From an uncultured delta proteobacterium (GTDB lineage Bacteria; Desulfobacterota; Syntrophia; Syntrophales; UBA8958): a stretch of 64,000 nucleotides of DNA. Positions 1 to 64,000 of this stretch are shown here, in pieces. A model generated the notes under the pieces. It was not told where the DNA came from and made no database searches. It saw only the letters and a program-made list of their open reading frames with translations. A program made the translations under genes and the position numbers. Positions within the stretch are counted from its first letter, which is position 1; every line of letters begins with the position of its first letter. The stretch is from positions 62,001-126,000 of the forward strand of contig CAISJV010000001.1 in NCBI GenBank assembly GCA_903885795.1. Direction: 5' to 3'.

Positions 1-2
1 CT

Positions 3-1625
3 GGTTCAAATACCCTCACGAATTCCGGTACCATCTCCAGTCCCGGCACGGCTATCAAAGCGGAAGCGGGGGACACAAATATCACCAACAACGCCGGCGG
101 CCTCATCGAAGGTGGAAATTACGCGATTCTGACCGGAGCAGGGAATGACACGGTTACGGTGAAGGGTGGAGAGATCAATGGTACTGTCGATCTGGGGACG
201 GGAACGGATAAGGTCGATGTGACTGCCGGGAGCAACGCCAAGTTCAACTTTACCCTGAATAAGGATTCCACGACTTCCGCCCAGACGATCAAGGCGCAGA
301 CGGTCAATATTGCCGATAACACCAAGCTGGCCGTGACGATGACGGGAAACAGGAATATCCGCGACAACGACAAATACCAGATCGTAAGCGCCGCCGCCCT
401 GACCGTGAACCCGGCGAAACTCACGATTCAGAATGACAACCCCCTGCCGATGGTCACGCTTGCCGCCGGGCAGGAGGGCAACAATCTCTATATCGTGGCT
501 TCGCGGAATAACAGCTACTACAAAAGCAATAGCGGTAATGCGTCGCTGGGCGCCTTGCTTGATAACCTCGCCAATACGACAACCGGTGATTTTGCCAGTG
601 TATTGAGTGATCTCGACGCGTCGGGCGCTGCCGAAAACGCCAGAAAGATGGAGCCGACGGTGGACCGGGGAACGGTGCAGGCGGGCTTCGCAACGAACGC
701 CCAGATTACGCGTACGATTATCAACCGGATGGTTGAGTTCCGGACGGCGGGATTGGGGCCGGGGGAATCGGGAATTTCCACTGGTGATGAGCCGGCTAAC
801 TGGGGAGTCTGGACCCAGGGTTTCGGAGCTTATATGAAACAGGCGGCGGCCGGTTCCAGCAACGGCTATACGGCGAACATCTGGGGCGGCTCGCTGGGTT
901 TTGACCGGCTCGTTTATAACAATGTCCTGGTCGGGCTGAGCGGCAGCTATGCCCGCGACAATATCGGGACGGCAGACGTAAATACGAGGACCAACGCGGA
1001 CAGCTACCAGGGCAATCTCTATGGGAGTCTGGCCCGGGACGCCTACTATGTGAACGGCATTCTTTCCTATGCCTATAACCGGTATGACGCTTCGCGTCAT
1101 ATCGTATTCGGGACCACGAATCGCATCGCGACCAGCAATTACGACGGGCAACAGTATTCCGCCTATGTGGAAAGCGGATATAGCTTTAAGAACAGCGGTT
1201 TTGACGTAACGCCGCTCCTTTCCCTCCAGTATATGCGCCTCCATATCAACGACTATGCCGAAGCGGGGGCCGATTCCCTTAACCTCAACGTGGACGCCCA
1301 ACGGTACAACATGTTGCAGAGCGGCCTGGGGGCGAAGCTGGCCTACCCGATCACAGGGAAAGACCTGCGGTTCATCCCCGAAGTGCACGCCAAGTGGTTC
1401 TACGATTTCGTCGGCGATTCGCAGCAGGCGACTTCAACCTTCACCGGGGGCGGCGCGTCCTTCGCCACGCAGGGTTTTGACCCGCCCAAGTCGAGCTATA
1501 ACCTGGGAGCGACTCTAACCATCATGATGGCGCATAATGTGACACTGACCATGAATTACGACTTTGACATGAAAACGGATTTTTACAGCCATAACGGCTA
1601 TTTTAATCTCCGCTATGTCTTTTAG
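3..1625 (+). CDS. Autotransporter, C-terminal part (5' end outside window)
   Basis: The frame is open from the window edge, so the gene starts further left. The first part reads as a Gly/Asn/Thr-rich passenger with NSGTI and GGLIEGG type motifs, as in beta-helix autotransporters that form repeated rungs on the cell surface. From about nt 790 the protein becomes an autotransporter beta-barrel: it starts with a WGVWTQGF motif, alternates aromatic and small residues in strands, and ends in Tyr-Val-Phe, the usual C-terminal aromatic of an outer-membrane barrel. The barrel (about 270 residues) should insert into the outer membrane and export the passenger. An ATG at nt 159 is probably internal. 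What the passenger binds cannot be told from this fragment. The lipoprotein hydrolase gene starts 6 nt downstream and may be co-transcribed. Confidence 0.88.
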   Translation, partial: GSNTLTNSGTISSPGTAIKAEAGDTNITNNAGGLIEGGNYAILTGAGNDTVTVKGGEINGTVDLGTGTDKVDVTAGSNAKFNFTLNKDSTTSAQTIKAQTVNIADNTKLAVTMTGNRNIRDNDKYQIVSAAALTVNPAKLTIQNDNPLPMVTLAAGQEGNNLYIVASRNNSYYKSNSGNASLGALLDNLANTTTGDFASVLSDLDASGAAENARKMEPTVDRGTVQAGFATNAQITRTIINRMVEFRTAGLGPGESGISTGDEPANWGVWTQGFGAYMKQAAAGSSNGYTANIWGGSLGFDRLVYNNVLVGLSGSYARDNIGTADVNTRTNADSYQGNLYGSLARDAYYVNGILSYAYNRYDASRHIVFGTTNRIATSNYDGQQYSAYVESGYSFKNSGFDVTPLLSLQYMRLHINDYAEAGADSLNLNVDAQRYNMLQSGLGAKLAYPITGKDLRFIPEVHAKWFYDFVGDSQQATSTFTGGGASFATQGFDPPKSSYNLGATLTIMMAHNVTLTMNYDFDMKTDFYSHNGYFNLRYVF

Positions 1626-1631
1626 GACCGC

Positions 1632-2504
1632 ATGATGCCAAGAAGAATATTGAACGGGTTAGCCAGAATTCTCTTTGTCGCTGTTTTTTTTCTATACGGA
1701 TGCGCCGTCGGGGCGGTTCCGGACAGAACGTCCCTGGCGGACCGTGTCAGCCTTGAGGGCGGATTAGAGAAATCATACCTCAAAACGTCGTCATTCACCC
1801 TTACGTCGTACAGCCGCGCCTCCCGTCCGGGCGGTAATCTGAATCTCTATATCGAAGGAGACGGATTGGCGTGGATTAGTCCGACATGGCGATCTTCGGA
1901 CCCTTCTCCCCGCAACCCCCTCGGCCTGGAGATGGCCGCCCTGGACCCGGCAGCGAATGTGGCCTACCTGGCGAGGCCGGGACAATATCTACGCCCTGAC
2001 TCTTCCCGCGTCGATCCTGCCTATTGGTCGGATAAACGTTTCGCACCGGAGGTTATTACGGCGATGAATGAAGCCATCGACTCACTGAAAGCAATTACCG
2101 GGGCCGGTAAAATCAATCTGATCGGATATTCGGGAGGGGCTGCCATAGCTGTCCTCATCACCTCCCGGAGAACCGACATAATCAGCCTGCGTACTGTGGC
2201 GGGAAATCTTGATCCCGAGGCAGTCAACCGCTATCATCAAGTGAGCCCCCTGACAGGATCTCTCAATCCCATGGATGTGGCTGACAAGCTTGGAAGTTTA
2301 CCCCAGCGGCATTTTGTCGGGTCAAAAGACGCCGTGATCCCTTCTTTTATCGCTTCGTCGTTTGTCAAACGCGCGGGCAGTCCGGACGGCCACGAGATCA
2401 CTACAGTAAAGGGCGCCTCTCATAGCAAAGGATGGCGTGAACAATGGAAATTGCTGCTTGAAGTTCCGCTGCAATCCCCCGGTACTGCGGCTAAACAGGA
2501 CTAA
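1632..2504 (+). CDS. Lipoprotein-type alpha/beta hydrolase
   Basis: This 290-residue protein starts with a hydrophobic signal segment ending in a lipobox-like FLYGC, so it is probably a lipid-anchored envelope protein. Around residue 167 it has GYSGGAA, a nucleophile elbow (G-x-S-x-G) of the alpha/beta-hydrolase fold. A late Asp (in GSKDAVIP) and His (in KGASHSKGW) could complete a Ser-Asp-His triad. The substrate is unknown; esterase or peptidase activity are both possible. The gene follows the autotransporter by 6 nt, so the two may act together in the envelope, but this is inference. ATG-ATG offers two adjacent starts. Confidence 0.75.
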   Translation: MMPRRILNGLARILFVAVFFLYGCAVGAVPDRTSLADRVSLEGGLEKSYLKTSSFTLTSYSRASRPGGNLNLYIEGDGLAWISPTWRSSDPSPRNPLGLEMAALDPAANVAYLARPGQYLRPDSSRVDPAYWSDKRFAPEVITAMNEAIDSLKAITGAGKINLIGYSGGAAIAVLITSRRTDIISLRTVAGNLDPEAVNRYHQVSPLTGSLNPMDVADKLGSLPQRHFVGSKDAVIPSFIASSFVKRAGSPDGHEITTVKGASHSKGWREQWKLLLEVPLQSPGTAAKQD

Positions 2505-2517
2505 TCTGACATTTGTT

Positions 2518-2560
2518 GAGGAGCCGATGCCAACGAAGATAGCGCTTTGATTGAGAATCG
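2518..2560 (-). repeat. Partial copy (B) of dispersed palindromic element
   Basis: On the minus strand this stretch carries the core AATCAAAGCGCTATCTTCG followed by TTGGCATCGGCTCCTC. The same core is found at 37121-37160 and at the left end of the full element at 54586-54712. It lies just after the hydrolase stop codon. Confidence 0.7.
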
Positions 2561-2567
2561 CAAGTGC

Positions 2568-2696
2568 CTATTTTGCTTTTTTAATTTCACCGCCGCCGGC
2601 GCGCGCTTCTTTCGCCCTCGCCCTATTACGCTCTTTCAGACGTTTTCTGCGGCGATCAATTTCTCTTTTCCGTTCGTGCTTTTTGTGTTGTGCCAT
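2568..2696 (-). CDS. Small highly basic protein, 42 residues
   Basis: This short frame starts MAQHKKHERKREID and continues with RRRKRLKERN and an Arg/Ala/Lys-rich tail, ending in Lys-Ala-Lys. More than a third of the residues are Arg or Lys, and the composition suggests one long helix. The ATG (2694-2696) is preceded by a purine-rich AGGGGG stretch about 5 nt upstream, a credible ribosome binding site. The frame is clean to a TAG at 2568-2570. A basic helix of this size would be expected to bind RNA, ribosomes or DNA, but no function is known to me. It stands alone between the hydrolase (convergent) and the metallo-hydrolase (same strand, upstream). Confidence 0.65.
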   Translation of the reverse strand: MAQHKKHERKREIDRRRKRLKERNRARAKEARAGGGEIKKAK

Positions 2697-2813
2697 TTAC
2701 ATCCCCCTGTAATTTTATATTTATCTTCTTCAGGAAGTCCTTACATCAAAACGGCGTCGACCACAAGCCGTCAAAACGATGTCTTTAAATTTTGCCGCAA
2801 ATGATCTAATTTG

Positions 2814-2834
2814 TCATTCCAGCGGAGGCCGGGT
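2814..2834. repeat. Short GTCATTCC-type palindromic repeat, degenerate
   Basis: The bases read GTCATTCCAGCGGAGGCCGG, a decayed relative of the GTCATTCCGGCGAAAGCCGGAA-type element frequent in many deltaproteobacteria. It sits just downstream of the metallo-hydrolase stop codon and could act as a 3'-end stem-loop. Confidence 0.4.
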
Positions 2835-2835
2835 T

Positions 2836-3777
2836 TCAGACTTTAATCTCCAGACCGTCATAAGCCATTGTAATCTCAAGCGTACTCGTTTCAGAAAGAA
2901 TCCCCAGATAGGTGCGCGTATCTTCAAGGAGTTCATCAAAAACGTCGTCGTCATAGGTATGCTCGTGGTGGAAAAGGCAAAGGCGTTTGGCCATGCCCTC
3001 GACGGCCAGCTCCACGGCGAGGATGTTGTTTGAATGCCCCCAGTTTTCCTTATCCCCAATGGCGTCAAGGAGGGTATACTGGGCATCGAATATGAGCAGG
3101 TCCGTTTCTCTGATAAAATCCAGATAAGCATAAACGGGGTTTTCCGCATCCTTTTTGTGCTCTGAATCAGTCGAATAAACGACGCTCTTCCCGTCCTTCT
3201 CAAAACGGTAGCCATACGAGTCGCCGGGATGATTCTGTATCGTTCCCCGCACCTTGAAGCCGGCGATTTCATAGACTACATCGTGATGCAGGGGATGAAA
3301 ACTAATCTCCGCCTTCATGGCCTGAAAGGGCACCGGGAAAAAAGGCGAACTCTGCTGGACGACAAGAGCCTTTTCCATGCCGGGATTACAGCCGTAGATC
3401 TTGATCCGGTTGCCGGGACTGTAAGCGGGCGTAAAAAAAGGAAATCCTTGGAGGTGATCCCAGTGTAAATGAGAAAGAAAGATATTATAGAGGCCCCGTG
3501 TATCCACTGCCGATTGCCCGAAATCCCGAAGACCCGTCCCGGCGTCGCAAAGGACATATTCATCCCCACCGCGGATCTCGACACAGGAAGTGTTACCTCC
3601 ATATGTGCCGCGGACGGCGAAGGGAAGCTTCCGGTCCACAAAATCGTCCAAGGCCTGGTCGTCAGCGAAGGTTTTCCCCTGGGCAGCATTGAGGGCCTTG
3701 ATGATCTTTTGTCGAACCTTTTCCGCATTTAGGGATGACGGCAGAGACCCCCGGGTTCCCCAGAAATGGACGAGCAT
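2836..3777 (-). CDS. Metallo-beta-lactamase-fold hydrolase
   Basis: This 313-residue protein has the MBL-fold metal-binding motif HLHWDHLQG at about residue 128 (HxHxDH), preceded by LCDAGTG, and later Asp and His residues (VVYSTDSEH, LFHHEH). The start FWGTRGSLP and the GGNTSC motif are typical of phosphoribosyl cyclic phosphodiesterase-like members of the family (PhnP/RNase Z relatives). It is expected to be a cytoplasmic two-metal phosphodiesterase, but the substrate cannot be read from sequence. The ATG has AGGAGG about 10 nt upstream. No signal peptide is present. Confidence 0.85.
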   Translation of the reverse strand: MLVHFWGTRGSLPSSLNAEKVRQKIIKALNAAQGKTFADDQALDDFVDRKLPFAVRGTYGGNTSCVEIRGGDEYVLCDAGTGLRDFGQSAVDTRGLYNIFLSHLHWDHLQGFPFFTPAYSPGNRIKIYGCNPGMEKALVVQQSSPFFPVPFQAMKAEISFHPLHHDVVYEIAGFKVRGTIQNHPGDSYGYRFEKDGKSVVYSTDSEHKKDAENPVYAYLDFIRETDLLIFDAQYTLLDAIGDKENWGHSNNILAVELAVEGMAKRLCLFHHEHTYDDDVFDELLEDTRTYLGILSETSTLEITMAYDGLEIKV

Positions 3778-3832
3778 TAAAAACCTACCTCCTTATCATC
3801 GATGCGTTCGCGAAAAGTCGTCACTATCGTCA

Positions 3833-3852
3833 CCCCGGCGAAAGGCGGGGTC
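3833..3852. repeat. Stem-loop with GAAA loop (short palindromic repeat)
   Basis: ACCCCGGC-GAAA-GGCGGGGT forms an eight-position stem with one mismatch and a GAAA loop. It lies between the FmdB-like and MBL genes, both on the minus strand, and resembles the common GTCATTCC-type element. It may mark the end of the FmdB transcript, although no T-run follows. Confidence 0.45.
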
Positions 3853-3928
3853 CATGAACATAATGCTGGATTGCGCCCAGGACCCATTGATCGGAGCGAT
3901 GTCAGGATGTCATGCGACGCTGGATTAA

Positions 3929-4426
3929 TTACAGTTCGTACAGGGTATCATCTACCCTGGGCCTTGCCTTACCTGCACCTTTTTTCCCTTTGGAGCCATC
4001 GAACAGGAAAGGTTCTTCCCCTTCCAGGAGATCCCCCATTTCCGCCTCGATCTGTTCGGGGTCCTCCCCCCTTTCCATGCGCCTGAGCGCCTCTTCCATA
4101 GCCGGACCGAGGTTCATTCCCGTGGCTTCCGTGAGTTTCCGCATGAGATTTGCCGCCTGCCTGGGATCGTCCTCGTTGATGTGATCCGCCTCACTGGCCA
4201 GCATGGACATGGCCTTCTCCATGGCTGCCTCATCGATGGGTGGCATCCCGGCTTCATCGGCGCCCTCGTCCCCGCCATGCTTGATCTTGGCAAAGATGGA
4301 CATCTGTCGTTTCAGCTTGATTCTTTTACACTTGGGACAGTTGGGAACCTTTTCCGTATTCACAGTTTTTGAGAAGAAACTATAGACAGTGTTGCATTTA
4401 TGGCAATAAAACTCATAAATCGGCAT
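3929..4426 (-). CDS. FmdB-family zinc-ribbon protein
   Basis: The 165-residue product begins MPIYEFYCHKC and has two CxxC pairs (CHKC, about residues 9-12, and CPKC, about residues 33-36), the FmdB/CxxC_CxxC regulatory zinc-ribbon signature. The rest is acidic and helical. FmdB proteins were first linked to formamidase regulation, but most have no proven role. Two starts exist. I prefer the ATG at 4424-4426 because AAGGAG lies 8 nt upstream; the TTG two codons earlier would leave only 2 nt. Confidence 0.8.
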   Translation of the reverse strand: MPIYEFYCHKCNTVYSFFSKTVNTEKVPNCPKCKRIKLKRQMSIFAKIKHGGDEGADEAGMPPIDEAAMEKAMSMLASEADHINEDDPRQAANLMRKLTEATGMNLGPAMEEALRRMERGEDPEQIEAEMGDLLEGEEPFLFDGSKGKKGAGKARPRVDDTLYEL

Positions 4427-4479
4427 CCGCAAAACTCCTTACAATATTTTTTTCCAATATAATCATCTTGTTATGAAAA

Positions 4480-5760
4480 TCAAGGAGAATTTTCCCTTCC
4501 CATACCCTGAAGATAGGCAATTCGCTCCGTCAAGGGAGGATGGGAGTAGTAAAACCAGGCGTAAAAGGGATGGGGGTGGAGATTGCTCAGATTATCTTTT
4601 GCAAGCCGTTTCAAGGCGTTACACAGAGGCGCCACGGTCCCCGTCAGGGCATAGGCAAATTCGTCGGCTTCCCGCTCAAAACGTCTCATGATTATCGTCC
4701 CGAAAGGGGTAAGGAAAAACCCCAGGGGCCCCAGGAGGGCAGAGGCGAGAAACAGGCCGGCATACGGCAGGTTTTGCGAAAAGCCGAAGGTCTGATAGAG
4801 GTACGGCCAGTCCACAAAACGAAAAATGAGATAGAAAATAACCAAAGACGCCGCCTCCATGAATAGCAACTGCTTGAGGATGTGCCGCTTCCGCCAGTGC
4901 CCGATCTCATGGGCAAGGACGGAGAGGATTTCCTCGTGAGTGTGAGAAGACAGGAGGGTGTCGTAAAGGACAATGCGCTTGGTTTTGCCCAGGCCTGTAA
5001 AATAGGCGTTGGTATGGCGGCTCCTCTTGCCGGCGTCCATCTGATAGACTCCCTCCGTTTTGAGACCCACCCGGGCCATAAGGCTCACGATCGCCTCCCG
5101 GAGTTCTTCATCTTTGATCTTTTCGTACTTGTTGAAGAGCGGGGCGATAAGGATGGGATACAGATAGAGCATCAGGAGTTGAAAAAAAGCAAAAACCAGC
5201 CATACTAAAAACCACCAACGCCGGGGGCTGTATTCCATCAAGGCCAGGAGCGCCGTCAGCAGCAATCCCAACAGAATGAGAGAAATAACGAGGCTTTTGA
5301 AGAGATCCGTGATCCATAGTCCCAGAGAGATGGTGCTGAAACCATATTTCTTTTCGATGACAAAGGTTTGATAGTAACTGAGAGGCAACTCTGCGACGGA
5401 GCTGAGCAGGACGAGGCTGCCCAGAAAGAGGAGGCCGGATGCTATGAAGGACAGACCGAAAAACCCGATAACTATGGCCAGACAGGGAAGCAGGCCCGTC
5501 ATGATGATCGCCAGGGTCAGGGCGTCTTCAAAGAGAGACTCCCAGCGACCGAATCGTGCCGATTCAACGGTATAATCGCTCATCCGGGCCAGGATCTCCC
5601 CATCGATTTCTCCCCGGAAGACATCGGGGACAGTGTGACCGTGGCGCTGTACATGGCGGATATTGATCTCACCCAGACACCAGCGGACCAGGGCGCCAAA
5701 GACAAAGACACTCAGAAAAGCAAGGAACAGACCGTTGAAGACAATTTCATGATTGATCAT
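4480..5760 (-). CDS. M48-family membrane zinc protease (Ste24/CAAX protease 1-like)
   Basis: This 426-residue integral membrane protein has several hydrophobic helices in the first 220 residues, then the zinc motif HEIGHW (HExxH) near residue 285. The third ligand is expected in the downstream READEFA motif. Order and size match Ste24-like M48A metallopeptidases, which in bacteria are thought to degrade or process membrane proteins. The N-terminal segment matches the M48_N helical domain (IRHVQRHGHTVP). The gene is divergent from the thioredoxin-fold gene and may be monocistronic. Confidence 0.88.
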   Translation of the reverse strand: MINHEIVFNGLFLAFLSVFVFGALVRWCLGEINIRHVQRHGHTVPDVFRGEIDGEILARMSDYTVESARFGRWESLFEDALTLAIIMTGLLPCLAIVIGFFGLSFIASGLLFLGSLVLLSSVAELPLSYYQTFVIEKKYGFSTISLGLWITDLFKSLVISLILLGLLLTALLALMEYSPRRWWFLVWLVFAFFQLLMLYLYPILIAPLFNKYEKIKDEELREAIVSLMARVGLKTEGVYQMDAGKRSRHTNAYFTGLGKTKRIVLYDTLLSSHTHEEILSVLAHEIGHWRKRHILKQLLFMEAASLVIFYLIFRFVDWPYLYQTFGFSQNLPYAGLFLASALLGPLGFFLTPFGTIIMRRFEREADEFAYALTGTVAPLCNALKRLAKDNLSNLHPHPFYAWFYYSHPPLTERIAYLQGMGRENSP

Positions 5761-5973
5761 GTTTTCAGTATGTCAATAAAATGCTCTGCCTTCAAGGATT
5801 TTTTCATCCCCTTTTCCACTCCGGGCGTAATTGCCATTGACATCAGAAGGAATTTACGCAAAGAGGGCATGAGAAACGTAACCAAACGGAATATGGACAC
5901 CCTGGCAAAATTCATAGATAATTTCCATCTTTTCGCTAACCCTCCCCTTGAAGGGGACGAAGAATATAGCGCA

Positions 5974-6564
5974 ATGAAGACGAGAATATACGCGGGCATG
6001 TTAACCATTGTTCTCTCCTTGGTAATATTTTCAGCATTACAGGCTGCGGCGTCGCCCCTCCTGATCGGCAGGGAAGCGCCGCCCTTTCAGGTCGAATCCG
6101 GCGACGGCAAGGTACTGGAGGCAAAAATGCTGCGGGGCAAGGTGGTTGTCCTCTTCTACGAATCCAAGGATATCATCGCTAAAAGCAGGCCCTTGAAAAT
6201 TATTCTGAACGCTTTTTACAAGGAACAAAAAAAGGAAGACCAGCAGATGATCCTGCGCGTTCCCATCTTCGACTGCACCGGCGTCTCCTGGCCATTCAAG
6301 GGTATCTGGAAGAACGGGTTGATCGAAAATTCAAAGCGGGTCGGCATGACCGTTTACGGCGACTGGAATGGCAAGATGGCGGCTTCTTACGGAATGAAAA
6401 GCGACGATACCAATCTGCTGATTATCGACAAGCGGGGGATCATCCGCTATTTTCAGTCCGGCGTCGTCACCGATAACGGCGAAACGGCAACTATCCTGAA
6501 AAAGCTTCTGAAAGATCTGGTCGCGGAAAACCATGAAGACAAGATTATCCCGAAACAATCATAG
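5974..6564 (+). CDS. Exported thioredoxin-fold protein without CxxC (YtfJ/TlpA-like)
   Basis: I chose the ATG at 5974 because it begins a good signal peptide (MKTRIYAGML, hydrophobic core, AAA before SPLL). Upstream in-frame codons overlap the divergent gene's promoter region. The mature part opens like a redoxin (IGREAPPF, then GKVVVLFYES), but Asp/Ile stand where the catalytic CxxC would be, so it is probably not a disulfide oxidoreductase. A later stretch around VPIFDCTGVSWPFKG resembles YtfJ-type periplasmic proteins. The 3' end overlaps the next gene (PBP4-like) by 32 nt, which suggests translational coupling and an envelope role. Confidence 0.7.
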   Translation: MKTRIYAGMLTIVLSLVIFSALQAAASPLLIGREAPPFQVESGDGKVLEAKMLRGKVVVLFYESKDIIAKSRPLKIILNAFYKEQKKEDQQMILRVPIFDCTGVSWPFKGIWKNGLIENSKRVGMTVYGDWNGKMAASYGMKSDDTNLLIIDKRGIIRYFQSGVVTDNGETATILKKLLKDLVAENHEDKIIPKQS

Positions 6565-8161
6565 CCTCCGGACCGCCCTGGGCGTCATCCTGATCGTCGT
6601 TCTGGTCTTTGCCGCCCCGCTCCTTGCGGCGGCCGCAGAGGACCTGCCCCCCGAGATCCGGGCAATCATCGGAGGCCCCCGTTACCGCTATGCCCGGTGG
6701 GGAATTTTGGCGCAAGATCTCCAGACGGGACAGACCCTGTATGCATACAATGCCGACCAGCTCTTCAGCCCTGCTTCGGTTACCAAGCTTTTTACGGCCG
6801 CCGTCGCCCTGGATCGACTTGGCCCCGATTATCGTTTCCGCACGCCTCTTTACAGGAGAGGGGAGATCGACGGCAAAGGAACTCTCAAGGGAGATCTGAT
6901 CCTCGTCGCCAGCGGCGATATCACCATGGGGGGCCGGACCCTGCCAGATGGGCGGATCGCCTATACCGGCATCGATTACACCCAAACCAACGGCATGTCG
7001 GGAACCCAGGGTAGCCTAAAGATACCGGACCACCGGGCAGGGTTTAACCAGCTCGCCGTGCAGGCGCTACGCTCCGGCGTCAGCGTCATTCAGGGGGAGA
7101 TCGTGATCGACGACCGTCTTTTCAAGACGAGTCGCGTTCAAAGTATAATCCATCCCGAAACAACCCTCTTTATCCGGTCTCCGATGATGATCAACGATAA
7201 CCTCATCGACGTTGTCGTCAAGCCCACACGTGAAGGAGCCATGGCCGCCGTGGAATTGCGTCCCAAGTCGTCGGCGCTCCAGGTCGTCTCCTCTATCCGG
7301 ACCGTGGCGAAGGACCAGCCATCGCAAATAGACATACAACCGGCTGATTTAGGCAAATACGTGGCGATTGGCCAGATTCCGGAAGGCAGCGCCGCCATCG
7401 TGCGGACGGTCGCGATCACCGACGCGGCCTCCTATGCCCGGGCCCTCCTGATCGAGGCACTTCGGAAACAGGGCGTCAAGGTCAAGGCGTCGCCGGTTGC
7501 CAAAAACTTCTCCCGACTTCTTCCCCCACCGGGAGATTACGGGCGCCTGGTCAAGGTCGGCGAACTTGTGTCGCCGCCCCTTTCCGAATATATCCGGATG
7601 ATTCTCAAGGTCAGCCACAACCCCGGCTCCGAAATTCTTCCCCACCTTATTGCCCTTCCCGAAGGAAAGACCTCCTTCGAAGACGCTATGCTCCTGCAGA
7701 ACAGGTTTCTAGCCCAGGTCATAACCGATCCCGGCAGCGTTTCCCTCGCAGACGGCTCCGGCCTGTCCCATGCCAATCTGGTCACACCCGGGTCCGTCGT
7801 GCAACTGCTGAGCCACATGACTACCCACCGTAATTACCATGTTTTTCGGAATGCCCTCCCATTGCTCGGCATCGACGGGACCCTCACCTGGACGGGAAAA
7901 GAAGGCCCGTCCCAGGGAAAAATCCTTGGGAAAACCGGCACACTGGCCCTTGTTGATCTCCTCCACGATAGCGCCATCATCAGCAGCAAAGCCTTGGCCG
8001 GATACATGACAACAGCCAAAGGACGGCAGGTTGCCTTTGCTTTCTTCGTGAATGACATCCACACTACCGATGTGCGGGGAAAAACGGAGACCCGTAAATT
8101 AACGGCGGATACAGGAGCAGACCTGGCGAGGATCGCCGAGGCAATTTATCTGGCAAACTAA
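6533..8161 (+). CDS. dacB: D-alanyl-D-alanine carboxypeptidase/endopeptidase, PBP4 (S13) type
   Basis: The 542-residue product has an N-terminal signal segment and the three penicillin-binding motifs in order: SVTK (about residues 82-85, nucleophile Ser), SHN near 360, and KTGT near 470. The long insert between motifs one and two is typical of S13 enzymes such as E. coli DacB. These periplasmic enzymes trim or cleave peptidoglycan cross-links. The start overlaps the upstream thioredoxin-fold gene. A palindromic element follows the stop codon within 30 nt. Confidence 0.88.
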   Translation: MKTRLSRNNHSLRTALGVILIVVLVFAAPLLAAAAEDLPPEIRAIIGGPRYRYARWGILAQDLQTGQTLYAYNADQLFSPASVTKLFTAAVALDRLGPDYRFRTPLYRRGEIDGKGTLKGDLILVASGDITMGGRTLPDGRIAYTGIDYTQTNGMSGTQGSLKIPDHRAGFNQLAVQALRSGVSVIQGEIVIDDRLFKTSRVQSIIHPETTLFIRSPMMINDNLIDVVVKPTREGAMAAVELRPKSSALQVVSSIRTVAKDQPSQIDIQPADLGKYVAIGQIPEGSAAIVRTVAITDAASYARALLIEALRKQGVKVKASPVAKNFSRLLPPPGDYGRLVKVGELVSPPLSEYIRMILKVSHNPGSEILPHLIALPEGKTSFEDAMLLQNRFLAQVITDPGSVSLADGSGLSHANLVTPGSVVQLLSHMTTHRNYHVFRNALPLLGIDGTLTWTGKEGPSQGKILGKTGTLALVDLLHDSAIISSKALAGYMTTAKGRQVAFAFFVNDIHTTDVRGKTETRKLTADTGADLARIAEAIYLAN

Positions 8162-8189
8162 TAGACTAGTCGAAAATTTGGCCACAATC

Positions 8190-8314
8190 GACGGCTTCGT
8201 AAAAAGAACCGCAGGCAAGGCGCGCAAATCATGAGTAATGAGGCGTACTTGTCGTACGCCGTAGTGACGAAGGATGCAGCGCAACACAGCATCCGGACTT
8301 TTTACGAAGCCGTC
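8190..8314. repeat. 125-bp palindromic element with perfect 17-bp terminal inverted repeats
   Basis: The left end GACGGCTTCGTAAAAAG (8190-8206) is the exact reverse complement of the right end (8298-8314). Inside, GGCGTAC and GTACGCC (8242-8260) form a 7-bp hairpin. The whole could fold as a cruciform or long RNA hairpin between the converging dacB and kinase genes, and may act as a bidirectional transcription stop. There is no coding capacity. It resembles a miniature (non-autonomous) element; elements with these ends are, to my knowledge, common in deltaproteobacteria. Confidence 0.85.
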
Positions 8315-8343
8315 AAAGATAGAGCTTTGATTTAAAACCAGAA

Positions 8344-10767
8344 TCAGACGTCCAGCAGCTCCCGGATCTTCTGGGAAAGGTGGCTTATTTTGTAAGGCTT
8401 TTGTATGAAACCGTTACAACCACGATCTATGATGTTTTGCGCCTGGCCGTCGATACTGTAGCCGCTGCATAGGAGGACCCTGACGTCGGGTCTTGTTTCC
8501 CGGAGACGGTCGAAGGTCTCCCCCCCCGAGATTCCCGGCATGACCATGTCCAGAATCACCAGGTCAATTTCGTCTATCTTTTCTTCAAAGATCGCCAGTC
8601 CTTCCTGGCCGCCCCTGGCCATATGGACCCGGTAGCCAAGAGACTCCAGAAGTTCTCCGCTAACTTCAAGATTCACCGGTTCATCATCGATCAGGAGAAT
8701 CGTTTCCATTCCCTTTACCGTCTCGGCGACCACGGTCTTTTCCACGACGACATTCTTTTCCGAGGCCGGGAGATAAATGATAAAGGTCGTCCCGTGGCCA
8801 GGTTCACTGGTCACATGAATGGCGCCCCCGTGCCCCCTGATGATCCCGTAAACCATAGCAAGCCCCAGCCCGGTGCCCCTCCCCATTTCCTTCGTAGTAA
8901 AGAAGGGATCGAAGATCCGCTCCCTGGTCTTCTCGTTCATGCCCATGCCCGTATCGACAACGGAAACCTGCGCATAGAGCCCCGGCGGAATCCCGTAACT
9001 GTTTATTCCATCATCCGACAAGAAGACATTCCGGGTCTCCAGATAGATATCCCCACCTCCCGGCATGGCCTGCCAGGCATTCACATAAAGATTCAGTAAG
9101 ACCTGTTCCATCTGCCCCTGATCCACCTCCACGGCCCAGAGATCCTTACTTAATTTCCTGTGGATAGCGATTTCCTTCTTTGTCCTGCCGAACATGGAGG
9201 AGGTCTTTTTGATGATATCATTGAGGTTGGTGGGCTTCACTTCGTACCGGCCCCCCTGGGCAAAGCCCAGCAGTTGTCGGGTCAGATCGGCGCCGCTTTG
9301 AACCTGATCCTCGATACTCCTCAGTTTCTCATAATAGGGATGTGAGGTAGCCAGATCCAGCAGCATCAGGGAGGCGTACCCCTGGATTCCCATGAGAAGA
9401 TTGTTGAAGTCATGGGCTATTCCCCCTGCCAAGGTGCCGACGGCCTCCATTTTCTGGGCCTGGATTAGCTGGGACTCGAGGCGCCTGCGGTTGGTAACAT
9501 CCCGGGCAAGCCCGCGAAAACCTATGGGGGCGCCATATTGGTTCCGGATTAGGTTAGTGGCTACCTGCATCATGCGGATACTACCGTTTTTGCAGATAAC
9601 CTCATAATCGAGGATATCTTTTCGCTCTCCCGTAAGATATTCCTCATTAAAGGCTTCAAGCAGGTGTCTGGTTGTTTCCGGGGAAGTGTATTCCTTGTAA
9701 TGCTTGCCCATAAGCTCGTCCCGGGAATATCCCATCACGTTGCAGGCCGCATCATTGAAAAACGTCAATCTCCCCTTGAGATCGACTTCAAAATATGCCT
9801 CTTCCATATTCTCCAGAATATTCCGGTATTTCTCCTCGCTTTTCCGCAACTTCTCGTCCATTGCTTTTCGTTCCGTCATATCCCGAATGGACTCAATGGC
9901 GCCGATCACCTGACCAGCGGCATCATACAGGGGGCTAGCCTTCCCCCAGAGGGTGCGGTTCTGCCCCCGGACAAAGGGCACGTCCGTCTCCGTTACGAGG
10001 ACATCGCCCAATTTGTGGATAAAGCTATACTGCTTCTCCATTTCCTCATCCCAGTCAGAAACAAAGTCGATGAGAATCGGCCGTCGTTTGCCATAAAAGG
10101 GCAGGGCGTATTCATAATTCCCCTTGCCTAGCATATCGTCGGCCTTGAAACCCGTCATCTCTTCAATCGCCTTGTTCCAGGCGATGATCTGTCCCTCCCG
10201 GTCAATAGCCAGGATAGCGTCGGGTAAAAATTCAATTATATCGGCAAGGCGTCGTTCCGATTCCCTGAGTGCCGCCTCCGCCTCCTTGTTTTTCGTAATA
10301 TTCTCGACAACCCCTTCGTAATAGATGATGCTGCCATCAGGATCGTATACGGAATGAGTGCTGTTGGAGACCCAGATTTCCGAGTCGTCCCGGCGACGGG
10401 CCTTGAATTCAAAATTCTCAATGGCCCCCGACTCCCTGAGGAGGTCAACGTACCGGGCCCGGTCGGCAGGATTTACATAATATTGGCGTTCGATGTCGGA
10501 AATAGCGGAAATCAGTTCTTCGGGAGAGTCATAGCCCATCATGCGGGCAAAGGCGGGATTAACGTTGAGAAATCTTCCGTCCGGGGTGCTCTGGAAAAAG
10601 CCCTCCACGGCATTTTCATAAAAGCTTCGGTATCTTTCCTCTTTTTTACGCAGGGCTTGGTAGTACTCCTCCAGTTCCCCGGCCCGACGTTCCCATTCAG
10701 CGCACCGCTGCCGGAGTTGCTCCAGCTCCTGAAAGAGTCCCTGTTCTGTCATTTTACGGCCCTGCAT
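8344..10767 (-). CDS. PAS-rich hybrid sensor histidine kinase with C-terminal receiver
   Basis: The 807-residue protein has an N-terminal coiled coil (about 1-50), three PAS domains (about 50-170, 175-295, 300-425), a dimerisation/phospho-acceptor region with His in GGIAHDFNN (about 440), an ATPase domain (NAWQAM and GTGLGLA motifs) and a receiver (about 690-805) with phospho-acceptor Asp in VILDMVMPG. No transmembrane segment is seen, so it should sense a cytoplasmic signal such as redox state or a small ligand. Its kinase and receiver parts are closely similar to those of the kinase at 19560-22109. No dedicated output regulator is adjacent. The ATG at 10767 has AGGA 8 nt upstream; an ATG five codons later is also possible. 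Confidence 0.88.
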   Translation of the reverse strand: MQGRKMTEQGLFQELEQLRQRCAEWERRAGELEEYYQALRKKEERYRSFYENAVEGFFQSTPDGRFLNVNPAFARMMGYDSPEELISAISDIERQYYVNPADRARYVDLLRESGAIENFEFKARRRDDSEIWVSNSTHSVYDPDGSIIYYEGVVENITKNKEAEAALRESERRLADIIEFLPDAILAIDREGQIIAWNKAIEEMTGFKADDMLGKGNYEYALPFYGKRRPILIDFVSDWDEEMEKQYSFIHKLGDVLVTETDVPFVRGQNRTLWGKASPLYDAAGQVIGAIESIRDMTERKAMDEKLRKSEEKYRNILENMEEAYFEVDLKGRLTFFNDAACNVMGYSRDELMGKHYKEYTSPETTRHLLEAFNEEYLTGERKDILDYEVICKNGSIRMMQVATNLIRNQYGAPIGFRGLARDVTNRRRLESQLIQAQKMEAVGTLAGGIAHDFNNLLMGIQGYASLMLLDLATSHPYYEKLRSIEDQVQSGADLTRQLLGFAQGGRYEVKPTNLNDIIKKTSSMFGRTKKEIAIHRKLSKDLWAVEVDQGQMEQVLLNLYVNAWQAMPGGGDIYLETRNVFLSDDGINSYGIPPGLYAQVSVVDTGMGMNEKTRERIFDPFFTTKEMGRGTGLGLAMVYGIIRGHGGAIHVTSEPGHGTTFIIYLPASEKNVVVEKTVVAETVKGMETILLIDDEPVNLEVSGELLESLGYRVHMARGGQEGLAIFEEKIDEIDLVILDMVMPGISGGETFDRLRETRPDVRVLLCSGYSIDGQAQNIIDRGCNGFIQKPYKISHLSQKIRELLDV

Positions 10768-10785
10768 GGGGTTAGTCCTGCTTAT

Positions 10786-10801
10786 GCATCCTTTTGGATG
10801 C
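10786..10801 (-). promoter_or_regulatory. Perfect 6-bp hairpin in the kinase leader
   Basis: GCATCC-TTTT-GGATGC lies about 20 nt upstream of the kinase start in its 5' untranslated leader, close to the ribosome binding site. It could tune initiation. This is inference only. Confidence 0.35.
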
Positions 10802-10876
10802 GGGAGAGATCAGACGCCAAAAGATAGCGGCCTTCGACCGTCTGGTCGCTACAGTAAAACTTGCCTTGACGGCGGG

Positions 10877-10904
10877 AGTATACCGAATTGTGAATTCCTG
10901 TCAA
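10877..10904 (-). promoter_or_regulatory. Sigma-70-type promoter for the hybrid kinase
   Basis: On the minus strand, TTGACA (10899-10904) is followed after 16 nt by TATACT (10877-10882), so the leader would be roughly 100 nt. The rest of the 323-bp stretch between the kinase and the downstream end of the exonuclease gene (10768-11090) contains a GAAA-capped hairpin near 11031-11050 and no convincing gene. Confidence 0.7.
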
Positions 10905-11090
10905 CACGAAAGGCGCGCCCTTTCCCGGCCATCGGAAAACCTGGTCAGAGTCCGGACATTATCGCCGGCTCCGTACCGCTTTACGGGGTAAACATCCAGC
11001 GGGGAACCACGAACAATGAACCGGATGCCACCCCGGTTTTCACCGGAGTGATGCGCCGGAATGAGGAAGAACGGCAATTTATCTTGCGAA

Positions 11091-12440
11091 TCAGCCGCTT
11101 CTGGCCAGACGTCGCTCCAGACGGGCAATGCGGCGCCGGAGAACCTCTCTTTCCGTTTCGAGGGCCGACAGCGGCAGAATTTGCAGGGCCTGGCAAGCAA
11201 GATTCAGGGCCTGTGTATAGTTGTGAGTCCGGTGTTCGTACCACTTGGCCAGCTCGACGAGGGCAAAAGCATCGTCAGGGTCCCGGGCGATCATCTCTCC
11301 CCATATTTCCGCAGCCTGGGGCCATTCACCCGCCCGTTTATGGATTAAAGACAGCAGACGGCAGGCCTGCCGCACCGTTACCGGGCAGGAGGCGCTCACC
11401 AGATTGCTCAGTATCCGGCGCGCCCCGACCATGTCTCTCCGGTGCATAAGCAACCGGGCCGCCGCCAAAAGATCCGGGGGATGTCGCAGGGAGGGACCCG
11501 TTCCTTCCACTGCAATCATTTCCGTGAGATGGGCAGTCAGTGCCGCCATGGAAAGAACATCAAGGCGATTATGGAGGAATACGTCCGCCATCAGCCGACC
11601 ATCCCGGCGTTTCAGCCAGTCGAAATAGCGCTGGGGGATCTCGTATCCCGGTACGTCGCCCTCCCGCTCCAAGGATAATATGGCCCCTTCGATAGTACCG
11701 AGGCGGACATTTTCGAGACGATGCCGGAGGAGTCGGCGGGAAGGGTGGAGAAGATCAAGATGGGGCAGACCCCCAAGGGGGTCGGCGAGGCGGTTCAGGA
11801 TGAAGCGTGCTGTCAGGAGGTTGACATCGAAGGCCTTGCCATTGAAGGTAACGAGGAACTGCCGGTCTTGAACCAGCTCCCGGAGGAACACCAGGGCCGC
11901 CCGCTCCTCGGAATAATCTCTCATAAAGAGCTGTTTCATGACAAAACGTGACCCTTCGAACCAGCCCACACCGATGAGAAAGGCCACCGTCCCCGTACCG
12001 CCGGACAGGCCCGTCGTCTCCGTATCGAGAAAGACGCCCCGGGTATAGTCGAGACCGGCCAGGACGCCGTCATTGGCCAGCGTGGAGACACAGGTCATGT
12101 CCAGAGGAGAGAGATCACCGATACAGCGGCAACCGTGATGGTGGGAGATGCCCCACATGGTCTCGACGCAGAAAAAACGGCCGCCCGCCGTCGTAATCTC
12201 CCCTCCGGAAACGCATTCCTCCAGGGGACGAGACGGACCATGGAATGAAGAAGGCGAGGACTCCCTTAGGCTTTCGGGGCGACGGGCAAGAACGGCATCG
12301 ATCCGCTTCCGCAAATCACCGAGTTCTGCGGCCCGCGGCGATTCTCCTCCCCGCGTCCTGCCCCCGCCGGGAACAGGAACTTCTCCGGGAGGAACCGCCG
12401 CTTCTCCCGTCAGACGATGGAGCCGTTTAATTACGCTCAT
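11091..12440 (-). CDS. RNase H-fold exonuclease, YprB/MrfB type
   Basis: The 449-residue product carries a DnaQ-like/RNase_H_2 exonuclease core (about 135-300): FLDTETTGL supplies the first acidic pair, FNGKAFDVNLL the second motif, and HNRLDVLSM the final Asp. The C-terminal third is helical and TPR-like. This matches Bacillus subtilis YprB (MrfB), which acts with the helicase YprA (MrfA) in repair of mitomycin C damage. An MrfA-like helicase is encoded at 22134-24494 on the same strand. It is probably transcribed after the acyl-CoA synthetase and Smr genes (66-nt gap). No strong ribosome binding site is visible. Confidence 0.82.
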   Translation of the reverse strand: MSVIKRLHRLTGEAAVPPGEVPVPGGGRTRGGESPRAAELGDLRKRIDAVLARRPESLRESSPSSFHGPSRPLEECVSGGEITTAGGRFFCVETMWGISHHHGCRCIGDLSPLDMTCVSTLANDGVLAGLDYTRGVFLDTETTGLSGGTGTVAFLIGVGWFEGSRFVMKQLFMRDYSEERAALVFLRELVQDRQFLVTFNGKAFDVNLLTARFILNRLADPLGGLPHLDLLHPSRRLLRHRLENVRLGTIEGAILSLEREGDVPGYEIPQRYFDWLKRRDGRLMADVFLHNRLDVLSMAALTAHLTEMIAVEGTGPSLRHPPDLLAAARLLMHRRDMVGARRILSNLVSASCPVTVRQACRLLSLIHKRAGEWPQAAEIWGEMIARDPDDAFALVELAKWYEHRTHNYTQALNLACQALQILPLSALETEREVLRRRIARLERRLARSG

Positions 12441-12506
12441 AACAAAAAGACAATGACATGTACAAACCTCACCTCATAGCGCATGGCCTGATCTATTGCC
12501 CATTGC

Positions 12507-13247
12507 CTATTCACGTTTCCCCCGGGTGTAGGGCCTGAACAGCACGTAGGTGGCCCCCGTTCCGCCGTCGCAGGAGCGGGCGCTGGCATAGGCAAAAACC
12601 CGTTTGCGCCAGACGCCGCCGGTCAGCCATTCGACAACCTTCTTTTTCAGGACCGGCTCAGCGGGAGAAGACAGCCCCCGGCCATGAATAATCAGCACCC
12701 CCGTTTTTCCCGTCATGACGGCCTCTTTCATAAACCCGTCGAAGATCTCTTTGGCCTCGACAACGGTCAACCCGTGGAGATCGATATGGGACTGGATGGA
12801 AAAATCCCCGGCATGGAGACGCCGGGCATACTCGGAGTGGATGTTGTAGCCCGTTCCTTCGATGTATTCCGGGGTCAGGGAAAGGATGAAACCTTCTCCC
12901 GTGGTCACAAGCTTCGTCAGTTGCTCTAAGGCTTCCCGATTTTCGTCCACGATTGGCGTCCCCGGAAAGGGCCCGCGGGGGTTATTCCGCAGGACTTCCC
13001 GTTCCCTTCCTTTTGTCAGGGGGGCCACGTCCTGCATGGCCTCGATAAAAATCACCCTTTCCTCTTCCGGTTTCGTCACGGTCGCAGCGGCGCCTCCTTT
13101 TCGCAACACTGTCTTCCGGAGGGACTGAAGCTGCTGCTGAGGGGGAGTCGCTCCCGGCCTATCCTTGAGCAGCCCCTTGATCCCCTCAAAGGGATTGTGG
13201 GACAGCGGACCCGGTGTCATATCCTGGCAGGGCGTCTTTTTTTTCAT
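12507..13247 (-). CDS. Smr-domain protein
   Basis: The 246-residue protein ends in a Smr (small MutS-related) domain, about residues 155-240, with the hallmarks DLHGLTVVEA and IIHGRGLSS followed by a GGTGATYV-like end. The N-terminal half is charged and probably disordered. Stand-alone Smr proteins are nucleases or nicking enzymes acting on DNA branches or on collided-ribosome mRNA, depending on the family member; which applies here cannot be told. It starts 15 nt after the acyl-CoA synthetase stop, so the two are surely co-transcribed. Confidence 0.85.
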   Translation of the reverse strand: MKKKTPCQDMTPGPLSHNPFEGIKGLLKDRPGATPPQQQLQSLRKTVLRKGGAAATVTKPEEERVIFIEAMQDVAPLTKGREREVLRNNPRGPFPGTPIVDENREALEQLTKLVTTGEGFILSLTPEYIEGTGYNIHSEYARRLHAGDFSIQSHIDLHGLTVVEAKEIFDGFMKEAVMTGKTGVLIIHGRGLSSPAEPVLKKKVVEWLTGGVWRKRVFAYASARSCDGGTGATYVLFRPYTRGKRE

Positions 13248-13262
13248 TTGAAAGGGTACCTC

Positions 13263-15938
13263 TCAGCGCAACCGCAGACTTACCCGGGTCAGATCATCGG
13301 GCGTCTTTTCGGGAATCATGCCGAGCTTCTCGCAGAGTTTGACCATCTTCCGGTTCGACGGCTGGATGTAGCCGTAAAACTCCTCCAGGCCTTTCTCGTC
13401 GGCGATGCCGATGAGAATATCGAGCAGTTTGTAGGCCAGCCCCTGGCCCTGAAAATCGTCGTGCACAAGAACGGAAAATTCACACTTTTTGAAGTCCGCT
13501 TCGATATTGAAGCCCCCCATGCCGATGAGCTTTCTCCCGCCATTTCCCCTGATCTCGGCGACCATCACCATTTCCCGGTCGTAATCGATATTGCAGAAAC
13601 GGACGTGCATTTCGTGGGTGATCGTTTTGATGGTCTGGTAGAATCGCTCCCGCAGGGTTTCTTCCGAAAGCGAGGTAAACATCTCATGCTCCAGGGGTTC
13701 GTCTTCAGGCCGGATAGGCCGCAAAACAGATTCCCGGCCGTCCGCAAGCTGCCAGCGGACAACATAGCGGGTAGGATAGGGAGTGACGAGGAGGTGGGGA
13801 TAGAGAGTTGTATTATCTATCTTTTCCCGGTCCAGGATGATCCTGACATCCAGGGCCTGTGCCTGGCCGTTGCTCACCGCGACGGGGTTCATGTCCATGG
13901 AGAGAATCTCGGGAAAGTCCACGATAAGATTTGAAAAACTGACGATGATGCTTTCAAGCTGGTTCAGATCCGCCGGCGCCTTGCCCCGATAGCCCTGGAG
14001 CATGGTGTAAACCTTCGTTTCTTCCATAAGCCGCCGGGCCAGGGTCTGATTGAGGGGCGGCAGGGCAATGGAGAAATCCCGGAAGATCTCGACGCCGATA
14101 CCCCCCATGCCAAAGAGCATCACAGCGCCATAGCGCTTGTCCTTTTTCGCCCCGAGGATCAGCTCATAATCGATGACCTCGATCATCTTCTGGACGACAA
14201 CGCCCCGGATAGCCGCCTGGGGCTGAAACTTGGCCACCCGCTCCCGAAGCCGTGCATAGGCGCTCCGCAGGGCCTCGTCGGAGTTGATTCCCGTCGCCAC
14301 CCCGCCGACGTCCTGGCGGAAAATAATATCGGGAGAAACGATCTTCAGGACCACGGGATAACCGATACCCCGGGCATAAGCTACCGCCTCATCAGGAGAG
14401 GCGGCGATATGGGTCGGCACAAAGGGAATACCGTAATTGGTCAAAAATTTCTTGGCGTCCTCCTCCGTCAGGACATGATTTCCCTCCCGGAGGACCCGGC
14501 GTATAATGGATTTGAGGTGGTTTTTCGGCGGCGCCTCGTTGACGGGGAGCTCGGCGGGGGTTTCGTGGAGGAGCTGCAGGTTCCGCTCGTAGTTGTACAT
14601 GTAGACGTAGGTCCGGGCCGCTTCTTCCGGTGTTTCGTAGGTGGGGACGCCGCTCCGGAGAAGCAGTTCCCGACCCCGGATCACTTCTTCCCGCCCCATC
14701 CAGGCGGCAAGGACGGGCTTGGCGGCATTTCGGGTCAGGTCCACGATAGTAGCGGCCAACTCTTCATCGCCGACAGCGTTTTGAAGGCCGAAGACCACAA
14801 GGACGCCGTCAACATTCCCATCAGCGAGGCACAACCGGACGGCTTTTTCGTAGCGATCGACGTCGGCCGTCCTCAGGAGATCAATGGGGTTGCCCCGCTT
14901 CCCGTAGGATGGCAGGATGGCCGCCATTCCCTCCAGAGTTTCCGGGGAGAGATCGGCGAGGATGCCGCCGGATTTGGCAAGACGACTGGCAGCCAGCAGA
15001 CCGGCCCCGGCGGCGTTGCTGACAATAGCCAGCCGGGGTCCCCGGGGCAGATTCCGAGAAAAGAGGACATTAGCGGTGTTGAAGATATCCTGGGTCTCCT
15101 TGACCCGGACCACGCCGACCCGGCGGAGGACGGCGTCGAAGATGTCTTCGGAACCGACCAGGATGTCCGTATGGGAGATTCTCTCTCTCCCCGGAGCGTC
15201 GTCGCCAAGCCGGGCCGGCTTGAGGAGAACAATGGGCTTATTCCGGGCAAACCCCCGGGCAGCGCCGATGAACTTCCGGAGGTGGCCGATGTCATCCTCC
15301 ATGTAGATCATAATGCTCCGGGTGTGGGGATCGGTCCCCAGAAAGTCGATCAAATCCCCGAAATCGATGTCGATGGCCGAACCCAGAGAGGCCAGCATGC
15401 TGAAACTGATATGGGCGCTGACTCCCCAGTCGAAGAGAATCTTGCCGAAGGCGTTGCTCTGGGTGAGAAAGGCGATTTTCCCCGGTTCGGGGGCGCCGCT
15501 TAGACGGGCGGCGCAAAGACCGGCATGGGGGCGGATGATGCCGAGACAGTTAGGTCCAAGGATTCGCAGGGGATACTGCTTCTTGATACGAAGAATATCC
15601 TCTTCAAGGTTCCGTCCTTCCTCCCCCACCTCCCGGAAACCGGCGGAGATGATGATCATGCCGTCCACCCCGGCCCGGCCGCAGGCTTCGACAACGCCGG
15701 GAACCGTCGGGGCGGGCGTCGCTACCACGGCCAGATCGATATGTTCGGGGATCTCCGCGACGCTTTGATAACAGGGCCGGTCGCCGATAGCTGAGCGTCC
15801 AGGATTGACGAGGAAGATCTTTCTTTCCCGGCAGGCCAGCAGATTATTCAGGATCGCGTTTCCCGGTGATCCCTCCTTATCACTGGCGCCGATCAGGGCA
15901 ATCGTCCCAGGATCAAACATGCGTCTCAGGTTATCCAT
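13263..15938 (-). CDS. ADP-forming acyl-CoA synthetase fused to GNAT acetyltransferase
   Basis: This 891-residue multidomain protein has: a CoA-binding domain (about 1-130, FDPGTIALIGAS); succinyl-CoA-ligase-like domains (130-460) with a candidate phospho-His in SHTDILVG; an ATP-grasp domain (about 480-700, with VVLKIVSPDI and VVVQKM); and a C-terminal GNAT domain (about 725-885, with the acetyl-CoA loop QGQGLAYKL). The layout matches NDP-forming acetate-CoA ligase or protein lysine acetyltransferase Pat. It could make ATP from acetyl-CoA in syntrophic metabolism, or acetylate proteins. The ATG at 15936-15938 has AAGGA 9 nt upstream; a GTG eight codons earlier is also open. Confidence 0.88.
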   Translation of the reverse strand: MDNLRRMFDPGTIALIGASDKEGSPGNAILNNLLACRERKIFLVNPGRSAIGDRPCYQSVAEIPEHIDLAVVATPAPTVPGVVEACGRAGVDGMIIISAGFREVGEEGRNLEEDILRIKKQYPLRILGPNCLGIIRPHAGLCAARLSGAPEPGKIAFLTQSNAFGKILFDWGVSAHISFSMLASLGSAIDIDFGDLIDFLGTDPHTRSIMIYMEDDIGHLRKFIGAARGFARNKPIVLLKPARLGDDAPGRERISHTDILVGSEDIFDAVLRRVGVVRVKETQDIFNTANVLFSRNLPRGPRLAIVSNAAGAGLLAASRLAKSGGILADLSPETLEGMAAILPSYGKRGNPIDLLRTADVDRYEKAVRLCLADGNVDGVLVVFGLQNAVGDEELAATIVDLTRNAAKPVLAAWMGREEVIRGRELLLRSGVPTYETPEEAARTYVYMYNYERNLQLLHETPAELPVNEAPPKNHLKSIIRRVLREGNHVLTEEDAKKFLTNYGIPFVPTHIAASPDEAVAYARGIGYPVVLKIVSPDIIFRQDVGGVATGINSDEALRSAYARLRERVAKFQPQAAIRGVVVQKMIEVIDYELILGAKKDKRYGAVMLFGMGGIGVEIFRDFSIALPPLNQTLARRLMEETKVYTMLQGYRGKAPADLNQLESIIVSFSNLIVDFPEILSMDMNPVAVSNGQAQALDVRIILDREKIDNTTLYPHLLVTPYPTRYVVRWQLADGRESVLRPIRPEDEPLEHEMFTSLSEETLRERFYQTIKTITHEMHVRFCNIDYDREMVMVAEIRGNGGRKLIGMGGFNIEADFKKCEFSVLVHDDFQGQGLAYKLLDILIGIADEKGLEEFYGYIQPSNRKMVKLCEKLGMIPEKTPDDLTRVSLRLR

Positions 15939-16073
15939 AAGGAAAAATCCTTCCAGCAGCACTTTACATATGAGATACCTGATCGAAGAAGAAATTACAA
16001 GCCCTTGTCCTGCCTATTGACTTTTCCTCGAAAATTTAGCCCTGCCCCCACCATTTTTAGGGTAAATATCTCG

Positions 16074-16102
16074 TTGACATACGATTTTATTGTGCTTATA
16101 GT
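16074..16102 (+). promoter_or_regulatory. Sigma-70-type promoter
   Basis: TTGACA (16074-16079), 17-nt spacer, TATAGT (16097-16102). It would drive the Coa1-like/TPR membrane protein gene through a leader of about 250 nt. The rest of the 15939-16355 gap holds the decayed short frames described separately. Confidence 0.7.
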
Positions 16103-16155
16103 TCGCCATCACACAAGCAAGTTAGCAATTTGTGGCGCTTTTCCGAATAACAAAT

Positions 16156-16336
16156 ATGGGGAAAGTTATTTTGGACGAAGAGGGAAAGGATATCCTTTCA
16201 TAAATATGTGTCTGGTTACCTGATCGAGAAAAAAAGGCTTAGCAAGTTAAAAGCAGAGTTTAATCGTTAGGTGAACGACAAGCAAAAGCTTAATGCTTTG
16301 ATTGCCGGGAAATTGAAGAAGGCGAAGCAGGCATAA
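16156..16336 (+). pseudogene. Possible decayed small coiled-coil gene in leader
   Basis: ATG at 16156 opens a frame reading MGKVILDEEGKDILS and then stops. One base out of phase, from about 16220, follows LIEKKRLSKLKAEFNR, a TAG (16268-16270), then VNDKQKLNALIAGKLKKAKQA ending in TAA at 16334. Joined, this would give a charged, helical protein of about 60 residues. It looks like a small gene broken by one frameshift and one stop, but could also be chance coding-like sequence. No ribosome binding site is clear. Confidence 0.3.
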
Positions 16337-16355
16337 GGTAAAAGGAGGAATTGCG

Positions 16356-17573
16356 ATGGAAAACACATCCGGTCAGGGTAAGCAGGCCGTAATCCCGGTT
16401 GAATTGAAGGGCTGGAACTGGGGGGCCTTTCTGATGAGTTGGATCTGGGGGGTTTTCAACAAGACATATATCTCCCTGCTGGTTTTCGTTCCCTTTGTCG
16501 GCATCTTCATGCCCTTTGTTCTGGGGTTCAAGGGAAACGCCTGGGCGTGGAGAAACAAGAAGTGGGACAGCATCGAACATTTCCGGAGGGTGCAGAGGAA
16601 ATGGACCATGTGGGGCGTCATCATGCTCATCTTCTCGCTGGTGGCTGTTGTAGGCGCTGTCTTCTTCGTCTTCGAAGCACTGAAGAGTTCGGAACCGTAC
16701 GTCATGGCTATCGATAAGGTCCAGGTTAACAGGGAAGTGCAGAACATCATCGGCGCCCCCATAAAGCCCGGCTGGTGGATGGTGGGAAATGTCTCCACCG
16801 AAGGAACGGGCGGGAAAGCCGACTTTTCCATCCCCGTGGAGGGATCAAAGAAGAAAGGCACTATTTCTATCAAAGCAACCAAAGAGCTTAACAAATGGAA
16901 GATCGAGCAACTATTCTTCCTCCCGGAGAATGGCGGCGCCGCGATCAATCTGTTAAAGGTCCCGCAGCCGACCCAACCATCCCCCGGGCAGGCCAAGCAA
17001 CCTCCCGCGGAAGCGCCGCACATGGATACGCCACCCCCGGATAAGGAGGCCATGCAGAGCGGAAAGAACACCACCATAACGGGCGCTGCCGCAGTGAAGG
17101 CGGCAAAAGATACGGTTACGGAAAAGAAGGTCGCTCCTGGGGCCGCCCCGGTAATTGCCACTGTGGTACCACAACCGGGAAGGGCAGCGATAACCGAAAA
17201 GAAACAAGCTGTTACCGAGAGCGGTCCGACCACGAAAAAACAGCAGACCGCAAGCAAATCCAAGAAGAAATATGCAAAAAAGCCAGCGCCTAAACGGCAA
17301 TCTCCTTACGACAAGGCCATGGCAAAGAAGAAAATGCCGACCGACATCGGCCGGGCCAAGATAACAGCCGGTGATTATCAAGGGGCAATAAATACCCTGT
17401 CCGCGGCCATTGCAAAATATCCCGAAGAGAGCATCAACTATCGGCTCCGGGGTAACGCCTACGATAATCTCGGGAAACGTGACCAGGCCATCGCGGATTG
17501 GAAAAAGGCAGCGGTCCTGGGAGATACCACCATTCAGTCCTATTTAGTTTTCCTGCAAGTCGACTGGCCATGA
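16356..17573 (+). CDS. Membrane protein with Coa1/Tim21-like domain and C-terminal TPRs
   Basis: This 405-residue protein has an excellent ribosome binding site (AAGGAGGAA, 5 nt). Two or three hydrophobic segments lie in residues 20-110 (WNWGAFLMSW... type, then FSLVAVVGAVFFVF). Residues about 120-190 fit the Coa1/Tim21 fold: a short VQNIIGAPI motif, then WMVGNVSTEG and a KWKIEQL strand. A long Pro/Ala/Lys/Thr-rich linker (190-320) leads to a TPR pair (about 325-400). It may scaffold a membrane complex; no specific role is known. A strong promoter and long leader precede it. Confidence 0.65.
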   Translation: MENTSGQGKQAVIPVELKGWNWGAFLMSWIWGVFNKTYISLLVFVPFVGIFMPFVLGFKGNAWAWRNKKWDSIEHFRRVQRKWTMWGVIMLIFSLVAVVGAVFFVFEALKSSEPYVMAIDKVQVNREVQNIIGAPIKPGWWMVGNVSTEGTGGKADFSIPVEGSKKKGTISIKATKELNKWKIEQLFFLPENGGAAINLLKVPQPTQPSPGQAKQPPAEAPHMDTPPPDKEAMQSGKNTTITGAAAVKAAKDTVTEKKVAPGAAPVIATVVPQPGRAAITEKKQAVTESGPTTKKQQTASKSKKKYAKKPAPKRQSPYDKAMAKKKMPTDIGRAKITAGDYQGAINTLSAAIAKYPEESINYRLRGNAYDNLGKRDQAIADWKKAAVLGDTTIQSYLVFLQVDWP

Positions 17574-17669
17574 TGCATTGCTTGTCAGGAACCAAACATG
17601 GTCAGGAGACAGATAGCAGCAGGGGAAACCTTCTTGACTCGAAGCCTGTTTTATGGTCAGGGGACAACA

Positions 17670-17897
17670 CATAGCGTTCAGGCGCCCCGCGTAGTAGGGG
17701 TGAAAAGGGAAGGCGGTGCGAATCCGCCGCATGGAGGCCGATGCTGTAAGCCCCCCAACGCCGGTTTAAGGAAACCGGTTGTTGATGTTTTTCCGCAATG
17801 TCCCGGAGACAAACAAGGTCTGCGGGTGAAAAGTCACTGACCTAAAGGGTTGGGAAGGCGAGCGGGAAAGGGGTAAGCCAGAAGACCTGCCTGATCG
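17670..17897 (+). ncRNA. Cobalamin (B12) riboswitch
   Basis: The leader holds the conserved landmarks of a cobalamin riboswitch in order: GGGAAGGCGGTGCGAATCC (17708-17726), GCTGTAAGCCCC near 17743, AGTCACTG near 17832 and the B12-box GCCAGAAGACCTGCC (17877-17891). It is followed at once by an intrinsic terminator (17921-17965), the arrangement expected for transcriptional OFF control by adenosylcobalamin. The controlled gene is the zinc-dependent dehydrogenase at 17985, an unusual target. Confidence 0.88.
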
Positions 17898-17920
17898 ATG
17901 CAAAAGCGGCAACGCCCAGA

Positions 17921-17965
17921 GCCGCCGGGAACATGAGAAAATTCATGTTCCCGGCGGCTTTTTTT
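17921..17965 (+). terminator. Intrinsic terminator of the B12 riboswitch
   Basis: A perfect 15-bp stem (GCCGCCGGGAACATG, 17921-17935, with its complement 17944-17958), an 8-nt loop and a run of seven T. It lies just before the ribosome binding site of the dehydrogenase, so ligand binding should switch that gene off. Confidence 0.9.
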
Positions 17966-17984
17966 ATTTACGGAGGTGGAAAGG

Positions 17985-18996
17985 ATGAAGCAGGCTTTAC
18001 TAAGAGATATCAATATTTTGGACATCGTCGGAACGGGGCCGCCGGAACTGCCGCCCGGCGGTGTCCTGGTCGCGATGCGGGCGGCGGCTCTCTGCCGCAC
18101 CGATGTCAAGATGATCCGCCAAGGTCACCGGGATCTCGTCCTGCCACGCATTCCCGGCCACGAAGGGGTCGGGCAGATTATCGCCAGCGACTATCCTGCC
18201 CTGCCCCCGGGAACGATGGTCGCCGTCTATCCCGGTTGTTACTGCGGAACCTGTCCGGCCTGCCGACAGGGGCAAACGGCGCGCTGCCCGTCACTGAGCA
18301 TCCTCGGGTTCAACCGGGACGGCCTCTTTCGAACCATCGTCCCCTTTGACTCGGAGGAGCTTGCCTCTCTTGTTCCCTGTCCGCCTGACCTGGATCCTTT
18401 GGTCGCCGTCCTGGCAGAGCCTCTGGCCTGTTGCCTGTCGGCGCTCCGGAAATTTCCCGGCAGAAAGCGGGATAATGCCCTGGTCGTCGGGGCCGGGGCC
18501 GTGGGTTGCCTCTTTGCGGTCCTCCTCGTCTCCTCCGGCTGGCAGCGAGTCCTTATTACCGACAGTGATCCGGCCAGGCTAGACAGCGAAATTCCGCCAG
18601 GAGTGGAGATACTGCCGGCGACAACAGGGGAACTTCCCAGGATACTTTCGGGAATGGGACTTGCCGCTTCCCTCCGGTTGCTCATCCCGGCCTGTCCCGG
18701 CGGTCTCGACTGGCCCTTCTGGGAAGCGATGGCTCCGGGAGGGTGCGTGTCCGTCTTTTCAGGTCTAGAAGGGACGGGAGAGAGCGGTCGCCATGAACCG
18801 TCTCCACTACGGCGAACTGGTCCTGGCCGATTCCCTAGGTCGGGGCGTGCAGATGGCCCGGGAGGAAATCGCCACGGCCCGACCCCTGCAAAAACTTGCC
18901 GCCTGGGTGGCTCTCCAGAACCGCCGCCCCGACCGGTGCCTGGACAGGTTATTAGAAATTACCGAGGCGGCTGGCATCCCGGGAAATATTTGTTGA
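17985..18996 (+). pseudogene. Zinc-dependent MDR alcohol dehydrogenase, frameshifted
   Basis: The ATG at 17985 has GGAGG 8 nt upstream. The product begins as a medium-chain zinc dehydrogenase: catalytic-zinc Cys in ALCRTD, His in IPGHEG, structural-zinc cysteines in CYCGTCPACRQGQTARC, and a nucleotide-binding loop VVGAGAVG. Near 18780 the match leaves this frame: the continuing family-like C-terminus (MNRLHYGELVLADSLG to the end) lies in the next frame and stops at 18996. Spliced, the length is about 337 residues, normal for the family. One extra base in a GGGAGAGAG run would explain it: true frameshift, sequencing error or, less likely, recoding. The unshifted frame runs on as Pro/Arg-rich nonsense to 19031. 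The gene is controlled by the B12 riboswitch upstream. The substrate is unknown. Confidence 0.75.
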
Positions 18997-19050
18997 CTTT
19001 GCGGATGTCTTTATTCGATTCTGACATATGAAATCATGGGAGGATGGTCA

Positions 19051-19494
19051 ATGAAAGGAACTATCGGTCTTGTCTCTTTTGGTCTTTTTTTTCTTTGCGC
19101 CTGCACCGGTTCCCGGCCGGCCGATCTGGGCGCTCAAAACGGACGTCTCCGTCCCTGCCCCGACCGCCCCAACTGCGTCTCGTCCCAAAGTGAGGAGCCA
19201 AAACACGCTATCTGCCCCCTGTCCTATCAGGGAACCCGGACCGACGCCTCCCAGCGTCTGTTGAAGCTGCTTGGATCCATGCCCAGAGTGCAGGTGGTAA
19301 CCGCCACGCCGGACTACATACATGCCGAGTTCTCATCCCTGATTTTCCGCTTTGTGGATGACGTGGAATTTGTTTTCGAAGACGCGGACAAAAATATCCA
19401 GATCCGTTCCGCCTCCCGTCTGGGCTACTCCGATTTCGGCGTCAACCGCAAGCGCGTCGAAACCATCAGGGAAGCCTTTGAAAAGGTTAAATGA
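19051..19494 (+). CDS. DUF1499-family lipoprotein
   Basis: The 147-residue protein has a signal peptide ending in a lipobox (LCAC), then CPDRPNCVSSQ, the DUF1499 opening motif, and a conserved end with DVEFVFED and SRLGYSDFGVNRKRVE. Members are envelope lipoproteins of unknown function. I chose ATG 19051 because GGAGG lies 7 nt upstream and the signal peptide follows directly; an ATG five codons earlier lacks this. Confidence 0.82.
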   Translation: MKGTIGLVSFGLFFLCACTGSRPADLGAQNGRLRPCPDRPNCVSSQSEEPKHAICPLSYQGTRTDASQRLLKLLGSMPRVQVVTATPDYIHAEFSSLIFRFVDDVEFVFEDADKNIQIRSASRLGYSDFGVNRKRVETIREAFEKVK

Positions 19495-19559
19495 AATGTG
19501 TCCGCAGCACAGCAAGGGCGTGAAAAGAAATCGACTTATTAACCGCTTTGGGGGTGGCT

Positions 19560-22109
19560 ATGAAAAAGGGTAATATGAATAAGATCCACTTGGTCGATGG
19601 CAAATATGGCATTGGCGACCTTGTTGATCTTGGCCAACTGCGCAGGATATTTGAGCGGTTCACCGAAGCCACCGGGTTTACCATTGGCTTTTTGGATCAC
19701 CCCGGCTTGAATATCCTGATTTCCACCGGGTGGCGGGATATCTGCGCCAAGTTCCACCGGGGATGCCCCGAGTCGGAAGCCATCTGCTTGAAGAGTAACC
19801 GGCATCTCTTGGTTCAACTCGACGAACCTGGCAAGGTGGTTATTGAACTATGTGACCATGGGCTCGTAGACTGCGCGACCCCGATCATAATCAAGGGAAA
19901 ACACATCGCCAGTCTGGCCACGGGTCAACTATTCCTGGAAGAACCTGATTTCGAACGATTCAAACGGCAGGCCAGACTTTTCGGATTCAACGAGCATGCG
20001 TATTTGAAGGCGATTGAAGAGATTCCCGTGGTTACTGAAGAAAAGCTCAAGATTATGACATCTCTTTTGGGGGAGATAGCTCTCGTCGTTTCTCAACTTG
20101 GATACACGAACCTGGTCGGCAAAGAAGAAGCCGAACAGATGGTGAATGATATTGCTGAGCGGAAGCGAGCAGAAGACATGCTGAAGAGAAGCGAAAAAAA
20201 GTTCCGATTCCTGACCGAAAATATGAACGATAACATCTTTACCATGGATTTGAACTTGCGAACCACCTATGTCAGCCAGTCCATAAAAAAAATCCTCGGA
20301 TTTACTCCGGAAGAGCGCCTGAAACAGGATCCTACTGAACAAGTGACTCCTGCTTCGATGGCCCAAATAGGGGAAATCCTGTGCCAGGAGCTTGAGCGTG
20401 AACAAAAAGGTCCCCGTGATCCAGACCGATCAGTCAAGTTTGAAGTGGAATACTATCATAAAGACGGTTCTACGGTCTGGATGGAAAATGTAATGAGCGG
20501 AATTCGCGATGACCAGGAAGTTCTGGTCGGATTCCACGGGGTTTCACGCGACATCACGGAGCGAAAGCAGGTGGAACAGGCCCTTCAAACGAACGAAACA
20601 CGGCTGAGGACAGTTTTCGATTCTGTCCAGGACTTCATTTTTATCAAGGATGCGAGCCGACGTTATTTTATGATCAACAACTTTTTCAAGAGGAGGTTTG
20701 ATGTCGATCCATCTGTCTTTATTGGACATACGGATGAGGACGTCCCCATTTTCGAAAACAAGGAAATGACCGGCGCAATCATCAAGGATATGGATGCTCT
20801 GGTTCTGCAGGGAGAAACCGCGCATTATGAACTGACACACCGTGTTTGCGGGACACTCATCAGCTTCGATATTTTGAAGACGCCGATTCGGGACGGACAA
20901 GGAAATATTACGGGCATCTGCGGTGTTTCCCGCGACATCACGGAGCGCCGCAGAATTGAGGAGGAAAAGGGAAGGCTGGAAGATCGTCTGCAACATGCAG
21001 ATAAAATGGAATCCATCGGTACTTTAGCCGGCGGCATCGCCCATGATTTCAACAATCTGCTCATGGGAATCCAAGGGTATGCCTCGCTGATGCTGCTGGA
21101 TCTTGATCCATCCCATCCCCATTATGAACGTCTGAAGCTAATGGAGCAGATGGTTGCCAGCGGGGCCGATCTGACGAAGCAACTGTTGGGTTTTGCCCGC
21201 GGGGGACGGTATGAGATCAAACCCACAGATATGAATTTCATCATCGAAAAGACCTCCTCCATGTTCGGGAGAACCAAAAAGGAAATATCTATCCATAGGA
21301 AATACGGGAGAGATCTCTTTACCGTTGATGTTGACCAGGGGCAGATGGAACAGGTGTTCATGAATCTTTATGTGAACGCCTGGCAGGCTATGCCCGGAGG
21401 CGGGGATATCTATCTGGAGACGGGAGATGTTCATATGGATGAGGCGCAAGCCTTTCATTATGGTATCAAGCCGGGGAAATATGTGAAAATAACTGTTGCC
21501 GATACGGGCACCGGGATGGACGAGAAGACCAGGGAACGGATCTTTGATCCTTTTTTCACGACGAAGGAAATGGGTAGAGGGACCGGATTGGGTTTGGCAA
21601 CGGTCTATGGGATTATCAAGGGTCACCAGGGCATAATCGATGTATGCAGCGAGCCCGGTCAGGGAACGACGTTCGCCATCCATTTGCCCGTTTCGGAGAA
21701 GGAAGTTGTGAAGGGGAAGACGGTAGCCGGGACAATCGCCAGGGGCACGGAGACGATCATACTGGTGGATGATGAAAAGTCCGTACTGGAAGTGACAAAG
21801 AAACTGCTGGAGTCCATGGGGTACCGGGTCTATGCGGCCGGGAGCGGTCAGGAAGCAATCGCCGTGTACATGGAAAAAAGAGACAAGATCGCCCTGGTTA
21901 TTTTGGACATGATCATGCCGGGGATATCGGGAGGAGAGACTTTCGATCGCCTCAGGAAAATCAATTCCGAACTCAAGGTTCTTCTTTCCAGCGGGTACAG
22001 CATCACCGGCCAGGCGCAGGAGATTCTGGACCGTGGCTGCAACGGATTTCTCCAGAAGCCGTTTAATCTGAAAAATCTCTCCCGGAAGCTCAGGGAGCTG
22101 TTGGACTGA
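19560..22109 (+). CDS. PocR/PAS hybrid sensor histidine kinase with receiver
   Basis: About 849 residues. An N-terminal PocR-type ligand domain (about 15-185) carries its cysteines and [10 protein letters not shown], and binds small metabolites or redox signals in known relatives. Two PAS domains follow (about 200-330 and 340-460), then His in GGIAHDFNN, the ATPase domain (NAWQAM, GTGLGLA) and a receiver (about 735-850) with Asp in VILDMIMPG. There are no membrane segments. From the His box to the end it closely parallels the kinase at 8344-10767; the input modules differ. The start is uncertain: TTG 19548, ATG 19560 and ATG 19575 are all in frame. Confidence 0.87.
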
Positions 22110-22133
22110 AACAACGCTCTCCCTTGAAAATCT

Positions 22134-24494
22134 TCAACTATTTCCCATTTGATCAAGGATGGACAGGGCTACTTCCTTGGCCGTCGGGCCCACATCCAGA
22201 GTAGGACCGACGCAGGAGGGACACCCATAGGAACAGGGGCAACTACGCAGCAACTGCCCGACACCATGGAGGAGATCCAGGTGTTGTTCATAGAGGAGGG
22301 CGGAAAAACCGATTCCTCCCGGGTAAGCGTCAAAGAGAAAAATAGTCGGGTCAAAAGCGTCGATCCGTGAAGTCTCTCCAGCGGCGGCATAATTAGTGAT
22401 GGCTCGTAACTCCTTGCCTTTTTTCACAAACCACTCCCCGCTCTTGTCGCCGATGGCCCGATCGAGGTCATGAAGATCGGCCATAAGACGCATGGCGGCC
22501 AGATGGTGGAGGCTGTAGGCGAGGCCCGTGAGGCCGTCGATGATTTCTGCCTGGTTGTAGGGAAGAGCCGCAAGCAGGTCTTTTGGTATGGTCAACCAGT
22601 AACTGGTGGTGTGCATATCCTTCTCGGGAAGGGAGACATCGCCGTAGCCGAGATTTTCCGCCGTATAAAACCTAATCTTCTTGAATCCCACCACCTTGCG
22701 GACGACCTGCACCTCCCCGTGCTCAACTATGACCTGGCGAAACCGCTTACTATCGAAGGAGTCGATCACCCGGACATTCGTATAGGTCATGGCATCGGTA
22801 TAATAGCCGACCTCGACGCGATGCACGTAGGCCGTCTTTCTTTCCAGATCGAGTTTATCCACATGATACTGCTGGGATTCGACCATGTAGATGGCGTCGT
22901 CGTGGACGGTGGTAAAGGCGCTGTCCCAGTCCACTTCGGCGATGACCCGGTGCCGGCCGGCATCCGAGGTATCGACGATAACGACATTTTCCGGGTTGAT
23001 GCTGCGCAGGCTGACCTCGTCGGCAGGATAGCTTTCCGCCATCCAGTGCCAGCGCCCCTCGACCTGGTGGAGGACTCCTTTTTCCTCAAGATAGCCGAGG
23101 AGTTCTTCCAGGTTTTCCTTGCCGAAACGTTCCCCTTTCTCAAAGGGTAGCTCAAAGGCGGCGCTCTTGAGATGATGCAGCAGGATAAGGAGGTTGTCCG
23201 GGTTGATCCGGCAGTGCTCCGGCGAACGGGAAAAGAAATAGTCGGGATGCTCGACGATGAACTGGTCCATGGGGCTGCTGCGGGCAATAAGGAGGGCCAG
23301 GCTGTGACCCATCCGGCGTCCGGCCCGTCCGGCCTGCTGCCAGGTGCTGGCGATGGAACCGGGATAACCGCACAGGATGCAGGCCTCCAGATCGCCGATA
23401 TCGATGCCCAGTTCGAGGGCGTTGGTAGTCACGACGCCCATGACATCCCGTTTCCTTAGTCCCTCTTCAATCTCCCGGCGGAGCATGGGCAGATAGCCGC
23501 CCCGGTAACTCGTCACCGACCGGGGATCTATGGGCTTGCCCCGGGTAAATTGATCCTTGAGATATTTCGTGAGGACCTCGACATTCAGACGGCTCGTGGC
23601 AAAAACGATGGTCTGGATGTCGTTTTCGATAAGTTCCGCCGCGATCCGGCGGGCCGGGGTCAGGGCGGACTGGCGGATGCCCAGCTCACGGTTGACAATC
23701 GGCGGATTATACAGAATGAAGGTCTTCGCCGCCGTGGGGGCGCCGCTCTCGTCGATGAGGGTCATGGGCCGCTCCAGAAGCGCCTCGGCATGTTCCCGGG
23801 GATTGGCCACCGTAGCGGAACAGCAAATGAAGACCGGGTCCTGGCCATAGAAGCGGCAGATCCGGATGAGACGGCGTAGAACATTGGTCAGATGGGACCC
23901 GAAGACGCCCCGGTAGACATGGAGTTCATCGATGACGACAAACTTTAAATTAGCAAATAATTTCTGCCACTTAGTATGGTGCGGCAGGATGCCGGCGTGG
24001 AGCATGTCGGGATTGGTGACGACCACATGGCCCTGCCGGCGGATGGCCTGCCGGGCGTCGTCGGGGGTGTCGCCGTCGTAGGTATAGGTCTTGATGTCCG
24101 CCTTCAACTCCCCGATGAGCCCATGGACCTCGTGCATCTGATCCTGGGCGAGGGCCTTGGTGGGAAAGAGATAGAGGGCGCGGGTCTCCGGCTCTTCAAG
24201 AATCCGTTGCAATACGGGAAGGTTATAGCAGAGGGTCTTGCCGCTCGCCGTGGGGGTCATTAACACTACATCCCGGCCCGCCCGGACCAGCTCGACAGCC
24301 TGCCCCTGGTGGCTGTAAAGCTGCCCAATCCCCTGCCCCGCCAGAACAGCCCCCAGGCGAGGATGGAGCCAAGCGGGAAAGGGGGTGAAGCGGCCTTCCC
24401 GGGGGGGGATCTTTTTCAGGGCTCGGACATTTGCCAGAAAGCGCTTATCATTCTCCAGTCTTGCGAGCAATTCCCTCAGGGTCAGTTTCGCCAT
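22134..24494 (-). CDS. DEAD/DEAH helicase with C-terminal cysteine cluster, MrfA/YprA type
   Basis: This 786-residue superfamily 2 helicase has Walker A TASGKT (about 82-87), a DExH box (VIDELH), motif III-like CCSATV and motif VI QAGRAGR, then a DUF1998-like domain whose end carries four cysteines in SCPCSYGCPSCVGP. This is the layout of YprA/MrfA, a 3'-5' DNA helicase that works with exonuclease MrfB in repair of mitomycin C adducts. The matching MrfB-like gene is at 11091-12440. AGGAG lies 8 nt before the ATG. The gene converges on the PocR kinase. Confidence 0.87.
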   Translation of the reverse strand: MAKLTLRELLARLENDKRFLANVRALKKIPPREGRFTPFPAWLHPRLGAVLAGQGIGQLYSHQGQAVELVRAGRDVVLMTPTASGKTLCYNLPVLQRILEEPETRALYLFPTKALAQDQMHEVHGLIGELKADIKTYTYDGDTPDDARQAIRRQGHVVVTNPDMLHAGILPHHTKWQKLFANLKFVVIDELHVYRGVFGSHLTNVLRRLIRICRFYGQDPVFICCSATVANPREHAEALLERPMTLIDESGAPTAAKTFILYNPPIVNRELGIRQSALTPARRIAAELIENDIQTIVFATSRLNVEVLTKYLKDQFTRGKPIDPRSVTSYRGGYLPMLRREIEEGLRKRDVMGVVTTNALELGIDIGDLEACILCGYPGSIASTWQQAGRAGRRMGHSLALLIARSSPMDQFIVEHPDYFFSRSPEHCRINPDNLLILLHHLKSAAFELPFEKGERFGKENLEELLGYLEEKGVLHQVEGRWHWMAESYPADEVSLRSINPENVVIVDTSDAGRHRVIAEVDWDSAFTTVHDDAIYMVESQQYHVDKLDLERKTAYVHRVEVGYYTDAMTYTNVRVIDSFDSKRFRQVIVEHGEVQVVRKVVGFKKIRFYTAENLGYGDVSLPEKDMHTTSYWLTIPKDLLAALPYNQAEIIDGLTGLAYSLHHLAAMRLMADLHDLDRAIGDKSGEWFVKKGKELRAITNYAAAGETSRIDAFDPTIFLFDAYPGGIGFSALLYEQHLDLLHGVGQLLRSCPCSYGCPSCVGPTLDVGPTAKEVALSILDQMGNS

Positions 24495-24621
24495 GGCTTG
24501 TTCTCCTGAATCATATTACTTCTACATTTACCACGGGGGCAAAGGTGATGTCAAAATGCTTTCCTTTGGGGGCATGAAAATTGTCGTTTTCTCGGAATGG
24601 TCTTTCTGATATGGTGCGCTC

Positions 24622-25317
24622 ATGAATCCCCTGATCCGGATTATGGAAAGCAGCAAGTTTCACTACCTCCTCGCATCCCTTGCGTTGATGATTGTTTCGT
24701 ATCCCTTCATCGAGGGAAGAGGACTCGCGGCACACCTGTTTTTGTTCATTAATCTGGCCATCTTTTTCTCCAGTCTCTATATGCTCGACCACAGCCCCCG
24801 CCTGCGCCTGTTCGCCTATGTCAACGGCGGCATGATGCTTCTCTTCGGTGTACTCTCCAGCTTCATGCCCTTGATCCCCCAGGTCCTGGAGCTCATATTT
24901 GCGGTGTCGACTTTAAGTTTCTTTATCTTCCTCGTTATGGCGATCATCGCCGATTTTTTGCACACCCAGGAGGTCACTGCGGACACCATCAGCGGGGCTG
25001 CCTGTGTGTATCTCCTCATCGGGGTTATCTGGAGCCTGGCTTATGCCCTTCTGGAACATATCTATCCCGGATCTTTCCACTCCTCCATGCCGAAAAAAGT
25101 GATCAGCTTGACGAATACTTCATCTTTTTCCTATTTCAGCTTCGTCACCCTCACGACCGTCGGCTTTGGCGACATTACCCCGGTAAGTAAAGGGGCAAAA
25201 CTGCTCGTCATTGTGGAAGCCATCCTGGGGCAGCTCTACATTGCCATCTTCCTGGCCAGAATCATCGGCAGCTATCAGAGAGTAAAAAAATCCGACCCGC
25301 CGTCCACAGGAAAATAA
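24622..25317 (+). CDS. Two-pore-segment ion channel, potassium-channel type
   Basis: 231 residues with about six hydrophobic segments. Between the last two lies TVGFGDITP, a potassium-selectivity filter (TxGFGD variant) with its pore helix (SYFSFVTLT). The N-terminal four short helices have no charged S4-like helix, so voltage sensing is unlikely. It should sit in the inner membrane as a tetramer. No RCK or cyclic-nucleotide domain follows. Confidence 0.85.
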   Translation: MNPLIRIMESSKFHYLLASLALMIVSYPFIEGRGLAAHLFLFINLAIFFSSLYMLDHSPRLRLFAYVNGGMMLLFGVLSSFMPLIPQVLELIFAVSTLSFFIFLVMAIIADFLHTQEVTADTISGAACVYLLIGVIWSLAYALLEHIYPGSFHSSMPKKVISLTNTSSFSYFSFVTLTTVGFGDITPVSKGAKLLVIVEAILGQLYIAIFLARIIGSYQRVKKSDPPSTGK

Positions 25318-25373
25318 TTATGAGCCCGGAAAAGTTTTGCCCGGGAGGAATCGCCCGGGAGGAATAGAATAGA

Positions 25374-25402
25374 TTGACAAACCCTGCCGACATGATTATT
25401 TT
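25374..25402 (+). promoter_or_regulatory. Sigma-70-type promoter for the HesB-like selenoprotein
   Basis: TTGACA (25374-25379), 17-nt spacer, TATTTT (25397-25402), about 60 nt before the start codon. A tandem CCCGGGAGGAAT pair lies just upstream (25340-25367). Confidence 0.55.
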
Positions 25403-25462
25403 AGCCGCCCTTGTCGATGGCAGGCAACCACGACAGATATTAACCCTTAAAAGGAGATAAAT

Positions 25463-25777
25463 ATGCTGGAAGTTACGCAAAAAGCGAACGAGGTGATCAA
25501 GGAATTCCTCCAAGGCAAAGACATTCAGTCCATCCGGATCATAATGACCGCTGGTTGAGGGGGACCCAGCTTGGGAATGGCTCTGGATGAGCCAAAAGAA
25601 ACTGATGAAGTGATCAAGGACAGTGGCCTTACCTTCCTGATCGACAAAACTCTCTATGAGGAGGCCCAGCCCATTACGGTGGATTTCATGGACAGCGCCA
25701 TGGGGTCGGGTTTCAAGCTGTCCTCCAGCCTGGCTTCAGCCGGCGGCGGATGCGGCGGTTCCTGCAGCAGTTGCTGA
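25463..25777 (+). CDS. HesB/IscA-like selenoprotein (UGA = Sec at codon 32)
   Basis: The ATG at 25463 has AAGGAG 8 nt upstream. The frame runs to TGA at 25556-25558, and the same frame continues as GGPSLGMALDEP and onward to a second TGA at 25775. Together they make a complete 104-residue HesB/IscA-like protein: TAG-U-GGP sits where IscA proteins carry their first conserved Cys, and the tail GGGCGGSCSSC holds the C-terminal cysteines. HesB-like proteins with Sec here are known from deltaproteobacteria. A 6-bp hairpin (25578-25594) starts 19 nt after the UGA, as a bacterial SECIS should. It probably binds or handles iron-sulfur or metal, possibly in redox defence. SelB/tRNA-Sec genes are not in this window. 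Confidence 0.88.
25578..25594 (+). promoter_or_regulatory. Candidate bacterial SECIS hairpin
   Basis: TGGCTC-TGGAT-GAGCCA forms a 6-bp stem with a five-base G-containing loop, 19 nt downstream of the in-frame UGA. Position and size fit SelB-dependent SECIS elements. Confidence 0.6.
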
Positions 25778-25792
25778 AAACAGGGACTATCG

Positions 25793-26764
25793 ATGGGACA
25801 AAGGGATCATAACGTGGACGACAAGTCTGTTTCCGAGCGGATGGGTAAAGCCGCCGAAGGGCATCTCCGGAGAGGGGAATACCTGGCGGCAATCGATCTC
25901 TACAGGAAACTTATCGAACGTCATCCCGGGGATGATTCCTTTGTCCTGGCCCTGGCTTGGTCCTATCATGACGGTGGCTTCATGGACGAGGCCGTCGGTT
26001 GCTTCGAAAAACTTCTTGAAAAAGAACTCCAGAGAAAAATCTTCACCGGGTTCGCTTTCGATGAACTCGTGCGGATATTCAAGCGCGACGGCCACTACGA
26101 CCGCCTGGTCATGATCTGTGAGCGGGCTATAGCAGCCCAGCCTGATGACCATGCCCTCATGGGCGACCTGGGGGAGGCTTATCTGAAGACCGGCGGAATC
26201 GAAAAAGCCGTCGCTGTCTTCAGAAAGATGACCAACATGGAACCGGAAGACGGGATGGCCCATTGTCGTCTGGGGAATGCCCTGGTGGCCTTGGAATCAT
26301 TTGAAGGAGCCGAAGCTGCCTACGAGCGGGCTGCGGCAATCGAGCCGACGGCGGCCGGTGCATATTATAGCCGCTTATCCGAGGTCTACCGTCAGGCAGG
26401 CCATTATGACCGGGCCATCCATGCCTTGGACCGATGTATCCGGGAAAACGCCGCCGAACCGGCCTACCATCTCCTCTTCGGGGATATCATGATCGAAAAG
26501 GGCGACATCGCCGCCGGCCTCACCGCCTACGAAAGGGCCGTCAAGATGAGGCCGGACTTCAAAGGCGCCTATTACAACCGTCTCGGCAATACCCTGGTCC
26601 GGTTCTTCCAACATGAAAAAGCCGTGACCGCCTTCCAGAAGGCCATCACGGCAGAACCTGACAATCCCTTTTACATCCTCTATCTTGCCGGCGCCTATAC
26701 CGCTCTGGGCCAGGAAGATCTGGCCCGCCAGGCCATGGAAAACGCGGAAGCCTTAAGAAAATAA
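25793..26764 (+). CDS. Tetratricopeptide-repeat protein
   Basis: 323 residues made almost wholly of TPR units (for example AVGCFEKLLEK, AEAAYERAAAIEP, AIHALDRCI, AVTAFQKAITAEPDNP). There is no signal peptide, membrane segment or catalytic domain. It starts 15 nt after the selenoprotein and is probably co-transcribed; it may be an assembly scaffold. The function is not known. Confidence 0.8.
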   Translation: MGQRDHNVDDKSVSERMGKAAEGHLRRGEYLAAIDLYRKLIERHPGDDSFVLALAWSYHDGGFMDEAVGCFEKLLEKELQRKIFTGFAFDELVRIFKRDGHYDRLVMICERAIAAQPDDHALMGDLGEAYLKTGGIEKAVAVFRKMTNMEPEDGMAHCRLGNALVALESFEGAEAAYERAAAIEPTAAGAYYSRLSEVYRQAGHYDRAIHALDRCIRENAAEPAYHLLFGDIMIEKGDIAAGLTAYERAVKMRPDFKGAYYNRLGNTLVRFFQHEKAVTAFQKAITAEPDNPFYILYLAGAYTALGQEDLARQAMENAEALRK

Positions 26765-26775
26765 AAGCAATTCCG

Positions 26776-27291
26776 TCAGATCTTCCCCATCTTTTTCAGG
26801 GACTCCTTGAAGATATGATAGAAGGCCGTATGTTCAGCCAGACCGCGCTTGAAGATAGCGGCGAAATCATCCACGTTCGTCAGGTTGATGACCAGATTGA
26901 CGCTCTTGTTGAAGGCCGCCATATTGTCTGAGCTGCGAAATCTTCCCGTGAGGAGAATGACGAAAGTATGGCGTCGCGTGGCCATGGGCAGCGCCTCGAA
27001 GTAGACCATCAGATCATTGGCGTCAGGGTCGTCCGTATCGAAGCGTTCATTGAGAACGACCACGTCATAAACATGAAAACGATTCTTCTTCAGGGCATCA
27101 CGGGCATTTGCCGCCTCCGTGATTCGATAACCGGATGATTTCATGGCGGCAACGATCTTTTCACGGACCCCTGCATCGGGTTCGCAGATCAGGGCCGTCT
27201 GCATCCCTTCTTCAACAAAATCAAAAGGCATATCCGAGGCGTTATAGTCCCCGGTCGCTACATCGTTAACCAAAGTTTTTTGTTCTTCCAT
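26776..27291 (-). CDS. Receiver-like protein lacking the phospho-acceptor Asp
   Basis: The 171-residue protein folds, by pattern, as a response-regulator receiver from about residue 30 (TALICEPDAGVRE, then SSGYRITEAANARDAL), but the position of the phosphorylated Asp reads VVVLNERF, so Asp is replaced by Asn. LLTGRFR matches the Thr strand. It is therefore probably a pseudo-receiver that acts by protein contact. It is the last gene of an operon with two PilT-type ATPases (27-nt gap), which suggests a link to pilus retraction or twitching. Confidence 0.72.
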   Translation of the reverse strand: MEEQKTLVNDVATGDYNASDMPFDFVEEGMQTALICEPDAGVREKIVAAMKSSGYRITEAANARDALKKNRFHVYDVVVLNERFDTDDPDANDLMVYFEALPMATRRHTFVILLTGRFRSSDNMAAFNKSVNLVINLTNVDDFAAIFKRGLAEHTAFYHIFKESLKKMGKI

Positions 27292-27318
27292 GGCGCTATA
27301 TCGTCCTCCTTGTCATCA

Positions 27319-28494
27319 CTACCATTTCGATTTTGGCTTTCCATATTCCTGATCGATGGACAGCTTGCCCAGTTCTGTGGTCTTTTCGCCCTTGGAGCTT
27401 TTCACGGTATCGATGCCGCGGCCGACGACGCCCTTGTTCGAAGCGTAGGCCCGGGCTGTTTCCTCGGTGATCAAGTCCTTCTGATAAAGCTCCACGATAT
27501 AGTCGTCGAAGGTAATCATCCCGAAGGCCTTGCTGGCGGTGATGATTTCTGAGTAAGTCTTCCCGTCCGATTCCCCGTGGAGGATCGTGTCCTTGATGCG
27601 CATGTTGGAGCCCATAATCTCGAAGGCCGCCACCCGGCCCCCACCGACCTTGGGAAGGAGGCGCTGGCAGACGACCCAGCGGATCGTGTCAGCCAAGCGA
27701 ATGCGGATCTGGGTTTCCTCCTCTGACGAGAACATGCCAAGGATACGGTTGATGGTCTGACCCGCATCCACGGTATGGAGGGTGCTGACGACAAGATGCC
27801 CCGTTTCGGCAGCGGAAAGGCCTATTTCCACGGTTTCCCGGTCCCGCATTTCTCCGACGAGGATAACCTTGGGGGCCTGGCGCAAGGCGGCTCGGAGGCC
27901 GTTGGCAAAGGTATCGAAATCATTTCCCATTTCCCGTTGGTTAAAAGTGGCTTTTTTTTGGGGATGGGAATACTCGACAGGATCTTCGAGCGTTACGATA
28001 TGAACGGATTTCGCCTCGTTGATCCGGTCGAGGACGGCAGCGAGAGATGTGGATTTACCGCTGCCGGTCGCACCGGTCACCAGGATGATGCCGTTTTTTT
28101 CCTCGGCCATCTTGTAAAAGGCTTCGGGAAGACCTAGATCTTCGCAAGTGGGAATGCGGGTCTCCAGCTTTCTCAGCACGATGGAATAATTACCCCGCTG
28201 GGCAAAGATATTCACCCGGAAACGGGCCTTTCCGGGGAGCTCGTAAGAGGAGTCGCAGGAACCCTCGGCAATGAGCGTCTCCGTCAGCCTCCGATCCTGA
28301 TTGATCAGGTTCATGGCAAAAGTTTCCGTCTGGAAAGGGGTTAGCTTCCGGACGGGCGGATCAAGCTCCACCGGTGTCAACTGACCCGAGGCCTCGACCT
28401 GAAAGGGTTTGCCCACCGTGATGTTTAGATCCGAAACATTCCCGTGGGAATCCAGCATTTTTCCTAAAATAAAGTCTGTTTCCTGTTTTCTCAT
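27319..28494 (-). CDS. pilU: PilT/PilU-family pilus retraction ATPase
   Basis: 391 residues with Walker A GATGSGKS, an Asp box (VTLEDPVEY), Walker B (VILVGEMRD) and a His box (STLHTVDAG). These are type II/IV secretion ATPase motifs of the PilT class. The C-terminal region (GKTYSEIITA, GMITFDDYI) is closer to PilU than to PilT. It should power or modulate retraction of type IV pili as a hexamer at the pilus base. It lies downstream of pilT and upstream of the pseudo-receiver. Confidence 0.83.
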   Translation of the reverse strand: MRKQETDFILGKMLDSHGNVSDLNITVGKPFQVEASGQLTPVELDPPVRKLTPFQTETFAMNLINQDRRLTETLIAEGSCDSSYELPGKARFRVNIFAQRGNYSIVLRKLETRIPTCEDLGLPEAFYKMAEEKNGIILVTGATGSGKSTSLAAVLDRINEAKSVHIVTLEDPVEYSHPQKKATFNQREMGNDFDTFANGLRAALRQAPKVILVGEMRDRETVEIGLSAAETGHLVVSTLHTVDAGQTINRILGMFSSEEETQIRIRLADTIRWVVCQRLLPKVGGGRVAAFEIMGSNMRIKDTILHGESDGKTYSEIITASKAFGMITFDDYIVELYQKDLITEETARAYASNKGVVGRGIDTVKSSKGEKTTELGKLSIDQEYGKPKSKW

Positions 28495-28559
28495 AGCAGC
28501 CTTTTACCCCCGCATCTCGTGTTTGGGTGATGATCTTATTATCCCTTCATGACGTCTGC

Positions 28560-29642
28560 TTATGCATCGGTAAAGTCCGAGGGCGGATTCTTCAGCATCG
28601 GACGGAAACGGGTTTTGTCATTGGCCTTGGCATAGGCCTCGTCGGGATCGATCCAGCCCTTGTTCACCAACTCGAAAATAGCGTCGTCGAGGAGTTGCAT
28701 TCCGTACTTCTTCCCTGTCTGGATCATGGAGGGAATCTGGAAGGTTTTGGCTTCCCGGATGAGGTTCCGGACGGCGGAAGTGGCGATCAGGATTTCCAAT
28801 GCGGCACAGCGGCCCTTCTTGTCAATCCGTTTGAAGAGAACCTGCGCTACAACAGCACGGAGGCCGTCAGCCAAGGTGGAGCGGATCTGCGCCTGCTCGC
28901 TGGCGGGGAAAACCTCGATTACGCGGTCCACGGTCTTCGCTGCCGAGGTCGTATGGAGAGTGCCAAAAACAAGATGGCCCGTAGAGGCAGCCTCCACAGC
29001 CAGGCGAATAGTCTCGAGATCCCGCATTTCCCCTACGAGGATTATATCCGGGTCCTCACGGAGAGCGCCGCGCAGGGCCGAAGAAAAGGTCTTGGTGTGG
29101 ACGCCTACTTCCCGGTGATTCACGATACACTGCTGGCTATGATGGACAAACTCGATTGGATCCTCAACGGTGATGATATGATCCTTCCGGGTCCGGTTGG
29201 CCTCATCGATGATGGCCGCCAGGGTCGTCGACTTACCGCTTCCTGTCGGACCGGTTACCAGGACCAGACCGCGGGGCAAGGAGGCCAGCTTCGAAACAAC
29301 GGCCGGGAGGCCAAGCTGTTCGGCCGTGAGAATCGTACTGGGAATTTCTCTGAAGACGGCGGCGCAACCCCATTTCTGCTCGAAGAAATTGGCCCGGTAA
29401 CGGGCAAGTCCAGGAATTTCATAGGCAAAGTCAACATCCCCTGTTTCTTCGAACTGCTTGATCTTGTAATCCGGCGCAATCTCGTAGAGCATAGCTTTGA
29501 GACTGTCGTTCTCCAGGAGGTCAAATTTGATCCGCTCGATTTCGCCCCGGACGCGGATCGCCGGCTGCTGTCCCGTCACGAGATGGAGATCGGAAGCCCC
29601 CTGTTCGTTCATCAACTGGAAAAAGGCGTCGATTTTTGCCAT
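28560..29642 (-). CDS. pilT: Type IV pilus twitching motility ATPase PilT
   Basis: 360 residues with GPTGSGKS (Walker A), VEDPIEF (Asp box), IILVGEMRD (Walker B), FGTLHTTSA (His box) and the PilT-specific C-terminal motif AVRNLIREAK. It disassembles pilins during retraction. It is first in a three-gene operon (pilT, pilU-like, pseudo-receiver) with a perfect consensus promoter about 30-55 nt upstream. Confidence 0.9.
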   Translation of the reverse strand: MAKIDAFFQLMNEQGASDLHLVTGQQPAIRVRGEIERIKFDLLENDSLKAMLYEIAPDYKIKQFEETGDVDFAYEIPGLARYRANFFEQKWGCAAVFREIPSTILTAEQLGLPAVVSKLASLPRGLVLVTGPTGSGKSTTLAAIIDEANRTRKDHIITVEDPIEFVHHSQQCIVNHREVGVHTKTFSSALRGALREDPDIILVGEMRDLETIRLAVEAASTGHLVFGTLHTTSAAKTVDRVIEVFPASEQAQIRSTLADGLRAVVAQVLFKRIDKKGRCAALEILIATSAVRNLIREAKTFQIPSMIQTGKKYGMQLLDDAIFELVNKGWIDPDEAYAKANDKTRFRPMLKNPPSDFTDA

Positions 29643-29669
29643 AGCACTCCTCCCCTTTTATTTTGCGGG

Positions 29670-29698
29670 ATTATAGGAAAAGGATAGAACCTTGTCAA
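29670..29698 (-). promoter_or_regulatory. Consensus sigma-70 promoter for pilT operon
   Basis: On the minus strand, TTGACA (29693-29698), 17-nt spacer, TATAAT (29670-29675). Both hexamers match the consensus exactly. Confidence 0.82.
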
Positions 29699-29742
29699 GA
29701 AGGAAAAGGACATAAAGGGAAAAAATCTCCAGCAGCAATTAC

Positions 29743-29770
29743 TTGACAGAGGAGATGGAAATCATATATG
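29743..29770 (+). promoter_or_regulatory. Likely promoter of tRNA-Ala
   Basis: TTGACA (29743-29748), 16-nt spacer, TATATG (29765-29770), about 58 nt before the tRNA. Confidence 0.5.
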
Positions 29771-29828
29771 GAGGGCCTCAGATTTATGATGTGACGACAA
29801 GAATACGCCGTAATGAAGCGGCATAAAA

Positions 29829-29904
29829 GGGGATGTAGCTCAGCTGGGAGAGCGCGGCGTTCGCAATGCCGAGGCCAGGGGTTCGATCCCCCTCATCTCC
29901 ACCA
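29829..29904 (+). tRNA. tRNA-Ala, anticodon CGC
   Basis: A complete cloverleaf: acceptor GGGGATG/CATCTCC (one G-T pair), D arm GCTC...GAGC, anticodon stem around TTCGCAA giving anticodon CGC (Ala, GCG codons), T arm AGGGGTTCGATCCCCCT and an encoded ACCA end. The accessory region starts immediately downstream. Confidence 0.95.
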
Positions 29905-29934
29905 AGACATAGTCCCAGGAAGTCCAAAAGAGGT

Positions 29935-29964
29935 AAAAAACTCGTTAGAAATAGCGGGTTTTTT
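29935..29964 (+). terminator. Intrinsic terminator after tRNA-Ala
   Basis: AAAAAACTCG and CGGGTTTTTT pair (with one G-T) around a short loop, ending in a T-run. Confidence 0.6.
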
Positions 29965-30006
29965 ATTGCAAAAAATACCATGCAGCAATAACAGAACCCA
30001 AAAGGG

Positions 30007-31227
30007 ATGACAGCCGGTTTTATGTGGACAGCCATGCGTTGGCGCAATTATCGGATCTATATTGCCGGACAGACGGTTTCCCTTGTCGGTAGTTTCATGC
30101 AGATGGTAGGGATCAGCTGGCTCGTTTATCGTCTTACCCAATCCGAGATAGCATTAGGGTTCTATAGTTTTCTCACCGAATTATCCAGCGTCGCCGTGGT
30201 TTTATTTGCCGGGGTCCTGGCCGACAGAACCAATCCTCAAAACATTTTGCTCTCTACGCAAATTCTGGCCATGTTGCAGGCTTTCGCCTTGTCGGTACTG
30301 GTCTTTACCGGTCGTATCGACATTGTCAGCGTCTTTGCGTTTGGCTGTTTCCTTGGCTTAGTCAATGGTTTTGACGCCCCGGCCCGACATGCTTTATTGC
30401 CCAGTATGGTAGAAGACCAGAGTGACTTTCGCAACGCAATCGCCCTTTATTCACTGGCACTTGACGCTGCCAGACTGGTAGGACCTGCTCTGGCAGGCAT
30501 GCTAATCGCTTCCTGGGGCGAAGGAATGTGCTTCCTGGCCAATGGTGTGAGTTACATGGTGGTGATCATCTCACTGCTCTCCTTGAGGCTCAAACCACTG
30601 CAACGTATTTCGGTCCATGACAATATGGTCCGATCCCTTTCAGCGGGCATTCGTTACGTCTACGGGCACCGGTCTATTCGCGCTGTAATCTTGCTTGTTG
30701 TCTGCGTGAGTTTTGGTGGAAGCTCGGTTGCCGTACTGATGCCGTTTATGGCTGTCGGTGTACTGAAGGGTGGACCCCAAACACTGGGCATTTTATTGGC
30801 CTCAACCAGCCTCGGCGCCCTTGCGGGCGCCTTCTTTCTTGGCATGAAAGGCGACGCGGACGGACTAAAGCACCAGATGGGCGTCGGTGCGTGCCTCTAT
30901 GGCTTTGGAACGGCAGCTTTCTCCCAGTCGACCTGGCTGGTGTTATCGGCAGCTTTGCTTTCAGTGGCAGGGTTCGGAATCATGATTATGATGGCTTCCG
31001 GCAACACCATTCTGCTCTCGGAGGTCGAGGCAGACAAAAGGGGACGTGTGATGAGCCTTTTCACTCTGTCCTTCATGGGAACAGTACCATTCGGAAGTCT
31101 TTGTGCCGGGATCCTGGCCAAGCTTATAGGCTCACAAGCGACAATTGCATTAGGTGCAGGTGTTTGCATATTTGGGGCGCTGCTCTTTATTCTCGTTTGC
31201 TGCCGTCCGATGCCATCCAAGCAATAG
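30007..31227 (+). CDS. Major facilitator superfamily exporter (EntS-like)
   Basis: 406 residues with about 12 hydrophobic helices and the MFS loop motif LADRTNPQN between helices 2 and 3. The opening (WRNYRIYIAGQTVSLVGSFM) resembles EntS/DHA3-type drug or siderophore exporters. Substrate unknown. It is the first gene after tRNA-Ala. Several in-frame ATGs (30007, 30022, 30034) leave the start uncertain; none has an ideal ribosome binding site. Confidence 0.83.
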   Translation: MTAGFMWTAMRWRNYRIYIAGQTVSLVGSFMQMVGISWLVYRLTQSEIALGFYSFLTELSSVAVVLFAGVLADRTNPQNILLSTQILAMLQAFALSVLVFTGRIDIVSVFAFGCFLGLVNGFDAPARHALLPSMVEDQSDFRNAIALYSLALDAARLVGPALAGMLIASWGEGMCFLANGVSYMVVIISLLSLRLKPLQRISVHDNMVRSLSAGIRYVYGHRSIRAVILLVVCVSFGGSSVAVLMPFMAVGVLKGGPQTLGILLASTSLGALAGAFFLGMKGDADGLKHQMGVGACLYGFGTAAFSQSTWLVLSAALLSVAGFGIMIMMASGNTILLSEVEADKRGRVMSLFTLSFMGTVPFGSLCAGILAKLIGSQATIALGAGVCIFGALLFILVCCRPMPSKQ

Positions 31228-31393
31228 CAGCGCCTGCAACCTGCTTGCCATTGACAAACGTCAGTCAATGATAAAGGTTGAACCGGCCGTCTATATATGA
31301 CATCAAACAGCTCTATAAGAGATATAATTTTTGAACACATGATCAAATATGTTGTAATTTGTTCATCTAGGTAGCGTCCAGGAGGGTGTAAAT

Positions 31394-32503
31394 TTGCGAA
31401 TACTGTTTCTGCACAAGTTCAATTTCAACAATTCCTGGGGAGGCTCCGCTTCTTATCTGCGGGCGCTTTACCTTGCCTTGACCAAGATGGGGCATAATGT
31501 AAATGTGGTCTCACCAAACTACCCGGACAAATACGGATTTACGACCTGCCGGCTTCCCTTTGAGATGACGTTGACCTTTGGACCGGAGAAGCGTCCGGGG
31601 GAGACAACCCTGGATGAGTTGACAACGGAACAGCTTGAAAGTATGGCGGAACAGGCCGCCGAGATCATCGCTGCCAGGGAATTCCTTGATACAAAACCGG
31701 ACCTCATTATCGCCAACCACATTAACCTGATGGCCTTGGTTGCCTGGCGGCTTTCAAATAGATTTGACGTTCCCTACCGCATCATAAGCTATGGTACTGA
31801 TACCCAGCTACTTCTGAAAGACCGGCGTTACTGCCATATCTTTGGAACTGCTGCCCGGGGCGCAGAAAAGATACTGTCCATAAGCGGATTTGTTGCCAAA
31901 GAGATCGAGTCAACAGTTGGAGGCAGGGTTGAAGTTCTTGGTGGTGGAGTCGACCTCGACCTGTTTTACCCGTTACCATCAATCCCGAAGGTCAAAAACC
32001 GCTTGGTTTTCTTCGGTCGTTTTGTGACCGAAAAAGGTTTATGGACGCTCCTCGATGCCTTTTCTCTGCAAAAAAGCGCCGCCGAGCTGGAATTGGTGGG
32101 GGAGGGTCCCCTACGTGGTGAGATCGAGACTTTCCTGTCCACCTCGCCGCTCCGTGGTCGCGTGAAGTTGACGGACTATGTAGCTCCGGAGCGTCTTCGC
32201 GATATCCTGGTCTGTTCGGGATTGGCCGTAGTCCCCTCCACATGGCAGGAACCGCTCGGCCTCGTCGTACTTGAAGCCATGGCTTGCGGCCTGCCCGTCG
32301 TGGCCAGTTCAGTGGGCGGAATTCCGGAAATGATCTCCGACGGGGTGAACGGTTTATTGGTACCTCCGGGAGATTCTTTGGCTCTTGCCGCAGCAATCGA
32401 CAGTGCTGCCGGCGATCCTTTACTCTACGGGCGGCTTCTCGATGGCGTTGGTCGAACTGTTATTCCATCATACGATGGCCTTGCCCGCAAGGCAATAGGA
32501 TGA
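31394..32503 (+). CDS. Glycosyltransferase, GT4 family
   Basis: 369 residues with a GT-B fold. The N-terminus MRILFLHKFNF plus WGGSASYL is an acceptor-side loop, and FFGRFVTEKG opens the nucleotide-sugar domain. EPLGLVVLEAMACGLPVVAS carries the E-x7-E donor motif. It transfers an activated sugar to an unknown acceptor, probably an envelope glycan. It starts with TTG preceded by AGGAGG at 8 nt. A weak TATAAT lies at about 31322. Confidence 0.85.
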   Translation: MRILFLHKFNFNNSWGGSASYLRALYLALTKMGHNVNVVSPNYPDKYGFTTCRLPFEMTLTFGPEKRPGETTLDELTTEQLESMAEQAAEIIAAREFLDTKPDLIIANHINLMALVAWRLSNRFDVPYRIISYGTDTQLLLKDRRYCHIFGTAARGAEKILSISGFVAKEIESTVGGRVEVLGGGVDLDLFYPLPSIPKVKNRLVFFGRFVTEKGLWTLLDAFSLQKSAAELELVGEGPLRGEIETFLSTSPLRGRVKLTDYVAPERLRDILVCSGLAVVPSTWQEPLGLVVLEAMACGLPVVASSVGGIPEMISDGVNGLLVPPGDSLALAAAIDSAAGDPLLYGRLLDGVGRTVIPSYDGLARKAIG

Positions 32504-32570
32504 CGATAAAAATTAAAATATTGCTTCCTTTGTGATACCGTGAACCGCGTCATCAAATGGGGATGCCAAC

Positions 32571-35500
32571 ATGGTGGAAAATAAGAAAATCCTGAAGATA
32601 TTCATTTCATCACCCGGCGATGTGCGTCCCGAGCGTCTCATCGCGGAACGGGTGGTGCAGCGGCTGGACCGCGAATTCACCTATCACTGCCGAATCGAGC
32701 CAGTGCTGTGGGAGCGTAAGCCCCTGGTTGCGACCAAGCACTTCCAGGATGATATCCCCCTGCCTTCCTCTTCCGACATTGTTTTGGTCATAGTTTGGAC
32801 AAGGCTCGGCACGCCGCTTCCCAGCCCCAGATTTTTTGGCGCCATGACCGGCGCCAGGGTTACAGGCACTGAATGGGAATTTGAGGAGGCATACAAAGCC
32901 AATGCCGAGCACGGTACTCCGGACCTGCTCGTGTACCGCAAGACAGCCCCCAGTTTGGTCAGCCTTCGCGGTGACGAGGCGGAAGGACGGCGGCTTCAAG
33001 CGGGCATGGTTGACGATTTTATCCACCAGTGGTTCATAGATTCCCGGGACGGCACCTTCAAGGCAGCATCGCACACCTTTGAACATCCGGCTGAATTGGA
33101 GGAGTTACTTGAAAGTCACCTCCGAGCCAAAATTATTGAACGTCTTGGCGATGTACCAGAGATGCACGGTATTCGCTGGCACAAGGGATCGCCGTTCCGC
33201 GGTCTGGAATCATTTGAGATCGAGCATGCCCAGGTTTTTTTCGGCCGCACCCGTGCCCGCCACGAACTGCGCCAGAACCTGACGGCAAGACTTGAGGCCG
33301 GCTGTCCCTTCCTTCTGGTTATGGGGGCCTCCGGCAGCGGTAAGTCGTCTCTCGTCAAAGCCGCCATGCTGCCTGATCTGCAATTGCCGGGCATGCTTCC
33401 GAACTTCGGGAAGGTTCATTTTGCCGTAATGCGGCCTTCCGACCATGGTGGTGATCCTGATATGGCGCTGGCTGCCGCGCTATTGTCGGCCAAGGCGCTG
33501 CCAGGGTTGCCGCCGGGGTTGGAAAAACTTGCCGCGGCCCCTCCCGACGAGCTGGCACGGCAGGTCGTACTGGAGTTGCAGGCATTGTCCCAGGCAGCGC
33601 AACTGGCGCCGCCCTGGGAAGCGCGCCTGGTGCTGGTCGTCGATCAACTGGAGGAAATTTTTGCAGAGACGGTGACCTCGACTCAACGAACCGCATTTGT
33701 TGCCAAAATGGAAACCCTCGCCCGGAGCGGTGTGGTGGTAATGGCAACAATGCGGAGCGACTTTTTCGACCGGTTGGAAACCCTGCCGCAGCTTGTCGCA
33801 TTAAGCGAGGGGATCGGTCGCACCCTGCTGTTGTCCCCCGACGACGCCGAAATTGGTCAGATCATCCGTCAGCCGGCTCAGGAGGCGGGATTGACATTCG
33901 AGGTGCGTGATGGCATCCCCCTCGACGAAACCCTGCGCATGGCCGCTGCTGCCGAGCCGGGAGTGCTTCCTTTGCTGGAATTCACCCTCGATCAATTATG
34001 GCACAAGAGGACCGACGAGGGGCAGCTTACCATCGCCGCTTATGATGATCTCGGCGGCCTGAAAGGGGCAATCGGCCGGCGGGCAGAAGATATCTTCCTT
34101 GCCCAGCCGGCAGAAGTGCGGTCAGCCCTGCCCGCTGTTCTGTTCGCCCTGGCCCGGGCTGAACAGGGCGAAAAGGGTCGTATCATGGCGAACTCCGCTC
34201 CCATGGCAGGTTTTGCCGCCGGCAGTCCTGAACGCTGTTTGGTGGATGCCCTGCTGGCGCCTGCTGCCCGACTGCTTGTGACGAACGATAAAGGCGACCT
34301 GCGAGTTGCCCACGAGGCGCTGCTGTCCCACTGGGCGCGCGCCCATGAATTGGTCGAATCTGACCGTGCCGACCTGCAAGTTCGCGAAAAGCTGCTGGGA
34401 GCATTTGCGGAATGGAGCAAAGAGTCCGGACGCAAGCGGGATAGTCTGCTGTTGCAGGGCGGTCTGCCATTGTCACAGGCCGAGGATCTGCTGATACGAC
34501 GGCGCGGTGAACTCAAGGCCGAGTTAATAGGCTACATTGAGGCTTCAACCGCCTATAATCAGCGCAAGATCCGTCGCCTCAAGATCGCAGTCGTTGCCTT
34601 CGCCCTCCTCGCCGTTATTGCCTGTGTAGGCTCCTGGTTCGGGTTTACCGGGCAGGCTGCGGCAATTAAACGGGAACGTCAGGCGCTGTTAAACGAGTCC
34701 CGCTTTCTGACCAAGACTGCTCTGGACATCGCCCAGACAGGAATCCATGAACGAACCAGTCTGGTCATTGAGGCAGCCCTGCCGAAGGATATTGACCGGC
34801 CGGACCGGCCGGAGTCACGGGATGCACTGGCTGCGCTCGCACGGATTTCGGAGGAGGACAGATTATCCGGTATATTGAATGGACATAAAGGTCCTGTTGA
34901 TTTCGCGTCCTTCAGCCAGTCCGGCAATCGTGTGTTGACGGCCTCCGAAGATAACACCGCACGATTGTGGGATGTCCGCAGCGGCGCTCAGCTGGCTGTA
35001 CTCGCGGGACATGGCGACTGGGTCGTTTCCGCGACATTTAACCCGTCGGGTGATCGTGTAGTCACTGCTTCTTTCGATAATACGGCACGCCTGTGGGATG
35101 CCAAAAGCGGCGCCCTGCTCAAGGTGCTTACCGGACATGCAGACAGGGTTCTGTTCGCCGCCTTTAGCCCGTCGGGTGATCGTGTAGTCACTGCTTCTTT
35201 CGACAATACGGCTCGCCTGTGGGATGCCAAAAGCGGCGCCCCGCTTGCCGTGCTCACCGGACACGGAGGCCCGGTCTTATCCGTCGCCTTCAACCCATCG
35301 GGTGATCGTGTAGTCACTGCTTCTTTCGATAATACGGCGCGCCTGTGGGATGCCAAAAGCGGCGCCCTGATCAAAGTGCTCACCGGACATGCCCACTGGG
35401 TTAAATCCGCCGTGTTCAGTCCTTCCGGCGATCGCGTGGCTACAGCTTCTTATGACAAGACTCTCCGCCTGTGGGACGCCAAAAGCGGCGCCCAGCTTAA

Positions 35501-37118
35501 AGTGCTTGCCGGACATGCCGATGCCGTCAATTTTGTCGCTTTCAGTCCTTCCGGCGATCGCCTGGTTTCCGCTTCTTATGACAAGACGGCTCGCCTGTGG
35601 GATGCCAAAAGCGGCGCCCCGCTTGCCGTGCTCGCCGGACATGAGGACTGGGTCAGAACAGCCAGGTTCGACCCATCCGGCAACCGGGTAATCACCGCTT
35701 CTTATGACAGGACAGCGCGGCTCTGGGATGTAAAAAGCGGCGCCCAGCTGGCAGTATTTGCCGGACATGAGGACAGAGTGCTCTTTGCTGATTTCAGCCC
35801 GCCCGGTGATCGTGTCATTACGGTTTCTTCGGACAATACGGCGCGGCTTTGGAATACACTCAAGAACCCGCAGCTCGCAGTGCTCACCGGGCATGGGGAT
35901 ATGGTCCGGTCCGCCGCATTTAGCCCTGCGGGCGACCAGGTGGTCACCGCCTCTGCCGACGGGACTGCACGGCTTTGGGACTCCCGCACCGGCGCACACC
36001 TCGCGCTGCTGGCCAAACACAAGGATTGGGTCCGTTCCGCCGTGTTTAGTCCGTCCGGCGATCGTGTGGTCACTGCTTCCGGTGACAATACGGCGCGGCT
36101 GTGGGACACCCGCACCGGCGTCCAGCTCGCAGTGTTTACCGGTCATAACGGTTCGGTTCTTTCCGCTGTTTTCAATTTGCCGGGGGATCTCGTTCTCACG
36201 GCTTCTTCCGACAGCACGGCCCGCGTGTGGAATGCCCGCACCGGCGCCCAGCTGGCAGTATTTGCCGGGCACAAGGGAACGGTTGAAACAGCAGCGTTCA
36301 GCCCCTCCGGCAATCTTGTGGTTACTGCCTCGGGTGACAACACGGCACGGCTGTGGGATGCCAAAAAAAGCACCCTCCTGGCAGTGCTTACCGGCCATGA
36401 GGGACCGGTATATTCCGCCGCCTTTAACCCTGCGGGAGACCGGGTGGTTACGGCTTCCCGAGACAAGACGGCGCGGCTGTGGGACGTCCGCACCGGCGCC
36501 CAGCTGGCAGTGCTTGCCGGCCATGAACGCACGGTTTTGTCAGCCCTGTTTAGCCCCTCCGGTGATCGTATAATTACAGCTTCCCGGGACAAAACAGTGC
36601 GGCTGTGGGACTCCCTTACCGGCGCCCAGCTTGCCGTCTTCCCCGGCCATGGGGCGGCGGTTCATTCCGCCGTATTCAGTTCTGCGGGCGATCGTGTAGT
36701 AACGGCTTCGGAAGATAAAACAGCGCGGCTGTGGGATGTACGACTACTGACTGCCACTGATCGCGACCTTCTCGACTATCTGCAGATTGCCAAACTGCGG
36801 TTTTTGACCGATGAAGAAAGACGGAGATTTTTTCTGTCCGAATCAAAGGCAGTGGCGGCGCGACCATTCAGCAAGGGAGGCTCTAAAGACCCGTCTATCC
36901 ATCGGCAACTGGCTGAACGCTACGAACGTGGTGACGGAGTTCCTGTGGATTTGGAAAAGGCTTTGTACCAGCATGCATTGGCAGCGCGACTTTATGAAAT
37001 AGCCGGTGATGCGGAAAACACCGCTTACGAAACTGCCCGCCGCGGCACTATTGCCCGCAACCTGCCTTTCTCCGCGGCGGTAAAGATCTGGCGGGAGGCA
37101 AAAACATGGCGCCCTTGA
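32571..37118 (+). CDS. DUF4062 / STAND-type NTPase / membrane segment / 15 WD40 repeats
   Basis: The 1515-residue protein has, in order: a DUF4062-like domain (about 5-120, FISSPGDVRPER); a STAND-type NTPase (about 205-480) introduced by SPFRGLESF, with Walker A GASGSGKSS (252-260) and Walker B LVLVVDQLEE (about 354-363); a helical region; one hydrophobic segment (about 670-693) with basic residues before it; 15 WD40 repeats of 42 residues (about 769-1394), each with GH...D.T.RLWD; and a Sel1-like helical tail. Positive-inside would put the NTPase in the cytoplasm and the propellers in the periplasm. STAND proteins are switch NTPases that oligomerise on sensing a ligand; many act in phage defence or programmed death. 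The WD40 part is the likely sensor, and the DUF4062 domain may be effector or adaptor. Its trigger is unknown. Confidence 0.85.
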   Translation: MVENKKILKIFISSPGDVRPERLIAERVVQRLDREFTYHCRIEPVLWERKPLVATKHFQDDIPLPSSSDIVLVIVWTRLGTPLPSPRFFGAMTGARVTGTEWEFEEAYKANAEHGTPDLLVYRKTAPSLVSLRGDEAEGRRLQAGMVDDFIHQWFIDSRDGTFKAASHTFEHPAELEELLESHLRAKIIERLGDVPEMHGIRWHKGSPFRGLESFEIEHAQVFFGRTRARHELRQNLTARLEAGCPFLLVMGASGSGKSSLVKAAMLPDLQLPGMLPNFGKVHFAVMRPSDHGGDPDMALAAALLSAKALPGLPPGLEKLAAAPPDELARQVVLELQALSQAAQLAPPWEARLVLVVDQLEEIFAETVTSTQRTAFVAKMETLARSGVVVMATMRSDFFDRLETLPQLVALSEGIGRTLLLSPDDAEIGQIIRQPAQEAGLTFEVRDGIPLDETLRMAAAAEPGVLPLLEFTLDQLWHKRTDEGQLTIAAYDDLGGLKGAIGRRAEDIFLAQPAEVRSALPAVLFALARAEQGEKGRIMANSAPMAGFAAGSPERCLVDALLAPAARLLVTNDKGDLRVAHEALLSHWARAHELVESDRADLQVREKLLGAFAEWSKESGRKRDSLLLQGGLPLSQAEDLLIRRRGELKAELIGYIEASTAYNQRKIRRLKIAVVAFALLAVIACVGSWFGFTGQAAAIKRERQALLNESRFLTKTALDIAQTGIHERTSLVIEAALPKDIDRPDRPESRDALAALARISEEDRLSGILNGHKGPVDFASFSQSGNRVLTASEDNTARLWDVRSGAQLAVLAGHGDWVVSATFNPSGDRVVTASFDNTARLWDAKSGALLKVLTGHADRVLFAAFSPSGDRVVTASFDNTARLWDAKSGAPLAVLTGHGGPVLSVAFNPSGDRVVTASFDNTARLWDAKSGALIKVLTGHAHWVKSAVFSPSGDRVATASYDKTLRLWDAKSGAQLKVLAGHADAVNFVAFSPSGDRLVSASYDKTARLWDAKSGAPLAVLAGHEDWVRTARFDPSGNRVITASYDRTARLWDVKSGAQLAVFAGHEDRVLFADFSPPGDRVITVSSDNTARLWNTLKNPQLAVLTGHGDMVRSAAFSPAGDQVVTASADGTARLWDSRTGAHLALLAKHKDWVRSAVFSPSGDRVVTASGDNTARLWDTRTGVQLAVFTGHNGSVLSAVFNLPGDLVLTASSDSTARVWNARTGAQLAVFAGHKGTVETAAFSPSGNLVVTASGDNTARLWDAKKSTLLAVLTGHEGPVYSAAFNPAGDRVVTASRDKTARLWDVRTGAQLAVLAGHERTVLSALFSPSGDRIITASRDKTVRLWDSLTGAQLAVFPGHGAAVHSAVFSSAGDRVVTASEDKTARLWDVRLLTATDRDLLDYLQIAKLRFLTDEERRRFFLSESKAVAARPFSKGGSKDPSIHRQLAERYERGDGVPVDLEKALYQHALAARLYEIAGDAENTAYETARRGTIARNLPFSAAVKIWREAKTWRP
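34875..36748 (+). repeat. 15 tandem 126-nt repeats (WD40 coding)
   Basis: The period is 126 nt. Repeats 2-4 are nearly identical at DNA level: the stretch starting GGGTGATCGTGTAGTCACTG begins at 35048, 35174 and 35300. Such identity implies recent duplication or gene conversion, common in sensor arrays under changing selection. Confidence 0.9.
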
Positions 37119-37120
37119 TT

Positions 37121-37160
37121 GCCGATGCCAACGAAGATAGCGCCTTGATTTAGAAGTGGA
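37121..37160 (-). repeat. Partial copy (C) of dispersed palindromic element
   Basis: The minus strand shows AAATCAAGGCGCTATCTTCG then TTGGCATCGGC, matching the core at 2518-2560 and 54586-54712. It begins 3 nt after the stop codon of the WD40 protein gene. Confidence 0.7.
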
Positions 37161-37166
37161 ATAAAC

Positions 37167-37499
37167 CTACCTGGAACCTGCCTCCTTGCTGTTGCAACTC
37201 CAGGTATACGAATCGGCAGGATTTGCCAGTCTGGCAGAATAGGTAGCATCATACTGCAACTTGCAGACAGCGTTCATGTCCACGGGGTACTCCCGCTTGC
37301 CGAGGGTGCAGCGCCAGGAGTTCCCCGTGCTGCGGGTATGGGATATGCCGGCAGAATCGCCGTAGGCCTTCCGGCAATATGCAAGAACGTCGATACTGCG
37401 TCCGGTGCTAGCGTCGAAGTTGCGCTTGTCCTGTGCCCAGGACAAGGTCAGGACCGCTGATAAACACAATACCGTCAGTGCCAAGGTCAACCTTTTCAT
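37167..37499 (-). CDS. Small secreted four-cysteine protein
   Basis: The ATG at 37497-37499 opens a clear signal peptide (MKRLTLALTVLCLSAVLTL, cleavage near SWAQ), so I prefer it to the much longer upstream frame, which overlaps the next gene. The mature part (about 88 residues) has four Cys (AYC, WRC, AVC, WSC) that may form two disulfides. I do not recognise a family. It lies between the WD40 protein and a glycosyltransferase on the other strand. Confidence 0.65.
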   Translation of the reverse strand: MKRLTLALTVLCLSAVLTLSWAQDKRNFDASTGRSIDVLAYCRKAYGDSAGISHTRSTGNSWRCTLGKREYPVDMNAVCKLQYDATYSARLANPADSYTWSCNSKEAGSR

Positions 37500-37513
37500 C
37501 ACAGTTCCACTTC

Positions 37514-38638
37514 CTATGCTCTGCAGTTGTGACTCAAAATATCTGACGGTTCCGCAAAAAGTCCATTTCCTGCGATCGGCTTCATCCTTCCTGTTTCGGC
37601 TAAAAGCTTTGCCGTCGTTGCCAGCGACCACCGCTTTTTGATGGTGGCGCGGATTTCCGTGCTGTGAGCGGCGATAAATTGCCGTCGCCGCTCCGTCGCC
37701 GCCTCGTCACGCATCATCCTTGCCAGGGCGTTAGTATCTCCGAGAGGATAAAGAAAATCGTCTGCCCGATCTCCGAACAGGGTTTGGGCAATAACCTTGT
37801 GGGCGGGAATGTCTGACATTAGCGGTGGACAACCGGAATACGCCGATTCGATTGGACTCATGCTGAATCCCTCATAGGCTGATGAGCACACATACGCAAA
37901 ATACGGGGTATAATCAAAGGCGCCTGCCGACGGAACGCGGTCTAGGCGGACTCTCCCCGTCTCCTTGCTGTCTTCGGGGATCTCTTTTTCAATAAGCCGC
38001 ATTTGTTCGGCGTCTTCCCTGTTGTCAAAGACGTGGCTGGGTAACAGCCTGAGATACAGCATGGCTCCATTCTCCAGAGCGGCCTCCCGAAAGGCGCTTG
38101 CAATATCGTAAAACCTCTTTCTTGGCGTCAATCGTCCGGAAGAAGCAAAGATCATGGGAATGGTTCGCCGGGGTGACGGGTGGACGGGAGGCAATGCTTC
38201 CGGTATAGGCACACCAACTGTGACCACCTCGGCAGAATAGCCGTCCGCGGCAAGAGAGTCCTTGAGGAACTCTGTCGAGGCCAGCAACTTTGCCCCCATT
38301 TCAACAACGGCGGCGACATTGTCAAAATGGTGGGGCCAGTAGTCATGGATGTAAACCCAGACTGGAATGCAACGTGCCTGGCACCATTCCAGCAAAGCAA
38401 GACTGAACTCCCACTGTACTTCTATATGCAGGTTTATCCCGATGATAGAGGTGGCATCGGAGTGTTTTTTGTCAAGTTCCCTGGTAAAATCGGTGGGCGT
38501 ACCGGAAAAGCTGAGATAGTCGGCCCTACCTTCTCCCGTCGCCGGGAATAAGCGCAGAATCTCGGCAATCATGACTGTTACGCCAGTAATGTGAGATAAT
38601 GAAAAATGATGTACCAGCAGCATCTTTGACCGTTCCAC
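37514..38638 (-). CDS. Glycosyltransferase-like protein, GT-B fold
   Basis: 374 residues. The N-terminus MLLVHHFSLSHITGV and the central FASSGRLTPRKRFYD (nucleotide-sugar-binding opening of GT4 enzymes) are followed by EGFSMSPIESAYSGCPPLMS, an E-x7-E-like motif. It probably transfers a sugar to a surface polymer; donor and acceptor are unknown. Starts: GTG at 38638 or ATG at 38623, neither with a strong ribosome binding site. The stop lies 15 nt before the small secreted protein gene. Confidence 0.78.
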   Translation of the reverse strand: MERSKMLLVHHFSLSHITGVTVMIAEILRLFPATGEGRADYLSFSGTPTDFTRELDKKHSDATSIIGINLHIEVQWEFSLALLEWCQARCIPVWVYIHDYWPHHFDNVAAVVEMGAKLLASTEFLKDSLAADGYSAEVVTVGVPIPEALPPVHPSPRRTIPMIFASSGRLTPRKRFYDIASAFREAALENGAMLYLRLLPSHVFDNREDAEQMRLIEKEIPEDSKETGRVRLDRVPSAGAFDYTPYFAYVCSSAYEGFSMSPIESAYSGCPPLMSDIPAHKVIAQTLFGDRADDFLYPLGDTNALARMMRDEAATERRRQFIAAHSTEIRATIKKRWSLATTAKLLAETGRMKPIAGNGLFAEPSDILSHNCRA

Positions 38639-38681
38639 AAGCGTCCCCTAAACGTCCCTCCTTAAGTTGTCATACGTCCTA

Positions 38682-40811
38682 TTACTTGCCGGGGAAATCA
38701 TAATTTCTTCTGACCCGGTAAGTGCTAAACTTTCCAAAACCCTTTGCATAATTAACTTTTCCCACATAGTCAGAATAAAACTCCTCAACCTGATAAGCAG
38801 CGGCCAAGGCGGCAAATGCCTGGCTGCAATATATCTGCCCCGGCGGAGTAATCGGTTCTATCCTTGCCGCCCGGCTGACATGACTGCCGGTGTACATTTC
38901 CTGCCCCGTAACGGGATCGCTGCAGTGGTACACAGGCCCTGCATGCAGGGAAATGCGGAGATTCAACCCCTTGGGCAGCCCTTTTGTTTCCCAGGGGGTC
39001 CGGGCAACGATATCGGCAACATCAAGGGCGAACACACCTGCATCGCGTACACTCTTGAAGACGAAATATAATCCGTCTCCCCAGGTATTTCTTGTTTCAG
39101 GTTTATAATTGCTACGGGCAATAAAATCGGCGATAGACCCCATGAATTCTTTTATAAAACCGGGGATATACCCTTCGTGCATCTTGCTGTAACCTACGAC
39201 ATCCCCGAAAAAGATCGCCATGATTTGCGTCTTGAAAGCCTGTTCAGTTTCTTCGCCCGTATGGGGGGAACTTTTTTTCGCCGCCCTTTTCGTTTTTTTT
39301 GCAATGCTTATAGGGATACTGATTATTTCGCCTTCATAACCGATAGACTTCCACCACCTTACCGTTTCGCAAGTCGGGCTTTGTTCCCTTTTCCCATCTC
39401 TGCTCATCGCTGAAATAAGATAGAGTCTGGTATCCAACTGTCTGGCTTTGAGTAAAGCCAGTCCAAAGAGGAATTGATTGGTATAAAAGAAGGTGTCCTT
39501 CATTTTCCCTATCGGCCATTCGGAGGCAAAGGAAACCCTTTCCTCTTCATTCAAGGTATTGAATGTGTCTTCAAAAAGTCTTTTCCAGTCCATGCCGCCA
39601 GTGGCGACGGTGCATTCCAGTATGAATCTATCCTTGTTAAAAGGTAGGGCAACATAGGCTTCACATCCTTTTTCCATGAGTGTATTCAGAAAGCACAAGT
39701 CATGGCCCGCCTTTGCGGAAGAATAACCGATGCCTATGCCATTTTTATCTATTATGTCGGAAATCCGGTTATCTATGTATTCGATATCTTCGATGATTAT
39801 ATCGCTTACAAAAACTGCTACGCCTGGAAGCTGAAGGGCCTTTTCAATGCTACTGCCGTCGATGCCAAGATACTCGATCAAAAAGCGGGCATTTTTTCTT
39901 GTTGCCTGCAAATCCTGGGGCATGCCCTTTCCCAGTTTGCCGGTGCGTTCGTAGTACTCCCGTGCTTTCCCGTAATCTTTCAGGATGAGATACGCCTCTG
40001 CCAGTGTGGCGGTGAGATAGTATTCGGCATTACTCAATTCTTCGGGATCGGCCAGTTTCTCTAAACAGTCCTTGCGCACCATGGACGCTATTTTATTCGC
40101 TGTTTTGGACTTGCCGAGAAGTGTCGCCAGTGTGGCGGTATTGATCCCCGGATAATAACCACCCGTACTTGCGAAGCATTTCTGATAAGTTTCAAAAGCC
40201 AGAGAAAGATATTTTTTTATGGTTTCAGGGTCCCGGGATTGCAACCATTCTTCCTTATACGTTCTGGCAAGGATCCCGAGAGTTTCCTCGTCATCATGTC
40301 CTGCTTCCACCAATTGAATCAAGATATCCCTGGCAGATTCAAGCACTCCCAAGTCGGCAAGAACCAGAGCTTTTAGCTGGAGAAGCCGCGTGTCTTGCGG
40401 CCAGGAAGACAGCCCCGTTTCTATTGCATCGTATGCCTGTAAGGAGTCGCCCTTTCTCCGTAAGTTGCTTCCGAGCTGCCTGAAAGAATCAACAGTCAAT
40501 AATTCGGCATAAGTAGTATCCCCGGACGCCGGCGGGATTATACTGCATCCGGAAGCAACCAGCATTTTTATTGATTCGGCCAGGGTCTTACGATCATAGT
40601 CTTTCTCTTCCTCAGGCAACTCGGCGTATGGAACAAGGCAGGGATGCTCTCTTAAGACATCATCTCTCTTCGGCCCATATCTCCAGCCTTCGGATATTCT
40701 CTTCCGAGCCCAGTTATCATGAATGCTGACGGAAAGTTTCTCGATGATTTCTTCCAGGTATGGAGCAAGTTTTACTTTTGAAGTGTCAATAGGCTTAGGT
40801 TCGTATTTCAA
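38682..40811 (-). CDS. RyR-domain / TPR-S / SLOG-like / class III nucleotide cyclase
   Basis: About 709 residues. Residues 1-95 fit a RyR (ryanodine-receptor repeat) domain: YEPKPIDTSKV, HDNWARKRISEGW, YGPKRDD, HPCLVPYAELPEEEKDYDR. Residues about 115-330 are TPR-S (TRAFs-binding) repeats with the hallmark YYPGINTATLATLLG. About 340-500 has GIGYSSAKAGHD and CEAYVALPF, which resemble a SLOG-type nucleotide-sensing domain. The C-terminal class III cyclase (about 545-690) keeps both metal Asp (FFGDVVGYSK, WGDGLYFVF) and the Arg of VSRAARIE; Ser replaces the usual Asn. It should make cAMP or another cyclic NMP on a stress cue. I chose the TTG at 40811 because GGGAGG lies 6 nt upstream; ATGs upstream are in frame but less likely. 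Confidence 0.8.
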   Translation of the reverse strand: MKYEPKPIDTSKVKLAPYLEEIIEKLSVSIHDNWARKRISEGWRYGPKRDDVLREHPCLVPYAELPEEEKDYDRKTLAESIKMLVASGCSIIPPASGDTTYAELLTVDSFRQLGSNLRRKGDSLQAYDAIETGLSSWPQDTRLLQLKALVLADLGVLESARDILIQLVEAGHDDEETLGILARTYKEEWLQSRDPETIKKYLSLAFETYQKCFASTGGYYPGINTATLATLLGKSKTANKIASMVRKDCLEKLADPEELSNAEYYLTATLAEAYLILKDYGKAREYYERTGKLGKGMPQDLQATRKNARFLIEYLGIDGSSIEKALQLPGVAVFVSDIIIEDIEYIDNRISDIIDKNGIGIGYSSAKAGHDLCFLNTLMEKGCEAYVALPFNKDRFILECTVATGGMDWKRLFEDTFNTLNEEERVSFASEWPIGKMKDTFFYTNQFLFGLALLKARQLDTRLYLISAMSRDGKREQSPTCETVRWWKSIGYEGEIISIPISIAKKTKRAAKKSSPHTGEETEQAFKTQIMAIFFGDVVGYSKMHEGYIPGFIKEFMGSIADFIARSNYKPETRNTWGDGLYFVFKSVRDAGVFALDVADIVARTPWETKGLPKGLNLRISLHAGPVYHCSDPVTGQEMYTGSHVSRAARIEPITPPGQIYCSQAFAALAAAYQVEEFYSDYVGKVNYAKGFGKFSTYRVRRNYDFPGK

Positions 40812-40886
40812 GGTCGACCTCCCGATTAATCGGGTCCCTCCTAACATGGAAGCCCTCATAAAAAGCTTATTATAACAGAGCATTCC

Positions 40887-41903
40887 TTATTTAAACAGCC
40901 CGGCAAAGCGCCATTTTTTCCGCTTTTTCCAATTCCCCTTGAGATATGCATAATTAGCCAGTAGCGGCAGAACCGAAGTCGCCTCCGCGTAGACCATTTT
41001 TTCATAGGCCACATCTACCTTTCCCCAGGATTGGGCCTCCCTCAGGGTGGAGCTGGAGCAGGCGCCGTCCCGGGCGTCCGCCACGGTAATCTGGATGGCG
41101 TATTTATGCATGGGGACTTCCTTGCCGAGGATCTCGGCGCAGATGACCGTATCCTGCACAAAATTCTTGGGAACGCCACCGCCGATCATGAGCAATCCCG
41201 TGGTCCCCGCCTTGATCTTGATCATTGTCAACTCACGGAAATCTTTCACCGAATCGATTGATAAGCAGTTATCGGGCCGTTCATGCTGATGCAGAACGAG
41301 GCCGAATCCAGCGCTGCTGTCGGAAAAGGCGGGGCAGAAAATGGGGACGTCATTTTCATAGGCCGCCTGCACAAGGGAATCTTTCTTCTTGGCGCGGGTG
41401 GTCAGATATTTCCCCATCTCCCGGATGAACTCACGGGAGGAGTAAGGTCTGGGGACCAGGGCGTCGGATATTTCCTTGACGGTGCGGTCACAGCTCTGCA
41501 ACTGCGCCTCGTCGATATAGGTGTCGTAGATCCGGTCGATGTATAAGGAGCGGAGCGTCTGGTCATCAGCATGGGGCGAACCCTGATAGTGAAGGAAGCC
41601 GAGGGCCTCGAAGAAGTCCATATCCACAATCGCCGCGCCCGTGGCGACGATGGCGTCCACCATGTTGTTTTTCACAAGATCGACATAGATCTGCATACAC
41701 CCGGCGGCAGAAGTGCTGCCGGCAATAGTCAGAATCACGGCGCATTTTCTGTCTTTCAGCATCCGGTCGTAGATGTCGGCGGCATCGCCTAAGTCCCTGG
41801 CAGTAAAAGACATTCCTTTCATGGCATCAACAATGCCTACGGCGTCAAAAGACTTGATGTCGATATGCCGGACCGGCTTTTTCAAAAAATCTTTTTTCTT
41901 CAT
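40887..41903 (-). CDS. Deoxyhypusine synthase-family protein
   Basis: 338 residues with the NAD-binding Rossmann pattern of deoxyhypusine synthases (LTIAGSTSAAG, IVATGAAIVDMDF, GGGVPKNF) and the conserved C-terminal DARDGACSSS. Eukaryotic and archaeal enzymes modify eIF5A; bacterial relatives may make homospermidine or aminobutylate other substrates. Whether the catalytic Lys is at the usual place needs an alignment. It abuts the cyclase gene (stop 76 nt before its TTG) on the same strand. Confidence 0.85.
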   Translation of the reverse strand: MKKKDFLKKPVRHIDIKSFDAVGIVDAMKGMSFTARDLGDAADIYDRMLKDRKCAVILTIAGSTSAAGCMQIYVDLVKNNMVDAIVATGAAIVDMDFFEALGFLHYQGSPHADDQTLRSLYIDRIYDTYIDEAQLQSCDRTVKEISDALVPRPYSSREFIREMGKYLTTRAKKKDSLVQAAYENDVPIFCPAFSDSSAGFGLVLHQHERPDNCLSIDSVKDFRELTMIKIKAGTTGLLMIGGGVPKNFVQDTVICAEILGKEVPMHKYAIQITVADARDGACSSSTLREAQSWGKVDVAYEKMVYAEATSVLPLLANYAYLKGNWKKRKKWRFAGLFK

Positions 41904-42031
41904 ATCCTCCCCAATCCTAAAAAGATATTTTCCTTTAAATCATAGACGGATAAATGTCAATGACTTAAGAAAAACTACCTTGTCATCCCTTCTGATTTCT
42001 GATAGGCCTCGCTCCAGAAAGAAGGCAGGTC

Positions 42032-43351
42032 ATGCAAGACGTCTGGACAGTCAGCCAGCTCAGTGAACATATTAAAAACCTTTTGGAAGCCCGGTTCGAA
42101 ACCCTCTGGGTGGAGGGGGAGGTATCCAACCTGCGTCGGCCGTCGTCGGGTCACAGCTATTTCACCCTGAAAGACGACCGGAGCCAGGTCCGGTCCGTGA
42201 TCTTCCGGTCGGCGCAAAAACTGCCCTTTGATCTCGAAGACGGTCTGCACATCGCCTGCCGGGCCCGGCTTACCGTCTATGCCCCGCGGGGAGACTATCA
42301 ACTTATTATTGACCGGGTGGAACCAAGAGGGCTGGGGGCGCTCCAGAAAGCCTTCGAACAGCTCAAAGCCAAACTTCAGGCGGAGGGATTGTTCGATGAG
42401 GGGCATAAAAAACCTCTGCCGTTTCTGCCAAAGCGCATCGGTGTGATCACCTCTCCCACCGGCGCCGTGATCAGGGATATCATCCAGGTAACGGGCCGGC
42501 GTTTCCCCGGGATTTCCATCCTTATTGCCCCCGTGCGGGTCCAGGGACCCGAAGCGCCCCCGGAGATTATCAAGGCGATCGATACTCTGCAAAAACAGCA
42601 TGACGTCGACGTCATCATCCTGGCCCGGGGAGGAGGTTCCCTGGAGGATCTGCACCCCTTCAACACGGAAGAGGTGGCCCGGGCGGTTTTCCGTTCCCCC
42701 ATTCCCATCGTCTCCGCCGTCGGTCATGAGACGGATTATACCATCACCGATTTCGTTGCCGACCTGCGGGCGCCGACCCCTTCCGCAGCGGCGGAAATGG
42801 TTGTCCCGTTCCGGGAGCAACTGTGCCGGCAAATAGACGGCTCCTACTGGCGCCTCCTGCAAGTCCAGCGGCGGTTGGCGGCACGACGCCGGGAAAGGGT
42901 CGCGGAGGCAATCCGGCGCCTCAAATCACCGGATAGAATCCTCAGCGATTTCCGCATGATCCTCGATGATCAACTGGATAAGTTGACCTTGTCCATGAAC
43001 CGGACCTTTGCCGGTGGCGGCCAGGAGCTGCGTTATCTGAAGACCCGCCTCACCCAGGCCGGTCCCGGTGACAGCATCGATAAGTTCCGGATGAACGTCA
43101 TCCACCGGGAGCAGCAGCTTGTTGGCGGGATGCGGAACTGCCTCAAAGAAAACAGGCATGCCATGGAGCGGCAATGGATAGCCCTTCAGAACCTCAGCCC
43201 CCTGGGGGTTTTGCAAAGGGGTTACAGTATCACCCGCCGGCTCCCGGAGGGAACCATCGTGAGAAATGCCGCTATACTTGCGGTTGGGAATCATATCGAT
43301 GTTCAGGTGGCCTCGGGAAATATCCGCGCCCGGGTAGAAGATGTGCTATAG
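42032..43351 (+). CDS. xseA: Exodeoxyribonuclease VII large subunit
   Basis: 439 residues with the N-terminal OB fold (VWVEGEVSNLR-type, SGHSYFTLKDD), the catalytic domain (IGVITSPTGAVIRDI; RGGGSLEDL; AVGHETDYTI) and a long helical C-terminus ending RGYSITR. Exo VII degrades single-stranded DNA from both ends with many XseB subunits. It is first in the run xseA-xseB-ispA-dxs-tlyA-ispH. Confidence 0.95.
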   Translation: MQDVWTVSQLSEHIKNLLEARFETLWVEGEVSNLRRPSSGHSYFTLKDDRSQVRSVIFRSAQKLPFDLEDGLHIACRARLTVYAPRGDYQLIIDRVEPRGLGALQKAFEQLKAKLQAEGLFDEGHKKPLPFLPKRIGVITSPTGAVIRDIIQVTGRRFPGISILIAPVRVQGPEAPPEIIKAIDTLQKQHDVDVIILARGGGSLEDLHPFNTEEVARAVFRSPIPIVSAVGHETDYTITDFVADLRAPTPSAAAEMVVPFREQLCRQIDGSYWRLLQVQRRLAARRRERVAEAIRRLKSPDRILSDFRMILDDQLDKLTLSMNRTFAGGGQELRYLKTRLTQAGPGDSIDKFRMNVIHREQQLVGGMRNCLKENRHAMERQWIALQNLSPLGVLQRGYSITRRLPEGTIVRNAAILAVGNHIDVQVASGNIRARVEDVL

Positions 43352-43555
43352 AGAGCTTATTGCATAACCGAAGAAAAATGGTTCGTAAGCAGCGAATCAA
43401 ATGTTTTTCGCCGTTCCATGATTGAGCTTAACACTTGGTAATAAATAAGAATTATGCGAAAACAGATCAGAAGCGAAAAAGATTTTTGAGCTGCGGCGCA
43501 GCCATTTTTCAAAGGTCTCATCGAAGGAATAAGTAGATATGGGAAGGAAGCAGGC
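43352..43555 (+). other. 204-bp xseA-xseB spacer
   Basis: No gene is seen. A short hairpin GCTGC-GGC-GCAGC (43490-43502) flanked by T-rich sequence might be a weak terminator or attenuator between the two subunit genes, which are normally adjacent. Confidence 0.4.
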
Positions 43556-43795
43556 ATGGCGAAGGACAAATTTGAAGAAGCCCTGAAGAAACTTGAAGAA
43601 TTGGTTAAAAAGATGGAATCCGGTGATCTGGCCCTCGATGACTCCCTGAAAGCCTTCGAGGAAGGGATCCGTTTGATTCGTTTCTGCACCGGGAAACTCG
43701 ACGAGGCGGAAAGAAGAGTAGAAATCCTTGTCAAAGACGATCAGGGCGGCATCACGCCGGCGCCCTTCCCGCGGGATGAAGGCGATGCAATCTGA
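43556..43795 (+). CDS. xseB: Exodeoxyribonuclease VII small subunit
   Basis: 79 residues with the family pattern FEEALKKLEELVKKMESGDLALDDSL-type helices, then FEEGIRLIRFC. It forms the helical sheath around XseA. The end overlaps ispA by 11 nt. Confidence 0.93.
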   Translation: MAKDKFEEALKKLEELVKKMESGDLALDDSLKAFEEGIRLIRFCTGKLDEAERRVEILVKDDQGGITPAPFPRDEGDAI

Positions 43796-44693
43796 GAACG
43801 TGACTACTCTGGAAACCTATCTCGCGGAACGTAAAGCCCTTATTGACGGAGCCTTGGAGGAGTTCCTCCCCGGGGCGGGGGACGGTCCTGAAATCATCCA
43901 TCAGGCGCTCCGTTACAGCCTTTTTGCCGGTGGCAAGCGGCTTCGTCCCATTCTCTGCATGGCCGCCGCCGAGGCCACCGGCGGTCGCGGGGAAGATTTC
44001 CTTTCCTGCGCCTGCGCCCTGGAGATGATCCACACCTACTCACTGATCCATGACGACCTGCCGTCCATGGACAATGACGACTATCGACGGGGAATGGCGA
44101 CGAGTCACCGGGTCTTTGGCGAGGGGATTGCCATCCTTGCCGGGGACGCCCTGCTGACCGAGGCCTTTCATCTCCTCTCCCGGGCGGAATCAACAAGGGA
44201 CGACAACACGGAGAAACGCTTCCGGGTGATCAATCTGATTGCCCGGGCGGCAGGCGCGGCGGGCATGGTCGGGGGGCAGGTCATGGATCTGCAGGGGGAA
44301 GGGAAAACCGCAGCCCTGGAGACCATCGAGGACACGCACCGGCGCAAGACCGGGGCCATGCTCACCGTTTCCGTCGTCTCCGGGGCTATCCTTGCCGGAG
44401 CGACAGCGGCACAGATAGCGGCCCTTTCGAGTTACGGTCAAGATATCGGCCTTGCCTTTCAGATCGCCGATGACATCTTGAATGTTACCGGCGACAGCGC
44501 CCTCATGGGCAAAGGTACGGGCAGCGACATATCCAAAGGAAAAACGACCTTTCCCGCCATGCTGGGAATGGAAGCCTCTCGGAGACGACTGACGGAACTG
44601 GTCGGGGGGGCGGCTTCTCACCTTGCCGGTTTCGATCACCGGGCCGAGCCCCTAAGACAGATTGCCGGATATATAATGGAAAGAAACAGATGA
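43785..44693 (+). CDS. ispA: Polyprenyl (farnesyl/geranylgeranyl) diphosphate synthase
   Basis: About 302 residues with the first Asp-rich motif DDLPSMDNDDYRRG and the second DDILN (from QIADDILNVTGD). These bind the Mg-diphosphates of the substrates. Chain length (C15 or C20) cannot be read reliably. It overlaps xseB at the start and dxs by the ATGA overlap at 44690-44693, so the genes are translationally coupled. Confidence 0.92.
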   Translation: MQSENVTTLETYLAERKALIDGALEEFLPGAGDGPEIIHQALRYSLFAGGKRLRPILCMAAAEATGGRGEDFLSCACALEMIHTYSLIHDDLPSMDNDDYRRGMATSHRVFGEGIAILAGDALLTEAFHLLSRAESTRDDNTEKRFRVINLIARAAGAAGMVGGQVMDLQGEGKTAALETIEDTHRRKTGAMLTVSVVSGAILAGATAAQIAALSSYGQDIGLAFQIADDILNVTGDSALMGKGTGSDISKGKTTFPAMLGMEASRRRLTELVGGAASHLAGFDHRAEPLRQIAGYIMERNR

Positions 44694-46573
44694 AAAGAAT
44701 TCTTGACAGCATCAATGACCCTGAGGACATCCGGCGCCTCGATCTTCCGTCCCTTAACATCCTTGCCCAGGAAATACGGGAACTTATCGTGGAGACGGTT
44801 TCCAGGTCCGGCGGCCATCTTGCCTCCTCTCTCGGCGCCGTGGAACTGACCCTGGCGATTCACTACGTCTTTAATACCCCCAAAGACAAGCTCATCTGGG
44901 ATGTGGGACATCAGGCCTACGCCCATAAGATCATCACCGGACGGCGGGATGTTTTCCACACCCTGCGCCGGAAGGGGGGCATCAGCGGTTTCCCGAAAAG
45001 GGAAGAGAGCGTTTATGATGTTTTCAATGTCGGTCACAGCAGCACCTCCATTTCCGCCGCTACGGGGATGGCCGAGGCCCGGCGCCTCAAGGGAGATAAC
45101 AACAAGGTCGTGGTGGTCATTGGCGACGGTTCCATGTCGGCCGGCATGGCCTTCGAGGGGCTGAACTGGGCGGGAGACCGCAAAGAGGATCTGATCATCA
45201 TTCTCAATGACAATGAGATGTCCATCTCTCCCAACGTGGGGGCCTTGTCTTCCTACCTGAACCGGATCATGACGGGAGAGGCCGTTACCCGGATGCGAAC
45301 GGATATTAAGACTTTTCTGAAGAGTATCCCCTCCATCGGCGGCCATATGCTGAATTTTTCCCGGCAGGTCGAGGAATCGCTCAAGGCCTTTTTCCTGCCC
45401 GGCGCCCTTTTTGAAGACCTCGGATTCACCTATGTTGGCCCCTTGCAGGGGCACCGTCTGGACCGCCTGATCAAAAATCTTCAGAATATCAAGAAGATGG
45501 AAGGGCCAGTTCTTGTTCACATCCTGACGAAAAAAGGGAAGGGATACCTTCACGCCGAGGAGGAACCACTCCGTTTTCATGGGATCTCTTCTTTCTGCAT
45601 CGAAACGGGGCAGCCTGACGGCGGCGATACTTGCCCTGCCCCCATTACCTATACCAAGATGTTCGGCGAGACCCTCGTCCGTCTCGCCCGGCAAGAAGGG
45701 AGAATTGTGGCGATCACCGCCGCAATGTGCGACGGCACCGGTCTGGACCAGTTCGCCCGGATCTTTCCGGAGCGCTTCTTCGATGTCGGCATTGCCGAAC
45801 AGCACGGCGTCACCTTCGCCGCCGGCCTGGCCGCAGAGGGAATGATCCCCGTCGTGGCTATTTATTCCACCTTCATGCAGCGGGCCTATGACCAGATTAT
45901 CCATGATGTCTGCCTCCAGAACCTCCATGTCGTTTTTTGTCTCGACCGGGGTGGTTTTGTAGGCGATGACGGAGCTACTCACCACGGCGTCTTTGACCTG
46001 TCCTATTTGCGGGCCATCCCGAATATGATCGTCATGGCCCCGAAAGACGAAAACGAACTACAGCACATGCTGAAGACGGCGGTGGAGTGCAAAGGTCCTG
46101 TGGCCGTACGTTACCCCCGGGGCAGTGGCAGGGGCGTTCCCATCGACGAAACGCTGGTTCCCCTGGAGATTGGCAGGGGGGAAATCCTCTGCGAGGGTTC
46201 GGACCTGGCTATCATCGCCATCGGCGCCACCGTCGACGCAGCCCTCGGTGCGGCGGAAGAACTCAGGGAAGAAGGCATCTCCGCCCGGGTCGTCAATGCC
46301 CGCTTCGTCAAACCCCTGGACGAAGAACTCATCTGCAAGACGGCAAAGAAACTGAAAAGGATCGTTATCGTGGAGGAAAACGTCCTCATGGGAGGTTTTG
46401 GGAGCGCGGTGCTGGAAACCCTGGTCGGGAAAGGGATCAATGATTTGCAAATCCGGCTCTTGGCCATACCCGATGCCTTTGTGGAACACGCCACCCAGCA
46501 GGAGCTCAGGCATACAGCCGGCATTGATAAAGATGCAATTCTTGCCGCGTCCCGGGAGCTGGTAAAAAAATGA
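44690..46573 (+). CDS. dxs: 1-deoxy-D-xylulose-5-phosphate synthase
   Basis: 627 residues. It has the thiamine-diphosphate motif GDGSMSAGMAFEGLN with GHQAYAHK and SGFPKREES upstream, and a transketolase-type second half with AEQHGVTFA. It condenses pyruvate and glyceraldehyde 3-phosphate, the first step of the MEP isoprenoid pathway; the last enzyme, IspH, is two genes down. It overlaps ispA by 4 nt. Confidence 0.96.
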   Translation: MKRILDSINDPEDIRRLDLPSLNILAQEIRELIVETVSRSGGHLASSLGAVELTLAIHYVFNTPKDKLIWDVGHQAYAHKIITGRRDVFHTLRRKGGISGFPKREESVYDVFNVGHSSTSISAATGMAEARRLKGDNNKVVVVIGDGSMSAGMAFEGLNWAGDRKEDLIIILNDNEMSISPNVGALSSYLNRIMTGEAVTRMRTDIKTFLKSIPSIGGHMLNFSRQVEESLKAFFLPGALFEDLGFTYVGPLQGHRLDRLIKNLQNIKKMEGPVLVHILTKKGKGYLHAEEEPLRFHGISSFCIETGQPDGGDTCPAPITYTKMFGETLVRLARQEGRIVAITAAMCDGTGLDQFARIFPERFFDVGIAEQHGVTFAAGLAAEGMIPVVAIYSTFMQRAYDQIIHDVCLQNLHVVFCLDRGGFVGDDGATHHGVFDLSYLRAIPNMIVMAPKDENELQHMLKTAVECKGPVAVRYPRGSGRGVPIDETLVPLEIGRGEILCEGSDLAIIAIGATVDAALGAAEELREEGISARVVNARFVKPLDEELICKTAKKLKRIVIVEENVLMGGFGSAVLETLVGKGINDLQIRLLAIPDAFVEHATQQELRHTAGIDKDAILAASRELVKK

Positions 46574-46580
46574 CCACGAT

Positions 46581-47318
46581 ATGACGAAGGTCCGCCTGGA
46601 CATTCTCCTAGTTGATCGCCAGCTTGCGCCGACCAGGGAAAAGGCAAGGGCTCTGATTCTCGCCGGGGCGGTCCTCGTTGACGAACAGTGCGTGGATAAA
46701 GCTGGAACCCTGGTAGCTCCCCACATATCCCTGCGCATTAAGGGAGAATTATCTCCCTATGTCAGCCGTGGGGGCCTGAAGCTGAAAGGGGCCCTGGAAA
46801 CATTTGCAGTCAGCGCCAGGGACTTGGTTGTCCTGGATGTGGGGGCGTCCACCGGAGGATTTACCGACTGCCTACTCCAGGAGGGAGCCCAAAAAGTCTA
46901 TGCCCTGGATGTGGGGTACGGCCAATTGGCCTGGCGGCTTCGCCAGGATCAACGGGTGGTCGCCATTGAGCGCACCAATATCCGTTACTTTGACGGCCGG
47001 GGCATCGAGGAAGACCTGGACATGGCCACGGTGGATGCGTCTTTCATCTCACTGAAGCTGATCATTCCGTCCATCTGTCGCCTGGTTAGGCAGAACGGGC
47101 TTATCCTGGCCCTGATCAAACCGCAATTCGAAGTAGGGAGAAAACAGGTTGGCAAACGTGGCGTTGTCCGGGAGCCTGCCTTGCATCAACAGGTCATTGA
47201 GGAGATGAAAACCTTTTTTCAGGAAATGGGGCTGGAGGTGCTGGGAACCTGTGAGTCCTCCCTCGTCGGGCCAGCGGGGAACCACGAATTTTTTATCTAT
47301 GCGAAAAACCTGAAATGA
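46581..47318 (+). CDS. tlyA: TlyA-family rRNA 2'-O-methyltransferase/haemolysin A
   Basis: 245 residues: an N-terminal S4 RNA-binding domain (about 1-60, RLDILLVDRQLAPTREKA) and an FtsJ-like methyltransferase with SAM motif DVGASTGGFTDCL. In actinobacteria the protein methylates 16S and 23S rRNA. It starts 7 nt after dxs and overlaps ispH (ATGA). Confidence 0.92.
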   Translation: MTKVRLDILLVDRQLAPTREKARALILAGAVLVDEQCVDKAGTLVAPHISLRIKGELSPYVSRGGLKLKGALETFAVSARDLVVLDVGASTGGFTDCLLQEGAQKVYALDVGYGQLAWRLRQDQRVVAIERTNIRYFDGRGIEEDLDMATVDASFISLKLIIPSICRLVRQNGLILALIKPQFEVGRKQVGKRGVVREPALHQQVIEEMKTFFQEMGLEVLGTCESSLVGPAGNHEFFIYAKNLK

Positions 47319-49063
47319 GTATCAAGCTTGCGGAAACAGCGGGATTCTGTATGGGAGTAAGGCGGGCCGTGGACATGGTCCTCGATCTGGCCCAGCACAA
47401 AGGCCGGAAAACAATCTACACATACGGACCCCTGATTCATAACCCACAGACCGTGGAGTTGCTCAAGAGCAGGGGGATTATTCCCGTCGCACACCTGGAG
47501 GAAATTCCCCCGGGAGAAGCAGGGGTCGCCATTATTATCCGCGCCCACGGCATATCCCCTCAGGAAAGAAAAAACCTCAAGGAAAAGGGGCTGAAAATCA
47601 TTGACGCCACCTGTCCCAAGGTTGGCCGCGTCCAGGCCATCATCAAGAAACATGCGGCCCAGGATTTCACGATCCTCATCATCGGCGACGCCCAGCACCC
47701 TGAGGTCAACGGGCTTTTGGGATATGCCTACGGGAAAGGTCTGGTGATCAACCACTCCGCAGATGTCCGGCAGCTCCCCGCTCTGGACAAGGTATGTGTC
47801 GTCGCTCAAACGACCCAGAGCGTCGATGAATATCGTAATATTGTCGAGGAGATCCGCAAACGCTTCCCCGACGCCGTCATTTTCGATACTATCTGCGATT
47901 CAACGGAAAAAAGACAAATGGAGGTCAAATCCCTGGCGGAAGAAATGGACGCCATGATTATCGTGGGAGGTAAAAACAGCGCCAATACCCAACGCCTGGC
48001 CGCATTATCCGAACTGCAGGGGGCTCCGACCTTTTATGTGGAAACAGCCAATGATCTGGTTGCAGAAAAGTTAAAAACCTTCAAAAAGATTGGCGTTTCC
48101 GCTGGCGCTTCCACCCCCAACTGGATCATCGATCGGGTCGTCGACAACGTCACCACCCAACAGACCGAGCAGGCCCCAAAGGTAAAATACCTTTTGAAAT
48201 TATGGATCTGGATGGTCAGGACGGACCTTTATTCCGCCGTTGGGGCGGGCTGCCTTGCCGTCGCCAGCATGTTCCTCCAGAGACTTGAAATTCACCTCCT
48301 GTATGTTTTGATTACTGCTTTATACGTCTATGCCATGCATACCCTGAACCGTTTCATCAATCGACAGACGGGCAGCATCATCGGCTCTTTCCGGGAAGAC
48401 TCCTACCGCAGGCATGAAAAAACATACATCAGAACCGCCATTCTATCACTGATTGTTGCCCTGGGGGCCGGCTTTCTTTCGGGCCCGGTCCCTTTCCTCT
48501 TTCTTTTGATCATGTCCACCCTCGGCATCCTCTATAATACCAACCTGTTACCGGTGGGTTGGCGATTCCGGAGCGTTAAGGATATGCCGGGATCAAAGAA
48601 TGTATCCATGGCCTTTGCCTGGGCTGCCATCGCCGCCGTTCTTCCCCCCCTGGCCGAGGAGCTGAACATGACGGCGGCCACAGGTGTCTCCTTTGCCTTT
48701 ATCTTCGGGATCGTGTTCATCCGTTCAGCCCTTTCCGACGTACTGGATATACAAAGCGACAAGCTCATCGGCCGGGAGACGATTCCCGTCCTTATCGGCA
48801 AGACCCATACCCAGAACCTGCTCCATCTGGTATCCATGCTGCTCCTGCTGTTGCTTCTCGCCTCTTTCCCGCTGGGATGGACAACGCCGGCAAGTTTTTT
48901 CCTAGCCCCCTCCGTTATTTATATATGGATTTGCTTCCAGGTTTATGATAGAAAACCGGGTCTTATCGGGGTAGTCATGGAAGGTATCCTGGAAACGGCT
49001 TATATCATTGCGGGGTTAAGTACAGGTATATGGCTTTTGATCAGCAGAGGGACATGGGCATGA
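47315..49063 (+). CDS. ispH: IspH (HMBPP reductase) fused to UbiA-type prenyltransferase
   Basis: 582 residues. The first 285 are IspH with its three cluster cysteines (Cys12 in AGFCMG, DATCPKVG, DTICDSTEK), reducing HMBPP to IPP/DMAPP. Residues about 290-582 are a UbiA-family membrane domain with eight or so helices. Its second Asp-rich motif is good (DVLDIQSDKLIGRETIPV), but the first, normally NDxxD, reads NRFINRQ, so activity is uncertain. The fusion would place the source of isoprenoid units next to a membrane enzyme using them (quinone or other lipid synthesis). There is no internal stop or start that would separate the halves. Confidence 0.88.
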   Translation: MSIKLAETAGFCMGVRRAVDMVLDLAQHKGRKTIYTYGPLIHNPQTVELLKSRGIIPVAHLEEIPPGEAGVAIIIRAHGISPQERKNLKEKGLKIIDATCPKVGRVQAIIKKHAAQDFTILIIGDAQHPEVNGLLGYAYGKGLVINHSADVRQLPALDKVCVVAQTTQSVDEYRNIVEEIRKRFPDAVIFDTICDSTEKRQMEVKSLAEEMDAMIIVGGKNSANTQRLAALSELQGAPTFYVETANDLVAEKLKTFKKIGVSAGASTPNWIIDRVVDNVTTQQTEQAPKVKYLLKLWIWMVRTDLYSAVGAGCLAVASMFLQRLEIHLLYVLITALYVYAMHTLNRFINRQTGSIIGSFREDSYRRHEKTYIRTAILSLIVALGAGFLSGPVPFLFLLIMSTLGILYNTNLLPVGWRFRSVKDMPGSKNVSMAFAWAAIAAVLPPLAEELNMTAATGVSFAFIFGIVFIRSALSDVLDIQSDKLIGRETIPVLIGKTHTQNLLHLVSMLLLLLLLASFPLGWTTPASFFLAPSVIYIWICFQVYDRKPGLIGVVMEGILETAYIIAGLSTGIWLLISRGTWA

Positions 49064-49656
49064 AGAAAAAAACTTGGTTTTGTACAGGGCTCCTGACAGC
49101 TATGATCCTGAGCATCATAGCCTGTGGCGGGTCTATCCGCTATGCGGAGAGAGATCCGGACATGAAGGATTTTCATCCCCGGACCATCGGTCTCCTGTAC
49201 GCTGACGTGGCAGCCTATCCGGAGGCCCGGGGCGTTATCGATGAAATAATCATTGCGGACCTGATCGGCAGGCATTGGTTTGCCACGGTCTTGCCATCAG
49301 ATACCCTGAAGAATCAGCTCAAGAACGATCAGGATCTCCAAAAAACGGTGACCGACTATCTTCTGAAGCTGAATACCGTGAATTACTCTGACCCCGCTCT
49401 GAGCAGACAGATTGGAGATTCCTTGAAGATCGAGGCCTTTCTCATCGTCACGGTTGATTCCTGGAACTATGCAATCGAAAAACAAAACAATGTGGCCAGA
49501 GCCGGTCTGAGCATGAAACTCATCGAAACAGGGACGGGGAGAATCGCCTGGAAGGCGGGACACAACATAGAGAAGGAATATACGTTCCTGAAGCCGGATC
49601 TAAAAGATGTGGGAAAGAGTGTAGTCAATGCGATGATCGGCGCCATGCCCCATTAA
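49060..49656 (+). CDS. Lipoprotein, GNA1162/DUF799-like
   Basis: 198 residues. The ATG at 49060 overlaps the ispH-ubiA stop (ATGA), and the product begins MKKKTWFCTG, hydrophobic core, lipobox ending in IIACGG. Mature residues show a mixed alpha/beta domain with DSLKIEAFLIVTVDSW and WKAGHNIEKEY, which resemble GNA1162-type outer-membrane lipoproteins. Function unknown. Last gene of the operon started by xseA. Confidence 0.68.
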   Translation: MKKKTWFCTGLLTAMILSIIACGGSIRYAERDPDMKDFHPRTIGLLYADVAAYPEARGVIDEIIIADLIGRHWFATVLPSDTLKNQLKNDQDLQKTVTDYLLKLNTVNYSDPALSRQIGDSLKIEAFLIVTVDSWNYAIEKQNNVARAGLSMKLIETGTGRIAWKAGHNIEKEYTFLKPDLKDVGKSVVNAMIGAMPH

Positions 49657-49677
49657 CTAAAGATAATCAGGGAGCAT

Positions 49678-49902
49678 ATGATGAAAGAAAAAGTACAAAT
49701 AGCAATCGACAAAATTCGACCGAATCTTCAGGCTGATGGCGGGGATGTACAACTCATCGATGTCACGGAAGACGGAATAGTGAAGGTAAAGCTCCTCGGG
49801 GCTTGTCACGGCTGCCCCATGGCCCAGATGACGCTGAAAAATGGCATTGAACGCTTCTTGAAGAAAGAAATCCCGGAAGTCCGGGAAGTCATATCTGCAT
49901 AA
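49678..49902 (+). CDS. NifU C-terminal domain iron-sulfur carrier
   Basis: 74 residues, the size of a stand-alone NifU-like domain, with the cluster motif CHGCP (CxxC) and LQADGGDVQLIDV. It passes iron-sulfur clusters to target proteins; the ferredoxin gene follows 28 nt downstream. Two adjacent ATGs (49678, 49681). Confidence 0.92.
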   Translation: MMKEKVQIAIDKIRPNLQADGGDVQLIDVTEDGIVKVKLLGACHGCPMAQMTLKNGIERFLKKEIPEVREVISA

Positions 49903-49930
49903 ATTTTTACGAAAAAAGGAGATAGTAAAA

Positions 49931-50110
49931 ATGGCTTACATCATTACGGACGAGTGCATAGCTTGTGGTTCCTGCGAAGACGAATGCCCGGTAGAGGCCA
50001 TAAGCGAGGGCGAGGACAAATACGTAATTGACCCCAAGGTCTGTAACGACTGTGGGGCGTGTGCGGATCAATGTCCCGTTGAGGCCATCATTCCCGGGGA
50101 CGATAAATAA
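49931..50110 (+). CDS. Ferredoxin, 2[4Fe-4S] type
   Basis: 59 residues, MAYIITDECIACG then two CxxCxxCxxxCP motifs (CIACGSCEDECP and CNDCGACADQCP). AAAGGAG precedes the ATG. It is a low-potential electron carrier typical of anaerobes, and a likely recipient of clusters from the NifU-like protein just upstream. Confidence 0.95.
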   Translation: MAYIITDECIACGSCEDECPVEAISEGEDKYVIDPKVCNDCGACADQCPVEAIIPGDDK

Positions 50111-50159
50111 GACTGCAAAACGTATCTCTTCATTTTATCACCCAGAATTATATATTATT

Positions 50160-50804
50160 ATGGGATTATTCGTTTCCTTCGAAGGCATAGAAGGTTGTGG
50201 GAAGACCACCCAGATCCATCTGGCAGCAGATTCCCTCGTCAAGCGGGGAATACCCTGTCTCCGGACGGAGGAACCGGGGGGCACCACCCTGGGAAGAAAA
50301 CTTCGGGAGACGCTCCTCAATCGCGGCCCGTTCATTCTCTACCCGGAGACGGAACTGCTTTTATTCACTGCCGCCCGGGCGCAGCACGTGCGGGAAGTAA
50401 TTCTTCCCGCCCTTGAGGAGGGGAAGGTGGTCCTCTGCGACCGCTTTGCCGATGCTACGCTAGTCTACCAGGGTTATGCCCGGGGACTGGATATCGAGGT
50501 AATCAGTTTTCTTGATTCCTTTGTTACGAACTCCCTGAAACCTAATATGACCCTGCTTTTCGATCTGCCGGTGGAGGTGGGGTTGAACCGGGCACGGGAG
50601 AGAATCGCCCGCCTCAACCTGGCATCACGGGAAGACCGGTTTGAAGAAGAAGACCTGGCGTTTCATAAAAAGATCCGCGAAGGGTATCTATTGCTTGCCC
50701 ATCAGGAAAAAGACCGTTTCCGGGTCATTGATGCTGCGGGTTCCATAAACGATCTTCAGAATACGGTCCGTTTCCACATTGATAAGTTAGTAAACAGGGA
50801 ATAA
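50160..50804 (+). CDS. tmk: Thymidylate kinase
   Basis: 214 residues: P-loop FEGIEGCGKTTQ, EEPGGTTLG (DR-type loop follows in LCDRFADATLVYQGY). It phosphorylates dTMP to dTDP. I chose ATG 50160 because the P-loop then sits at its normal place; the longer upstream frame has no match. Confidence 0.95.
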   Translation: MGLFVSFEGIEGCGKTTQIHLAADSLVKRGIPCLRTEEPGGTTLGRKLRETLLNRGPFILYPETELLLFTAARAQHVREVILPALEEGKVVLCDRFADATLVYQGYARGLDIEVISFLDSFVTNSLKPNMTLLFDLPVEVGLNRARERIARLNLASREDRFEEEDLAFHKKIREGYLLLAHQEKDRFRVIDAAGSINDLQNTVRFHIDKLVNRE

Positions 50805-50806
50805 CA

Positions 50807-50861
50807 GGGTCAGACTTACTCGTTGAGATTTAACGTAAATGTCAATAAGCAGGGCTGACCC
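50807..50861. repeat. Imperfect inverted repeat with GGGTCAG/CTGACCC ends
   Basis: GGGTCAG (50807-50813) and CTGACCC (50855-50861) flank about 41 nt between tmk and holB. The pattern resembles REP-type elements mobilised by IS200-like transposases. No coding role. Confidence 0.5.
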
Positions 50862-50876
50862 CATAGGATTGTGGTT

Positions 50877-51848
50877 ATGTCCTTTCAAGATATCTACGGC
50901 CATGAAAAACAGATCGCCTTGTTGAAGTCCTCCATCACCGGCGGACGCCTTGCCCACGCCTACCTTTTTCACGGCCGGGAGGGAATCGGAAAGAAAGCCA
51001 CGGCGATGGCCTTTGCGGCGGCCATTCTCTGCGACAGAAAAGAGGCGGAAGCCTGCCATACCTGTCTGTCCTGTAAAAAAACCAGCCACGGCAATCATCC
51101 CGACCTGATTACCATCACCGCAGAAGGGGCCTTTATCAAGGTACAAGCCGTCAAGGATCTCCTCCATACGATAGCCTTTCGTCCTTTGGAGGGGGGACGT
51201 AGACTTTTTATCATTGATGAGGCAGACCGGATGAATCAGACTGCCGCCAATGCCCTTTTAAAGACCCTTGAAGAACCGTCACCGGCAAATATTCTCGTCC
51301 TGATTACCTCAAAACCATACACCCTGCCCAGAACGATTCTTTCCCGGTGCCAGCAGCTCCGGTTCAGCCCCTTGCGACAGGAAACCGTGGCCGCATACCT
51401 TGATAAAAAGGAGTCCCTTGCCGGTGAGACGGCCGTGATGATTGCCGCCGCGGCCGAGGGAAGTATCCAGCGGGCGCTGCAACTCAAGCGAGACGATTAC
51501 CTTGCCGACAGAAAAGCCGTCATAGGGCATATCGCCGCTGACCACTCCGGAGATCCCCTGCAAAGACTTTCCCTGATGCGGCATCTGGGAAAAGATAAAA
51601 AAGACGTCTCTGAAAAGCTCTCCATCCTCCTGTCCTGTTTCCGCGACGCCCTGGTATGGAAGGAACTTCCGGGAGACCAGACGCTGGCAAATGGCAACGA
51701 GAAGGACGCCATCCAGGCCATAACCCGCTTAACCACCGAGGATATTCTTTACAACCTGCAAACCATCTCCGCGTCTATCCGCGCCCTTGAGTACAATGCC
51801 AATAAGCTGTTGACTTTAGAGGCCATGACGTTTACACTCCGCCTTTAA
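50877..51848 (+). CDS. holB: DNA polymerase III delta' subunit
   Basis: 323 residues: AAA+ clamp-loader fold with GREGIGKK (weak P-loop), a zinc module C-x8-C-x2-C-x2-C (LCDRKEAEACHTCLSC), and the SRC-like motif in TILSRCQQLRF. Delta' normally lacks ATPase activity and acts as clamp-loader stator. It follows tmk, the usual neighbour. ATG 50877 preferred to GTG 50871. Confidence 0.9.
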   Translation: MSFQDIYGHEKQIALLKSSITGGRLAHAYLFHGREGIGKKATAMAFAAAILCDRKEAEACHTCLSCKKTSHGNHPDLITITAEGAFIKVQAVKDLLHTIAFRPLEGGRRLFIIDEADRMNQTAANALLKTLEEPSPANILVLITSKPYTLPRTILSRCQQLRFSPLRQETVAAYLDKKESLAGETAVMIAAAAEGSIQRALQLKRDDYLADRKAVIGHIAADHSGDPLQRLSLMRHLGKDKKDVSEKLSILLSCFRDALVWKELPGDQTLANGNEKDAIQAITRLTTEDILYNLQTISASIRALEYNANKLLTLEAMTFTLRL

Positions 51849-51874
51849 TTCAATGAACGTCTTTATGGATAATC

Positions 51875-52669
51875 ATGGCTGACCCGAATATTGTTGGAAT
51901 CAAGTTTAAGCGGGAAGGGAAAATTTACAATTTTTCCGCTGCCGGCGTTTCCCTGCAAAAAGGCGATCCCGTCATTGTTGAAACAGATCATGGCATGGCC
52001 TTTGGTGTAGTTGTTGCGGAAATTGCTGCTCCTGAAGGCGAGCTGTCCGCTGATACTCACAAACCCATCCTTCGGCAGGCAACCGATGAAGATGTGCAGA
52101 TACAGGCGGAAAATCAACTCCTGGAAAGGGAAGCCAGACGATATTGCATCGATAAGGTCAAACAGCGCGAGCTCCCCATGAAGATCGTGGATGTCGAATA
52201 TCTTTTCGATCGCAGTAAGGTCGTTTTTTATTTTACGGCGGAGAACCGGGTTGATTTCCGGGAATTGATCAAGGATCTGGTACAGAGATTCAAAGCAAGA
52301 ATTGAACTGAGACAGATCGGCGCCCGACAAGAGGCGCGCATGATCAGGGGAATGGGGATCTGTGGACGTGAGGTATGCTGTACGACCCTCCTTCACAATC
52401 TGGATCGGGTGTCCGTAAAAATGGCCAAGGAACAGAGCATGTCCCTCAATCCGGAAAAAATATCGGGGCTGTGCGGCCGGCTCATGTGCTGCCTCGCCTT
52501 CGAATATGACTCTTATCTGGCAATGAAAAAAGACATGCCCAAATGCGGAAAGTTGATTCAAATCGACGATGCCCGGGCCAAGGTCATTCGCCAGAGCGTC
52601 CTTAAGGGAGAGATCACCGTAGAAATGGAAAACGGGGATGAGCGGATCATCAAGATGGAGGACCTGTAA
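51875..52669 (+). CDS. ricT: PSP1-domain protein RicT/YaaT
   Basis: 264 residues with the PSP1 C-terminal domain and cysteine motifs CGREVCC and CGRLMCC, as in Bacillus RicT (YaaT), part of the RicA-F-T complex that carries [4Fe-4S] clusters and stimulates RNase Y. The order tmk-holB-ricT-metG matches the common arrangement in many bacteria. Confidence 0.9.
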   Translation: MADPNIVGIKFKREGKIYNFSAAGVSLQKGDPVIVETDHGMAFGVVVAEIAAPEGELSADTHKPILRQATDEDVQIQAENQLLEREARRYCIDKVKQRELPMKIVDVEYLFDRSKVVFYFTAENRVDFRELIKDLVQRFKARIELRQIGARQEARMIRGMGICGREVCCTTLLHNLDRVSVKMAKEQSMSLNPEKISGLCGRLMCCLAFEYDSYLAMKKDMPKCGKLIQIDDARAKVIRQSVLKGEITVEMENGDERIIKMEDL

Positions 52670-52685
52670 GGGAGGGACGGTTTTT

Positions 52686-54587
52686 ATGAAAAAAAACTAT
52701 TACGTTACGACACCCATCTATTATGTCAACGCCTCACCCCATATCGGCCACGCCTATACGACCATTGTCGCCGACGTGCTGGCGCGCTACTATCATCTCT
52801 CCGGTTTTCGCACCTTTTTTCTGACCGGCACCGATGAGCACGGCGACAAAATTGCCGAAGCGGCCCAGCAGGCTGGGGTCGATCCCAAGACTTACGCCGA
52901 CGGAATCAGCGCCCAATTCCGGACCCTCTGGCCGGAACTGAGCATTAAGAACGATTACTTCATCCGCACCACCGATGAAAACCATGTACAGGTAGTCCGC
53001 ACGATTCTTCAGAAGGTTTACGATACGGGGGACATCTATTTCGGCCATTATGAGGGACATTACTGCGTAGGCTGTGAGCGTTTTTACATGGAGAAGGAAC
53101 TTGTGGACGGGTTATGTCCCGATCATCAGTGCGAACCTGAATTTCGAAAGGAAAGCAATTATTTCTTCCGAATGAGCAGATACCAGGACTGGCTTATCCA
53201 GTACATTCAAGAACATCCCGATTTCATTCGCCCCGAACGCTACCGCAACGAGGCCTTGGCGTTTCTTAGAGAACCCCTGGAAGATCTCTGCATCTCCCGT
53301 CCGAAGACCCGCCTTACCTGGGGCATTACCCTGCCCTTCGACGATAATTATGTGACCTATGTCTGGTTTGACGCGTTGATCAACTATATTACCGGTGTGG
53401 GCTATCCCGATGGGGAGAACTTCCGGACCTTCTGGCCCGTAGCGGAGCACCTGATCGCCAAAGATATTCTCAAGCCCCACGGCATCTACTGGCCCACCAT
53501 GCTCAAGGCGGCCGGGATCGAGCCCTACCGGCATCTCAATGTTCATGGGTACTGGAATGTGGACCAGAGCAAGATGTCCAAGAGCCTGGGAAACGTGGTC
53601 AAGCCCCTGGACCTGAAAGATAAGTACGGCCTGGACGCCTTTCGCTATTTCCTCTTGAGGGACATGGTTTTCGGCCTCGACTCCAGTTTCAGCGAGGAGA
53701 GTTTCGTACAGCGGGTCAATGCGGATCTGGCCAACGATCTTGGCAACTTGATCAGCCGGGTAATGGCCATGGCGCTGAAATATTTTGACGGCGCCGTTCC
53801 CCAACCGGGTGCGACGTCTGACGCGGATCAGGTCTTCGCCGCTACCGCCCGGAGGACGCTGGCGGAGGTTGAGGTCTGTTTTCAGGAATTGGCCCTCCAT
53901 AAGGCCCTGATGGCCATCTGGGGATTTATCAGTACGGCCAACAAGTTTATCGTCGAGAGCGAACCCTGGACATTGGCCAAGGATCACGAGCAGAAGGACC
54001 GTCTGGCAACTGTTATCTACAACCTTCTCGAAGCCCTGAGGTGCATAGCTGTTTTCATTGCCCCCTTCATACCGGATACGGCAAAAAAACTGCTGGCCCA
54101 TCTTGGCATCGACGACCCGGAAACCCAGGATTTCTCAACCCTGCAAGATTGGGGCAGGTTGCCTCCGGGGAATCCTTTGAAGAAAATTGAGGCCCTATTC
54201 CCAAGGATTGAGGTCAAAAAGGAAGAAAAAATGGAAACACAAGAAAAGGCAGCCCCGTCCTTCAAACCCGAGATCGCTTATGAAGACTTTGAAAAAATCG
54301 ACCTAAGGGTGGCCAGGGTCCTGGAGGCAGAGCTGGTGCCAAAATCCAGCAAGCTTCTGAAAATGAAGATCGACATCGGCGAGGAGCGGGTGATCGTGGC
54401 CGGGATGGGAAAGGATTATAAACCGGAAGAGATCGTGGGCAAGATGATCGTTGTGGTCGCCAATCTCAAACCGACGAAACTCATGGGCGTCGAGTCCCGA
54501 GGGATGCTGCTGGCCACGGATACGGCTGATGGTCTGACCCTGTTATCCTTTGACCGGGTGCCGGAGGCGGGCGCGAAAGTCCGCTGA
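52686..54587 (+). CDS. metG: Methionyl-tRNA synthetase
   Basis: 633 residues: class I catalytic core with HIGH-like PHIGH, a zinc knuckle (CVGCERFYMEKELVDGLC region), KMSKS loop (KMSKSLG), anticodon-binding helices and a C-terminal tRNA-binding (Trbp111-like) domain from about 535 (FEKIDLRVARVLEAE). GGGAGGG lies 9 nt before the ATG. The palindromic element begins at its stop codon. Confidence 0.96.
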   Translation: MKKNYYVTTPIYYVNASPHIGHAYTTIVADVLARYYHLSGFRTFFLTGTDEHGDKIAEAAQQAGVDPKTYADGISAQFRTLWPELSIKNDYFIRTTDENHVQVVRTILQKVYDTGDIYFGHYEGHYCVGCERFYMEKELVDGLCPDHQCEPEFRKESNYFFRMSRYQDWLIQYIQEHPDFIRPERYRNEALAFLREPLEDLCISRPKTRLTWGITLPFDDNYVTYVWFDALINYITGVGYPDGENFRTFWPVAEHLIAKDILKPHGIYWPTMLKAAGIEPYRHLNVHGYWNVDQSKMSKSLGNVVKPLDLKDKYGLDAFRYFLLRDMVFGLDSSFSEESFVQRVNADLANDLGNLISRVMAMALKYFDGAVPQPGATSDADQVFAATARRTLAEVEVCFQELALHKALMAIWGFISTANKFIVESEPWTLAKDHEQKDRLATVIYNLLEALRCIAVFIAPFIPDTAKKLLAHLGIDDPETQDFSTLQDWGRLPPGNPLKKIEALFPRIEVKKEEKMETQEKAAPSFKPEIAYEDFEKIDLRVARVLEAELVPKSSKLLKMKIDIGEERVIVAGMGKDYKPEEIVGKMIVVVANLKPTKLMGVESRGMLLATDTADGLTLLSFDRVPEAGAKVR

Positions 54588-54712
54588 TTCCGATTCCAAA
54601 TCAAAGCGCTATCTCCGTTGGCTTCGTCAGCGGCTCCTCGGCGTGTTTCCATATACGCCTGCGTCGCCTCTTCCTTGCCACCTCGATTTCATCTTTGATT
54701 TAGAATCGGAAC
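54586..54712. repeat. Full-length palindromic element (copy A), 127 bp
   Basis: The left end GATTCCGATTCCAAATCAAAG (54586-54606) is the near-perfect reverse complement of the right end (54693-54712; one mismatch over about 20 nt). The sequence GCGCTATCTCCGTTGGC after the left end also occurs in the partial copies at 2518-2560 and 37121-37160. It separates metG from the converging next gene and probably folds into a long hairpin. Confidence 0.8.
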
Positions 54713-54726
54713 AAGTATGCCAAGTT

Positions 54727-55686
54727 TCACTCGGAGATGGCGTTTCCCCCCATCTGCTTGGCTCGACGAAGGGCCGCCCCGGCTTCGCTGAAGAGGCCAT
54801 CCGCATCCTGCTCCGGTTTCATCTGGGCTACCCCTACTGAAACAGTAGGGTGGTCCACAATCTTTTCCTCCGCCATAATGGGTGTCGCCTGGTCAATGCT
54901 CTTGAAAAGGCGCACGGCAATTCCTCTGGCCGTTTCCATGTCCGCATCGGGCAGAAGAATGGAAAACAGGTCCGAATCATACCTGGCAATTATCTCCGTG
55001 GACCGGAGATTTTGGTTCAGACCGCAGGCCATAGAATATAGAACCCGGTCTCCGCATCGGCGGCCGTACTTGTGGTTGAAAGCCTTGAAACCATCGATAT
55101 CGATGAGCACAAGGCTCAGGGGCTTGCCGGAATGTGAAAAGCGCTGGCACTGACGTCCCAGCAATTGATCAAACCATTTCCGGTTCGGAAACCCCGTCAG
55201 GGCATCGACATTCCCGTATTGACGTTCCTCCTGATCCAGATCTACCCCCCCGGACACCACCGAATCGGCGTGGCGGAGACGTTTAGTCAGGGTGTAAAGG
55301 AGATTACAGGCGATGGCATGGGAGGAATGGACAAGGGACCACAGAATATCCTCATCCATCGCCACCAGTTGACAATCTTCATCAGCCACGACAAAAGCCG
55401 TCGTCGGTTGCTGATCGATAACAGACATCTCGCCGACACTCTCGCCGGTACCAAGAACCGTCACGGGATCACTATCCAAGGTGTTGAGATGAATACGAAG
55501 CCTTCCCTGCATAATAAAATAGACTGTCCAGTTGGATTGCCCGGGCCGGAAGATAATCTCCCCCGCCTTCACAGTGTGGACCTTGCATAAATCAAAGATT
55601 CCCTGAATAGATTCAAGATTTATGGATCGAAAAAGACTAATTCTCTTCAACAGATTCGGATCGATACAAGCTGCCGTGTCTTCCAT
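54727..55686 (-). CDS. Cyclic-nucleotide-binding domain plus degenerate GGDEF
   Basis: 319 residues. Residues about 10-125 are a cNMP-binding (Crp-like) domain (FRPGQSNWTVYFIMQGRLRI, VGEMSVIDQQPTTAFVVA). A GGDEF-fold domain (about 160-310) follows, opened by VDALTGFPNRKWFD; its active-site loop reads RYDSD instead of GGDEF, so cyclic-di-GMP synthesis is unlikely. It may sense a cyclic nucleotide and act by GTP or protein binding. The target is unknown. It converges with metG across the palindromic element. No strong ribosome binding site. Confidence 0.82.
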   Translation of the reverse strand: MEDTAACIDPNLLKRISLFRSINLESIQGIFDLCKVHTVKAGEIIFRPGQSNWTVYFIMQGRLRIHLNTLDSDPVTVLGTGESVGEMSVIDQQPTTAFVVADEDCQLVAMDEDILWSLVHSSHAIACNLLYTLTKRLRHADSVVSGGVDLDQEERQYGNVDALTGFPNRKWFDQLLGRQCQRFSHSGKPLSLVLIDIDGFKAFNHKYGRRCGDRVLYSMACGLNQNLRSTEIIARYDSDLFSILLPDADMETARGIAVRLFKSIDQATPIMAEEKIVDHPTVSVGVAQMKPEQDADGLFSEAGAALRRAKQMGGNAISE

Positions 55687-55700
55687 AGCTTATTCTTTGC

Positions 55701-57095
55701 TCATTCTTTCAGCCCTGTCGGGGCCTTAAGGGGGACTTCCTCCAGTTTGATGAATGTTTCCATGACCTTCCTCGTGTCCCCTACATACAGTTTTTTAAAG
55801 AGAAAGGAAAACTGTTTTTCCAGTTCCGCCCCCAGGGCGCTCAGATGGTCGGTTGGAAGTTCCCATAGGTCCCGCTTGAATGGTCCAAAGCCCTTTTTCC
55901 GGATCTTGTAAAGGAACTGCTCTTCCGTATCGCTCTCCTTTTTTTCCCCGCGGCACTCCTTGTTCAGATAATAGTAAATGCGGTTTTTTATGTCGGCGGG
56001 AAGATGTTGGCTTTCATAAATGATGTTCTGAAATCCCGTGGCCAGATGAACCTCCGCAGTTCCGACGGCGGGAAAGCGATCAAAGGCCTCTTCCGGCAAG
56101 GTGGATGCCCCATGCTGGACCGCTCCGGAGAGACCGTAAGTCTCCCGGGCCGCCTCGGATAGTTTCGCCAGGGTGTCGAAATCCAGTTTGACCTCCGCAA
56201 CAGACCCATCCGGCATGGGCACGCCGCCATGGCTGGTGCCCGTCTGCACACTGATTTTACTGATCCCCTTCATGGTCTCGTCGATCTGCTGCAATTCCTC
56301 CCGATAGCCCTCCATAAAGGCAGCCAGTTCTTCCACGGTGCTGTTCTTGCCTCCCACCTCGCCAATCTCACCGCCCACCGAGATGGTAATCCCTGCCGGC
56401 TCCAGATCCCGGATCATGGTGGTCAATTCCGCCGCCAGAGTATAGTTGAGTTCCTGCTGTTCCTTAACCGTCTTTTTCGTTAAATCCACGAGGGTTGAGG
56501 TATCCACATCGATATTGTAAAACCCCGCTTCAATTGCTTCCCAGATCAGATCCTTGACAGCCTGGACCTCTTGGTCCGGATCTTTGGCGAATTTGCCGGC
56601 GTTAATCTGAAAGTGGTCTCCCTGCAGGAAAAGCGGCCCCCGATACCCGACCTTGATCGCCGCCGCCGTCACGGCGCAGGTGTATTCCTCGGGACGTTGC
56701 CGGGTGTATTCGACCTCGGAACGGGCAATTTCGAAAATAACGGGGCCAACATTTAATTTCATCGCTGCCCGGAGCACTGCCTGGGCGCTGTGATAGGTGA
56801 GGGCGCGAATATTGATGGCCGGAACGGTAAATCCCGCCGCCTCCTTGCGCCCCATGGCCTCGTAAAGGGGCTGGATCGAGGCCGAATGAATGCCCGCTGC
56901 CGCCCCCGCCCGGCGGATGATCCACCTTGCCGCCTTGCGGACATTCTCGTGGTCACTGAAAACAGCGGTGTAAATCAAATCGTCGACAAATGTTTTTTGC
57001 AGGCCAACTGCATCGAGGATCTCCACATCATCCCCCACGATCCGGAGAATCCTTTCCATCCCCTTTTTCAAGTCCTCCCGTTCATTATAAATCAA
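55701..57095 (-). CDS. Class II fructose-bisphosphate aldolase-type enzyme
   Basis: 464 residues with class II aldolase zinc and substrate motifs (FLQGDHFQI, VGGEIGEVGG, VQTGTSHGG, GAVQHGAST) and a long C-terminal extension. It probably condenses or cleaves triose phosphates; the tagatose class is also possible. Its start overlaps fbp by 4 nt (ATGA), which supports a gluconeogenic role. Confidence 0.87.
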   Translation of the reverse strand: MIYNEREDLKKGMERILRIVGDDVEILDAVGLQKTFVDDLIYTAVFSDHENVRKAARWIIRRAGAAAGIHSASIQPLYEAMGRKEAAGFTVPAINIRALTYHSAQAVLRAAMKLNVGPVIFEIARSEVEYTRQRPEEYTCAVTAAAIKVGYRGPLFLQGDHFQINAGKFAKDPDQEVQAVKDLIWEAIEAGFYNIDVDTSTLVDLTKKTVKEQQELNYTLAAELTTMIRDLEPAGITISVGGEIGEVGGKNSTVEELAAFMEGYREELQQIDETMKGISKISVQTGTSHGGVPMPDGSVAEVKLDFDTLAKLSEAARETYGLSGAVQHGASTLPEEAFDRFPAVGTAEVHLATGFQNIIYESQHLPADIKNRIYYYLNKECRGEKKESDTEEQFLYKIRKKGFGPFKRDLWELPTDHLSALGAELEKQFSFLFKKLYVGDTRKVMETFIKLEEVPLKAPTGLKE

Positions 57096-58039
57096 GGCAG
57101 AACCTCCTCTAAAAACTCCCTGGCCTTTTTCACTTCAAAGCGGCTGCCGATATAGATGGGGCTTCGTTGTCCGATGTCTTCCACAGGAATATCAAGAATA
57201 AGCTGATTGCCGTCGGTCGCCTCACCCCCGGCCTGCTCGATGAGAAAAGCCATGGGCAAAAGTTCGAACAGCAGTCTTAGTTTTCCCTGGGGGCTTTTCT
57301 TGAGGGCGGGATAGGTGAAAATGCCGCCATTCTTGATGATGACCTGATTGATGTCCGGGACAAAGCCACCACTGTAACGCAACTTGTAGCCCTCGGCCTC
57401 CAGATATTCCACAAAACGCAGATGCTCCGGGGTCCAGTCCTTGCGGAGGCCGCCCAAGCCGTAGATATCTCCTTTTTCCTTGAGGCGGATGTTCTCCTGG
57501 GAGAGAACATATTCCCCTTCCCGGTTGAGGACGAATTCATGGGTCCCCTTGCCGGCGGAATAGACCATCGTGATCAGGGGACCGTAAGTGATATAAAGGG
57601 CCGCCACCATGGTATCCCGCCCTTTGCCGTACATGGCGCCGTTATGAATGCCGATGATCGTACCAATGGCCAGATTGGAATCCACAAGGGAAGATCCGTC
57701 TAAAGGATCGGCGGTCACAAAATACTTTTCCGCCCCTTTGCCGATATGGACGATCTGATCCTGCTCCTCCGATGCGTATTCCCTGACGAAACCGGAAAAC
57801 TGGAGCTGGTTTTTCAGGATCGCATCGGAACTCTTATCCAGAGCCAATTGTTCCTCGCCGAAGATGTTTTTAAAACCTGCCAATTTCCGGTTAGATTCAT
57901 GAATTTTGGCAGAAATATACTTCCCCGTGACGGCAATCTGCCAGATCAGGCGCCGCAGCTCCGTTTCCACCCCTGCCATCCACATGTGCCTTCTAAGATC
58001 CACGCAGAATTTTGTGTAATCAGAAATACCTTCTCCCAT
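57092..58039 (-). CDS. fbp: Fructose-1,6-bisphosphatase, class 1
   Basis: 315 residues with the sugar-phosphatase motif DPLDGSSLVDSN, YSAGKGTHEF and FIYPALKKSPQGK-like segments. It removes the C1 phosphate from fructose 1,6-bisphosphate and is the committed gluconeogenic step, suited to growth on acids. The aldolase gene overlaps the end of this gene. Confidence 0.93.
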   Translation of the reverse strand: MGEGISDYTKFCVDLRRHMWMAGVETELRRLIWQIAVTGKYISAKIHESNRKLAGFKNIFGEEQLALDKSSDAILKNQLQFSGFVREYASEEQDQIVHIGKGAEKYFVTADPLDGSSLVDSNLAIGTIIGIHNGAMYGKGRDTMVAALYITYGPLITMVYSAGKGTHEFVLNREGEYVLSQENIRLKEKGDIYGLGGLRKDWTPEHLRFVEYLEAEGYKLRYSGGFVPDINQVIIKNGGIFTYPALKKSPQGKLRLLFELLPMAFLIEQAGGEATDGNQLILDIPVEDIGQRSPIYIGSRFEVKKAREFLEEVLP

Positions 58040-58108
58040 GGCTTATCAACCTCGCAATTTTGCCCACCGTTACCAATGAATGACTATTTTGACAAGATGA
58101 ATTTTACA

Positions 58109-58564
58109 TCAATAAATGCCGGCCTGGCAGCCCCCGGCGAGAACACCGCCAAGTTCGCGGCACTGGGCCAGGATCTCCCGGGTAATGAGCCCCCGGGAGA
58201 TAACAGGGTTATAAACAGGTTTGAATTTGTATCCAAGGGCAATCCGTTCGATGGCCTTGAGGGCCCCCGTACCATCGTTGCCGGCGCTGATGAAAACAAC
58301 ATAGGGTTTCCGGAAGACCTTGTCCTGGGCGGGATAATAGGTCCGGTCAAAGAAATCCTTTACCATCCCGGACATATAGCCGAAGTTCTCCGGGGTGCCG
58401 ACGGCCAGGCCGTCAGCCTTGAGCAGATCTCCCAGGGTAGCCTCTCCCGCCTTCTTGCAGACGACATCGACATCCCCAATGTCGCGGGCTCCCGCGGCCA
58501 CCTCCCGGGCCATTTTTTCCGTGTTGCCCGTCTGGGTGTGGTAGACGATTAAAATACTGGTCAT
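58109..58564 (-). CDS. Flavodoxin-family protein
   Basis: 151 residues starting MTSILIVYHTQTGNTEKMA, the FMN phosphate-binding loop, then GTPENFGYMSGMVKDFFDR. It should bind FMN and carry electrons or reduce quinones. I chose the ATG at 58562-58564 because GGAG lies 7 nt upstream and the fold starts here, not at the codon seven earlier. Confidence 0.87.
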   Translation of the reverse strand: MTSILIVYHTQTGNTEKMAREVAAGARDIGDVDVVCKKAGEATLGDLLKADGLAVGTPENFGYMSGMVKDFFDRTYYPAQDKVFRKPYVVFISAGNDGTGALKAIERIALGYKFKPVYNPVISRGLITREILAQCRELGGVLAGGCQAGIY

Positions 58565-58596
58565 GGGAACGCTCCATAATTTCATTGGGAAACTGC

Positions 58597-59034
58597 TTAA
58601 TTTACTTCCTCGAAATAGGCGTCGGCAACACCCTCCAGGAGCTGAAAGGCCTTTACACGAACGAGTATGAACTGCGCCTGACGATCCTCGATGAAATCCT
58701 TGAGATGAGGATGCCTGTCCAGAAGGCGCCGACGGATCTCTCCGGTCTTAGCCTCGTCCTTTACACCTTCATATAGTCCGGTAATCGTAAGGGCCTTGGC
58801 CTTATACCTTCTTTCCCCCCGGTCCGTTTCCCGAGAATCGATGAGGAGGCTGACCCCTGGGTTTCCTTCCAAATTTTTAAATTTTTTAGTGTTTTTATGG
58901 GTAACCATGTAGATTTCCCTACCGTCCTCCGCAGCGGCATAGGACATCAGGGAACAGTGCGGCGCTGCACCGGCCACTGTCGCCAGAACGCAAACGTCAT
59001 TGTCCTCGATCAATTCTCTTATTTTTTTATGCAT
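58597..59034 (-). CDS. Pyridoxamine 5'-phosphate oxidase-fold protein
   Basis: 145 residues, MHKKIRELIEDNDVCVLATVAG then YMVTHKNTKKFKNLE and VSLLIDSRET. This is the split-barrel flavin-binding fold, common in small FMN- or heme-binding proteins. Substrate unknown. ATG at 59032-59034 with AGGAGG 10 nt upstream; the longer frame upstream is not credible. Confidence 0.82.
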   Translation of the reverse strand: MHKKIRELIEDNDVCVLATVAGAAPHCSLMSYAAAEDGREIYMVTHKNTKKFKNLEGNPGVSLLIDSRETDRGERRYKAKALTITGLYEGVKDEAKTGEIRRRLLDRHPHLKDFIEDRQAQFILVRVKAFQLLEGVADAYFEEVN

Positions 59035-59290
59035 AGCGGCAAAACCTCCTGTCATTAAAGAATATGGTCTGATCCTGCAATCGATCCTGTCAACAGGGAT
59101 AACTATACAACAAAAATGAAAAATAATTAAGACAATTGGCGAGAGCGCCAAGTCATGAACTTTACTTGGCGGAAAATTTCGGATATGTTTTTTATCATGC
59201 TTTCCATGGTAAGGGTTCTTATAAAGTCGATAGGGGAACGTTGACTCCTTTGTCCACAATGATTACGTTGTCCTTAAGTTTGAGGTCCTA

Positions 59291-59502
59291 ATGTCCAAAG
59301 AGAAATTTCCTGTGACGCCGGCCATACGGGCGCTGAAAATCCATGACGCCGAGTTTATACTCCGCTCTTACAGGTATATAGAGCGGGGGGGAACGAGGGT
59401 TTCCGCAGTGCAGGCCATCGGGGGATTCTCGCCGAAATGACCCCGGCGGAGCGGGTAAGGATACTGCGTCCGAAACCGGTGAATGTGGCAATTGAAAGGT
59501 AA
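59291..59502 (+). pseudogene. Decayed Cys-tRNA(Pro) deacylase (ybaK/ebsC) remnant
   Basis: ATG 59291 opens MSKEKFPVTPAIRALK, a YbaK N-terminus, through YIERGGTRVSAVQAI to a TGA at 59438. In another frame, ending in TAA at 59500, lies GILAEMTPAERVRILRPK and VNVAIER, which looks like a YbaK C-terminus. The central catalytic part (about 80-90 residues) is missing, so an internal deletion with frame loss is likely. The functional protein hydrolyses mischarged Cys-tRNA(Pro). Confidence 0.6.
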
Positions 59503-59508
59503 GAGGCC

Positions 59509-60075
59509 ATGACTACAGAAAAGGATCAACTCATTATCCGCTGTCTCACGTGTGGCACGAAAAACCGCATCCCCAGAGAGCATATGCAGGATCGACCAAC
59601 CTGTGGAAAGTGTCGGGCCCCTCTGGATGACATGATTATCCGCTGCCTCAGTTGCGGCACAAAAAACAAGATGCCGGAGACGCGTCTCAACGATCGCCCC
59701 CTGTGCGGTCGCTGCAGCGCCCCTCTGGTGGTCAGCAGCGATACGGGGAAACCCTTCGATACCACTGATGCGACCTTTTCCCGGGAAGTCCTGACCGTAA
59801 CGGGCGCCGTTATTGTCGATTGCTGGGCCCCTTGGTGCGCCCCCTGCCGCCAGGTGGCCCCTGTTCTCGATGAGCTGGCCGCGAAATACGCCGGGGGAAT
59901 CAAGATCGCCAAGCTCAATGTTGATGAAAATCCCGTTATCGCGGCTCAGTACGATATCCGCAATATCCCCACGTTGTTGTTTTTCCGGGAAGGAAAACTG
60001 ATCAATCGGGTTACGGGCGCCTTGCCCAGGGAAGAGATTGAACGGCATCTCCTGGCCGTTATGAAAACCAATTAA
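59509..60075 (+). CDS. Thioredoxin with two N-terminal zinc ribbons (TrxC-like)
   Basis: 188 residues. Two tandem zinc-ribbon units (about 8-42 and 42-76), each with RCLxCGTKN then CGxCxAPL, precede a full thioredoxin domain (about 85-188) with WCAPC and cis-Pro in NIPTLLFF. E. coli TrxC has one ribbon; here it is duplicated. It should reduce protein disulfides in the cytoplasm, with the ribbons possibly redox-sensing. The ATG follows the ybaK remnant by 6 nt. Confidence 0.9.
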   Translation: MTTEKDQLIIRCLTCGTKNRIPREHMQDRPTCGKCRAPLDDMIIRCLSCGTKNKMPETRLNDRPLCGRCSAPLVVSSDTGKPFDTTDATFSREVLTVTGAVIVDCWAPWCAPCRQVAPVLDELAAKYAGGIKIAKLNVDENPVIAAQYDIRNIPTLLFFREGKLINRVTGALPREEIERHLLAVMKTN

Positions 60076-60097
60076 CCAGCAAAGGATGGAACTAGCT

Positions 60098-60643
60098 ATG
60101 GCCGTCGTTTATAACTGTCGCGTCTTCAAGGTTTTGGAAGAAGATGTCCAACTGCCCAACGGCCACCGGTCCAGTTTGAGCTGGATCGACCATAAACCCT
60201 GCATCGCCGTGGTTCCCGTGGATGATGAAGGTAATTTCCTGCTTATCCGGCAGTACCGTCATGCCACCGGCGGGTATCTGCTGGAAATCCCCGCGGGCAA
60301 TATCGATGAAGGGGAGTCTCCGGATCTCTGTGTCCAGAGGGAACTGGGAGAAGAGACCGGGTTTCAGGCCCGCCGGATAACCAGCCTTTTTGAAGGGTAT
60401 CTGGTTCCCGGATATGGAAATGAATACATGTATTTCTATCTTGCCCAGGAACTCTATGCGGCGCCCCTGCCTCCTGATGACGACGAGGACATCGAAATAG
60501 TCAGGATGTCACCGGGAGAGGCCAAAGACAAACTCCTGGGGGGAGAGATTCGGGACGCCAAAACGGCCCTGGGGATTACCCTGGCCATGGAACGCCTGAG
60601 AATTGGTCATGAAAATCTCATGACGGCTTGCCATCACAAATGA
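60098..60643 (+). CDS. Nudix hydrolase, ADP-ribose pyrophosphatase type
   Basis: 181 residues. The Nudix box reads GNIDEGE, then the conserved RELGEETGF (G-x5-E-x7-REUxEExGU pattern). The N-terminal PNGHRSSLSWIDH and LIRQYRHATGGYLLEIPAG match ADP-ribose/NUDT5-type enzymes. It hydrolyses ADP-ribose or related nucleoside diphosphates. ATG 60098 preferred; an ATG four codons earlier has no usable ribosome binding site. Confidence 0.9.
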   Translation: MAVVYNCRVFKVLEEDVQLPNGHRSSLSWIDHKPCIAVVPVDDEGNFLLIRQYRHATGGYLLEIPAGNIDEGESPDLCVQRELGEETGFQARRITSLFEGYLVPGYGNEYMYFYLAQELYAAPLPPDDDEDIEIVRMSPGEAKDKLLGGEIRDAKTALGITLAMERLRIGHENLMTACHHK

Positions 60644-60649
60644 TAAAGG

Positions 60650-61225
60650 TCACCGGAAGATCTTGTCCCGCCGTTGCAGTTCTATTTCCAACCGCTTGAG
60701 TTGTTCGATGTTCTTTTTCAGCTGCTCGTTTTCGTGCCGCAACTGCACACTTTCTTGTCTTAACTGCTCGTTTTCCTTGTTTAACCGAGACAGTTCACTT
60801 TGCGCCTTCAACTGGTCGGTGCGGCACTCCTTTTGTGTAAGCTCCCACAGCGCCTTAATCTTGATGCAGGCCTGCTTTTCCTTTTCCGCCTGCTCACGGG
60901 CTGTCTGTGTATCATCCATGAGGGTCAGGAAGCTCTTGGCGTAACCTCGCCACTTGCTCTTTGGATATTTATTTATCAGCAGTCCAAAGGCTTCTCGGGC
61001 CCTGCTGTAATCAACAGGGCGTTCATCGCCGCTGAGCTGTGCATAACCTTCCTGGAAAAGGGCCGTATCGGACTGAAAACGCACCGCAAGACTGCCGGGA
61101 GGCTCTGTGGGAGCATTCTTCGCAGCGCAAGCCCCCAAGGAGACCATGAAGATGATCAAAATGCTTATCCTTATGCCTATCTCTATCAAGGAAGTCTGCC
61201 TACGCAAAGTCCGTTCCCCTATCAT
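60650..61225 (-). CDS. Coiled-coil lipoprotein
   Basis: 191 residues. After a basic start it has a hydrophobic stretch and lipobox (SLGACA, Cys about 33), then a TPR-like region (SRAREAFGLLINKYPKSKW) and a long C-terminal coiled coil with heptads of Leu/Gln/Glu. It probably lies on the inner or outer membrane facing the periplasm. Similar proteins accompany sensor genes; here a HAMP-GGDEF gene ends 38 nt upstream (62604-61264) and may be co-transcribed. Function unknown. Confidence 0.7.
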   Translation of the reverse strand: MIGERTLRRQTSLIEIGIRISILIIFMVSLGACAAKNAPTEPPGSLAVRFQSDTALFQEGYAQLSGDERPVDYSRAREAFGLLINKYPKSKWRGYAKSFLTLMDDTQTAREQAEKEKQACIKIKALWELTQKECRTDQLKAQSELSRLNKENEQLRQESVQLRHENEQLKKNIEQLKRLEIELQRRDKIFR

Positions 61226-61263
61226 TTGACAAGTTCAAATTTTGTGGAGTCACGCAAAAATAT

Positions 61264-62604
61264 TCACCCGGATGTCCGGGCATCCATATCCTCTTTCTTC
61301 ACGTATTTGTTCCCCGAGAGGGTTTTGCCATAATTTTTTACCTCTGCAGCCATCTTTGCCATCTCCAGCGGGCTCCGGTAGAGGGAACCATTGCCGGTGA
61401 CAATGGAAAGGGTCACCGTAACGAGGGGAAAGTCCCGCAACTGGCCCTGACGGTCCTTGGCAAGGATAAAACCCCGCTGCTGATCCTCTTCGCTATAAAA
61501 CTTCCGGATCCGCTGATCAAATTCTTCGACTATGCACCGACACATCGCCTCGGCCCGCAACGGCTCCGCGATCATAATGAAGTCGTCTCCCCCGATATGG
61601 CCGATAAAATCCACCATTTGTCCCCATTTCTGCTTGCAGTCCACCAGGATAACGGCCACTTCCTTGATGACCTCGCTTCCCCAGGCATAGCCGTAATGGT
61701 CGGCAAAGGGCTTGAAGTTATCGAGATCCAAATGACAAAGGGAAAAGAGTTCCTGCTCCCGGAGGCGTCGTTCAATTTCCTGCTCGATAGCCAGATTCCC
61801 CGGCAATCCCGTCAAGGGGCTGGCATCAAGGTGCAGGGTTTCCAGGATCTTCAGGCGCTTGATCATGACATTGAATGCCTTGGCCAGACTGCCAATTTCA
61901 TCCCGACGTTGAATGTTGATTTGCCTGTCAAAGTGCCCCTCCGCGATGAAACCGGTTGCTTTTTCAAGCTTTCTCAGGGGACGGGAAATATTGAAGGTAA
62001 TGGCCGCCGCCAGGAACAATCCGACAAGAAGACTGGCCCCTGTCAGGAGAATCGTCATCCGTGACGCTTCCTGCCCCTTGATATTAATGGCGTTCATCCT
62101 GGTATCGATATCCTTTTCCGACTGCATCTGGAGCGAACGCACAGAAAAAGCCATCTTTTCTACAATTCTGCGCCCCTCTTGAGACGACAGGACCACTGCC
62201 TCTTCGATGCGTTTTTCTCCTACGAGGGATGTTTCTTTGAGGAAATTTGCATTATATTGACTGAACAACAGGGATAATTGATCCACTGTATTGTCCCGTC
62301 CCGGGGGGCTATCCTTTTTCATAATTGCCAATTGGGATTGAAAATCCTGACTTCGGGCCCAGAAGATGTCTGCCATGGAGGGGTCTTTTAAAATCAGATA
62401 TTTCTTCTCCGCCCCTTCCCATGTCATAAGCGTTTCCATCATCTGTTTTTCAGTCTCCAGGAGCCGAAAATCCTGATGGATAACCGTAAAGGCAAGCTTA
62501 TTGAGATCTCGCAGATGCCCCACGGCAAAGGCGCTGGCCAGGACGGTCAGAACGGCCATGGCCAGATAACTCAGGATCAGCTTGCTGCGGATATTCAGTA
62601 TCAT
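61264..62604 (-). CDS. Membrane sensor HAMP-GGDEF (diguanylate cyclase)
   Basis: 446 residues: a first membrane helix (about 10-30), a periplasmic four-helix sensor (about 35-185), a second helix (about 187-208), HAMP (about 208-265) and a GGDEF domain (about 275-435) with active loop GGDDF. Asp for Glu is tolerated in the family, so it should make cyclic-di-GMP from GTP. LTGLPGN at the opening is typical. The signal is unknown. Confidence 0.85.
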   Translation of the reverse strand: MILNIRSKLILSYLAMAVLTVLASAFAVGHLRDLNKLAFTVIHQDFRLLETEKQMMETLMTWEGAEKKYLILKDPSMADIFWARSQDFQSQLAIMKKDSPPGRDNTVDQLSLLFSQYNANFLKETSLVGEKRIEEAVVLSSQEGRRIVEKMAFSVRSLQMQSEKDIDTRMNAINIKGQEASRMTILLTGASLLVGLFLAAAITFNISRPLRKLEKATGFIAEGHFDRQINIQRRDEIGSLAKAFNVMIKRLKILETLHLDASPLTGLPGNLAIEQEIERRLREQELFSLCHLDLDNFKPFADHYGYAWGSEVIKEVAVILVDCKQKWGQMVDFIGHIGGDDFIMIAEPLRAEAMCRCIVEEFDQRIRKFYSEEDQQRGFILAKDRQGQLRDFPLVTVTLSIVTGNGSLYRSPLEMAKMAAEVKNYGKTLSGNKYVKKEDMDARTSG

Positions 62605-62729
62605 ATCGTTTTCGTATCATATTTTTTCTTGTGGCGTAAAGACCAAAAATCATTTGTCATGAGAAAATAGCGATAATAATTCATCAGCAATGATGCAAGA
62701 TCAGAAAAAATCTGATAGGTAGGCAGAGT

Positions 62730-63668
62730 ATGGAAAATCCGGAAATTCAATATGGCGCCCTGGTCAGGACAGGGCTGAAAATGGGTGTCCGCAAGGGTTG
62801 GGATGGATTTGTCTGGATGATGAAAATCGTCCTTCCCATTTCCCTGTTGACCACCCTTCTGGACTGGAGCGGCTGGATAGGTCGTCTTGATTTCCTCCTG
62901 ACGCCGGTCATGGGAATCCTCCATCTGCCACCGGCCGCCGCCCTCCCCCTGCTGATCGGCATGCTGGCCAATATTTACGGAGCGATTGCCGCCATGGTCG
63001 TTCTGCCCTTAAACGAGGGACAGATGACCCTGATCGGCATCTTCCTGCTCATGGCCCACAACCTCATTCAGGAGGGGATAATCCAGGGAAAATCGGGGAT
63101 TAACCCTGTAAAGGCAACGCTGTTCCGGATAATAACCGCGTCCGTTACCGTGATGATCGTCGGTCCGTGGCTGGTTTCCGGCCCCGCTGCGACAACCGCG
63201 GCAGGCGTTCTGCCGCCGATCCACCTGCCCTTCGCAGACATGATATGGCAGTGGTTCCGGACGACCGCCATCCTGTGCTTCAAGATCTTTTTGATCATTA
63301 TGTTCATCATGACCCTCCTGGAGACCATGAAGTTCCTGGACTGGATCAACTATATCGTCCGTTTTTTTTCTCCCCTTCTCAAACTAATGGGACTGGACGC
63401 CAAAGTCGGGCTCCTCTGGATGACGGCAATCATTTTCGGCCTCGCTTACGGCGGGGCGTTAATCGTCGAGGAGGCCAAGGCGGAGCACCTCTCCAAAGAG
63501 GATCTCGAAATGCTCCATTTTTCCATCGGCATCAACCATTCCATGGTCGAAGACCCCCCCCTGTTCATTTCCGTAGGATTGAACGCCTTCTGGCTCTACA
63601 TTCCCCGTATCGTCGTCGCGGTGATCACGGTCCATCTCATCCGACTCTGGTATCGTTTCCGCCGTTAA
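62730..63668 (+). CDS. Gate-domain (nucleoside recognition) membrane protein
   Basis: 312 residues, about eight hydrophobic segments in two halves, each with a GATE-like pattern (LLIGMLANIYGAIAAM and GLAYGGALIVEEA). The family includes SpmA/SpmB and YjiH and is thought to move small solutes across the inner membrane. Substrate unknown. It is divergent from the HAMP-GGDEF gene. Confidence 0.8.
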   Translation: MENPEIQYGALVRTGLKMGVRKGWDGFVWMMKIVLPISLLTTLLDWSGWIGRLDFLLTPVMGILHLPPAAALPLLIGMLANIYGAIAAMVVLPLNEGQMTLIGIFLLMAHNLIQEGIIQGKSGINPVKATLFRIITASVTVMIVGPWLVSGPAATTAAGVLPPIHLPFADMIWQWFRTTAILCFKIFLIIMFIMTLLETMKFLDWINYIVRFFSPLLKLMGLDAKVGLLWMTAIIFGLAYGGALIVEEAKAEHLSKEDLEMLHFSIGINHSMVEDPPLFISVGLNAFWLYIPRIVVAVITVHLIRLWYRFRR

Positions 63669-63723
63669 GCCTGAATCAACAGCGTGATGATAGAAATAGC
63701 GGTTTCGCAAGAAGTGATTTCCC

Positions 63724-63742
63724 CCTCCCCTTCAAGGGGAGG
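63724..63742. repeat. Palindrome CCTCCCCTTCAAGGGGAGG
   Basis: A perfect 9-bp stem with one central base, a short palindrome seen in many genomes. A related CCTCCCCTTGAAGGGG lies at 5941-5956. It could terminate the Gate-domain gene. Confidence 0.5.
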
Positions 63743-63844
63743 ACCGGGGTGGGGATGGGCTTAACATTTTCCTTATTGCCCCTTGCCCGGAAAAACTTCT
63801 TTTGCTATATGTAACTAAACAATGAAAAAGGGGAGGTTGGGTGC

Positions 63845-64000
63845 ATGATCTACAATGAAGAATTTGAAACCCTGCCCAGGGAGGCCCTCGAGGCCTTGCA
63901 GTTGAAGCGGCTCCAGCAGGTGGCGCAGCGGGTATATCACACCGTGGGTTTCTACCGAAAAAGCTTTGATGAGGCGGGAGTAAAACCGGATGACCTCAAA
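63845..64000 (+). CDS. Phenylacetate-CoA ligase-like enzyme, start only
   Basis: GGGGAGG lies 8 nt before the ATG. The 52 residues in view ([16 protein letters not shown], then [13 protein letters not shown]) match the N-terminus of PaaK-type adenylate-forming ligases, which activate aryl acids with ATP and CoA. The gene runs out of the window. Confidence 0.75.

What the first reader, a model, noticed from the sequence alone, without database searches (positions are those of the whole stretch)
38682..40811. RyR-domain protein joined to TPR-S, SLOG-like and class III cyclase domains
Seen: an N-terminal RyR-type domain, TPR-S hallmark YYPGINTATLATLLG, a segment resembling SLOG sensors, and a cyclase with both metal Asp. 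Known: TPR-S and SLOG domains are typical of NTP-dependent conflict systems; class III cyclases make cyclic nucleotide signals. Inferred: a sensor-cyclase that makes a second messenger upon infection or damage. I know no defined role for this exact order of domains.
Basis: partly seen in the sequence, partly recalled or inferred. Interest (0 to 1): 0.75.

Follow-up and report, generated by a model that had tools for sequence, protein, structure and literature searches.

The report
RyR-domain sensor cyclase beside TIR genes
A bacterial enzyme that probably makes a cyclic-nucleotide alarm signal carries the same pocket that phages use to seize TIR-made immune signals, and a good share of its relatives sit next to TIR genes, which hints at an immune circuit passing one messenger on to another.

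Summary
In detail: the 733-aa ORF (38682-40883, minus strand) has an N-terminal RyR domain, TPR-S, a SLOG-fold domain and a class III cyclase with both metal Asp. The order recurs: 22 of 80 related loci carry the RyR domain. (1) The RyR domain has, at identical spacing, the four residues by which the phage protein RyDEP grips TIR-made 2'/3'cADPR (H55, W58, H80, D97; 23-24 of 24 family domains). (2) TIR genes crowd the family: 22 of 80 loci have a strong TIR gene within 3 kb; 12.7 per 100 kb at 0-1 kb against about 0.4 at 2-10 kb. (3) Seven cyclic-nucleotide-receptor genes (6 loci) lie within 200 bp; one operon holds TIR, RyR-cyclase and receptors, and a Priestia plasmid has a cyclase gene followed by a free RyR gene, an annotated Pycsar effector and a TIR gene nearby. 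Best reading: a relay that senses an ADP-ribose signal and makes a cyclic mononucleotide. Against it: most loci lack an adjacent TIR gene, the window too; its SLOG motifs are eroded; the cyclase's base-choosing residues are unusual; nothing was tested in vitro.

The parts
38682..40883 (-). RyR - TPR-S - SLOG - class III cyclase protein, 733 aa (probable true start TTG at 40811, 709 aa)
40539..40805 (-). RyR (R12-type) domain, residues 27-115; RyDEP-like ligand residues H55, W58, H80, D97
   Evidence: Pfam PF02026 E 5.2e-32; same spacing 0/3/25/42 as RyDEP H75/W78/H100/D117
40125..40436 (-). TPR-S domain, residues 150-253, inside a stretch (123-384) that aligns with the ASK1 central regulatory region
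   Evidence: Pfam PF20308; 5ulm Z 20.6, rmsd 3.2, 221 aligned
39294..39827 (-). SLOG-fold domain, residues 353-530; the family's GH and the loop with PRFP are lost in this copy
   Evidence: fold; motif loss
38700..39236 (-). Class III nucleotide cyclase domain, residues 550-728; metal D561/D603, N599 and W601 near the base site, R674 kept, S670 for the usual Asn (roles of positions recalled)
   Evidence: 8hbh Z 22.2, rmsd 2.1, 176 aligned
37514..38638 (-). Glycosyltransferase-like gene (Pfam hits below cut-off), part of the same cassette in a sister species
37167..37631 (-). Small ORF with a signal-peptide-like stretch (by eye), part of the cassette
32571..37118 (+). Large protein with a DUF4062-like N-terminus (my label by sequence; not confirmed by Pfam here), nSTAND1 NTPase and WD40 repeats; fourth gene of the cassette
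   Evidence: (PADLOC PDC-S60, 3.9e-9)
40887..41903 (-). Deoxyhypusine-synthase-like enzyme (NCBIfam: 1,9-bis(guanidino)-5-aza-nonane synthase), core gene 3 bp upstream; not part of the cassette
   Evidence: next to xseA in 6 of 6 genus relatives whose locus was fetched, with no match to the sensor cyclase in the roughly 350 bases downstream

Best explanation
The protein is a sensor-cyclase that relays one nucleotide messenger into another. A TIR-type protein (in this window perhaps the DUF4062-like STAND-WD40 protein, or the ThsB-type TIR genes elsewhere in the genome) detects infection or damage and makes an ADP-ribose-type signal such as 2'cADPR or 3'cADPR. The RyR domain binds it in the H/W/H/D pocket; TPR-S and, where intact, SLOG may read the same or a related NAD-derived ligand. 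Binding realigns the cyclase dimer, which makes a cyclic mononucleotide, and this activates a cNMP-binding effector or regulator (membrane protein, patatin, kinase, CRP-type regulator). Shown here: the domains, the pocket residues, the two metal Asp, the clustering with TIR and cNMP-receptor genes in part of the family. Inferred: ligand, direction of the signal, product, effect on phage. In the window copy the RyR domain is the likeliest ligand site, because its SLOG motifs are eroded.
For: Pocket: H55, W58, H80, D97 have the spacing 0/3/25/42 of RyDEP H75, W78, H100, D117; conserved in 24/24, 24/24, 23/24 and 23/24 RyR domains of the family (RyDEP residues and roles read in PMC13232231). Six of eight further phage homologues tested there bound 2'/3'cADPR. 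TIR clustering: strong TIR genes (E<1e-17) within 3 kb in 22 of 80 loci; 24 of the 27 such genes found within 10 kb lie within 2 kb (binomial p 9e-12). Pfam's own profile: TIR_2 in 19 of 129 nearest genes against 2 of 89 distant ones, one-sided p 0.0012. TIR adjacency needs 17 changes on the tree. The window's sister in that tree, L009 (Solidesulfovibrio alcoholivorans), has a TIR gene on each side, and these are its genome's only two TIR_2 matches at E<=1e-6. Two further RyR-bearing loci found later (L097, L098), not used to build the TIR profiles, both have a TIR gene about 30-50 bp away on the same strand. Receptors: cNMP-binding genes 7 within 200 bp (6 loci) against 8 in the rest of the flanks. 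L071: five same-strand genes, ABC-transporter/cNMP-binding, CRP-like, RyR-cyclase, cNMP-binding, TIR-TIR, gaps -1 to 75 bp not counting stop codons. Priestia plasmid: annotated Pycsar effector, two unknown genes, cyclase-TPR gene, free RyR gene with all four residues, TIR gene 1.4 kb further on the other strand. No strong TIR neighbour also matched the cNMP-binding profile made here.
Against: No biochemistry. No TIR gene was found in the window by two profiles on ORFs of 110 aa or more. Its genome has no TIR_2 or TIR match, only two ThsB-type TIR genes on another contig, beside what reads as a SLOG-patatin effector that could be their own partner. 58 of 80 loci have no strong TIR gene within 3 kb (some have short flanks), and 58 of 80 lack RyR. 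TIR genes are common in these genomes anyway (11 of the 12 RyR-bearing genomes tested). The RyR/TIR association (11 of 22 against 11 of 58, p 0.010) does not hold up as independent events on the tree: 3 usable pairs, median p 1. The DUF4062-like domain could not be linked to TIR by profile comparison. The gene is interrupted in the one genus relative that has it. RyR could remove the signal instead of reading it, since the equivalents of the RyDEP catalytic pair H75/D117 are also conserved.
Confidence: 0.45

Rival explanations
1. Pycsar-like order: the cyclase is the upstream sensor (RyR, TPR-S and SLOG sense something else) and its cyclic nucleotide activates the TIR protein, which depletes NAD+.
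For: PycTIR is a known TIR effector of cyclases (PMC11224242, passages); 5 of 129 near genes matched PADLOC PycTIR; 19 of 61 cyclase domains matched PADLOC PycC weakly, best 3e-8; a Pycsar effector is annotated in the Priestia operon.
Against: PycTIR carries a cNMP-binding domain; no strong TIR neighbour here matched the cNMP profile, and none of 10 scanned by Pfam showed PF00027 (lists cut at 25 families for L012 and L046). The window cyclase matched no PADLOC PycC model. The RyR pocket residues are those of a cADPR binder.
Confidence: 0.2
2. The RyR domain is an off switch: a glycosidase or sponge that clears the TIR signal, limiting its own system, while TPR-S/SLOG do the sensing.
For: RyDEP H75 and D117 are its catalytic pair and both equivalents are kept in the family. 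The free RyR gene of the Priestia plasmid could act this way.
Against: None of the eight further phage homologues tested cleaved the signals, though six bound them. In the window, L036 and L071 the SLOG domain is eroded or shortened while RyR is intact, which is odd if SLOG is the sensor.
Confidence: 0.15
3. A conflict-system sensor cyclase that responds to some other ligand; TIR genes are merely fellow residents of defence islands.
For: Most loci lack an adjacent TIR gene; TIR genes were found in 11 of the 12 RyR-bearing genomes tested. Defence genes cluster in general (recalled).
Against: The TIR density falls about 30-fold from the first kilobase to beyond 2 kb, sharper than a broad island would give; same-strand gaps of 13-115 bp in several loci.
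Confidence: 0.15
4. Ordinary physiological sensor cyclase (redox or metabolite), not defence.
For: Many near genes are metabolic; TPR-S resembles ASK1, a stress kinase.
Against: Patchy spread over many phyla, presence in 1 of 7 genus relatives (interrupted there), insertion beside a core gene, TIR/Pycsar/patatin neighbours.
Confidence: 0.05

Closest known systems
Thoeris (ThsB TIR + ThsA SIR2-SLOG)
   Same: In part of the family, TIR genes beside a SLOG-fold protein; ADP-ribose signals expected (ThsA SLOG pocket for 3'cADPR: PMC11204291, passages)
   Different: SLOG and RyR are fused to a cyclase, not to an effector; the output would be a second messenger
Pycsar (PycC + PycTM/PycTIR)
   Same: Class III-type cyclase in a defence-like context; one plasmid operon has an annotated Pycsar effector
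   Different: Window cyclase matches no PADLOC PycC model; sensor domains RyR/TPR-S/SLOG; no cNMP-binding domain found on the TIR neighbours
RyDEP, phage R12/RyR-domain anti-Thoeris proteins (PMC13232231)
   Same: Same Pfam family PF02026 and the same four ligand residues at the same spacing
   Different: RyDEP is a phage counter-defence protein; here the domain is host-encoded and fused to a cyclase
TPR-S proteins and ASK1 (MAP3K5) central regulatory region
   Same: TPR-S Pfam match; structure alignment Z 20.6 to 5ulm. TPR-S as a sensor of NAD-derived signals was, as I recall, predicted by Burroughs and Aravind 2020 (paper not held)
   Different: ASK1 passes the signal to a kinase, this protein to a cyclase
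NTP-dependent conflict systems with cNMP cyclases (eLife.52696, passages)
   Same: cNMP cyclase as signal generator in a predicted conflict system
   Different: Their cyclases are tied to VMAP/vWA modules; TPR-S and RyR are not named there (0 occurrences)

Membership tests
RyR / R12 domain (PF02026), cADPR-binding subtype | Family profile above cut-off | tested here: met
   110.4 bits, cut-off 27.4
RyR / R12 domain (PF02026), cADPR-binding subtype | Ligand residues equivalent to RyDEP H75, W78, H100, D117 | tested here: met
   H55, W58, H80, D97, spacing identical
RyR / R12 domain (PF02026), cADPR-binding subtype | Binding of 2'/3'cADPR | not testable with these tools
   needs purified protein
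SLOG superfamily | SLOG fold | tested here: met
   YpsA, DprA, ShosA, LOG lead the list; Foldseek E weak; no sequence match in PDB
SLOG superfamily | Motifs conserved in this family's SLOG domain (GH, PRFP loop, Glu of FLEA) | tested here: not met
   GH is SD, PRFP loop missing, Glu is Asn in the window copy
Class III nucleotide cyclase | Fold and two metal Asp | tested here: met
Class III nucleotide cyclase | Canonical adenine (Lys) or guanine (Glu) residue four before the second Asp | tested here: not met
   N599 in the window; N in 54, E in 18, D in 3 of 77 (role of the position recalled)
Pycsar | PycC-type cyclase | tested here: not met
   no PADLOC hit for the window protein or its cyclase; 19 of 61 family members match weakly
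Pycsar | Adjacent PycTM or PycTIR effector | tested here: inconclusive
   annotated effector in the Priestia plasmid operon; of the window's neighbours only two proteins were scanned with PADLOC
Thoeris | ThsB-type TIR gene adjacent to the SLOG protein | tested here: not met
   no TIR gene in the window by two profiles; ThsB_TIR pair only on another contig
Thoeris | ThsA-type effector (SIR2-SLOG or TM-macro) | tested here: not met
   output domain is a cyclase
TPR-S | Family profile above cut-off | tested here: met
   70.3 bits, cut-off 27.6

The most novel reading that the evidence does not exclude
A messenger-to-messenger immune relay: host RyR domains are receptors for TIR-made cyclic ADP-ribose and switch on a cyclase, so that an NAD-derived signal is converted into an amplified cyclic mononucleotide with its own effectors. 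Phage RyDEP-type proteins would then be captured copies of the host receptor domain.
Probability: 0.4. Interest if true: 0.9.

Novelty: new variant of a known kind. Interest (0 to 1): 0.72.

Why it matters
If true, it gives a function to host-encoded bacterial RyR domains, joins two immune-signalling currencies (ADP-ribose cyclics and cyclic mononucleotides) in one protein, and suggests where phage RyDEP came from. It also bears on the old question of how cADPR relates to ryanodine receptors. A small set of binding and LC-MS assays would settle it.

Tried and rejected
Looked for relatives in viral contigs: none confirmed. Plasmids: 11, 14, 4 and 2 records, nearly all partial; one useful (Priestia). 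Phages: 100 records match; the 30 listed match only in or around the RyR part. E. coli genomes: no match, by a search for near-identical DNA only. PDB sequence search with the SLOG alignment: none. The whole-protein fold search was filled by cyclases, so the SLOG part was folded alone.

Rejected: that SLOG erosion is special to RyR-bearing members; the motif His is missing in 5 of 23 against 8 of 54, p 0.51 (four of the eight are gaps in partial rows). Not shown: DUF4062 as a TIR relative (hhalign 31% and 0.3% probability against two TIR sets, the first out of register, while the two TIR sets match each other at 98.8%). PF13271 found one DUF4062 in the genome, not the window protein. Left out of the TIR count: ten loci with weak hits within 3 kb (L031, L044, L045, L048, L062, L064, L072, L075, L080, L082). 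L045, L048 and L072 are ORFs on the strand opposite the family gene; L031 and L062 read as TIR-like and may be real.

Biases: the contig scan used the peptides [ATM][KR]NTWGDG and IEPITPPG, so conservation of N599 and of that stretch is partly by construction. The TIR profiles were built from neighbours seen in these loci, hence the Pfam check and the two later loci. The cNMP profile was built from two neighbours (L039, L074), which are among its seven near hits. Genes were picked by a greedy ORF rule, no gene finder. The 77 aligned rows leave out truncated proteins and L001-L004 and L007; the tree uses 73 rows, quick method. The near/far gene sets leave out nine near-duplicate loci. Paper searches had more hits than the 10-20 listed.

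Full report
WHAT IS THERE. The ORF at 38682-40883 on the minus strand encodes 733 aa. Pfam gives RyR, TPR-S, MAP3K TRAF-binding and a cyclase, each above its curated cut-off. The whole-protein model is good (pLDDT 89.6, pTM 0.82, 65 sequences). The cyclase domain aligns with soluble guanylate cyclase (8hbh, Z 22.2, rmsd 2.1, 176 aligned) and residues 123-384 with the ASK1 central regulatory region (5ulm, Z 20.6, rmsd 3.2, 221 aligned). The middle domain, without a Pfam family, folds alone with pLDDT 90.5 and matches YpsA (Z 15.4), DprA, ShosA and LOG, which I know as SLOG proteins. Foldseek's own E-values for it are weak, and its top row is an unrelated protein.

THE FAMILY. Of the 60 genomes of the kinship search, own genome included, 6 have a match, one of them to a lone cyclase domain; among 7 genus relatives only G007 has it. 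One scan of species genomes gave 80 kept loci of 91, from cyanobacteria, acidobacteria, chloroflexi, planctomycetes, desulfobacteria, proteobacteria and others. Of 65 members scanned, 61 have TPR-S, 57 the cyclase, 21 RyR. With a profile made here, 22 of 80 loci have RyR in the gene itself. In a survey of the window's phylum 5 of 395 genomes had the family, and in one centred on a cyanobacterial genome 6 of 386, centres included: rare and patchy.

THE CYCLASE. Of 77 aligned members 73 keep both metal Asp. Four (L051, L052, L057, L080, Verrucomicrobiota) have Glu and Lys there and are probably inactive. Four residues before the second Asp stands Asn in 54, Glu in 18, where adenylate cyclases have Lys and guanylate cyclases Glu (recalled). 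The window has N599, W601, S670 and R674. The product cannot be read from this. PADLOC's PycC model matches 19 of 61 cyclase domains weakly, not the window's.

THE RyR POCKET. A preprint on the phage protein RyDEP (PMC13232231; [quoted passage not shown] The window's domain has H55, W58, H80 and D97 at exactly the same spacing. In 24 family domains (window, its interrupted sister and 22 loci) these are kept in 24, 24, 23 and 23. The word cyclase does not occur in the preprint's held main text.

NEIGHBOURS. TIR genes were sought with two profiles. Using only strong hits (E<1e-17), 22 of 80 loci have one within 3 kb. Density is 12.7 per 100 kb at 0-1 kb, 3.6 at 1-2 kb and 0-0.5 in the bins from 2 to 10 kb. 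With looser hits it would be 32 of 80. Pfam's TIR_2, independent of my profiles, matched 19 of 129 nearest genes and 2 of 89 distant ones (one-sided p 0.0012). Two loci found later and not used for the profiles, L097 and L098, both RyR-bearing, have a TIR gene about 30-50 bp off on the same strand; four new family genes without a RyR hit (L105, L106, L107, L108) showed none in their short flanks. The usual Glu of the TIR active helix is present in nearly all aligned TIR domains by eye; the first TIR domain of L071 lacks it. TIR genes are also frequent in RyR-bearing genomes (11 of the 12 tested), but in L009, the window's sister in the tree (SH-aLRT 97), the genome's only two TIR_2 matches flank the gene.

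OUTPUT SIDE. Genes with a cNMP-binding domain lie within 200 bp in 7 cases (6 loci) against 8 in all other flank. Those scanned with Pfam include a CRP-like regulator (L071), a kinase (L047), a patatin (L074) and a TPR protein (L039). L071 holds five same-strand genes with gaps of -1 to 75 bp (stop codons not counted): ABC/cNMP-binding, CRP-like, RyR-cyclase, cNMP-binding, TIR-TIR. A Priestia aryabhattai plasmid has, on one strand, an annotated Pycsar effector, two unknown genes, a cyclase gene whose C-terminal half matches the family's TPR part, and a free 94-aa RyR gene with all four residues; a TIR gene lies 1.4 kb further on the other strand. RyR and cyclase thus occur both fused and as neighbours.

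THE WINDOW'S OWN CASE. A sister species (G007) carries the same four-gene cassette (large STAND-WD40 gene, cut by the contig end before its N-terminus; small ORF; glycosyltransferase-like gene; sensor cyclase) on a contig that lacks xseA; its sensor-cyclase frame is interrupted. The core pair xseA and the deoxyhypusine-synthase-like gene is kept in the 6 relatives whose locus was fetched, G007 included, with no match to the sensor cyclase in the short stretch beyond it (G003 had no xseA match). So the cassette sits in different places. Its partner is not a TIR protein but a protein with a DUF4062-like N-terminus; a second RyR-bearing locus, L024, has a similar domain divergently next to it. 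I could not show that this domain is related to TIR, and Pfam's DUF4062 did not list the window protein. The genome has no TIR_2 or TIR match but two adjacent ThsB-type TIR genes on contig C72, followed by a gene that reads as SLOG-patatin (the last label is from its sequence, no Pfam run).

WHICH DOMAIN SENSES. In the window copy the SLOG signature is damaged (GH to SD, PRFP loop gone, Glu to Asn), and in L036 and L071 the SLOG domain is shortened or damaged too, while RyR is intact in all three. This favours RyR as the ligand site there. Across the family, loss of the SLOG His is not tied to RyR (p 0.51).

LIMITS. RyR-bearing members have a TIR gene nearby more often (11 of 22 against 11 of 58, p 0.010; deduplicated 9 of 18 against 10 of 53, p 0.015), but only 3 independent pairs exist on well-supported branches and no significance remains. 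No ligand, product or phenotype is shown. Literature: ten searches (listings seen) in the held library showed no report of a RyR-cyclase relay; two comparative-genomics papers most likely to mention TPR-S fusions are not held, so prior description of this architecture cannot be excluded. eLife.52696 and eLife.70394 were seen as passages only and hold neither 'TPR-S' nor 'RyR'.

VERDICT. A real, recurrent four-domain protein, in a conflict-system setting for part of its family. Its most likely role is a relay from TIR-type ADP-ribose signals to a cyclic mononucleotide, with RyR as receptor. Known modules in a new combination.

Noticed in passing
L095 7509-10239 (genome contig C72): Two tandem ThsB-type TIR genes followed by a gene that reads as SLOG plus patatin: a Thoeris-like locus in the same genome.
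   Followed up: partly
L051, L052, L057, L080: Verrucomicrobial subgroup of the family has Glu and Lys in place of the two metal Asp of the cyclase: probable pseudo-cyclases.
   Followed up: no
L079 8877-13566: Patatin gene overlaps the start of the family gene by a few bases; the convergent downstream gene ends in a RyR domain.
   Followed up: partly
L009 12221-13666: Alpha/beta-hydrolase fused to TPR-S lies directly downstream of the RyR-cyclase and next to a TIR-WD40 gene.
   Followed up: partly
phage records: 100 phage records match; the 30 listed match only in or around the RyR part, many as hypothetical proteins: possible RyDEP-like anti-defence genes.
   Followed up: no
window 54730-55686: A cNMP-binding protein about 14 kb from the sensor cyclase; a possible but unlinked receptor.
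   Followed up: no
window 17663-17908: Cobalamin riboswitch (Rfam RF00174, 72.5 bits).
   Followed up: no
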